A stretch of 37,756 nt of DNA from Desulfurobacteriaceae bacterium. Its GTDB lineage: Bacteria; Aquificota; Aquificia; Desulfurobacteriales; Desulfurobacteriaceae. The number at the start of each line of letters is the position of its first letter. Position 1 is the first letter of the stretch. Shown piece after piece: positions 1-37,756 of this stretch. The notes under the pieces were generated by a model, which had not been told where the DNA came from, made no database searches, and saw only the letters and a list, made by a program, of their open reading frames with translations. The stretch is taken from contig JAMORC010000023.1 of assembly GCA_027063785.1 (NCBI GenBank), positions 1 to 37,756 on the forward strand, read 5' to 3'. Made by a program: the position numbers and the translations under genes.

Positions 1-17
1 AAAGGACTTGAGGAAGA

Positions 18-599
18 TTAGCTTTCAATCAAGTTAAATTGCAGGATTATAGCTCCTTTTTCTTTCATTTCCTCTATTGCCCTCTTTCCGTCTCCTTTTT
101 TCAGTTCAACAGCTTTAACGGCATCCTCTAACAGAAATGTAGTAAAACCCAGGTTGAGGGATCCGAAAACCGAATGTTTCACGCAGTACTCTGTAGCAAC
201 TCCGCAGATAAAAAGCCTTCTGATTCCCCTTTCTTCCAACAGACTCCGGAGAATAGTCCCTTGGAAAGCAGAGTATGCTTCAAGTTCCGGTCTGTCTCCC
301 TTATTTATGATAAAAGCTCCCGGAGGAACTCGAAGGGATTCGTGGAAGGCTGCTCCTTCACTCCACTGTACGCAGTGGACCGGCCAGATTCCGCCGTTTT
401 CTTTAAAAGATATATGGTTTTCGGGGTGCCAGTCTCTGCTAAAGAAGAGGGGCAACCCCCTCTTCTCAAAAAGGTCAATATAGCGGTTTACGGTGGGGAC
501 GATTTCATCTGCTTCCGGAACAGGGAGCGCCCCGCCGGGCATGAAATCTTTCTGCATATCAACGACGAGTAAGGCATCACGGGAAGTAAGCTTAACCAT
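18..599 (-). CDS. pncA: Nicotinamidase (PncA-type isochorismatase-fold hydrolase)
   Basis: Predicted to hydrolyse nicotinamide to nicotinate and ammonia in the cytoplasm, feeding NAD salvage. The 193-aa product has the usual length and layout of the family. D14 (in DMQKDFM), K100 and C139 (in ATEYC) sit where the Asp-Lys-Cys catalytic triad belongs. D56, H58 and H75 match the metal-binding ligands of PncA, with H62 close by. The ATG abuts the TAA of the upstream kinase-like gene with no spacing, so translation is probably coupled. It is the last gene of the murD-to-pncA string inside the window; only 17 bases lie beyond its stop. Another isochorismatase-fold amidase is possible, but the DWHPENH and WPVHC motifs favour nicotinamidase. 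Confidence 0.87.
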   Translation of the reverse strand: MVKLTSRDALLVVDMQKDFMPGGALPVPEADEIVPTVNRYIDLFEKRGLPLFFSRDWHPENHISFKENGGIWPVHCVQWSEGAAFHESLRVPPGAFIINKGDRPELEAYSAFQGTILRSLLEERGIRRLFICGVATEYCVKHSVFGSLNLGFTTFLLEDAVKAVELKKGDGKRAIEEMKEKGAIILQFNLIES

Positions 600-1454
600 T
601 TACTCCTCGACTACCAAGTTAAATGCTTTTAATACCAATTCTGTTGCGTTTTCAACGGAAAGCTTTGAAGTATTAAGTTTCAGGTGGAAGAGGTCTATTT
701 TACTTATGTCTTCATCACATATGTCCCTGTAGAATTCCCGCTCCTTTTCATCTACTTTTTTAAGCTGTTTTTCGGCCTGCTCCAAGGAAATTCCTGCTTT
801 ATCCGCAAAGGTTTTTACCCTGTCTGCAAACGGAGCTTCAACCTTCACGTGAAGGGAATTGGGATATTCCTGTAGTATGCAAGCTGCCCCGTGGCCGACG
901 ATCACAACATTATTTGAAACTGCAAATGCTGTTACGGCTTTAGTCAGTGCTTCCCTGAATTCTTCGAAGGATATCTCTTTCTTCTTTTCTCCGAAAATTG
1001 CTCCGAAATCTATGAGGTTCTTGTCCAGCTGGAATAGATCAAAGAAGGAAAGCTTGGAAGGTACGTATTTGAATTCGTCAAACTCTTCAATTTTCCATTC
1101 AGGAACTCCGAGCCTCTGAGCAACTTCCGAAAGGATTTCTGTGTAAACCAGCTTGTAGCCGAGCTTCTCGGCAACGGACTTTGCGACTTCAAGTCCAAGA
1201 GAGCCGAGTTCGTAAGTAACTGTAATCACGCCCATTTTTCCCTCCAGTAGTTTATCTCTGTATTTTGGATCTTCCATCAGGTTCATTCTAATTTTATCAA
1301 CTATTTCCACAAAGAAATCCTCTCCAATCCTTTCTGGAAGGATGATATCAAGTCGGTAGAGGAGCTTCTCGATAGCCGGCAACACGTCCTCACAGCAGAG
1401 GGCGAGTTCTTCGTCCTCGTAAAGGATGTCTAAAGCGTCGTCAACCCTGCTCAT
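600..1454 (-). CDS. Cytidylate kinase-like family protein
   Basis: A 284-aa protein resembling the cytidylate kinase-like family (Pfam Cytidylate_kin2 type). From about residue 75 it has a beta strand plus a Gly-rich turn (ITVTYELGSLG) in place of a classical GxxxxGK[ST] P-loop, followed by VAEKLGY and a C-terminal helical lid-like region. The first ~70 residues are an acidic helical extension I cannot assign. The substrate is unknown, and the housekeeping CMP kinase role is not established. A longer reading from a TTG at 1469 is possible. The ATG at 1454 is preferred because GAGG lies 6 nt upstream of it. It overlaps the end of scpB by 14 nt, which suggests coupled translation. Confidence 0.7.
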   Translation of the reverse strand: MSRVDDALDILYEDEELALCCEDVLPAIEKLLYRLDIILPERIGEDFFVEIVDKIRMNLMEDPKYRDKLLEGKMGVITVTYELGSLGLEVAKSVAEKLGYKLVYTEILSEVAQRLGVPEWKIEEFDEFKYVPSKLSFFDLFQLDKNLIDFGAIFGEKKKEISFEEFREALTKAVTAFAVSNNVVIVGHGAACILQEYPNSLHVKVEAPFADRVKTFADKAGISLEQAEKQLKKVDEKEREFYRDICDEDISKIDLFHLKLNTSKLSVENATELVLKAFNLVVEE

Positions 1455-1959
1455 TGAATGCCTCGTCAATATCTATCGGGGGTAAATCTTGTATGGAGTT
1501 CAGGCCAAAGTGGTAGAGAAATGCTTCGGTGGTACCGTAGAGTTTCGGTCTTCCGGGAAGCTTCGCTCTGCCCACTACTCTTATTAATCCTTTGTCCAGC
1601 AGGGATTTAATCGCTCCATCAGGATTTTGTCCTCTAATCCTTGCAATTTCCTTCTTTGTGATGGGTTGGTTGTAAGCTACAATTGCCAAAACTTCAAGAA
1701 GATGCCTCGAGAGTTTTATCGGTCTGTCTTCTACAAAGTGCTTGAGGTCTTGGGAAAGGTCGGGAGCTGTGAAAAACCTGTATCCTCCCGCGATTTTTTT
1801 AAGGACTATTCCCCTTTCAGAATACTCTTCTTCAAGTTGACTTAGGATCTTTTTTACCTTCTCGATAGGAATGTTAAGCTTTGCTGAAAGATATTCTTCG
1901 GAAACGGCATCCTGAGAGAGAAAGAGAGCGGCTTCTATAAGTTTTTTATCCTTTTCCAT
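1441..1959 (-). CDS. scpB: Segregation and condensation protein B (ScpB)
   Basis: Subunit of the SMC-ScpA-ScpB complex that compacts and segregates the chromosome. The 172-aa protein shows the expected two winged-helix domains. The family's signature stretch is clear: ALFLSQDAVS near the N-terminus, then LLEVLAIVAYNQPITKKEIARIRG around residues 86-109, and a GRPKLYGTT motif near 136-144. The ATG overlaps the murG stop by 14 nt (ATGGAAAAGGATAA shares both frames), so it should be translationally coupled to murG. No scpA or smc is visible here. Pairing scpB with cell-wall genes could link growth and chromosome segregation, but this is only context. Confidence 0.92.
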   Translation of the reverse strand: MEKDKKLIEAALFLSQDAVSEEYLSAKLNIPIEKVKKILSQLEEEYSERGIVLKKIAGGYRFFTAPDLSQDLKHFVEDRPIKLSRHLLEVLAIVAYNQPITKKEIARIRGQNPDGAIKSLLDKGLIRVVGRAKLPGRPKLYGTTEAFLYHFGLNSIQDLPPIDIDEAFNEQG

Positions 1960-3037
1960 AATTAACCAACCTGTCCACTATTTCTTTGGTCGCATCGGGT
2001 TTTGAAAATTCCCTCATTCTTTCGGATAGGCGAACGGATATCATTATATCAAAGAGGAGAAGCTCTATAGTTTCCAGCAGTTTTTCTAAGCTGAGTTCAT
2101 TTTCCCTGTAAAGGAGTGCTGCTCCCCGGTCTGCCAGAAACTTGGCATTATAGTACTGGTGGTCATCTACTGCGTAGGGAAATGGAATAAAAAGTGTGGG
2201 AATTCCGAATATAGAAAGTTCCGATATTGTTAGCGCTCCCGCTCTGGAAACTGCTGCATCGGCTACGGCGTAAAGTTCCCATATTCTGCCGTAAAACTCA
2301 AAAACTCTTGCCTCAATTCCGGAGGACAGATAGGCTTCTTTGAGTCTGCCCGTTTTACCTTTACCGCAAACGTGAACTATTTGAAGCGAAGAGGAATAGC
2401 GGGAGAGGTAGGAAGAGAGCTTCTCAAAAGTTTTGTTTATCCATTGAGCACCTTGACTTCCGCCTAAGATAAGGAGAGTTTTCTTCTCCGTTGAGAGGTT
2501 TAGCTTTTGTAGTATTTTGCTTTTTTCTAGTTTTGCTGTTTCTTTGATTTTTTTTCTTATGGGATTTCCTGTAAAAATTGATGGGCAATAAAAATAACTT
2601 TCAGAAGAAGGGAAACCGACAAAAGCCATCCTGGAAAGTCGGGAAAGGAACCTATTCGTTCTACCCGGAACGGAATTCTGTTCTTGTATGAACAGGGGGA
2701 TACCCTTGATGTAAGATGCAACTCCCGCCGGAAAGGAAGCATACCCTCCGAAGACAATCGCAGCATCCGGAGAGAACTCGGAAATCGCCTCGACAGCACG
2801 TACAGTAGATTTTAGGAGGGATGGTACGGAAAGAAAAGCTCTTATCCCCTTTCCCATGAAACCTTTAGATTCAAGAAAAAGAGCGCGACACTTTAAGTTT
2901 CCCTTCTCTTGCCATTCGATTCTCCCTTTTGTGCCAAAGTAAAGGACGTTAATACCCCGAGATAGAAGCTCTTCAATTACGGCAAGGGCAGGGAAGAAAT
3001 GTCCTCCCGTACCTCCACCGGCAACAAGGATCCTCAA
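1946..3037 (-). CDS. murG: UDP-N-acetylglucosamine transferase MurG
   Basis: Transfers GlcNAc from UDP-GlcNAc to lipid I to make lipid II on the cytoplasmic face of the membrane. The 363-aa protein has the GT-B fold hallmarks. Residues 7-13 are the Gly-rich GGGTGGH loop. An EQNSVPGRTNR segment binds acceptor/phosphate, and GGSQGA followed by a SRAGALTISE motif forms the C-terminal nucleotide-sugar site. The start is TTG at 3037: GGGAGGTGG lies immediately upstream and the protein begins exactly at the conserved first beta strand (RILVAGGG). It follows ftsW with a 12-nt gap. Confidence 0.97.
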   Translation of the reverse strand: MRILVAGGGTGGHFFPALAVIEELLSRGINVLYFGTKGRIEWQEKGNLKCRALFLESKGFMGKGIRAFLSVPSLLKSTVRAVEAISEFSPDAAIVFGGYASFPAGVASYIKGIPLFIQEQNSVPGRTNRFLSRLSRMAFVGFPSSESYFYCPSIFTGNPIRKKIKETAKLEKSKILQKLNLSTEKKTLLILGGSQGAQWINKTFEKLSSYLSRYSSSLQIVHVCGKGKTGRLKEAYLSSGIEARVFEFYGRIWELYAVADAAVSRAGALTISELSIFGIPTLFIPFPYAVDDHQYYNAKFLADRGAALLYRENELSLEKLLETIELLLFDIMISVRLSERMREFSKPDATKEIVDRLVNYGKG

Positions 3038-3049
3038 ACCACCTCCCGG

Positions 3050-4207
3050 TTACGCAAATCTTCCTCTTCCGTCGAGCTTAACGCCGACCTTCGACTCACC
3101 CGGCAGAAGTCTGGCAATGTTCATAAGGAGCCCCACAGCCAGAAAGCAACCTATAAGCGAACTTCCTCCAAGGCTCATAAAGGGCAGAGTTATACCCGTG
3201 GTGGGAAGAAGTCCAAGGTTTACTCCTATGTGAACCATTGCCTGAAGGAATATATAGAGGGTGAGGCCAAGAGCCATTGACCTTCCTACTAATTCATCAC
3301 TCCTATCAGCTATGGAAAGGCCGAAGTAGAGGAATAGGAAAAAAGAGAGGATAACTGCCAAAGCTCCAATAACTCCGGTTTCCTCGGCTATGTGGGCAAA
3401 CATAAAGTCACTGAAGGCAAATGTTAAAAAGAGGAACTTTGATTGAACACCCTGTCCTATTCCCATTCCGAAAAGTCCTCCTTTTGCAAAGGCTACAAAG
3501 GCCTGAACCAGCTGGTAACTGCTGTACTTACCGGAGGTTTGGAAGTACTCTTTTGGGTCGAGAAGCATCTTTATCCTTGCAAGCCTATAAGGTGCTGTAA
3601 CAACCGCAAGGACAAAGAGGACTGCTCCGGCACTCACAGGAGTAAGTATGTACTTTGCATCAAATCCGGTTATAAAGAGAACAGCAAATATAACTATAGA
3701 AAGTATCATCGCTGATCCGAGATCACCTTCGGCGAGGATCAGCAGGACAGGCAGAAAAGCCAAAAACATAAAACCGAGAAAGTATGCCCAGTTGTCCTTT
3801 ATCTGATAATACTTATACTGAATGTAGCCTGAAACGAAGATAATTACCAAAACTTTTGCAAGCTCTGCCGGCTGAAAAGAGATTCCCCCTACAACTATCC
3901 AGCTTTTAGAATTATTTATTTCCCTACCAAATATTAGAACGGATATAAGAAGCAAGTTGGCAAAAAGGTAAATAAACCAGAGAAACTTTTTTCTTGCAAT
4001 TTTCCTGTAATTAAACTTAGTATTAACAATCAGTGCCAGCAAAACCCCTATCATGAGAGCGATTCCCTGCTTTATAACGTATAAGTAGGGGGAAACTCCT
4101 TTGGACAAGGAGAAAAAGTAAGCACCGGTATAAACAAAAATTAATCCGGAAAGCGAGAGAATTAGGGATAAAAAGAATAGAAACCATGCAGCCAATTTCC
4201 TATTCAA
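3050..4207 (-). CDS. ftsW: Lipid II polymerase / cell-division protein FtsW (SEDS family)
   Basis: A multispanning SEDS-family glycosyltransferase that polymerises lipid II at the septum. The 385-aa protein is strongly hydrophobic, with about ten predicted membrane segments. It carries the family motifs SWIVVGGISFQPAELAK, LILAEGDLGSA (containing the conserved catalytic-type Asp) and GLLPTTGITLPFMSLGGSS near the C-terminus. RodA is the alternative. Placement between murD and murG, as in classical dcw clusters, favours FtsW. The start is TTG at 4207 with GGAGGG 4 nt upstream. It overlaps the murD stop by 8 nt. Confidence 0.94.
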   Translation of the reverse strand: MNRKLAAWFLFFLSLILSLSGLIFVYTGAYFFSLSKGVSPYLYVIKQGIALMIGVLLALIVNTKFNYRKIARKKFLWFIYLFANLLLISVLIFGREINNSKSWIVVGGISFQPAELAKVLVIIFVSGYIQYKYYQIKDNWAYFLGFMFLAFLPVLLILAEGDLGSAMILSIVIFAVLFITGFDAKYILTPVSAGAVLFVLAVVTAPYRLARIKMLLDPKEYFQTSGKYSSYQLVQAFVAFAKGGLFGMGIGQGVQSKFLFLTFAFSDFMFAHIAEETGVIGALAVILSFFLFLYFGLSIADRSDELVGRSMALGLTLYIFLQAMVHIGVNLGLLPTTGITLPFMSLGGSSLIGCFLAVGLLMNIARLLPGESKVGVKLDGRGRFA

Positions 4208-5441
4208 ACGTTCCCTCCAGTTTTTTTACTATCGATTTGAACCTTTCTCCTCTTTCTTCAAAGTTCTTAAACATGTCGAAACTGGCACAGCCCGGGGAGA
4301 AAAGAACAGTATCGACTGCCAGATCAAGGGCTAAGGAGAAGGCCTTTTTAACTGCACTCTCAAGATTCTCTTCCAGGAAAGAGGGAATAAAAGGGGAAAA
4401 AGTATCAAAGAGTTTTTCTCCCGTTTCTCCGATAAAAACGGCGGCAGAAACTCTTTCCTTAAAGAGCGAGATAAGAGGCGAAAAATCCAATCCTTTATCG
4501 CTTCCCCCCGCAATCAAAACAACGTTTTTAAAACTCTCTACCGCTTTTCTGAGGGAATCTACGTTTGTAGACTTAGAATCGTTGTAGAAAGAAATCCCGG
4601 ATACCTTTCCGACAAACTCTGTCCTGTGGGGAAGGCCGTGAAAGCTTTTAAGTCCCTCTGCTATTTCTTCACTTCCCAGGCCAAAAGCAAAGAGCAGCAA
4701 AGCTGCTGCCATGTAGTTCTCAATATTGTGAACACCTTTCAGAGGCAACCTGCTTAAAGATAACCTTCCACCCGGGTAATAAATAAAGTCTCCGTTGACG
4801 TAGGCGTCGGCTTTCCTTTTCCTGCTGAAAAAGAGAAAGTTGTCCCCTTTAATGCCGGACAGGTTCGGATCGTCAAAGTTAACAACAGAAATTTCGGAGC
4901 GTTTTACCAGGCTTACCTTTACAGAGGCGTACTCTTCGAAGCTCCTGTACCTGTTGAGGTGATCGGGCGTAATGTTCAAGATAGCAGAAGCATAACATTT
5001 AAAGTCAACAAGATCCTCTATTTGGAAGCTTGATAGCTCGAGAACGGAGATAGAATCCTTCTCTGTTTTATCGGCAAAAGAAGTAAACGGAATTCCGAAG
5101 TTACCGCCTATAAATGTCTTGTAACCGGCATTTTTTAAAACATGGTGGACAATAGCTGTTGTTGTACTCTTCCCGTTCGTTCCGGTAATTGAAATTATGG
5201 TGCCTCGGGCAAACCTGTAACCGATTTCAACTTCTCCCAAAACGGGAATTCCTTTCTTTTCAAGCCTTTTAACAACGGGATGTTCACGTGAGAATCCGGG
5301 CGACTTAACGGCAATAGTAAATGAAACGTCGGGAAGCGTCGGTGAAGAATCTTCATAAAACCAGACTTTCCAGCCTTTTGACCTTAGAAGTTTTGAGGCA
5401 GAAGTTCCGCTTTTTCCTCTTCCTAAAACCAGAGCTTTCAC
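4200..5441 (-). CDS. murD: UDP-N-acetylmuramoylalanine-D-glutamate ligase MurD
   Basis: Adds D-glutamate to UDP-MurNAc-L-Ala using ATP, a cytoplasmic step of peptidoglycan precursor synthesis. The 413-aa protein shows an N-terminal Rossmann-like loop (GRGKSG, 7-12), the Mur ligase P-loop GTNGKST at 87-93, a LNITPDHLNRY motif, and a C-terminal domain with GLPHRTEFV and FYNDSKSTN. All are diagnostic of MurD. The GTG start at 5441 has GGAG 7 nt upstream. It is the first gene of the minus-strand cell-wall cluster and has its own candidate promoter just upstream. Confidence 0.97.
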   Translation of the reverse strand: MKALVLGRGKSGTSASKLLRSKGWKVWFYEDSSPTLPDVSFTIAVKSPGFSREHPVVKRLEKKGIPVLGEVEIGYRFARGTIISITGTNGKSTTTAIVHHVLKNAGYKTFIGGNFGIPFTSFADKTEKDSISVLELSSFQIEDLVDFKCYASAILNITPDHLNRYRSFEEYASVKVSLVKRSEISVVNFDDPNLSGIKGDNFLFFSRKRKADAYVNGDFIYYPGGRLSLSRLPLKGVHNIENYMAAALLLFAFGLGSEEIAEGLKSFHGLPHRTEFVGKVSGISFYNDSKSTNVDSLRKAVESFKNVVLIAGGSDKGLDFSPLISLFKERVSAAVFIGETGEKLFDTFSPFIPSFLEENLESAVKKAFSLALDLAVDTVLFSPGCASFDMFKNFEERGERFKSIVKKLEGTFE

Positions 5442-5469
5442 GAAACTCTCCGGATTTTTGTTAGGTTAG

Positions 5470-5499
5470 AATATAAGTGTTTTTTGAGTTTATTTTCAA
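5470..5499 (-). promoter_or_regulatory. Candidate sigma70 promoter for murD-ftsW-murG cluster
   Basis: On the minus strand, TTGAAA (5494-5499) and TATATT (5470-5475) are separated by 18 nt and lie just ahead of the murD GTG, predicting a leader of about 20 nt. The box quality is good, but the start point was judged by eye. It overlaps the divergent promoter of the peptidase gene, so the two polymerase sites probably exclude each other. Confidence 0.6.
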
Positions 5500-5513
5500 A
5501 TAACCTGTAAAAT
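5484..5513 (+). promoter_or_regulatory. Candidate sigma70 promoter for M16 peptidase gene
   Basis: On the plus strand, TTGAGT (5484-5489) and TAAAAT (5508-5513) have an 18-nt spacer. Transcription would begin near 5520. That excludes the ATG at 5517 as the practical start and supports the GTG at 5535, which has its own GGAG site. Confidence 0.55.
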
Positions 5514-5534
5514 TATATGGTAAATGGAGCTAGC

Positions 5535-6746
5535 GTGGTAAAGGTACAAAAGTTCAAAAACGGACTGACATGCGCCATCAAGAAAAGGGAGGACCTCAAC
5601 TCCGTCACAGTAACTGTATGGTTAAAAGCCGGAGCTTCTTACGAAAACGAGAAAAACCGCGGAGTTGCTCACTTTCTTGAACACATGCTCTTTAACGGAA
5701 GCGCTAATTTCCCTCCCGGGTATATAGACAGGGAAGTGGAAAGTATAGGAGGAGAAATAAACGCCGCGACTTCTTACGACTACACCTACTACTACATAAC
5801 GGCACCGGCAGAATGTACGGAAAGAGTAATAGAATTATTGGCAGAACTGGTTCTCAATCCTCTTCTTTCGGAAGAAATGGTTGAAAAGGAAAAACCTATA
5901 GTCCTTGAGGAAATAGCAAGAAGCCAAGACAATCCCCAGGAAGTATTTGTAGAGAAGTTTGCAGAAAAACTCTACAGGAAAGCACCTTATAAGTACCCGA
6001 TACTGGGATTTAAAGAAACCGTTGAAAGCTTTTCGGCAGAAACCCTAAGGGAATTTTACAGAAAGTTCTACACTCCCGACAGGATGGTTGTGGTAGTAGT
6101 CGGAAATGTAAATGAATCTCAAACAGAAAAGCTTTTGGAGGAACGCTTCGGCAAATTCGAAAGAAAACCAGAGAAAATCCCAACTCCGGAAACGGAAGAT
6201 GTAGGAGAAAGAAGCGGAGAATTTGAGATGAAAAGTTCTCTCGTAGCAGTTCCTTACGTCCAGATGGGATGGCTTCTTCCCCCTGCAAACAGAAACAGAG
6301 ATGTCTACCTCGAACTTCTCGATTCCCTGCTATCCTCCGGAAGGAGTTCCCTGCTTTACAGGGAACTGAAAGAAAAAGGCCTCGTCTTTTCTACTTCTTC
6401 CAACTACCAAAACCTTCTTTTCGGCTCAAACTACTCTGTAACCCTGATGACAGAAACTGTTGAAAAAGCAGTCGAAAAAACGCTGGCGCTAATGAGATCA
6501 ATCGAAGAAATTCCGAGAGAAGAGTTTGAAATAGCAAAGGAAAAGCTGATAAAAAACGAAATATTTTCAAGAGAAAGCGGGGAAGCAGAGGCAGATGCCA
6601 TAGGCTTTGCTTTATCTGTTATGGATGAAGTAGAGTATTTTTCAGAATATATAGAGGATCTTAAGAACGCAAAATACGAAGAGTTTCTGAAAATTGTTTC
6701 TTTCCTCAAAGAAAAGCCTCTAATAGGCTATCTCATTCCTCAGTAA
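5535..6746 (+). CDS. M16-family zinc metallopeptidase (processing-peptidase-like)
   Basis: A 403-aa single-unit member of the M16 (pitrilysin/mitochondrial processing peptidase) family. It has the inverted zinc motif HxxEH (HFLEH, H46/E49/H50) and the downstream acidic ligand region (LEEIARSQDNP, near residue 125). It also has the mid-protein NPQEVF...YP and FYRKFYTPDRMVVVVVGNV segments typical of M16B. No signal peptide is seen, so it is probably cytoplasmic or acts with a partner. Its substrate is unknown. GTG 5535 is chosen because GGAG lies 5 nt upstream. The ATG at 5517 has no ribosome site and probably precedes the transcription start. Its last 14 nt overlap the convergent lipoprotein gene. 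Confidence 0.88.
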   Translation: MVKVQKFKNGLTCAIKKREDLNSVTVTVWLKAGASYENEKNRGVAHFLEHMLFNGSANFPPGYIDREVESIGGEINAATSYDYTYYYITAPAECTERVIELLAELVLNPLLSEEMVEKEKPIVLEEIARSQDNPQEVFVEKFAEKLYRKAPYKYPILGFKETVESFSAETLREFYRKFYTPDRMVVVVVGNVNESQTEKLLEERFGKFERKPEKIPTPETEDVGERSGEFEMKSSLVAVPYVQMGWLLPPANRNRDVYLELLDSLLSSGRSSLLYRELKEKGLVFSTSSNYQNLLFGSNYSVTLMTETVEKAVEKTLALMRSIEEIPREEFEIAKEKLIKNEIFSRESGEAEADAIGFALSVMDEVEYFSEYIEDLKNAKYEEFLKIVSFLKEKPLIGYLIPQ

Positions 6747-7974
6747 GGCACCTAAGATTTTCTCTGTAAATTTTAAAACCGTATTCCCTTTTCAGCTCTT
6801 CAATCTTCTCTTCTAAAAGTTTTCTATACCGGTCAAGCTCCAGTTTTCTCTTAACCGTTCCGTAAGCATCACCGTACTTCATGGGCTTAGGAGGCTTTCT
6901 TTTAAGAACCTCTATCAAAAGAACCTTACCCGAAGGAACAGCAAGGAGAAGGTAATTCTCCTTAGAATCAAAAACCAACTTAGAAATGGGGTTTTTCTTA
7001 TCGCTGGAACTTACTGTCCACTTCTTCGCAGTAAACCTGACTTTTTCAGGAACAGCCTTGTCAACAGGAAAGCCTTCAGAAAGCTTATTCCTGGCAGCCT
7101 CAGCCTCTTTTAACGTATCAAAAACATAAACTACAACAGTAGCCCTACCGGGAAGCCTTAACTCACTCTTATGCTTTTCATAGTAATCCTTAATCTCCTT
7201 TTCGCTAACACTAACTTTTGAAAGAAGTTCTCTTTTAAAATCCCTAACGGCAAGTTCTTCCTTTAGCTTCAGAAGCTCATCCTGAAAATCCCGGTGCTTC
7301 TCGTAACCTGCTTCCTTTGCTTTTAAGTAGAGAGCATATTCGATAACAGCTCTCCTGAGTAGCTTATTACTAAACTTGCCCGGAAGAATAGGCCTCAGGT
7401 CAAAAAGCCTTATAGCTTTTCCCTTATAAATGGCAACAACATCAGAATCCTTCTTTGGAGATAAATTTCTAAATTCAATTTCCTTTTCAATCTTTGACAG
7501 GAATTTTTGCCTTCTTCTCACAAACTCCTGAGCTTTTAAGTTAATCTCAACAGAATGCTGGAGGTCGGGGGTTATCTTCTTTCCTTTCTTCTTTAATCTA
7601 TCCAAAATTTCATCAACTTTCGACTTTGAAACAGCCGGTTTCCCAACAAGGTCATTAAGGTAAGAATAAGCAAGCCTCTTTATTGTAAAACGCTCAATTT
7701 GCTTTCTAACTTCGGGTCTTTTAAAAAGTCCCTTTTTCTCTTCATAACTCAATATCAGTTGTCTTTCAAGGAGCTTATTAAGGAGCTTCCTCTTTCCTTC
7801 TTCTCCGCCGTAATATTTCCTAAGAAGAGAAGGAGAAAGGGACTCTTCAACTACCCGATAGTAAGAAAGAGAAATTTCCCTCGACCCGATCTTTGCGAGA
7901 GGAATATCCTGCGGACAAGCTGCAAGGGACACAAGCGGAACCTGCGTGAGAATAAATATAAAAGTTCTCTTCAC
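6733..7974 (-). CDS. SurA/PrsA-like peptidyl-prolyl isomerase lipoprotein
   Basis: A 413-aa exported protein likely to act as a periplasmic chaperone or foldase. The N-terminus is a short hydrophobic signal ending in a lipobox (LAAC, C20), so it should be lipid-anchored. Residues ~25-130 (LAKIGSREISLSYYRVV... then a Lys/Glu-rich helical stretch) resemble SurA_N-type chaperone domains. A weak parvulin-like segment (RATVVVYVFDTLKEAEAA...FPVDKA) occurs around 285-325. The protein is rich in Lys and coiled helices throughout. Isomerase activity is uncertain because the parvulin core is degenerate, so it may be a chaperone only. The GTG start has AGGAGG 5 nt upstream. Confidence 0.66.
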   Translation of the reverse strand: MKRTFIFILTQVPLVSLAACPQDIPLAKIGSREISLSYYRVVEESLSPSLLRKYYGGEEGKRKLLNKLLERQLILSYEEKKGLFKRPEVRKQIERFTIKRLAYSYLNDLVGKPAVSKSKVDEILDRLKKKGKKITPDLQHSVEINLKAQEFVRRRQKFLSKIEKEIEFRNLSPKKDSDVVAIYKGKAIRLFDLRPILPGKFSNKLLRRAVIEYALYLKAKEAGYEKHRDFQDELLKLKEELAVRDFKRELLSKVSVSEKEIKDYYEKHKSELRLPGRATVVVYVFDTLKEAEAARNKLSEGFPVDKAVPEKVRFTAKKWTVSSSDKKNPISKLVFDSKENYLLLAVPSGKVLLIEVLKRKPPKPMKYGDAYGTVKRKLELDRYRKLLEEKIEELKREYGFKIYRENLRCLTEE

Positions 7975-8004
7975 TTTATCCTCCTAAATGTTTAAACAAG
8001 TTTA

Positions 8005-8970
8005 TCAAGCTCTTATTTTATCAATTAATTTCTCAACTATTAAATGTAAATATCTGTTATTCTCAAGACAGTCAAGCCAGTCCTGAGGAACAGCATGAAT
8101 ACCGTGGTAACTGCCGCACAATCCCCCAACAATAAAAGCCACAGCGTCCGTATCTCCTCCAAAATCACCGTAGGAGTTAACGGCTGATAGAACAGCTTTC
8201 CTGAAAGAATTCCAGTTCGAAAGGAAAATAAACAGTGACAGCGAAAAAGCCTCAGGAGCAAAACTCCCGTTTCCGAGGGTAATCACTGCATCATCAAGAG
8301 AAATCCCTTTTCTAACAGCAGGGATCAACAAATCAAGATAAGCCCTTACCATTTCCGTTCGGGAAAATTCCCTGAGAATTTCCACAAATCCGAGCTTATC
8401 CTCCAAGGTTTCAAGAATTACCCTTCCTCCTACAACTTCAGAAAAGGCAACAGCAATAAGCCCCGCCACATCACAAACAACTTCGTCTGAATGGGTGAGT
8501 GAAGCTATAAGACTCCCTTCCTGATAGGCATCAAAACTGTTATCCCACCTAAAAAGCCCGGCAGCCGCTCCGGGAATTGCACCATCGATGTCAGAAGCTT
8601 TAACCCTTGCCTCAGAAGGCTCCAAACCGGCAGCATAAGAAAGGGCTGCATTTAAGTGGGATCCAGCGGGATACCTGTGGGACTTCTCATCTTTCAGCCA
8701 TTCAACAAGCTTTTCTACGTAAAAAGCTTCATCGAAAAAACCCCTCTCTGCATAAGTCTCAAGTGCCATAAGAAAAACTTGGGTTTCGTGAGAATACTGA
8801 CCTTTCTTCAGGTAAGGACAGACGGAAATGGGAGAAGGCTTCCTGAAACCTATAATAGGTCCCCCGTAAGCCTTCTTAACGGTATCCCTATCCATCTCCT
8901 CAACCAGGGTACCCAGGGCATCACCTATTGCAGCTCCTACAACAGCACCCGTCAACCTATCTTTAAGCAT
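8005..8970 (-). CDS. ADP-ribosylglycohydrolase-family protein with atypical metal site
   Basis: A 321-aa protein of the DraG/ARH fold, which normally removes ADP-ribose from proteins or nucleotides using two Mg ions. Family landmarks are clear: GAVVGAAIGDALG at 8-20, IPGAAAGLF near 132-140, GNGSFAPEAF near 233-242 and GDFGGDTDAVAFIVGG at 268-283. However, the N-terminal metal motif, usually T-D-D-T, reads S60-H61-E62-T63. The Thr/Ser normally following the DxD motif is A276. Activity or metal use may therefore differ from canonical enzymes. The ATG has GGAGG 5 nt upstream. It is divergent from the flavoprotein gene at 9028. Confidence 0.8.
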   Translation of the reverse strand: MLKDRLTGAVVGAAIGDALGTLVEEMDRDTVKKAYGGPIIGFRKPSPISVCPYLKKGQYSHETQVFLMALETYAERGFFDEAFYVEKLVEWLKDEKSHRYPAGSHLNAALSYAAGLEPSEARVKASDIDGAIPGAAAGLFRWDNSFDAYQEGSLIASLTHSDEVVCDVAGLIAVAFSEVVGGRVILETLEDKLGFVEILREFSRTEMVRAYLDLLIPAVRKGISLDDAVITLGNGSFAPEAFSLSLFIFLSNWNSFRKAVLSAVNSYGDFGGDTDAVAFIVGGLCGSYHGIHAVPQDWLDCLENNRYLHLIVEKLIDKIRA

Positions 8971-9027
8971 TGCTACCTCCGAGCTATAATTGAAGTCCTG
9001 CGATAATATACCCCTTTGGAGCTAATA
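8971..9027. promoter_or_regulatory. Divergent intergenic region, 57 bp
   Basis: This short AT-rich gap separates the divergent ADP-ribosylglycohydrolase and GltD-like genes and must hold start signals for both. On the plus strand GATAAT (9002-9007) is a possible -10, but no convincing -35 is found. On the minus strand TTATAG just upstream of the ribosome site is possible, also without a clear -35. I cannot define either promoter. Confidence 0.3.
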
Positions 9028-10485
9028 GTGTTCGAAGCAGACAGAGAATTTGCACTTAAAGGCTTTAAAACCCTTAAAAAGAGGAAAAGGGCGTTTTACC
9101 TATCCCTTATCCTGCCGGGACTTGGACAGATCTATTCCGGCAGGACAGTAACGGGTGTCCTAATTGGCATACTTTTTCTCTTTCCATTCTACTACCTATA
9201 TCTCATAGGCTGGAAAGTAAACTACGGAACAGTTACGCTCCTGTTATCTCAGCTTTTCCTGTACTTCCTTCAAGCAGTTGACGCAAAAAGAGGAAGCAGG
9301 AGAGAAACCTCCCCGTGCGAGGATTCCTGTCCTGCAGGCGTAAACATACCAACCCTTATGAGCTACATCGAATCCGGAGATCTTGAGAGAGCGGTCGCCA
9401 GTTTTATGGCGAAAGCTCCCTTTCCGTTCATACTTGGGCAGATATGTCCGGCAGATTGTGAGAAGAAGTGTGGAGTAATTCCGGGAAGGCCTTTAAGAAT
9501 TCGAGAAGTTCACGAAAAGGCAGCAGAAATCGTCCTGAAGAGCTTAGAGGTTAAAGATAGGGATCCTTTCTTCCCGGAAGTTAATAAAAAAGTAGCAGTA
9601 ATAGGAGGAGGAATAGCAGGTCTTACCGTGGCTTACTATCTGGCCTCCGCCGGTGTCAAAGTAGAGCTTTTTGAAAAGGAAGGGTCACCGGGAGGAATAC
9701 TCAAAGCCATCCCGAGCTTCAAACTGAACAGGAAACTTGCAGAAAAGGAAATTGCCTTAGTTACTGCCTTCAAAAACTTAAAAGTTCACACAGGCATCGA
9801 AATCTCCAGTCTTCCCGAAGGTTTTAATGCAATTGTCGTAGCCGTAGGTTCACAGACAGAGAAGAAGCTAAAAGTTAAAGGAGACAAAGTTCTATATCCC
9901 CTCAAGTTTTTAAGAGAAACTCCCGATCTAAAGGGGAAACGAGTTCTAATAATCGGAGCCGGAGATACAGCCTTTGACGTAGCAAGGCTAACAGTCAGGA
10001 AAGGCGGAGAAGCTGTCGTAATCTACAGGGGAAGAAGAGAAAACATAAGGGCTCATGAACGGGAAGTAACCGAGGCCATCAAGGAGGGGGTAAGAATCTA
10101 CACCGAGTGCGAACTTGTAAATCTCAGCGGAAACAGGGCAGAACTCAACTGCGGAAGCTTTGAATTCGACTACTTAATCCCTGCAATAGGATTTGAAAAG
10201 GACTGGAAACTTTTTAAAAAGCTGGGAATATCGGGAAAAGAGAGAAAAGAAGGAAAAGTTTTCTTAACCGGAGATGCCTTTAAAGGAATGTCTACAGCAG
10301 TAGAAGCTGTGGGAGAAGCAAGGAAGACAGCCGAAGAGGTTCTTAAATATCTCAACCTCAAAGAGAGGGCTTGGTTCTCTATAGACTTTTACAGAGAAAA
10401 GCAGAAACGGATTTTCGGAGGAAACGTTTTCTTGGTATCAGAGGCTTCTCTCTGCCAGCACTGTGGAGAGAAAGTCAAAAGTTAG
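9028..10485 (+). CDS. Membrane-tethered GltD-like FAD/NAD(P) oxidoreductase
   Basis: A 485-aa two-part protein. Residues ~20-85 form a small membrane module with an LPGLGQIYSG motif (TM2-like) and two to three hydrophobic helices. The rest resembles the glutamate synthase small subunit family. It has Fe-S cysteines C97/C101 and C140/C144/C148, an FAD Rossmann loop GGGIAG at 193-198, and an NAD(P)H loop IGAGDTAFDVA in the C-terminal half. A final CQHCG motif is near 476. It is probably an electron-transfer flavoprotein held at the cytoplasmic membrane; electron donor and acceptor are unknown. No GltB partner is in the window. GTG 9028 is preferred over an in-frame TTG at 9016 because GGAG lies 6 nt ahead of the GTG. 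Confidence 0.75.
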   Translation: MFEADREFALKGFKTLKKRKRAFYLSLILPGLGQIYSGRTVTGVLIGILFLFPFYYLYLIGWKVNYGTVTLLLSQLFLYFLQAVDAKRGSRRETSPCEDSCPAGVNIPTLMSYIESGDLERAVASFMAKAPFPFILGQICPADCEKKCGVIPGRPLRIREVHEKAAEIVLKSLEVKDRDPFFPEVNKKVAVIGGGIAGLTVAYYLASAGVKVELFEKEGSPGGILKAIPSFKLNRKLAEKEIALVTAFKNLKVHTGIEISSLPEGFNAIVVAVGSQTEKKLKVKGDKVLYPLKFLRETPDLKGKRVLIIGAGDTAFDVARLTVRKGGEAVVIYRGRRENIRAHEREVTEAIKEGVRIYTECELVNLSGNRAELNCGSFEFDYLIPAIGFEKDWKLFKKLGISGKERKEGKVFLTGDAFKGMSTAVEAVGEARKTAEEVLKYLNLKERAWFSIDFYREKQKRIFGGNVFLVSEASLCQHCGEKVKS

Positions 10486-10541
10486 TGGATGGTAACAAAG
10501 AAAGGATATAGATTAGTCTCAAGCAAACGGGGAGCAGTAAA

Positions 10542-10955
10542 ATGGAAGAGAAACTTGCACCAAGACTAGAAGATTACCTTGAAACCATATACCTCATTGA
10601 GAAGAAAAACCAGGTAGCAAGGGTAAAGGAGATAGCAAAAGCCAGAAACGTAAAAATGCCCACTGTAACGGAAGTCCTTAAACGGTTATCCGAAAGAGGA
10701 TTTATAAAGTACGAACCCTACGGATACGTGAAAACAACAGAGAAGGGAAAGGAATACGCCCGGAAGCTGTACGAAAAGCATAAGATCCTCATAGAGTTTA
10801 TGACAGAAGTTCTAAGGCTTCCTCTGGAGAGGGCAGAAGAAGAAGGATGCCTTTTGGAACACCACCTATCAGAAGAAACACTAAATAGGATTAAGGAGCT
10901 AACCAGGTACTTTAAAGAAAAAGGAATAAAACTTTTCGGAGATATGAATGACTAA
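10542..10955 (+). CDS. DtxR/MntR-family metal-dependent transcriptional regulator
   Basis: A 137-aa winged-helix repressor-type protein. The N-terminal DNA-binding domain (EDYLETIYLIE, then MPTVTEVLKRLSERGFI) and the dimerisation/metal domain are present; the C-terminal SH3/FeoA domain of DtxR is absent, as in MntR. Metal-ligand positions are conserved: D11, E14, H80, C103, E106, H107. The Cys at the MntR E99 position resembles DtxR, so iron is as likely as manganese. It overlaps the next radical SAM gene by 8 nt (ATGAATGACTAA). It is therefore cotranscribed with the menaquinone genes and may autoregulate them. GGAG lies 8 nt upstream of its ATG. Confidence 0.88.
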   Translation: MEEKLAPRLEDYLETIYLIEKKNQVARVKEIAKARNVKMPTVTEVLKRLSERGFIKYEPYGYVKTTEKGKEYARKLYEKHKILIEFMTEVLRLPLERAEEEGCLLEHHLSEETLNRIKELTRYFKEKGIKLFGDMND

Positions 10956-12057
10956 CATTGAAGAGGTTATAGTTCCGGAGCTGGTAGAGGATAAGGAAAT
11001 TATCCCGATAGCAGAAAAGGTTCTATCGGGAGAGCGATTAAATTTTGAAGACGGAGTTAAACTCTTCAAAAGCAACGACTTGCTAACAATTGGAAGGCTT
11101 GCCGACTTTGTTAACAGGAAAAAGAACGGAAATTTTGTTTACTTTATTGTCAACAGGCACATTAACCTAACGAACCTCTGCAAGGGAACCTGCAAGTTCT
11201 GCGCGTTCAGGAAGAGAAAAGGAGAAAAGGGAGCCGAAGAGCTAACGGTAGATGAGGTATTGAAGAAAATAGAAGAGTTCAAAAATATCTCGGAAGTCCA
11301 CATAGTAAGCGGCTTACACCCGGAATGGAATTACGAATACTACTTTCAGGTAATAAAGGAAATTAAGAGGAGCTTCCCCGACCTTCACGTTCAAGCATTC
11401 ACTGCAGAAGAAATTGACCATCTCTCGAGAATTTCCGGAAAGGAAATAAAACAAGTAATTTCCGAACTAATAGAGGCAGGAGTTGACTCGCTACCAGGCG
11501 GCGGTGCCGAAGTTTTTAGTGAACGGGTAAGAAAAAAGCTCTGTCCCCAAAAGCTCTCTGCTCAAAGATACTTAGAGATACACAAGACAGCTCACAGACT
11601 CGGCTTAAGGAGCAATGCCTCCATCCTGTACGGCCACATAGAAACGTTAGAAGAAAGGGTAGATCACCTGTTGAAGCTGAGGGAAGCTCAGGATGAAACG
11701 GGCGGTTTCCAGGCCTTCCTTTCCTTTGCTTACCATCCAAAAAATACCGAACTGGGAGGAAACTTCACGACCGGATTTGATGATCTAAAAATGCTTTCCG
11801 TTGCAAGACTCTTACTCGACAACTTTAGCCACATCCGAGCCTTCTGGATAATGCTGGGAGAAAAGCTGGCCCAAGTTTCCCTCCACTTCGGAGTAAACGA
11901 TCTTGACGGAACTGTTGTGGAAGAGTCAATAACGAAATCTGCCGGAGCAGAAAGCAGTTCTTTCATGCCGAAACAAAGGTTAATAAAGCTGATAAAGGAA
12001 GCCGGAAAAATCCCTGTTGAAAGAGACACCACTTACAACCCCCTAAAGCTTTATTAA
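10948..12057 (+). CDS. Aminofutalosine synthase-like radical SAM enzyme, copy 1 (MqnE family)
   Basis: MqnE joins 3-enolpyruvylbenzoate-derived substrate and the adenosyl radical to make aminofutalosine in the futalosine menaquinone pathway. This 369-aa protein has the radical SAM CxxxCxxC cluster motif (C78, C82, C85), SGLHPEW, LPGGGAE, and the MqnE-specific block EERVDHLLKLREAQDETGGFQAF. MqnC and the CofH family are related but have different late motifs. It is followed 10 nt later by a close paralogue. Which copy is the true MqnE is not clear: here the usual VGGLHP is VSGLHP, while the PGGGAE motif is canonical. Confidence 0.83.
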   Translation: MTNIEEVIVPELVEDKEIIPIAEKVLSGERLNFEDGVKLFKSNDLLTIGRLADFVNRKKNGNFVYFIVNRHINLTNLCKGTCKFCAFRKRKGEKGAEELTVDEVLKKIEEFKNISEVHIVSGLHPEWNYEYYFQVIKEIKRSFPDLHVQAFTAEEIDHLSRISGKEIKQVISELIEAGVDSLPGGGAEVFSERVRKKLCPQKLSAQRYLEIHKTAHRLGLRSNASILYGHIETLEERVDHLLKLREAQDETGGFQAFLSFAYHPKNTELGGNFTTGFDDLKMLSVARLLLDNFSHIRAFWIMLGEKLAQVSLHFGVNDLDGTVVEESITKSAGAESSSFMPKQRLIKLIKEAGKIPVERDTTYNPLKLY

Positions 12058-12067
12058 GGAGAATACA

Positions 12068-13183
12068 ATGGAAGAGGTAACAGTACCACTTATAAGAGAT
12101 CCGGAACTGATTCCCATAGCAGACAAAGTGTTATCCGGGGAGAGGTTATCCTTTGAAGAAGGAGTTAAGCTGTTTAGAACCAATGACCTCTTAACCCTCG
12201 GAATGCTCGCGAATGCCGTTGCAGAGAAGAAAAACGGTAACTTCGCCTACTTCAACGTTAATGTTCACATTACTCCGACAAACATCTGTGTCGGAACTTG
12301 CAAGTTCTGTGCTTTTAAAAAGAAAAAGGGAGAAGAAGGGGCTTATGAACTGACAGTAGAAGAAATCCTTAGGAAGCTCTCTGTTTACAGGGAAAGAAAT
12401 CCCGGATTGACCGAAGTTCACATAGTCGGAGGACTACATCCCGACTGGGAATACGAAGATTTCATTAATATAGTGAAACAGGTCAAGGCAAACTTCCCGG
12501 AAATTCACGTAAAGGCCTATACCGCAGAGGAGATAAAGTACATAGCAGAAAAGGGAGGAAAATCGGTAGAAGAAACCTTGATGGACTTAATAGAAGCAGG
12601 ACTCGGTTCTATCCCCGGAGGAGGGGGAGAGATATTCAGCACGAGGGTAAGGCAGAAGCTCTGCCCGGACAAAATAACCGCAGAGGAGTACCTGGAGATA
12701 CACAAAACAGCCCACAGATTAGGGCTTAAAAGCAACGCAACTATGCTCTTTGGTCACGTAGAATCTTTAGAGGAGAGAGTTGATCACTTGATAAGGCTCA
12801 GGGAAGCTCAGGATGAAACGGGAGGCTTCCAAACCTTCATACCACTCGCATTTCACCCGGTAAACACGGAAATTCCGGGAGCGAGCTTCACGACCGGAGT
12901 TGACGAGCTTAAAACAATAGCCGTATCAAGGCTTATGCTCGATAACTTCCCTCACATTAAAGCTTACTGGATAATGCTCGGAGAGAAAGTTGCTCAAATA
13001 GCCCTTCAGTTCGGAGCCGACGATATTGACGGAACAGTAGTAGAGGAAGACATTACCCAGGCCGCAGGGGCAAGGGCAGGACAGTTTATTCCGAAGGACA
13101 GGCTGATAAAACTGATAAGAGAAGCCGGAAAGATCCCCGTTGAAAGGGATACTCTCTATAACATCGTAAAAATCTACCAGTAG
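12068..13183 (+). CDS. mqnE: Aminofutalosine synthase-like radical SAM enzyme, copy 2 (MqnE family)
   Basis: A 371-aa tandem paralogue of the preceding gene, similar over its full length, with the same N-terminal I-P-I-A-[ED]-K-V-L-S-G-E-R signature. The radical SAM cysteines are C74, C78 and C81. It keeps VGGLHPDW and EERVDHLIRLREAQDETGG, followed by the MqnE-like FIPLAFHPVNTE. The glycine motif reads PGGGGE rather than PGGGAE. I consider this copy slightly closer to canonical MqnE in its late motifs. Both copies may function, for example with different substrates or as partners. The ribosome site is GGAG just upstream of the ATG. Confidence 0.82.
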   Translation: MEEVTVPLIRDPELIPIADKVLSGERLSFEEGVKLFRTNDLLTLGMLANAVAEKKNGNFAYFNVNVHITPTNICVGTCKFCAFKKKKGEEGAYELTVEEILRKLSVYRERNPGLTEVHIVGGLHPDWEYEDFINIVKQVKANFPEIHVKAYTAEEIKYIAEKGGKSVEETLMDLIEAGLGSIPGGGGEIFSTRVRQKLCPDKITAEEYLEIHKTAHRLGLKSNATMLFGHVESLEERVDHLIRLREAQDETGGFQTFIPLAFHPVNTEIPGASFTTGVDELKTIAVSRLMLDNFPHIKAYWIMLGEKVAQIALQFGADDIDGTVVEEDITQAAGARAGQFIPKDRLIKLIREAGKIPVERDTLYNIVKIYQ

Positions 13184-13192
13184 GAGGCAGGG

Positions 13193-13324
13193 ATGAGCGA
13201 AAATACAATACTCGGAGTTATCTGCACAATCATAGCCATAGCCCTCCCTCTCTCCTTTGCAGTACTCGCGTGGAAGCACACCCTTGAGGAAAAGAAAAAA
13301 CAGCAGGGAAAAAACAGTGAATAG
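13193..13324 (+). CDS. Small single-span membrane protein (43 aa), unknown function
   Basis: A short gene starting at ATG 13193 with an excellent GGAGG site overlapping the previous stop codon (TAGGAGG) and a 5-nt spacer. It encodes 43 aa: a short polar start (MSENT), one hydrophobic span of about 20 residues (ILGVICTIIAIALPLSFAVL), then a Lys/Gln-rich cytoplasmic-type tail. This is the layout of small accessory subunits or regulators of membrane complexes. I do not recognise the family. The ribosome site, clean stop and tight spacing within the operon argue that it is real. Confidence 0.68.
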   Translation: MSENTILGVICTIIAIALPLSFAVLAWKHTLEEKKKQQGKNSE

Positions 13325-13372
13325 GTATAAAAACCACTTACGTCTAATAAAACCCATTTTATGAGGATAATC

Positions 13373-15823
13373 ATGACTAGGAAACTTCTGCTCTGGCTGG
13401 AAGAAGTAGGAATAGAAGATGTTTCACTTGTGGGAGGGAAAAACGCCTCCCTTGGAGAAATGATAAAAGCCCTTTCACCAAAGGGAGTGAACATTCCCGA
13501 AGGGTTCGTTATAACTGCAGAAAGCTACAAATATTTCATCTCCTACAACGGCCTTGACGAAAAAATAAGGGAAATACTCAAAGGGCTTAACGTAAGCGAT
13601 ATAGACGATCTTCACAACAGAGGTGAGAGAATAAGGAACCTGATAAAAAACGGCAAATTCCCTGAGGACCTAAAAGAAGCAATAGTCGAGTATTACCGAG
13701 AACTCTCTAAAAGGTTCAACGCAGAGGAGATAGACGTTGCCGTGAGATCCTCCGCAACCGCAGAAGACCTCCCGGACGCCTCTTTTGCAGGACAACAGGA
13801 AACCTTCCTTAACGTCAGAGGAGTAGAAAACCTCCTGAATGCCGTAAAAAGATGCTTTGCATCACTCTTTACAGATAGAGCAATCTCATATAGGGAGTCC
13901 TTCGGATTTGATCACTTTAAAGTTGCCTTAGCAGTAGGCGTTCAGAAAATGGTAAGGTCGGACTTAGCTTCATCCGGAGTCGGGTTTTCCCTCGATACCG
14001 AAAGCGGATTCAAAGATATTGTTTTGATCACCGGATCTTACGGCTTGGGTGAGATGGTTGTTAAGGGAGCTGTAACCCCCGACGAATGGCTCGTCTTTAA
14101 ACCGACTTTAAAGAAAGGATACAAGGCGATAATAGAGAAAAAGCTCGGAGAGAAGAAACAAAAAATGGTCTACGGGGACAGCGAAAAAGAACCTGTAAAA
14201 GTAGTTCCCGTTCCCCTTTCCGACAGGGAAAAGTTTTGCCTCTCCGATGAAGAAATCCTCACTTTAGCCGGGTGGATTTGCAATATAGAGGAATACTACT
14301 CCCGGAAAAACGGCAAGTGGACTCCCATGGACGTAGAGTGGGCAAAGGACGGAGAACTTAACAGGCTCTACATCGTTCAAGCAAGGCCTGAAACTGTCCA
14401 TTCAAGGAAAGACTACTCGAAAGTAACGGTTTACAAAATAGTAGAACCACCGGAAGAGAGACGTAAAAAAGTACTCGTAACCGGCATTGCCGTCGGAAGG
14501 AAGGTGGCCTTTGGAAGAGTAAAAGTCCTGATGTCGGTAGAGGAAGCGGACCGTTTTAAGGAAGGAGATGTACTAGTAACCGATATGACAGATCCCGACT
14601 GGGAACCAATAATGAAAAAGGCATCAGCAATAGTCACGAACAGGGGAGGCCGAACCTGCCACGCGGCCATTGTTGCAAGAGAGCTTGGAGTGCCGGCAGT
14701 TGTTGGAACAGGAAATGCAACGGAAATACTCAAGGAAGGAGAGGAAGTAACTGTTTCCTGCGCAGAGGGAGCAGTAGGGTATGTCTACAGGGGAAAGGTG
14801 GAGTATAAAGCCGAAGAGGTAGACTTAAATAAAATTCCAAGACCGAGAACTCCCATAATGCTCAACATAGCAACTCCCGAAGGGGCTTTTGATTTATCAT
14901 TTCTTCCAAATGACGGTGTTGGCCTTGCAAGGGAAGAGTTCATAATTAACAACTATATCGGAATCCATCCCAACGCTCTGATAAGGTTTGAAGAAATAAA
15001 GAAGAAGGATCCGGAACTGGCCCGGGAAATTGAGGAAAAAACAAAAGGATTTAAGGACAAAAAGGAATTCTACGTGGAGAAGCTGGCCTACGGAATAGCA
15101 AGGATTGCTGCTGCTTTCTACCCCAAACCCGTCATAGTAAGGTTTTCGGATTTCAAGTCCAACGAATATGCAAACCTATTAGGAGGAAAGTATTTCGAAC
15201 CGAAGGAAGAAAACCCAATGCTCGGCTGGAGGGGAGCTTCAAGGTACTACTCCCCGGAATTCAAAGAAGCATTCGGACTTGAATGCCTGGCGATAAAAAA
15301 GGTCAGAGAAGAAATGGGACTGAAGAACGTAATAGTAATGGTACCTTTCTGCAGGACACCAGAGGAAGGAAAGAAGGTATTGGAAGTCATGAAGGCTTAC
15401 GGCCTTGAAAGGGAAAAGGACGGCCTTCAGGTATACGTTATGTGCGAAATCCCCTCAAACGTAATACTCTTCAAGGAGTTCTCTGAATACTTCGACGGCT
15501 TCTCTATAGGCTCTAACGACCTAACACAGCTTACCCTCGGCGTCGATAGGGATTCTTCCCTCGTTGCCCACATATATGACGAAAGAAACGAAGCAGTTAA
15601 GTGGATGGTTGCAAAAGCCATAGAGAACGGGAAGAAGTATGGAAGAAAAGTGGGAATCTGCGGTCAAGCTCCTTCAGATCACCCGGACTTTGCCCAGTTC
15701 CTCGTTGAGAAAGGCATAGATACCATCTCCATAAACCCCGACTCAATCCTTGACGTCATGAGAGCCGTTTACACAATAGAGGAAAGGATAAGCCGGAACA
15801 AGAACTGCCAATCCGGAGGCTAA
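13373..15823 (+). CDS. ppsA: Phosphoenolpyruvate synthase (pyruvate, water dikinase)
   Basis: Converts pyruvate, ATP and water to PEP, AMP and phosphate, the entry to gluconeogenesis, which suits an autotroph. The 816-aa protein has the ATP-grasp N-terminal domain (VGGKNASLGEM at 20-30, VAVRSSATAEDLPDASFAGQ at 122-141). The phosphohistidine domain has GGRTCHAAIVARELGVPAVVG with H430. The C-terminal TIM-barrel PEP/pyruvate domain follows (GLAREEF..., CEIPSN, GSNDLTQLTLGVDRDS). The ATG at 13373 is preferred because GAGG lies 6 nt upstream; an ATG at 13361 has no ribosome site. It lies 3 nt ahead of pgi. Confidence 0.96.
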   Translation: MTRKLLLWLEEVGIEDVSLVGGKNASLGEMIKALSPKGVNIPEGFVITAESYKYFISYNGLDEKIREILKGLNVSDIDDLHNRGERIRNLIKNGKFPEDLKEAIVEYYRELSKRFNAEEIDVAVRSSATAEDLPDASFAGQQETFLNVRGVENLLNAVKRCFASLFTDRAISYRESFGFDHFKVALAVGVQKMVRSDLASSGVGFSLDTESGFKDIVLITGSYGLGEMVVKGAVTPDEWLVFKPTLKKGYKAIIEKKLGEKKQKMVYGDSEKEPVKVVPVPLSDREKFCLSDEEILTLAGWICNIEEYYSRKNGKWTPMDVEWAKDGELNRLYIVQARPETVHSRKDYSKVTVYKIVEPPEERRKKVLVTGIAVGRKVAFGRVKVLMSVEEADRFKEGDVLVTDMTDPDWEPIMKKASAIVTNRGGRTCHAAIVARELGVPAVVGTGNATEILKEGEEVTVSCAEGAVGYVYRGKVEYKAEEVDLNKIPRPRTPIMLNIATPEGAFDLSFLPNDGVGLAREEFIINNYIGIHPNALIRFEEIKKKDPELAREIEEKTKGFKDKKEFYVEKLAYGIARIAAAFYPKPVIVRFSDFKSNEYANLLGGKYFEPKEENPMLGWRGASRYYSPEFKEAFGLECLAIKKVREEMGLKNVIVMVPFCRTPEEGKKVLEVMKAYGLEREKDGLQVYVMCEIPSNVILFKEFSEYFDGFSIGSNDLTQLTLGVDRDSSLVAHIYDERNEAVKWMVAKAIENGKKYGRKVGICGQAPSDHPDFAQFLVEKGIDTISINPDSILDVMRAVYTIEERISRNKNCQSGG

Positions 15824-15826
15824 GTA

Positions 15827-17023
15827 GTGGACGTATCCGTTGACATATCAAACTCAGGGATAAAACGGGAAGAAATTGAAAGAATTCTCGAACAAGCCGA
15901 AATTCGCACCCCGTCTCCCGAAGAGATGCCTTTTTTAAGGCTAACGGAAGAAAAAAAGATAAGCAGACTCAGAGAAATAGCCGGGAGTCTGAAGGAAAAA
16001 AGCGAGAACTTAATCGTCGTCGGAATGGGCGGTTCTTCTCTTGGAATAAAGGCCTTAAGAGAAGCCCTCGGAAAGGGAAACGGAGAACTGATTATCCTCG
16101 ACAACGTCGATCCCACTTTCCTCAGCAGGACTCTGGAAAAAATAGATTTGAAAAGATGCTCATTTGCATTTATCAGCAAATCGGGAAAAACCTTAGAGAC
16201 AGTAACAATCATGAACTTACTGATAAGCATCCTCAAAAAGGCAGGTACAGAACTTAAAGGAAGGACCGTTTTTATAGGAAACCGGGGAAACGCATTTGAA
16301 GAAATCGCTAAAAAGGAAAGTTGCCCATTTATTACCGTGCCGGAAGAAGTTGGAGGAAGGTTCTCAATATTTACTGCTGTCGGTGTATTTCCATCTCTCT
16401 TTGCTGGTTACGACGTTGACTCTCTCTTCAAAGGGGCAAGGAAGGCTGTTGAAGAGTGGAGGTTAGCCGGAAAATTAGCAGCAGTCAAGTTTATTCACTA
16501 CCTAAGGGGACGGAACATCTCCGTAATGATGCCCTATTCAAGTCTTTTGAGGGAATTCACCGAATGGTATGCACAGCTCTGGGGAGAATCCCTCGGAAAG
16601 GAAAGAAAGGGACAAACCCCCATGAAAGCAATAGGGACTTCATCTCAACACTCTGTTCTCCAACTCTTCCTCGACGGCCCGGACGACAAAATCTACCAGC
16701 TGTTTAAAATCAAAAACTACAGGAATGACGTAAATCTCCCGGCAAAGAGCGTGATACTCCCGTTCCTCTCGGAAAAAAAGCTGTCAGAGGTAATTCATGC
16801 CGAGTTTGAAGGGACAGTGGCTGCCTTAAAGGAAAGGAAAAGGCCCCTCATTACTTTTGAACTGGAAGAAATATCCGAAGAAACACTCGGTTACCTGTTT
16901 ATGCTTTACATGATTGCAACGGTTATTACGGGGAAACTTATGAAAGTCAATCCTTACGGACAGCCGGCAGTCGAATTGGGAAAAAGGGTTGCAACCGCAA
17001 TTTTAGAAGGACAGCGTACTTAG
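15827..17023 (+). CDS. pgi: Glucose-6-phosphate isomerase
   Basis: Interconverts glucose 6-phosphate and fructose 6-phosphate. The 398-aa protein is at the short end for the family but complete. GMGGSSLG (66-73) and SKSGKTLET (117-125) form the sugar-phosphate SIS domains. GTSSQHSVLQ supplies the catalytic-region His, and the signature VNPYGQPAVELGK closes the protein. The GTG start uses a GGAGG located in the last codons of ppsA. The pair ppsA-pgi fits a gluconeogenic unit. Confidence 0.95.
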   Translation: MDVSVDISNSGIKREEIERILEQAEIRTPSPEEMPFLRLTEEKKISRLREIAGSLKEKSENLIVVGMGGSSLGIKALREALGKGNGELIILDNVDPTFLSRTLEKIDLKRCSFAFISKSGKTLETVTIMNLLISILKKAGTELKGRTVFIGNRGNAFEEIAKKESCPFITVPEEVGGRFSIFTAVGVFPSLFAGYDVDSLFKGARKAVEEWRLAGKLAAVKFIHYLRGRNISVMMPYSSLLREFTEWYAQLWGESLGKERKGQTPMKAIGTSSQHSVLQLFLDGPDDKIYQLFKIKNYRNDVNLPAKSVILPFLSEKKLSEVIHAEFEGTVAALKERKRPLITFELEEISEETLGYLFMLYMIATVITGKLMKVNPYGQPAVELGKRVATAILEGQRT

Positions 17024-17062
17024 AATAAGTAAAATTTTCCAAACACCAAATCGGAGGGAAAA

Positions 17063-17989
17063 ATGGCCGTCGGTTTCATATTTCCCGGTCAGGGTTCTCA
17101 ATATTCCGGAATGGGAAAGGAGCTTCTTGAGGCTTTTCCGACAGCAAGAGAAGTTTTTGAGGAAGCATCCGAAGGGGCTAAGGTTGACCTCAAAAAGCTC
17201 TGTTTTGAGTCATCGGAAGAGGAATTAACTCTGACCTACAATGCCCAACCTGCAATATTTACTGTAAGCATGGCCATCCTTAAGGTCCTGAGGGAAAACG
17301 GATTTAAGGAAGAACCGGTAGTCGTTGCGGGTCACTCCCTCGGCGAGTTCTCAGCGGCAGGAGCAGCCGGGGTTTTCTCCGTTGCAGAGGGCGCTTTCCT
17401 TGTGAGAAAGAGGGGAGAATTCATGCAGGAAGCAGTTCCGGCGGGAGTTGGAGGAATGACAGCGGTAATCGGCCTTCCCGCAGAGAAAATTGAAGAAGTG
17501 CTTGCTGAAGTTAAATCCGGATTTGTTCAAGTTGCCAATTTTAACAGCCCAGAACAAACAGTGATATCTGGAGAACTGAAAGGACTGGAAGAGGCCGAGA
17601 AAAAACTAAAAGCGGCCGGTGCAAAAAGGATCGTGAGGCTCTCCGTTTCGGCGCCTTTCCACTCCAAACTCATGAAACCGGCAGCGGAAAGGCTCAGGGA
17701 ACTCATGGAAGGGATGGATTTTTGTAGAGCATCCGTACCGATACTCAACAATGCAGATGTAAAGCTGATTAAAGAACCTATTGAGATAAAGGACTCTTTT
17801 TACAGACAGGTCTTCTCAGCCGTAAGGTGGGTTGAAGACGTTTTAAAGATGAAGGAAATGGGAATAGATACGCTCTACGAAATTGGGCCAAAAAACGTTT
17901 TAAGAGGTCTTATAAGGAAAATAGACCGGGGTATAAAAGTTGTTAACATTGAAAAACCGAAAGACATTGAAAAAATTCTGGATAGATAA
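17063..17989 (+). CDS. fabD: Malonyl-CoA:acyl carrier protein transacylase
   Basis: Loads malonyl groups onto ACP for fatty-acid synthesis. The 308-aa protein has GQGSQ (9-13), the GHSLGE nucleophile elbow with S92, the conserved Arg region (LVRKRGEFMQEA) and the catalytic His in SAPFHSKLM (H200). Length and motif order are standard. GGAGG lies 5 nt upstream of its ATG. The stop is immediately followed by the nrdJ start, so the two are expected to be cotranscribed despite unrelated roles. Confidence 0.96.
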   Translation: MAVGFIFPGQGSQYSGMGKELLEAFPTAREVFEEASEGAKVDLKKLCFESSEEELTLTYNAQPAIFTVSMAILKVLRENGFKEEPVVVAGHSLGEFSAAGAAGVFSVAEGAFLVRKRGEFMQEAVPAGVGGMTAVIGLPAEKIEEVLAEVKSGFVQVANFNSPEQTVISGELKGLEEAEKKLKAAGAKRIVRLSVSAPFHSKLMKPAAERLRELMEGMDFCRASVPILNNADVKLIKEPIEIKDSFYRQVFSAVRWVEDVLKMKEMGIDTLYEIGPKNVLRGLIRKIDRGIKVVNIEKPKDIEKILDR

Positions 17990-19702
17990 ATGGGAAAACC
18001 CGAGCTTACAGATACTGCACTGGAAATATTAAAAGCCCGGTACTTGAAGCCTGGAGAAACTCCGGTAGAACTCTTTGAAAGAGTTGCAAGAGCTGTTTCA
18101 GAAGCAGAACTCTTCTACGGCTCAACCTCAAAAGCTAGGTACTGGGAAGAACGATTCCTGGAAATTATGCTGAACCTCGAATTTCTTCCGAACTCCCCGA
18201 CCCTCATGAATGCCGGAACGGAACTTGGACAGCTTGCCGCCTGTTTCGTGCTGCCCGTTGAAGATTCAATAGAGGAAATCTTTGATTCAGTATCCCTAAT
18301 GGCAAAGATTCAGAAAACGGGAGGAGGAACCGGATTTTCTTTTTCGAAGCTGAGGCCGGAAGGGGATATCGTAAGGACAACCAACGGCAAAGCCAGCGGT
18401 CCCGTCTCTTTTATGAGAGTTTTTGACTGCACAACAGATGCCATAAAGCAGGGAGGGAAGAGGAGAGGCGCAAATATGGGAGTCCTCTCCATCCACCACC
18501 CCGATGTGGAGAAATTCATAACATGCAAAAGGGATAAACGCAGTTTCAAAAACTTTAACATATCCGTAGCTGCAACTGATGTTTTTTTCGATGCCCTTGA
18601 AAAGGGAGATGAAATAGAACTCATAAATCCCAGGGACGGAAAGGTCTGGAAAAGAGTAAAGGCAGAAATCCTATTTAACCTCATTGCCGAATCGGCCTGG
18701 GATTCGGGAGATCCCGGAATCCTATATATTGATGAAATAAACCGCCACAACCCCACTCCTGAAATCGGCAGAATAGAAGCAACAAACCCGTGTGGAGAAG
18801 TTCCCCTCCTTCCCTACGAGGAGTGTAACCTCGGCTCGATAAACCTCACCAAAGTGGTAGAAAGAGAAAGAATCAACTGGAAAAAACTGGCAGAACTAGT
18901 AGAAGTAGCAGTAAGATTCCTTGATTGCGTCATAGACGTCAACAAATACCCGGACGAAAGAATCGAGAGAATGGCAAAGGGAAACAGGAAAATAGGCCTC
19001 GGTATCATGGGATGGGCAGAAATGCTTATAATGCTTAAGATTCCTTACAATTCAAAAGAGGCATTAAAACTTGCAGACAGGTTGATGGGCTTTATCAATA
19101 AAAAAGCATTCGAAACATCCGTAAAACTTGCGGACGAAAAAGGCAGTTTCCCCAATATAGACAGGAGCATATACAGGGGGAAAAAGCTCAGGAACGCCAC
19201 GAGGACGAGCATCGCTCCCACCGGAACAATAAGCATGATAGCCGGAACTACCCCCAGCATAGAACCCCTTTTTGCAGTAGCTTATGTTAAAAGAGTTTTA
19301 GAGAGTAAAGAAATTGTCCAGATAGATCCCCTTTTCCTGAAGTATGCAGGTAGAAATCTTTCACAGGAAGAAGTGGAAGAAGCTATTAAAGCAGGAAGCA
19401 TTCAAGGTATAGAAGGCATTCCGGATGAAATTAAAAAGCTTTTCATCACAGCCCTGGATATAGAACCGGAGTGGCATGTTAAAATGCAGGCAGCATTTCA
19501 AAAGCACGTTGACAACGCCGTTTCAAAAACGGTAAATATGAGGAAGGAGAAAAGTGTAGAAGACGTCAAAAACGTTTTTCTCCTTGGAAGGAAGTTAAAA
19601 TTAAAAGGGCTTACTGTATTTAGGGAAGGCTCAAAGGAGGGAGTTATAAGATTCGGCCTTAAAAAGGAAAGGCCAACGTGTGAATGTAACTTTAACTTTT
19701 AG
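17990..19702 (+). CDS. nrdJ: Adenosylcobalamin-dependent (class II) ribonucleoside-diphosphate reductase
   Basis: Makes deoxyribonucleotides with a B12-generated thiyl radical and needs no oxygen. The 570-aa protein contains the active-site triad N266-C268-E270 (NPCGE). The redox pair is C85 (AACFVLP) and C279 (EECNLGS); C268 and C279 are 11 residues apart, as in class II enzymes. TGGGTGFSFS and RTSIAPTGTIS are further family motifs. The C-terminus ends in a CEC motif likely to serve as the mobile dithiol. No N-terminal ATP-cone is seen. No small subunit or NrdD is nearby. The ATG follows the fabD stop with no gap and only a weak GGAT ribosome site, suggesting coupling. Confidence 0.94.
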   Translation: MGKPELTDTALEILKARYLKPGETPVELFERVARAVSEAELFYGSTSKARYWEERFLEIMLNLEFLPNSPTLMNAGTELGQLAACFVLPVEDSIEEIFDSVSLMAKIQKTGGGTGFSFSKLRPEGDIVRTTNGKASGPVSFMRVFDCTTDAIKQGGKRRGANMGVLSIHHPDVEKFITCKRDKRSFKNFNISVAATDVFFDALEKGDEIELINPRDGKVWKRVKAEILFNLIAESAWDSGDPGILYIDEINRHNPTPEIGRIEATNPCGEVPLLPYEECNLGSINLTKVVERERINWKKLAELVEVAVRFLDCVIDVNKYPDERIERMAKGNRKIGLGIMGWAEMLIMLKIPYNSKEALKLADRLMGFINKKAFETSVKLADEKGSFPNIDRSIYRGKKLRNATRTSIAPTGTISMIAGTTPSIEPLFAVAYVKRVLESKEIVQIDPLFLKYAGRNLSQEEVEEAIKAGSIQGIEGIPDEIKKLFITALDIEPEWHVKMQAAFQKHVDNAVSKTVNMRKEKSVEDVKNVFLLGRKLKLKGLTVFREGSKEGVIRFGLKKERPTCECNFNF

Positions 19703-19712
19703 GAGCGGGAAC

Positions 19713-21335
19713 ATGGCAGCGGTTTTCAGGTTAGTTCTCTTAGCAATTCTCTTCGCATTTTCATGTGGCGGAGGGGGTGGAAGCAGTTCCAACAGTTATT
19801 CCGTTAGCGGTCGGTTTCTTGCAAGCTACGTAAAAGGATTAAAAGTGTGTATTTCGGGGACAAACGAGTGCTACTTCACCGACAACAGAGGAGAATTTCA
19901 CCTGGTTTCAGACATTCCGAACCCGGAACTAACGTTTTCGGTATCGGAACTGGAAATCGGGAGCTATAAACTGAAATATAACGGGGAAATAGTTACCCCC
20001 TTTAAGCTGGCCGGGGGAGACATAAAGGCAGGGGAAATAGTCGGAAAGGTAATTCACGCTATCGGTGGAGACATCAATGGAACAGCCGAAGTAGTAGATT
20101 TAACAGATGTTTACGCAGAACCGGAAGAAGAAATCGGAAACCTTGTAGATACAGTGAGGTCAAACAAAGCAATCAATATAGAAATAACCGGAGGAACCGT
20201 AAAAATTGATCCTTCAAACGGAACAGTTGAGGTATGTTCCGGTGGTTCATGCAAAGAAGTTAATTATAGACAGTGGCTTATACTGATATATATGAACGGA
20301 GATAACAGTCTGGATTCCTACATAGATAAAGACATAGAGGAAATCAATAGTGCAGCTATCCCACCAACAGTAAAAATCGTGGCTTTCGTTGATAGAAAAG
20401 GCAATTCCGGCGGGGAGGTTTGGGAAACAGATTCAAGTGGAAAACTCCTTAAAGTAAAAACAACAGAAGAACCAAATATGGGTAATCCTGAAACACTTGA
20501 AAGCTTCCTAAAAGAATACCTGGAAAAATATCCCTCTGCTTATACAGCACTTATATTCTGGAACCACGGAACCGGATGGAGGATAAGCAGAAGTTCATCT
20601 GTTGACGAGTATCCCGAAGATCGGCTTTTTATGTATGAAACAAAGGAAGCTCTTCAAAACGTCGGACACAAATTCGATGTAATAGGATTTGATGAGTGTC
20701 TTATGGGAATGGTAGAAGTTTTCTACGATTTACTTAACCACTATGATTACATAGCGGGGTCAGAATACTATGAACCGGGAGACGGCTGGAGGTACGACAT
20801 CCTGCTCTCAAAGTTTAAAGATAACCCAATTCCTTCTCCAAAAACTTTTGCTACGTGGATAGTCGACGCCTACGGAGAAGCATACAAAGATTCCAGCTCA
20901 CCGGCAACGATGATAGCAATGTCAGAAAATGAAACGAAAGAATTAGTAAGTGCAATAAATACACTGTCCCGACAGCTTAACAACGATACATTCGATGACT
21001 TTTATCAAGCAAGAAACAGCACAAAAACCGTAACTGGCGACAGTTATAACCACGTTGATCTCTATACTTTGGCAGAAAAATTATCATCTTACAGCGGGGC
21101 TGAAGAAATCCTGCAAGTAATTGAAAACAGCCATAAGGTTACTTTAAACACGTCCAACTTAAAAGGCATATCCATCTACTACCCGAAGACAAAAGACGAT
21201 GCCGGAGATGAACTTAACTGCTATTTAATGGCATCCCCGGGCAGTTGCGCTGGAGAAAGCGATTACTACAACCCCTTCGCATCAACAGAATGGGACGACT
21301 TCCTTAAAACTTTCTACCAACTGGAGGAACGGTGA
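19713..21335 (+). CDS. Clostripain-like (C11) cysteine peptidase, probable lipoprotein
   Basis: A 540-aa exported protein. The N-terminal hydrophobic signal ends in FAFSC followed by GGGGG-SSS, a lipoprotein-like linker with C18 as probable lipidation site, although the lipobox is not perfect. Residues ~30-180 form a beta-rich region of unknown role with several Cys. From ~187 the C11 peptidase core begins (WLILIYMNGDNSLDSY). The catalytic His is in FWNHGTGW (H285) and the catalytic Cys in GFDECLMG (C329). ATG 19713 is chosen over a GTG at 19680 because AGGAG lies 7 nt upstream. Substrate unknown. It overlaps the next lipoprotein gene by 4 nt. Confidence 0.82.
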   Translation: MAAVFRLVLLAILFAFSCGGGGGSSSNSYSVSGRFLASYVKGLKVCISGTNECYFTDNRGEFHLVSDIPNPELTFSVSELEIGSYKLKYNGEIVTPFKLAGGDIKAGEIVGKVIHAIGGDINGTAEVVDLTDVYAEPEEEIGNLVDTVRSNKAINIEITGGTVKIDPSNGTVEVCSGGSCKEVNYRQWLILIYMNGDNSLDSYIDKDIEEINSAAIPPTVKIVAFVDRKGNSGGEVWETDSSGKLLKVKTTEEPNMGNPETLESFLKEYLEKYPSAYTALIFWNHGTGWRISRSSSVDEYPEDRLFMYETKEALQNVGHKFDVIGFDECLMGMVEVFYDLLNHYDYIAGSEYYEPGDGWRYDILLSKFKDNPIPSPKTFATWIVDAYGEAYKDSSSPATMIAMSENETKELVSAINTLSRQLNNDTFDDFYQARNSTKTVTGDSYNHVDLYTLAEKLSSYSGAEEILQVIENSHKVTLNTSNLKGISIYYPKTKDDAGDELNCYLMASPGSCAGESDYYNPFASTEWDDFLKTFYQLEER

Positions 21336-21703
21336 AAAGAATAATATCGGTTCTCTTTCTAATACTATCGGGCTGTAGTTCCGTCCAGATGAACGGTGAA
21401 ACAAGAATCAGAATTGAAAATATCAGCAGTATCCTAAATAATTGCAGCTCGTTAATCGGAAAAACGGTAACGGTAAAAGCAGAATACAAAGGCTGGGACT
21501 GTCCGTCAGGCTGTAAAAATCCCGGAATAACAAGATCCGACTCCTGTATAGTGGACAAAACCGGTTGCATATACTTAATGGGAACAGGGAAGCTTAACCC
21601 CATAATAGATAAAAACAAAATTTTTCTCTTTAGGGCCGAAGTAGAAACAACGAAAGACGGAACCTGTTACCTAAAGGTAGTCAAGTCTAATGAAGTTAGG
21701 TGA
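21332..21703 (+). CDS. Cys-rich small lipoprotein, OB-fold-like
   Basis: A 123-aa protein with a signal peptide and clear lipobox LSGC (C15), so it is exported and lipid-anchored. The mature part (IGKTVTVKAEYKGW... IYLMG...KIFLFRAEVE) has the alternating strand pattern of an OB fold. It carries six further Cys (C38, C57, C61, C72, C79, C112), probably disulfide- or metal-linked. I do not recognise the family. The GTG start has GGAGG 4 nt upstream and overlaps the peptidase stop by 4 nt, which makes a paired function with the C11 peptidase likely, though unproven. Its end overlaps thiL by 14 nt. Confidence 0.7.
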   Translation: MKRIISVLFLILSGCSSVQMNGETRIRIENISSILNNCSSLIGKTVTVKAEYKGWDCPSGCKNPGITRSDSCIVDKTGCIYLMGTGKLNPIIDKNKIFLFRAEVETTKDGTCYLKVVKSNEVR

Positions 21704-22646
21704 ATTTTCACTCATAGAGATACTGACCAAAAAGCTAAAAACCCTAAAAAAAGAGGTCGTCCTTTCAGTAGGAGATGACACAGCAGTTATAAAGAAAAAT
21801 AGCACTTTTCTCCTGCTGACCGTCGATGCCCTTGTAGAAAACAGCCACTTCCGGCGAGAATGGAAGAAAAAAATTAGAGAGCTTTACTACCTCTTGGGGA
21901 GGAAACTCCTTTCAATCTCACTCAGCGACATTGCTGCGATGGGAGGAGAGGCAAAGTACGCTCTCGTAACCTTGGGAGTTTCTGAAAGCTCCAAATTAGA
22001 AGATTTAGAAGCCTTATATAAAGGCTTATCTGACGCATCTGTGGAATATAACGTTGACGTGGTAGGAGGAGATACCGTCAGATCAAAAGGAGAATTTTTT
22101 GACCTCTTTCTATTAGGAGAAAGCCGGAAATTTATGAGAAGAAGCGAGGCAAAGCCAGGAGAACTCGTAGCTGTAACCGGAACTTTCGGAGACAGCAAAG
22201 CCGGATTAGAGTTAATCGAAAAAGGAAAGGAAATAAAGAGAAATTTTCTTATAAATAGATTTCTCAATCCGACTCCCCGTCTAAAAGAAGGAAAAGAAGC
22301 AGTAAGGATGGGCGTAAAATGCGGAACTGACGTTAGTGACGGGCTTATTTTTAATCTTTATACAATAGCAGAAAGCTCCAAGGTTAGTATATTTATCGAT
22401 TCAGGCAAGATTCCAATGTCGAAAGAACTGTTAAGTTTTTGCAAGGAAAGGAAGAGAAATCCTTTAGAGTACGCCCTATTCGGAGGAGAGGATTACGAAC
22501 TCATAATAACTTTTCCCAACGACATAGAAAAGGAAATCACAGCACTGGGCTTTAAGGTAATAGGAGAAGCAGGTAAAGGATCTGGTGTTTTTCTTGATGG
22601 AAAACTTATTCCTAAAAAAGGATTCGATCACTTCAGGAGGGAATAG
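21690..22646 (+). CDS. thiL: Thiamine-monophosphate kinase
   Basis: Phosphorylates thiamine monophosphate to the active cofactor TPP. The 318-aa protein has the ThiL/PurM fold motifs: GDDTAVI near the N-terminus, a TVDALVENSHF metal-binding segment, LSDIAAMGGEA, VVGGDTVRS, GTDVSDGL and FGGEDYELI. Order and length are typical. The ATG overlaps the preceding lipoprotein gene by 14 nt and no strong ribosome site is visible, so translation is probably coupled. The thiL-uppP junction overlaps by one base. Confidence 0.95.
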   Translation: MKLGEFSLIEILTKKLKTLKKEVVLSVGDDTAVIKKNSTFLLLTVDALVENSHFRREWKKKIRELYYLLGRKLLSISLSDIAAMGGEAKYALVTLGVSESSKLEDLEALYKGLSDASVEYNVDVVGGDTVRSKGEFFDLFLLGESRKFMRRSEAKPGELVAVTGTFGDSKAGLELIEKGKEIKRNFLINRFLNPTPRLKEGKEAVRMGVKCGTDVSDGLIFNLYTIAESSKVSIFIDSGKIPMSKELLSFCKERKRNPLEYALFGGEDYELIITFPNDIEKEITALGFKVIGEAGKGSGVFLDGKLIPKKGFDHFRRE

Positions 22647-23410
22647 TGAACCTGTTTGATTCGGTAATACTCGGAGCTGTCGAAGGCATAACAGAATTTC
22701 TACCCATATCATCAACCGGACATATGATACTCGTTTCCCACTTGCTTGGTTTAAAACAGACCGCTTTCGAAAAAACTTTTGAAATAGCGATCCAGCTGGG
22801 AGCAATACTGGCAGTAGTTTTCCTTTACAGGGAAAAGCTGACCCACAGTTTGGAACTTTGGAAAAGACTTACAGCGGCATTTATTCCCACGGGAATCTTA
22901 GGACTGCTGCTTCACGGATATGTTGAAAGACTCTTTAATCCCTATGTCGTAAGCGGAGCTTTAATTGTATGGGGTTTTATCTTCATCCTTGTTGAACTGC
23001 TTTACAAAGAAAAAGATCACCATTTAGAGAAACCGGAAGAACTCAGTTATACCAAAGCCGTGGCAATAGGGATCTTCCAGTCATTGGCAATGGTTCCCGG
23101 AACATCCCGTTCCGGAGCAACTATTGTAGGAGGACTGCTACTCGGAATGAAAAGAAGTGCGGCTACCGAGTTCTCCTTCCTGCTGGCAGTCCCGACTATG
23201 TTTGCTGCAACTGGCTTTGAGCTTATCAAGAACTTCCAGGAAATAAACCTCGCAAATGCCACTATACTCACGACAGGATTCCTAACGGCCTTTATTTTCG
23301 CCTTTCTGTCAGTTAAATGGCTCTTATCCTACGTAAGAAAGCACACGTTTATCCCATTCGGGATATACAGGATAGTAGTCGGAAGCCTTTTCCTGCTTAC
23401 CGTGCTATAA
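22646..23410 (+). CDS. uppP: Undecaprenyl-diphosphatase
   Basis: An integral membrane phosphatase that recycles undecaprenyl diphosphate for cell-wall synthesis; overexpression classically gives bacitracin resistance (BacA). The 254-aa protein has the two diagnostic motifs EGITEFLPISSTGH (13-26) and PGTSRSGAT (near residue 152) and about seven hydrophobic helices. The GTG start has AGGAGG 5 nt upstream and overlaps the thiL stop by one base. It is not in the cell-wall cluster at the left of the window but would serve the same pathway. Confidence 0.97.
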   Translation: MNLFDSVILGAVEGITEFLPISSTGHMILVSHLLGLKQTAFEKTFEIAIQLGAILAVVFLYREKLTHSLELWKRLTAAFIPTGILGLLLHGYVERLFNPYVVSGALIVWGFIFILVELLYKEKDHHLEKPEELSYTKAVAIGIFQSLAMVPGTSRSGATIVGGLLLGMKRSAATEFSFLLAVPTMFAATGFELIKNFQEINLANATILTTGFLTAFIFAFLSVKWLLSYVRKHTFIPFGIYRIVVGSLFLLTVL

Positions 23411-23427
23411 TTGCATGGGAGGTAAAA

Positions 23428-24507
23428 ATGGCCGTAAGCATAACGGATCTGCTTAAAGAAGTAATAGAAAGAGGAGCTTCCGACCTCCACCTGGCTCCCG
23501 GAAGCCCTCCCAGGCTGAGATTGGTCGGAGAGCTAATACCCCTAACCGAATACGGTGTTCTAACTCCCTCCGACACAAAAAGGCTAATTTACAGCGTTCT
23601 TACCGACATACAAAAGAAGCGCCTCGAAGAAGACCTGGAGTTGGACTTCTCTTTCGGCATAAAGGGCATTGCAAGGTTCAGGGGAAATGCGTACTTTCAA
23701 AGGGGTACCCTTGCTGCGGCATTCAGGTTGATTCCCTTCGACATTCCGGAATTTAAGAGTCTGGGTCTCCCTTCTGTAATAGAAACTTTCGCCCATAAGG
23801 ATAAAGGCCTAATCTTGGTTACCGGACCTACCGGTTCGGGAAAGTCCACCACCCTTGCTTCTCTGATAAACATCATAAACCATACATATCACTACCACAT
23901 AATAACCATTGAAGATCCCATAGAATTCATTTATGACCACGATAAGTGCCTTGTAACGCAAAGAGAGCTGGGAAGTGATACCAAAAGCTTTGCAAGGGCG
24001 CTCAGGGCAGCGCTCAGGGAGGATCCCGACGTTATACTGGTAGGAGAGATGAGGGATCCCGAAACGATTGAAGCGGCTCTTACTGCCGCAGAAACGGGTC
24101 ACCTTGTCTTCTCCACACTACACACAAATTCCGCAGTGGAAACAATAAACCGTATCGTCGACGTGTTCCCTGCGGAGAAGCAGGCCCAAATAAGGACTCA
24201 GCTTTCCTTTGTATTGATAGGTACGGTAGCCCAAAAACTGCTCAAGCGCAAGGACGGAAGGGGAAGGGTTGCTGCAGTGGAAGTCTTTATACCAACTCCG
24301 GCTATCAGAAACCTCATCAGGGAAAACAAGCTCCACCAAATCTACTCCATGATGCAGACCGGTCAATCGCAAACAGGAATGGTAACGATGAACCAAAGCC
24401 TGGCGAAGCTCTACGTAGAAGGTAAAATAGATCTAGAAGAAGCAAAACGAGTATCACCCGATACAAAAGAGTTAGAATCCTTGATTAGATCCTTCTCCAA
24501 AGGTTAG
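23428..24507 (+). CDS. pilT: Type IV pilus retraction ATPase PilT
   Basis: A hexameric ATPase that depolymerises type IV pili, driving twitching motility or DNA uptake. The 359-aa protein has Walker A GPTGSGKS (133-140), an Asp-box region (IITIEDPIEF), Walker B ILVGEMRD (203-210) and the His box TGHLVFSTLHTN. The AIRNLIRE motif diagnostic of PilT rather than PilB is present. ATG 23428 is chosen because GGGAGG precedes it; a longer in-frame reading overlapping uppP has no such support. pilC follows after 2 nt. Confidence 0.95.
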   Translation: MAVSITDLLKEVIERGASDLHLAPGSPPRLRLVGELIPLTEYGVLTPSDTKRLIYSVLTDIQKKRLEEDLELDFSFGIKGIARFRGNAYFQRGTLAAAFRLIPFDIPEFKSLGLPSVIETFAHKDKGLILVTGPTGSGKSTTLASLINIINHTYHYHIITIEDPIEFIYDHDKCLVTQRELGSDTKSFARALRAALREDPDVILVGEMRDPETIEAALTAAETGHLVFSTLHTNSAVETINRIVDVFPAEKQAQIRTQLSFVLIGTVAQKLLKRKDGRGRVAAVEVFIPTPAIRNLIRENKLHQIYSMMQTGQSQTGMVTMNQSLAKLYVEGKIDLEEAKRVSPDTKELESLIRSFSKG

Positions 24508-24509
24508 AA

Positions 24510-25724
24510 ATGGCAATATACAAGTACGTCGGAAAGGACATTTTAGAGAGAAGACGAAAGGGTGTAGTTGAAGCAGAGTCAGAAGAACTGGCCAGAAATA
24601 TTTTGTTTAACCGCGGCATAGTAACGATTGAGTCCCTAAAAGAAGAAAAAAGCATTCTAAAATCAAACATTAGCTTCTCTTTTTTATCAAGAGTATCTTC
24701 TAAGGATGTACTGATATTTACAAGACAGCTGTATGCAATGATCCATGCAGGAATACCCCTCGTTCAAGCACTGAAAATAATTCAGGATCAAATTCCTAAC
24801 GGAAGGCTCAGAGAAATCATAAAAGATGTAGCTAATTTCATCGAGGAAGGAGGCAGGTTTTCTACAGCCCTTTCAAAATACAGGGATGTATTCGGTGACC
24901 TTTACATATCAATGATCAGGGCCGCTGAGGAAGCAGGAACTCTTGAACAAACAATTAAAAGAATTGCCGAACACCTCGAAAAGATTGAAAATTTAAAAGG
25001 TAAGATTAAAAGTGCACTTTTCTATCCTATTTTTGTACTTATAACAGCTACTATTATAGTTAGTGGAATACTAATATTTATCATTCCAACTTTCCAACAA
25101 CTTTATGAAGACCTGGGAGGAGAACTTCCCGCATTAACACAGGCCGTAATAAACTTAAGCCACTGGTTAAGAGATTACATAGGCTGGATAGTTTTGGGAA
25201 CGGCCGCCTCCATATTTACATTCTTCAAAGCAAGAAAGAACAAAAAATTTAAATACATTACAGACAAAATCCTTTTAAGACTTCCCGTCTTTGGAAGCTT
25301 GATACTAAAGGGAAGTATGGCCGGATTTGCAAGAACCTTATCCTCAATGATTTCAAGCGGTATAAACATACTGGAAGCCCTTTCTATATCCGCCGAAACT
25401 TCGGGCAACGAAGTAATAAGGAAAGCCATTGAAGATATTAGAAAGCAGGTAGAAAGAGGGGTGAACGTATCAACGGCAATGGCAAAGAACCCCATTTTTC
25501 CCCCTATGGTTGTCAACATGGTAGCAATTGGTGAAGAAGCAGGAAATCTTGATGAAATGCTTTCCAAAGTAGCAGATTTTTATGAAGAGGAAGTTGATAG
25601 AACAGTTGACGGTCTCACCTCGCTGATAGAACCTATCATGATAGTTTTTATAGGCGGAATTATCGGGGGAATAATCATTGCTATGTACCTGCCGATATTC
25701 AAAATCGGAGAACTTATCAAGTAG
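24510..25724 (+). CDS. pilC: Type IV pilus assembly inner-membrane protein PilC (GspF family)
   Basis: A polytopic platform protein of the pilus machine that works with PilB and PilT. The 404-aa protein shows the tandem GspF domains: first FTRQLYAMIHAGIPLVQAL around 70-90, second FARTLSSMISSGINILEAL around 271-289. Each is followed by a hydrophobic helix, and a final membrane segment near the C-terminus (IVFIGGIIGGIIIAMYLPIF) completes it. GspF of a type II secretion system is the alternative, but the pilT neighbour favours pili. No pilin or pilB is in the window. The 3' end overlaps the convergent gene by 8 nt. Confidence 0.93.
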   Translation: MAIYKYVGKDILERRRKGVVEAESEELARNILFNRGIVTIESLKEEKSILKSNISFSFLSRVSSKDVLIFTRQLYAMIHAGIPLVQALKIIQDQIPNGRLREIIKDVANFIEEGGRFSTALSKYRDVFGDLYISMIRAAEEAGTLEQTIKRIAEHLEKIENLKGKIKSALFYPIFVLITATIIVSGILIFIIPTFQQLYEDLGGELPALTQAVINLSHWLRDYIGWIVLGTAASIFTFFKARKNKKFKYITDKILLRLPVFGSLILKGSMAGFARTLSSMISSGINILEALSISAETSGNEVIRKAIEDIRKQVERGVNVSTAMAKNPIFPPMVVNMVAIGEEAGNLDEMLSKVADFYEEEVDRTVDGLTSLIEPIMIVFIGGIIGGIIIAMYLPIFKIGELIK

Positions 25725-26433
25725 AACAAAATGTCCTGAAGTAAATAACCTCCTTAAATCTCTGGTAGAAAGGCTTTCCTTTCGGAAGGCTTAACCGGAA
25801 ACTTCCGATTTGAACTACCGGAACAGCATCTTCCCGTGCGCTCGTTATAAATACTTCATCCGCCTGCAGCAGCTCTTCAAGTCTGAAAAAACCCTCAATA
25901 ACCGAGATACCCATTTCCCGGCACAGATCTATCAAGAAAGTTCTCCTCGTCCCCGGAAGGCATCCTGTCTTAAGGGAAGGAGTAAACAGAACACCTCCTT
26001 TAAGAAAGAAAATGTTGGCGAAAGCAGCCTCGGAAAGAAAGCCACAAGGATCGAACAAGACGGCCTCATCATATCCCTTCTTCTCTGCCACCCCAAGAGC
26101 GTAGAGGGAGTCCATTATGTCTAATTTTTTTACCAGCGAAAGTGGAGAAAAATTCCTTCTGACGGAGTAAAGTGGAAGGAGTTTCACAGAATCTCTTTTT
26201 ACGCAAGGCCTACCCGAAACGGTATAACTGCCGTCGGAGAACAGGGTAAAACGGACAAGGCAGGAATCATTGCTACAACCGGAAAGAATGATTTCAGCAA
26301 AATCTTCAAGGGATAGTCCCAAAGGAATATCCAAAAAGGAAGCTCCTTTTCTTAACCTATCAAAATGAAGGGAGAGGAGCACAGCCCTTCCCTTCTCTAT
26401 TCTAACCGTTTCAAAAATCCCTTTTCTTTTCAT
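25717..26433 (-). CDS. Class IV PLP aminotransferase-fold protein, probable 4-amino-4-deoxychorismate lyase
   Basis: A 238-aa PLP enzyme of fold type IV. HFDRLRKGA (23-31) is the phosphate-region motif, VKKLDIMD supplies the probable PLP lysine (K102 by alignment), and GFLSEAAFANIFF holds the conserved acidic residue (E135) and Asn. Its small size and lack of extra domains suit PabC, which makes p-aminobenzoate for folate. A short D- or branched-chain aminotransferase cannot be excluded, so I give no symbol. No pabA or pabB is nearby. Its ATG overlaps the stop of the upstream flavoprotein by one base. Confidence 0.72.
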   Translation of the reverse strand: MKRKGIFETVRIEKGRAVLLSLHFDRLRKGASFLDIPLGLSLEDFAEIILSGCSNDSCLVRFTLFSDGSYTVSGRPCVKRDSVKLLPLYSVRRNFSPLSLVKKLDIMDSLYALGVAEKKGYDEAVLFDPCGFLSEAAFANIFFLKGGVLFTPSLKTGCLPGTRRTFLIDLCREMGISVIEGFFRLEELLQADEVFITSAREDAVPVVQIGSFRLSLPKGKPFYQRFKEVIYFRTFCST

Positions 26434-27623
26434 TACGGAGCATCAAATCCCGGAATCCGGGGAACTCTTTTGAGCTTGCTGGACTTGTAATACCAGCCCC
26501 AGAGCTTCTTCAACGAGTGACCGATAAAGGGAAGCGGTAGCATTATCGACCTCTTATCGTCCCTGAACACCAGTGCCCCGCTCATCCAGCACGGTCCCAT
26601 ATCCATAAGGCAGAGAATGTGCAAATGGTGAATATAGCTTTCCCTCTCCGGATTCCCGTCAATCTTATTTTTAAGATTTCTGGCTACTATTCTCGCCATA
26701 ACTTCAGCTATGTGACCCTGCTTCGCCTTCCACTTTGGACCTTCAAAGGCAGCGCTATCACCTATAGCCCAAACAGTCTCATCCGTTCCGGGAACGGCAC
26801 AGGAAGACTCAATCTTCACGAAACCGGCCTCGTTTAAGGGAAGATCAGAATTCCTAAAGACAAGATGTCCATCAGTTGCAGGAATAAACATCGTAAGGTC
26901 AGATTTTAAGAAGTAATCCCCTTCAAAAAGAATACCGTCAGGCTTAAACTCAACGATCTTCCTTCCAAAGTGCCTTTTTACCCCCAGTTTATCAAGCATT
27001 TTATAGGCCCTTTCCGCATTTTTCTCCCCGAGCCTTATTCCCGGCTTAGGCATAGGAGCAAAGAAGTGAAGCTGAAACTTGTCCCTTATCCCCTTTTTCT
27101 TAAAATAACAATCAAGGTTAAAGATAAACTCAAAAGCAGGACCACCCCTAACACCGGTCGGATCCTTCGGGTTACCGCCGAAACCGGCTGCTATAACTCC
27201 TCCGCCTCTCTCTATAAGCTCGTCAATCCTTTTCCTAAGCTCCAGGGACTCCTCAGGTTTTCCGCATATTGACAGGAAGTTCTCACTACCCTTATGCCTT
27301 ACCTTCGTTCCTCCTAAGGCTATGACAAGGTAATCGTACTCCTTTACAGTACCATCAGCGAGGTAAACCTTTTTCTCTTTGGTAGAAATCTTCTCAACTT
27401 TTCCTATCGTCAGTTTAAAACCGTTGACTTCCGCAACCTTCTCCAGAGGAAGGATAACGTCTTCCCACTCGTACTCGTGGGTGGGTATCCAAATAGAAAT
27501 TGGATAAATGTAGAGATAATCCCTGTCAGAAATAAGCTCAACATCAAAGCATTTGTGACACAAGGCAAAAGCCGCCTCTACTCCCCCAATACCGCCTCCT
27601 AAAACCAGAACTTTTGGTGCCAT
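26433..27623 (-). CDS. SQR/NDH-2-like FAD-dependent pyridine nucleotide-disulfide oxidoreductase
   Basis: A 396-aa flavoprotein with an N-terminal FAD loop GGGIGG (9-14), a second FAD motif around VWAIGDSA (284-291), and a C-terminal amphipathic segment (FIGHSLKKLWGWYYKSSKLKR) that could bind the membrane. Overall layout resembles sulfide:quinone oxidoreductase. C120 and C338 fall near two of the three SQR cysteines. The expected middle cysteine falls in a GGNPKDPTGVRGGPAFE stretch without Cys. It may be a divergent SQR, an NDH-2 or a flavocytochrome-c-type subunit; electron donor unknown. The ATG has GGGGTGA upstream, and addA ends 43 nt before it. Confidence 0.7.
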   Translation of the reverse strand: MAPKVLVLGGGIGGVEAAFALCHKCFDVELISDRDYLYIYPISIWIPTHEYEWEDVILPLEKVAEVNGFKLTIGKVEKISTKEKKVYLADGTVKEYDYLVIALGGTKVRHKGSENFLSICGKPEESLELRKRIDELIERGGGVIAAGFGGNPKDPTGVRGGPAFEFIFNLDCYFKKKGIRDKFQLHFFAPMPKPGIRLGEKNAERAYKMLDKLGVKRHFGRKIVEFKPDGILFEGDYFLKSDLTMFIPATDGHLVFRNSDLPLNEAGFVKIESSCAVPGTDETVWAIGDSAAFEGPKWKAKQGHIAEVMARIVARNLKNKIDGNPERESYIHHLHILCLMDMGPCWMSGALVFRDDKRSIMLPLPFIGHSLKKLWGWYYKSSKLKRVPRIPGFDAP

Positions 27624-27666
27624 CTTCTCACCCCTTCAATCGGTAGTTTAGAATAAAAGGTAATCT

Positions 27667-30441
27667 TTATTTTAAACTAAATTTCCCCTTTGAAGAAAAG
27701 AGAAGGATTCCGTCATCTACGAAGAAAAGCGCCAAGTCAGAAACCCTAAAGCCCGCTTTCTCCAAAAGGTCTCTGTAAGTTCTTAGCTGGCTAAAGTAAA
27801 TCTCCTCTTTTTCTTTGGTGTAGACTCCGGTTTTAAAATCCCAAACTTCTACAATTTTACCCTTCACTCCGTCGAGATACCTTATAAGATCCACCCTCGC
27901 CCTTACAAGCTCTTTCCCGTCCCAAAAAGTCAGGGGAAGTTCGGTCTTCACAGGACAGCTTTTAAGGTAGCTTTCATGCTTCTTTAAAAAGCGGTATATC
28001 TCCTTCAGGCGTTCTCTGAGGGATTCGGAAGAAAACATAACGGAAGCCGCAGCGAAGTCGAGAGCTTCATCCTCCAAAGCTCCCATGAAAAAGGCCTGAC
28101 AAAGCGCGTGAACTGCCGTTCCGTAATCTTGAGGTGATAATCCCTTCGGAAGGTAAGGGTTTTTCTCTCCGATCAGACTTTCAGACTTATTTTCGCTCGG
28201 ACGAAAGACTTTAACAAAATCGGGAAGATTCTTCGGAACAGTCACCAGGTTAAACTTTCTCTTCTCCGGGACAGGATTTCCTTCTTCTGTCTTTTCCTTA
28301 AAAGACAGAAAATCTCCGCACTCAATCTCTTCCAGGCCGAACTTTTCTCCACCAATGACCAGTTTATCCTTTCTTAAGTCGGCTCCGATAACCAGCTTTC
28401 TCTTGGCCCTCGTCATCCCGACGTAAATTAAATTCTTGTTTTCCAGGTCTTCCAGGTGATCATTAATACACTCAAGCATGTAAAAAAGAGGACTATCCGA
28501 AAATTCTCTGTTGGAAGAGTAAAGCCTTACAGCAAAGCCCAGGTTGGTAAAGAGGAAATTTCTCCTAAAATAGCGACCCGTTTTCGGGTCATACCATCCC
28601 CCCCTTCTCCTGTTCCAAGGGCAGAGAATCACCGCATCAAACTCAAGTCCTTTGGAACTGTGAATTGTGGTAAGGACAAAACCATTCTTAACAAGAGGCT
28701 TTGATGAACGCCCGCCGTAACCCCCGGAATTTTTCCTTTCCTTAAGGAGAGCAACAAGCTCCTCAAAATCGGGAGACTCGTTGACTTCAAGCTTATAAAC
28801 TTCATCGAGGATATCGAGCAAAGCTTTATAGGAGTCGAAATCGGTAGTCTTAAGAAGATCAAGGTATCCCGTTCTCAAGAGTATTCTAAAAATCAGAGTG
28901 GAATGAAGTTCTTTATCAAGGTTCTTCTTCTCCCTTTCGAGGTAATCGATAAACTCCCTCACCTCCTCCGGAGCTGCCCCGATTCCCTCCTTTGAAATAA
29001 CAAGGGCAGTCGTGTGATCCAGCCCAACCATCCTCGAAGAAAGCAGGTTAAAAAGAGACAAATCATCTCCTTTCAGGAGAAACTCGAGGAGGTTTATGAG
29101 TTCCTCAGCCCCGTAAGTCGAGTACGGATCAGCAGAAAGGTAGGCAAAATCTATACCTTTCTCCTTTAAGTAAGCCTCAAAAGGCTTCAGGTGTCTCCAG
29201 GTCTTTGCTATGACGCCGACAACCCCTTCTTTCAAAAAGCTGAAAGTCTCTCTAACGGAGAAATCAACGAAACTTTCCCTATCCTTAACCGGGAAGATAA
29301 CTACTTCACCGCCGTCGGAAGCCGTTTCCGGAGTTTTGAAGGGGCAAAAGTTCACCGAAAGCAGGGAATCATCCCTGTAGAGCTTCGGAAAGAAACAGTT
29401 AAAAAACTTAATCAGATTCACGGAAGACCTGTAGTTTTCGCTCTTTGTAATGAAGTCAACTTTTACCCTACTACTTTCCTTAAACTCCTCAAGGAAAGTC
29501 AGAACTCTCTTCCATACAAGAATATCGGCCGACCTGAAACGGTATATCGACTGCTTCGGATCTCCCACAACAATTACGTCAAAATCCTTTCCCCTCTCTA
29601 CCGCATGTTTCACCAAACTTTCAACGATGCTCCACTGGACAGGGTCGGTATCTTGAAACTCATCAATGATAAGGACTCTATAGTGATCCAAAAGTTCATC
29701 TCTGAACTTCTCATTCCCCGCAACAGCTTCAGAGGCCTTTAAAAGGATTTCATCGTAGTCAAGCCTCTTTCCAGAATAAAGTTTTCGTCTGTAGATATCA
29801 AGGGTTTCCCTTAAAATCTTAAGAAGAAGATCCGCTCCCCTTTTTTCCGCTTCAAACCTTCGGTTGCAGGGAACGGCCTTTTTCTGTGGAAGTTTTGAGT
29901 AGAGAAACTCTATCGTCTCAACCATTTTCTCAACACTGAAATCCTCTCCGGAAAAGTTGTAGCGCGTTCTATGAAGGATAACCTCCCTCAAGAAATCGCC
30001 GAGAATTCTCAAAGCATTTACCCTATTCCTATCAATCAGCTCTAAAAGCCTCTGAAAATCGGGAAGAGGAGAAAATCTCTCCAAGACCTCTAAAACAGAC
30101 TCGTTTGCGAACTCTTCCACCTCCATCGAAGTTGCAATCTCATAGTCAAGTGAAAACACTCCCGCCCGGTAACCAAAAGTTCTTAAAAGGTCATAACAGA
30201 AAGAGTGAACCGTACCGATTGGAGCCGACGGAAGATAAAGCAGGGTACTGCCGAGTTTTGTGTCAGATTCAACGGCCTTCTTGACTTTATCCTTTATCTC
30301 AGCCGCAGCCGCTTCCGTAAAAGTTATGAAAACGATGCTGTCTACGGAAATTCCTTTTCTTAAGAAATTAAGGTACTCATTTACAAGAGAAGTTGTTTTA
30401 CCGGCTCCTGCATTTGCTTCAATGACCTTAAGGGTAACCAT
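27667..30441 (-). CDS. AddA/RecB-like UvrD-family helicase-nuclease
   Basis: A 924-aa recombination helicase-nuclease that would resect double-strand breaks. UvrD motifs run in order: motif I ANAGAGKTTS (9-18), Ia ITFTEAAAAEI, II LIIDEFQDTDPVQW, III VGDPKQSIYRFR, V TIHSSKGLEFDAVIL, VI YVGMTRAKRKL. The C-terminus has a PD-(D/E)XK nuclease: a conserved His in YGTAVHAL, RARVDLI, VWDFKTG and a downstream Q-rich strand (YFSQLRTY). AddA and RecB are both possible. Without AddB or RecC in the window I leave the symbol empty. It follows recO with a 6-nt gap, a sensible recombination pair. Confidence 0.87.
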   Translation of the reverse strand: MVTLKVIEANAGAGKTTSLVNEYLNFLRKGISVDSIVFITFTEAAAAEIKDKVKKAVESDTKLGSTLLYLPSAPIGTVHSFCYDLLRTFGYRAGVFSLDYEIATSMEVEEFANESVLEVLERFSPLPDFQRLLELIDRNRVNALRILGDFLREVILHRTRYNFSGEDFSVEKMVETIEFLYSKLPQKKAVPCNRRFEAEKRGADLLLKILRETLDIYRRKLYSGKRLDYDEILLKASEAVAGNEKFRDELLDHYRVLIIDEFQDTDPVQWSIVESLVKHAVERGKDFDVIVVGDPKQSIYRFRSADILVWKRVLTFLEEFKESSRVKVDFITKSENYRSSVNLIKFFNCFFPKLYRDDSLLSVNFCPFKTPETASDGGEVVIFPVKDRESFVDFSVRETFSFLKEGVVGVIAKTWRHLKPFEAYLKEKGIDFAYLSADPYSTYGAEELINLLEFLLKGDDLSLFNLLSSRMVGLDHTTALVISKEGIGAAPEEVREFIDYLEREKKNLDKELHSTLIFRILLRTGYLDLLKTTDFDSYKALLDILDEVYKLEVNESPDFEELVALLKERKNSGGYGGRSSKPLVKNGFVLTTIHSSKGLEFDAVILCPWNRRRGGWYDPKTGRYFRRNFLFTNLGFAVRLYSSNREFSDSPLFYMLECINDHLEDLENKNLIYVGMTRAKRKLVIGADLRKDKLVIGGEKFGLEEIECGDFLSFKEKTEEGNPVPEKRKFNLVTVPKNLPDFVKVFRPSENKSESLIGEKNPYLPKGLSPQDYGTAVHALCQAFFMGALEDEALDFAAASVMFSSESLRERLKEIYRFLKKHESYLKSCPVKTELPLTFWDGKELVRARVDLIRYLDGVKGKIVEVWDFKTGVYTKEKEEIYFSQLRTYRDLLEKAGFRVSDLALFFVDDGILLFSSKGKFSLK

Positions 30442-30447
30442 AATAAA

Positions 30448-31095
30448 CTATCCCAACCTGTAACTGAGGTGCCTCTCAAAAACCGTTTTTATTCTATCAA
30501 GCCGTTTTCCTGGATAACTCCCTTTTTGAGAAGAAAAAGGTGCCTTAAGCAACTTCAACGAAAGTCTGGAGTCCCGATAACTCCACGGAAACTCCCCCTC
30601 TCCGCAGCGACTACACAAAACCCCTCCCTTATCCAGCGAAAAACTCTCGATTTCTTTAGAACCGCAAAGAACGCACTTTGAAAGGATTGGGAAAACTCCC
30701 TCAAGGAAAGTAAACTTAAGGAGAAACATAACGTAGGCAAGTTTGAATTCAGAAGTTACGGAAAGGTAATAAGAAAAAAGGTCAAAAACTCTCTGGGACG
30801 GCGCCACCTGATAAGAAGCGAGAAGTTTTGAAATCCTTTCCCTGTAAAAAAACTCCCGGGCAGTTTTCGGAAAGTGGGGTTTAATCAGCTTAGCTTTAAC
30901 AACTTCAAATCTACCGGCTTTTTCCCTCAAGAAAAACTGTGAAAGAGAAAATAGATCAAACTTTAACGGGAAGTCTCCGGCTTTCAGCTTAACAACTGCA
31001 GGTAGCCTTCCGAGCAAGTCCGTATAAAGGGTAAGAGATCTGAGGGAATCCCCCAGATCCTTCGACCTTAAAACAAAGCCCTTTACTTTATACAT
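30448..31095 (-). CDS. recO: DNA repair protein RecO
   Basis: Helps RecR load RecA onto SSB-coated DNA during gap repair. The 215-aa protein has the N-terminal OB fold ([21 protein letters not shown]), a helical middle and the C-terminal zinc module CVLCG...CSRCG. It is slightly short compared with typical RecO (about 240 aa). Its ATG overlaps the ychF stop by 8 nt (ATGTATAA), giving coupled translation. addA follows, so DNA repair functions are grouped. Confidence 0.92.
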
Positions 31096-32191
31096 TGAAC
31101 CTGAAGTAAATTATATCCCCGTCCTGCACAATGTAGTCCTTCCCCTCAAGTCTCATAAGCCCTTTCTCCTTACAGGCTTGGAGAGAACCTTCCCTTAAGA
31201 GATCTTCATATCTAATAACTTCTGCTCTTATGAATCCCCTCTCAATATCGGAGTGGATTTTTCCGGCAGCCTGAGGAGCTTTTGTTCCTTTTCTAACAGT
31301 CCAAGCCTTTACCTCTTGTTCGCCCGCAGTAAAAAAGGTAACAAGGTCAAGAAGTCTATAACCTTCCCTGATCATCACATTAAGACCGGGCTCTTCCAAG
31401 CCGAGCTCTTTAAGAAACTCCTCCCTCTCGTCAGGTTCAAGTTCAGCCAGTTCGGCCTCAACTTTCGCACATATCTTTACAACAGGCGCTCCCTCCCTGT
31501 CGGCCAGCTCCCTAACGGCCGTTACGAGATCGTTATCCTCAAAAAGCCCCTCTTCGTCAACGTTGGCAACGTACATAACGGGCTTCGCCGTAAGGAGAGA
31601 AAGTTCCTTAATAACCCTTCTTGCCTCATCGTCAAGTTCATTCAAGTAAGGATACAGCCTCTCTCCAGCCTCAAGTATTGCCTTTAACTTCTCGAGAGCT
31701 TCGGCCTCCGCTCTTGCTCCCTTATCTCCGCTCTTTGCCTGCTTTGAAACTCTGGAAAGCCTCTTCTCTACGCTCTCAAGGTCTTTGAAAACAAGCTCAA
31801 GGTTTATGGTCTCAATATCCCTGACGGGATCAACACTGCCGTCAACGTGAACGACGTTTTCATCCCTGAAACACCTGACGACGTGGGCAATGGCATCAAC
31901 GCTCCTTATGTTTGCAAGGAACTGGTTACCGAGACCCTCCCCTTTGCTTGCTCCCCTCACAAGACCGGCAATATCAACAAACTCAATGGTCGTTGGAGTC
32001 ACTTTCCTCGGCCTGACAATTTCGGCTATCCTGTAAAGCCTCTCATCCGGAACTTCAACCACGCCGACGTTCGGCTCGATTGTACAGAAGGGATAGTTTG
32101 CGGCCTCGGCTTTTGCAGAGCTTGTAAGAGCGTTAAAGAGAGTAGATTTTCCCACGTTGGGAAGCCCCACTATTCCGCAGTTAAATCCCAT
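31088..32191 (-). CDS. ychF: Redox-regulated ATPase YchF (Obg-related)
   Basis: A ribosome-associated P-loop ATPase of the Obg group. The 367-aa protein starts [17 protein letters not shown], with the G1 loop near the N-terminus, followed by [20 protein letters not shown] and a NVDE motif (the non-canonical G4 of YchF, giving ATP preference). A C-terminal TGS domain is present. The ATG at 32191 has GAGGTGATC upstream. An in-frame TTG further out would add 12 residues not seen in the family, so I do not use it. Confidence 0.96.
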
Positions 32192-32260
32192 ACCGATCAC
32201 CTCTCGCTTTTTGTGAAAAAATGACAAAAATCAATTTAGTTCTAACGACAAAGTAAGGAA

Positions 32261-32325
32261 GGGGACAAAAGGAAGGATTCTTAATAGAATAGCCGGAAGA
32301 AATCCCCCCGAAGGGGGACAAAAGG
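32261..32325. repeat. Short direct repeat pair, 14 bp
   Basis: GGGGACAAAAGGAA occurs at 32261-32274 and again at 32314-32327 between prx and ychF. The second copy forms part of the terminator stem. Two copies this short may be chance or a small local duplication; nothing else in the 138-nt gap looks like a gene. Confidence 0.35.
32303..32318 (-). terminator. Rho-independent terminator-like hairpin after the peroxiredoxin gene
   Basis: Read on the minus strand, TCCCCC-TTCG-GGGGGA forms a 6-bp stem closed by a stable UUCG tetraloop, 12 nt after the peroxiredoxin stop. It is followed by a modest T-rich tail (TTTCTT). It probably ends the prx transcript and insulates ychF. The U-tract is imperfect. 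Confidence 0.62.
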
Positions 32326-32329
32326 AAAC

Positions 32330-32944
32330 TTAGGAAAGGATTTCGTCGATTGAAACGACTTCTCCGACCTTACCCGCAATGTCGGGGCCGGGCTTGAGAG
32401 TCTTCTTCCCGGGTCTCCAGTTTGCCGGGCAGGCTTCATCGGGATGTTCGTAAACGTACTTCCAGGCATCAAGCTGTCTCAGAAGCTCGTTTACGTTCCT
32501 TCCAACCGGCGGTTCAAGAACTTCCTCAGCAACGATGATACCTTCAGGGTTAATGATAAACCTTCCCCTCCTTGCAATCCCCGCATCCTCCATATAGACG
32601 CCGTAAGCCCTGGATACCTCTCCGGTCGGATCTGCCCCCAGAAGGAACTTAACATCTTTCATGAGGGGTTCAACTTCACAGAAAATCTGATGGCTGAATA
32701 CCGTGTCGGTAGAAATCGCAAGGACTTCGGCTCCGCGGGACTTGATCTCATCGTACTTGGCTGCGACCGCAGCCAGCTCAGTAGGTCAGACAAAGGTAAA
32801 GTCCGCAGGGTAGAAGCAGAGAATCAAGAATTTCCCGTCATTGTTCGGCACGTAATCGCTAAGAGAGACATCAACGTACTTCTTATTTACCGGGTCGTAG
32901 GCCTGAACCTTAAACTCCGGTGCTTTTTGACCCACAAGTGCCAT
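32330..32944 (-). CDS. Selenocysteine-containing 2-Cys-type peroxiredoxin (PrxU/AhpC family), Sec at in-frame TGA
   Basis: A 204-codon gene for a thiol peroxidase that reduces hydrogen peroxide or organic peroxides. The frame is continuous except for a TGA at 32786-32788 (codon 53). It lies in FTFV-TGA-PTEL, exactly where AhpC/Prx1 proteins carry the peroxidatic Cys (FTFVCPTEL). The resolving Cys, C172, is present in ACPANW, and the Prx fold motifs (FYPADFTF, GEVSRAYGVY) are intact. A SECIS-like hairpin follows (separate entry). I therefore read residue 53 as selenocysteine, not a nonsense mutation. ATG 32944 has AGGAGG 6 nt upstream. A gene caller would give two fragments. SelA, SelB, SelC and SelD would have to be elsewhere in the genome. 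Confidence 0.9.
32754..32783 (-). promoter_or_regulatory. Bacterial SECIS element in the peroxiredoxin mRNA
   Basis: Minus-strand hairpin GGCTGC-GGTC-GCAGCC (32759-32774), a perfect 6-bp stem, begins exactly 11 nt after the UGA. It has a GGUC apical loop. A lower 4-bp helix (UACU 32780-32783 with AGUA 32754-32757) is possible. Established knowledge: the E. coli fdhF SECIS minimal hairpin also starts 11 nt after its UGA and has an AGGUCU loop whose G-U is contacted by SelB. The hairpin lies within coding sequence (codons for about LAAVAA), as bacterial SECIS elements do. Confidence 0.82.
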
Positions 32945-33029
32945 TTTCTTCCTCCTGAAAAGGTTTTTCAATATTAAAACTTATGATAGACTTTTAATAA
33001 GAATCCTATCCAATCTATAGGTTTTAACT
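32945..33029. promoter_or_regulatory. Divergent promoter region between peroxiredoxin and pseudouridine synthase genes
   Basis: This AT-rich 85-bp region holds the starts for both directions. Minus strand: TTGGAT (33008-33013) with TATCAT (32983-32988) is a weak promoter with a long 19-nt spacer. Two imperfect inverted repeats are visible: CTTAT-N12-ATAAG (32980-33001) and CCTAT-N7-ATAGG (33005-33021). They could be operators for a peroxide or metal regulator, but neither matches a PerR or OxyR site that I can name with confidence. Confidence 0.3.
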
Positions 33030-33845
33030 ATGGAACTTGAGTGTTTTAAACTTGTTCCCTCCGGAAACCTCAAACTTGTTGAAGCGGTATCAGAAACTTT
33101 GGGATCTAAAAACAAAGCAAAAAAACTGATCAACGAAGGACTGGTGGCCGTTAATGGTATTAAAGAACTCCGCTACAGGAGGACGGTCTCCCCGAAGGAT
33201 AGAATTGTTGTCTCTCTTAATCCCTGCCTGTTTGAAAGGAAGCCTCTTAGGCTTCTCTACCTGAAGAAAGGAGTGGCTGTTATCTCAAAACCGCCATTCC
33301 TCAATACCAACCTTAACCCTCCGGATCTTGAAGGATATCTAAGGAAAAGACTCGGTAAAGAATGGCGCGTCGTTCACAGGCTCGACAGGCAGACCTCCGG
33401 GGCAGTAATAGCAGTCAAAGGAGATAGGCTGTTCGAGGCCTTTAAGGAAGAGTTCAAAAAAAGGAGGGTTCGAAAAGTTTACAGGGCCCTGGTTCTGGGC
33501 AGAATAAAAGGAGGAGGCAAAATAACAAAACCGATTGACGGGAAAGAAGCAGTAACGATTTTTAAACCTATAAAAGCATACCGATTCACAACCCTGCTCG
33601 AGGTAGAGATAGAAACCGGCAGAAAGCATCAAATCAGAAAACACATGGCCGATGTCGGTCATCCGATCGTCGGAGAGTTCCTTTACTACAGGAGAAGCTG
33701 GCCGGAAGCTCTCCTCTGTGCCCCGAGGATAATGCTGCACAGCTACATAATTTCCTTCAACCATCCCCAAACAGGAGAAACGGTAAACGTAAAAGCGCCT
33801 CTCCCGGAGGATTTTGAAAAGTTCCTATCTCTCCAGGAAGATTGA
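33030..33845 (+). CDS. RluA/RluD-family pseudouridine synthase
   Basis: Isomerises specific uridines in rRNA or tRNA. The 271-aa protein has an N-terminal S4-like RNA-binding domain ([20 protein letters not shown]), the catalytic HRLDRQTSG motif with the active Asp, then YRALVLG and the [19 protein letters not shown] motif near the C-terminus. RluD is the closest in architecture, but RluA/RluC and TruC relatives share it, so the exact target is unassigned. No strong ribosome site precedes the ATG. Its last 21 nt overlap the convergent rpoD gene. Confidence 0.87.
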
Positions 33846-35516
33846 GAGGTCTATATCGAGCCCGGAATTTCTCAATTTCCTGAGAGCCTTTGATTCTATC
33901 TGTCTGATCCTCTCTCTCGTAACTTTAAGTTCCTTACCGACCTGCTCCAAAGTATGCTCGGCATAGCCGTCAAGGCCGAACCTGAGCTTGAGAACAAGGG
34001 CTTCCCTCTCCGAAAGCTGAGATAGAAGCTGAGAGACCTTCTCTTGGAGATCTTTCTTAATAACCTCATGCTCGGGAATGGGGCTCTTTGTATCTTCAAT
34101 GAAGTTCCCGAGAGTACTGTCTTCATCATCTCCTATGGGAGTTTCAAGGGAAACCGGTTCCTGAGCCAACTGGAGGATTGAGCGCACCTTCGAAGAGGGC
34201 ATTTTGAGCCTTTCTGCTATCTCTTCAGGCCTCGGTTCCCTTCCGAGTTCCTGGAACATCTGTCTGGAAGTCTTTATAACTTTATTTATCGTTTCAATCA
34301 TGTGCACGGGAATTCTTATAGTCCTTGCCTGGTCGGCTATTGCCCTTGTTATCGCCTGCCTTATCCACCAGGTAGCGTAAGTAGAAAACTTGTACCCCCT
34401 CCGGTACTCAAACTTATCAACGGCCTTCATAAGGCCGATATTTCCTTCCTGAATTAGATCCAGGAAGTGAAGTCCCCTGTTTATGTACTTTTTGGCTATA
34501 CTGACAACAAGCCTCAGGTTAGACCTTACAAGCACCTGCTTTGCTTCCTGAGAGTCCTTTTTGTAGAAGTAAATCTTTTCGGCCAGGCGGTAAAACTCGT
34601 TTCTCGGCATATCAAGGCTTTTTATAAGCTGGTTGTAAGTTTCTTTTGTATCGAGGTATTTCTTTACCATTTTCTTTATCTCACGAGTCGTGTAGCGAGA
34701 AGCATCTATCTTTTCCCTAACATCATCATCATCAATTCTTTGAGATATCTGATCTATAGGAATACCGAGAAAAGAGAGTTTACCGCTGAGTTTTTGAATA
34801 CTCTTCTCGCTTGTTTTAAGGGTCTTATATTTTTTGTATATATCATCCGCCATCCTCTCATAGATTGAATAAGAAAAGGGGAGTTGCCTCAAAAGATTGT
34901 TAATTTTAGCCCAAGTTCTCAGCATTTCTCTTTTTACTTTTTTATCTTTTCTATTCCTTGCATACTTTTTTCTCAATTTCTCGAACTGAGGAAGGAGTTC
35001 TTTTACTTCACCGACTATTGCAAAGAACTTTTTTCTTCTCTGGCTTTCTCCGCCTTCCGCAAAATCGTCGGGAGAACGCATTATGTCCCTTACTTTTACC
35101 TCTCCGTTCTTTATTTTTTCCTCAATCTCCAGAACGTAGTCGAGAACTGCTCTCGTTTTAAGGAGGTACCTTAGGAGAGCTTTCCTTCCAAGCTCAACTC
35201 TCTTTGCAAGGGCTATTTCCTCATGCCTTTTCAGAAGCGAAATGCCGCTCATTTCCCTGAGGTAAAGCCTGATAGGATCGTCCGAACGGGGAAGAGTATC
35301 CGGGGCTATCGTTATCTGGAGTTTTGACAGATCTACGTGCTCCTCCCCCTCTTTCGGTATAATGTGAATATCAAACTCATCAAGCTGCGTTATTAGCTCT
35401 TCTATCAGCTCAGGAGTCAGCACCTCTTCATCAAGGTGTTCCATAAGCTCGTCAAAGGTTATGTAGCCCTTGTCTCTCCCTAAAGCTATGATCTCCTCAA
35501 AGTTGATTCTCTCCAA
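33825..35516 (-). CDS. rpoD: Primary sigma factor RpoD (sigma70)
   Basis: Directs RNA polymerase to housekeeping promoters. The 563-aa protein carries region 1.1-like N-terminus, region 1.2 ([22 protein letters not shown] near 80-100), region 2 ([11 protein letters not shown]..., [31 protein letters not shown]), region 3, and region 4 with the helix-turn-helix [22 protein letters not shown] charged non-conserved insert lies between regions 1.2 and 2. The start is TTG at 35516 with AAGGAGG 5 nt upstream, a strong site. It follows dnaG by 11 nt, the common dnaG-rpoD macromolecular synthesis pairing. Confidence 0.97.
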
Positions 35517-35527
35517 GGCTACCTCCT

Positions 35528-37156
35528 TTAAACTTTAAGTGTTTTAACGGCGTCTATTTCTCCCCGGCTAAGCCGAATAATTGCCTTTTTAAGCTCCACC
35601 TTGTCGTGCAGGTCCTTTTCCTTCCTCAGCCTTCTCTCAAGTTCCTTTTTGAGAACCCGGCAGAGAGCTGCTTTTTCTTCTTCTTCGGTCGTATCCATCA
35701 GCACTATCTCCGAAAGAAGAGGTGCAACCTCAGGGTATTCCGCCTGAATCGTGAACAGATCCCGCTCTCCCACTTCTTTTATGAAGGTGTAAACTTTTGC
35801 TACCTCCTTCGACAGGAAAATGTTAGGGGAAAGGTCTATCGGTGGAAGCTCTCCCTTCTCCACCACCGTCTTCAGAAACACCTTTTCGTAAGGTGGTACC
35901 GGAAGCGTTTCCTCCTTTTCTCCTTCTCTTTTCCCAACGAGGGGAGAGTGAAGTTTTAGCCATTCCTCCTCTATTCCGAACTCGGCCCTGAGTTTCGAAA
36001 GGTAATCGTTATAAAGAAAGGGGTTGGAAATTCTAAGCTGAACTAAAAACGGAGCTGATTGTTCGAGAAGCTCCTTAAGCTCGGATTCATTCAGTTCTTT
36101 AGAAAGCCCCAAAAGCCAGTCAAGAAACAGCACGGGTTTATTGACAAGATTCTTGAGAAGCTCGGGATCCTTCCTTGCAAGCGAATCTGGGTCTTCTCCT
36201 TCAGGAACGGGAACGACAAGGGACTCAATTCCCTCTTTCAGGAAGAGGCCGGCCGATCTTACAACGGCTTTTCTTCCCGCCTTATCTCCGTCAAACATCA
36301 AAAGAGGAGTCTGGGTGTAACGCTTCACAATTTTTACGTGGTTTTCCGTAAGTGAAGTTCCCATCGGCGCTACCGAAAAGTCCACCCCGCTCCTGTGAAG
36401 AGAAATAACATCAAAGTAACCTTCAACTATTAACACTTTTCTCTCTTTTAATATCCTGTCCCTTGACTGATAGAAACCGTAAAGAGTCCTGCTTTTCTTA
36501 AACAGGGAACTTTCGGGACTGTTTATGTACTTGGGCTCCTCACTACCTTTTAGGACTCTCCCGGCAAAAGCAATCACTTTACCGTTGTGACTGAATATGG
36601 GAATTATCAGCCTCTCCGCAAAAAACTCTTTGCCTCCCCTACTGATAAGTCCCAGCTCCTTAGCCGCCTTAACAGGAATCCCGAGTTCTTTGCCGTAACC
36701 CTTAGGAGCATAACCTAAAAGGAACTTCTCCGCCGTCTTTTCATCTATCCTTCTTTCTGCCAGGTAATCCGATATCTCTCCAATATGGCTGTAAAAGAAT
36801 TTAGCCGCTTTATAGCCGAATTCCTCAATTTCCTCTAACTCTTCCTCTCCATCAGACACGGGAACTTCTATCCCCGCTATCTCAGCTACCCTTTTTACCG
36901 CTTCATAAAAGGAGATATTTTCATACTTCTCAACAAAAGTAATAGCATTTCCGCCGACGCCACATCCAAAACATTTGAATATTTGTTTTTCCGGACTTAC
37001 AACAAAAGAGGGGGTTTTTTCCGGATGGAAGGGGCATAAGGCAGAAAAGTTCCTGCCAACCTGCTTGAGGTTTATGTAACGTGATATAATATCAACAATA
37101 TCGACTTGAGAGAGCAGTTCCTGCACAAAAGAGCGGGGGATTTTTCGGCTCCCCAA
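35528..37156 (-). CDS. dnaG: DNA primase
   Basis: Makes RNA primers at the replication fork. The 542-aa protein has the N-terminal CHC2 zinc finger (C41, H44, C62, C65 in [11 protein letters not shown]...KCFGCG), the RNA-polymerase core ([28 protein letters not shown]) and a TOPRIM domain ([11 protein letters not shown] and [10 protein letters not shown], with the metal-binding acidic residues). A shorter C-terminal helicase-binding region follows. The start is TTG at 37156 with GAGGTGA upstream; the nearest ATG is followed directly by a stop. It is the first gene of the dnaG-rpoD pair. Confidence 0.96.
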
Positions 37157-37205
37157 CTACATCACCTCTTTATAGAAAAGTTATCAGACTCAATGCTACT
37201 TGGTA

Positions 37206-37233
37206 AAATTATCCTGACATATGAGGAAGTCAA
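37206..37233 (-). promoter_or_regulatory. Candidate sigma70 promoter for dnaG-rpoD
   Basis: On the minus strand, TTGACT (37228-37233) and TAATTT (37206-37211) are 16 nt apart, about 50 nt ahead of the dnaG start, within the 121-nt gap 37157-37277. Nothing else gene-like is seen in the gap. It is based on box similarity only. Confidence 0.42.
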
Positions 37234-37277
37234 GCAGTACTGAAAACAGCTTTTACAAACAGAAACAACCTTATAAC

Positions 37278-37756
37278 TTAAGCTTTGCCTTTAATAAAAA
37301 AGTTCCCAAGACCAAACATAACACACCCCTCGACTAAAAGAGCCAAAAGTTGTCCTTTCACTTGAGCCAAAGGTAACCCTTTAACTGTAATAGCAAGGGA
37401 GCCGTTTATGTAGTACTTAAGGGGGGATAAGACCGACAGCCACTGAAGTACTTTTGGCATACTCTCTATCGGAGTCCAGCTTCCTGATAGGTATAGGATG
37501 GGAACCATGATTAAAATCGTTAACTGTGAAACCTGAAGCATGTTCTCCGATATTGAGGCTATAAAGAGGGAAAGTCCCGTTGTTGTAAATGCGTATGCTG
37601 CAGTTAAAATCAGGAAGTCTACTTCGCTCCCGTGACAAGGAACTCCTGAAAGCCTTTCAACGGTAAAAAATAGTGCAAGGGCGGTAAAGATTAGAACGAG
37701 AACGGACATTGCAATGACCTTAACTGTGGTAAAAAACTCAATAGGTACCGGTGAGA
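37278..37756 (-). CDS. ABC-2-type transporter permease, 3' part (5' end outside window)
   Basis: The C-terminal part of a membrane permease, open to the window edge: the codons before ATG 37709 remain in frame (SPVPIEFFTTVKVIA) and match the ABC-2 permease region ahead of a membrane helix. About 159 codons are visible. Four or more hydrophobic helices are present, plus the typical ABC-2 segment LYLSGSWTPIESMPKVLQWLSVLSPLKYYINGSLAI and a final membrane helix. The real start lies beyond 37756. An ABC ATPase and partner permease would be expected just outside. Its substrate, perhaps a drug or lipid, is unknown. Confidence 0.83.
   Translation of the reverse strand, partial: SPVPIEFFTTVKVIAMSVLVLIFTALALFFTVERLSGVPCHGSEVDFLILTAAYAFTTTGLSLFIASISENMLQVSQLTILIMVPILYLSGSWTPIESMPKVLQWLSVLSPLKYYINGSLAITVKGLPLAQVKGQLLALLVEGCVMFGLGNFFIKGKA

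Follow-up and report, generated by a model that had tools for sequence, protein, structure and literature searches.

A Predicted Selenocysteine-Containing Peroxiredoxin of the Typical 2-Cys Type in Desulfurobacteriaceae, Probably of Separate Origin

Introduction

Peroxiredoxins with selenocysteine (Sec) at the active site are already known, either as PrxU or as the family "Prx, PF00578, TxxU", which is a recognised selenoprotein family in reviews; in Desulfurobacteriaceae they are apparently undescribed. The founding PrxU is that of Peptoclostridium (Eubacterium) acidaminophilum, according to the citation of Sohling 2001 given in PMC13188914. The bacterial SECIS (bSECIS) model of the same source comprises a loop of 3-9 nt with a G in its first two positions, a stem of 4-16 bp, a distance of 16-37 nt from the UGA and an MFE <= -7.5 (PMC13188914). 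In a survey of 2006, the Aquificae were credited with only two selenoproteins from two families (PMC1794560). In the open-access literature searched, no paper joins selenoproteins with Desulfurobacteriaceae, nor does one join selenoprotein and peroxiredoxin with Desulfurobacterium or Aquificota. A peroxiredoxin of D. thermolithotrophum HR11 (GFV12_RS03815) is 14.2-fold more abundant at low H2 (PMC12724263).

The window analysed here is a stretch of 37,756 nt, the contig JAMORC010000023.1 of a Desulfurobacteriaceae genome (GCA_027063785.1) of 1.57 Mb and 98.9% completeness. The source organism is a heat-loving vent bacterium.

Results and Discussion

The Peroxiredoxin Gene and Its Internal UGA

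Translation of the minus strand from 32944 to 32330 gives 204 residues, interrupted by one stop only, the TGA of codon 53. This codon takes the place of the Cys in the signature FTFV-x-PTEL and the frame is intact on both of its sides, exactly as the initial annotation had described it (table 1). Under genetic code table 11 without recoding, the gene is divided into an N-terminal ORF of 61 aa (with an upstream TTG start) and a C-terminal ORF of 110 aa, which is the split that had been foreseen for automated annotation.

Table 1. Features of the peroxiredoxin locus within the window
Feature	Position	Strand	Details
Predicted selenoperoxiredoxin gene	32330..32944	-	204 codons including Sec53; TAA stop at 32330-32332
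UGA codon 53, predicted Sec at the peroxidatic residue	32786..32788	-	In FTFV-U-PTEL; motif P46-A-D-F-T50-F-V-U53
Bacterial SECIS hairpin	32758..32775	-	UGGCUGC-GGUC-GCAGCCA; 7 bp; loop 32765-32768, starting 17 nt after the UGA
Resolving Cys172 codon (TGC)	32429..32431	-	In DEACPANW
Cys89 codon	32678..32680	-	From the comparison of peroxiredoxin rows
Shine-Dalgarno AGGAGG	32951..32956	-	6 nt upstream of the ATG
Terminator-like hairpin(s)	32293..32326	-	3' of the peroxiredoxin gene; consensus match only
Presumed RluD-like pseudouridine synthase gene	33030..33845	+	Divergent neighbour of the peroxiredoxin gene
Presumed YchF-like GTPase gene	31088..32191	-	Downstream of the peroxiredoxin gene

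The recoded frame scores 121.7 bits against Pfam AhpC-TSA (PF00578, cut-off 26) and 34.5 bits against 1-cysPrx_C (cut-off 21.1), and its best PDB chain matches are 2-Cys Prx/AhpC proteins (E 4e-46), solved structures that settle its fold. The residues C172, T50 and R128 of typical 2-Cys peroxiredoxins (AhpC/Prx1) are all conserved; the resolving Cys172, noted earlier as kept, was also found in 19 out of 19 Sec orthologues. With PF00578 above its cut-off and the pattern PxxxTxxU present (P46..T50..U53), the protein falls within the definition of the selenoprotein family "Peroxiredoxin (Prx), TxxU, PF00578". Its Cys residues are at positions 43, 89 and 172. Cys89, in the context HQ-I/L-FC, is found in every Desulfurobacteriales peroxiredoxin of the same type, with Sec or with Cys, and in none of the other rows compared.

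Conservation of the UGA Codon

The comparison with close relatives included 22 Desulfurobacteriaceae genomes from seven genera. The TGA form (83-100% identity) is present in 19 of them, always at the identical codon position, and the Cys form (about 78-83% identity) in 14, with TGC/TGT at the active-site codon in all cases. In detail, 11 genomes carry both forms, eight the Sec form only and three the Cys form only. Downstream of the UGA, pN/pS is 0.05-0.11, which indicates strong purifying selection. It might be considered that the TGA stems from faulty sequencing or from a nonsense mutation that left a pseudogene or a truncated protein, as the assembly is a draft of 63 contigs and TGA is one base away from TGC/TGT; however, the occurrence of the same TGA in 19 genomes of seven genera, together with the purifying selection past it, rules out an error or a dying gene, and the covariation of the SECIS (see below) also speaks against this explanation, whose probability is negligible.

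Four genomes of other Aquificota (G033, G057, G058, and G117) were rejected as carriers of Sec forms; their TGA/TAA lies near the end of the aligned stretch and the active-site codon is TGT.

The SECIS Hairpin

The SECIS of the peroxiredoxin gene fits the bSECIS model, with a GGUC loop of 4 nt, a stem of 7 bp, a distance of 17 nt and an MFE of -12.8 to -13.6. The 45-nt hairpin is only mildly more stable than its shuffles (z -1.29), and its 23-nt core reaches z -2.56. An Rfam scan of the window returned zero matches, thus the element after codon 53 is not caught by Rfam.

Over the 19 Sec genes, 99.2% of the pair cells of the stem are standard. Pair 15-30 is seen as GU, GC, AU, CG, and UA; pair 18-27 is UA except for one compensated change to CG. 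All of these variants lie at synonymous third positions; as the sequences are related, the shuffle control on this covariation is not to be read as a probability. The third-base entropy of codons 5-7 after the UGA is 0.3 bits in the Sec genes versus 1.1-1.6 in the Cys paralogs, and across 16 Cys paralogs pairing at these hairpin columns amounts to 50.9% and covariation is absent. In one Sec orthologue (L105/L013, genome G013), the loop AGUU replaces GGUC, with the central GU kept and the stem intact. The AGUU loop is common to this orthologue, the PrxU of P. acidaminophilum and the Myxococcota/Poribacteria rows.

Selenocysteine Machinery and a Second UGA-Containing Gene

The four components which had been proposed as a check, that is, selA, selB, selC (tRNA-Sec), and selD, are all present in the source genome, above curated cut-offs. 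The tRNA-Sec (C24:47646-47736) scores 83.4 bits (cut-off 47) and is called as tRNA-SeC with anticodon tca by ARAGORN, whereas the protein genes are located on contigs C48 (selA, 638.6 bits, cut-off 267.9), C35 (selB, 430.6 bits, cut-off 242.25), and C21 (selD, 372 bits, cut-off 125). SelA was found in 21 of the 22 family genomes, and the single genome without it is 62% complete. A genetic code in which TGA is a sense codon throughout the genome, with no Sec signal, would account for the in-frame TGA and for nothing beyond it. Against such a code, five of the 27 window ORFs that reach at least 200 aa terminate with TGA, dedicated tRNA-Sec, selA, selB, and selD are present, and a SECIS lies behind the TGA, so this reading may practically be dismissed.

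The selD of the source genome (C21:16404-17324, L082) is itself a selenoprotein gene by its sequence, with one in-frame TGA in RASG-U-GAKL. Its SECIS (AAGCCC-GGUC-GGGCUU, -20.3 kcal/mol, z -4.3) places the GGUC at exactly the same offset from the UGA as in the peroxiredoxin gene, and the two genes are unrelated. A covariance model trained on the PrxU and selD SECIS sites, which is narrow and biased to such sites, gave two sites only in the whole source genome, the peroxiredoxin and selD (E 1.4e-9 and 2.4e-6). No third site was found by this narrow model, and other selenoproteins may exist in the genome. Across the family, it recovered the PrxU site in 19/19 Sec genomes and in 0/3 Cys-only genomes; the match in G020 sits at the selD UGA. 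Since the model was trained on PrxU/selD sites, its matches indicate consistency and are not an independent discovery.

Two further candidates of the source genome were set aside. Judged by its sequence, a weak SelD-family match in the window (21690-22646, plus strand) seems to be no second selD but a gene of the ThiL type (thiamine-phosphate kinase). The Fdh-alpha-like matches, considered as a Sec-dependent formate dehydrogenase, are without an in-frame stop and none of them is over the family cut-off.

Taken together, the best overall explanation, held with very high confidence from sequence comparison, is that 32330-32944 (minus strand) encodes a typical-2-Cys-type peroxiredoxin of 204 residues with Sec in place of the peroxidatic Cys. 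The machinery, the conservation of the TGA and a covarying SECIS which is missing in the Cys paralogs support the selenoprotein proposed by the initial annotation, and what had been called likely is now near-certain at this level.

Comparison with Known Peroxiredoxins

The closest relative is the Cys paralog, which in the source genome is located at C3:11376-11975 (L002/L114) and shows 78-80% identity to the Sec protein. The two share C43, C89, the resolving Cys, T50, and R128, but the paralog has TGC where the Sec gene has TGA, lacks the SECIS hairpin and continues after the active site with IAAVNAK instead of LAAVAAK. In most genomes, it is found at a different locus from the Sec gene.

The PrxU of P. 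acidaminophilum (NZ_CP007453.1; 46.6% identity) also has Sec (TGA) at the peroxidatic position and a SECIS-like hairpin whose loop likewise begins 17 nt after the UGA. On the contrary, its loop is AGUU and its active site U-ATE, compared with GGUC and U-PTE in the Desulfurobacteriaceae gene, and it has no resolving Cys (Ala in EVAPSGW), which the Desulfurobacteriaceae protein retains. The founding PrxU would thus have to use a resolving partner other than a C-terminal Cys.

Campylobacterota Sec peroxiredoxins from Sulfurovum and Sulfurospirillum MAGs (L044, L047, L049, L050, L054, L055, and L058) have the UGA at the same codon and keep the resolving Cys in six of the seven cases, but they form a separate clade, have a larger hairpin loop (CGUGAAU) and are without C89. 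TGA-form peroxiredoxins are also found in Myxococcota/Poribacteria MAGs (L060, L061, and L063), where Thr occupies the position of the resolving Cys that is Cys in the 19 Desulfurobacteriaceae rows. Bacterial AhpC (TIGR03137) has the whole fold and the motif in common with the selenoperoxiredoxin, with Cys where the latter has Sec.

The window protein scores 231.7 bits against the PrxU model NF040737 of NCBIfam and two of its orthologues 232.6 and 226.4 bits, all below the cut-off of 270, which is passed by L060 and L063 (310 and 367 bits); likewise, it scores 194.6 bits against the AhpC model TIGR03137 (cut-off 272). The Campylobacterota row that was scanned, L044, is also below the PrxU cut-off (216.7 bits). 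The likeness to PrxU suggested by the initial annotation therefore holds for the Sec at the peroxidatic site but does not extend to an ordinary PrxU, given the score below NF040737, the kept resolving Cys and a Sec clade of its own.

Origin of the Sec Form

The protein tree places the 19 Sec rows together in a single group, with the Desulfurobacteriales Cys rows as its sister. As the Sec clade is sister to the Cys paralog of the same family, a separate Cys-to-Sec change is pointed to, and the Desulfurobacteriaceae Sec form probably had an origin separate from that of other Sec peroxiredoxins. An acquisition of the Sec gene from another phylum, e.g., from Campylobacterota or a PrxU holder, and not from the neighbouring Cys form, may be suggested by the Sec peroxiredoxins that exist in MAGs of vent Campylobacterota, Myxococcota, and Poribacteria. 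However, topology tests run with the Sec and the SECIS-coded columns removed rejected a single clade of all Sec rows (delta lnL 94.8, p-AU 0.0013), as well as one clade of the Desulfurobacteriaceae and Campylobacterota Sec rows (p-AU 0.00017). Moreover, the nearest relatives of the Sec clade are the Desulfurobacteriales Cys paralogs, which makes a foreign source very improbable.

The tree implies three Sec/Cys label changes without showing which way they went, and Sec could accordingly be ancestral in the subfamily, with the Cys paralogs as Sec-to-Cys reversions. This is considered unlikely, though less so than foreign acquisition, as the Cys paralogs keep no remnant of the hairpin and most relatives carry Cys. 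In addition, the sister family f2 has Cys copies only, and no match to selB was found there (G135, 95% complete; G134, 64%).

The gene order was also compared. A homologue of the RluD-like gene, which we take from its sequence to be a pseudouridine synthase, adjoins most of the Sec peroxiredoxin genes of the family; the presumed YchF-like GTPase gene, named in the same way, was not found beside the other family Sec genes checked. In genus g7, the RluD-adjacent locus carries Sec only (G021), Cys only (G018 and G020) or both in tandem (G019). In this last genome (C1; L133, 1570-2947), the Sec and the Cys peroxiredoxin genes are in direct tandem with 166 nt between them.

Based on the tree and the synteny, a Cys peroxiredoxin would probably have been duplicated in Desulfurobacteriales and one copy changed from Cys to Sec, with differential loss later; the Cys copy would survive in just over half of the genomes. 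On balance, the reading somewhat favoured is that of an independently evolved selenoperoxiredoxin that stems from a Cys peroxiredoxin duplicated in tandem and uses a Sec53-Cys172 selenenylsulfide cycle, with both copies kept in half the family.

Proposed Mechanism and Significance

From the conserved machinery and the SECIS, it may be proposed that SelB, loaded with the Sec-tRNA(Sec) whose anticodon is UCA, recognises the GGUC loop of the hairpin just 3' of the UGA and would cause the ribosome to insert Sec rather than stop. The resolving Cys is kept in all 19 Sec rows, and therefore a Sec-Cys selenenylsulfide (2-Cys) cycle is expected. By analogy with the AhpC/Prx1 mechanism and from the kept T50, R128, and C172, the attack of Sec53 on the peroxide would yield a selenenic acid, which Cys172 from the partner subunit would convert to a selenenylsulfide; the selenolate would then be regenerated by a reductant of the thioredoxin type.

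The gene would be missed by annotation that stops at the UGA and is also scored under the cut-off by the NCBI PrxU model. The main interest lies in the probably separate origin and in the pair of Sec and Cys paralogs. Having the two, with about 80% identity, in one cell makes the exchange of Cys for Sec and its benefit directly testable, and a genus in which one locus holds Sec only, Cys only or both suits the same test. If the favoured reading is true, the Sec and Cys copies would be a natural matched pair for gauging the contribution of selenium in a hot-vent peroxidase.
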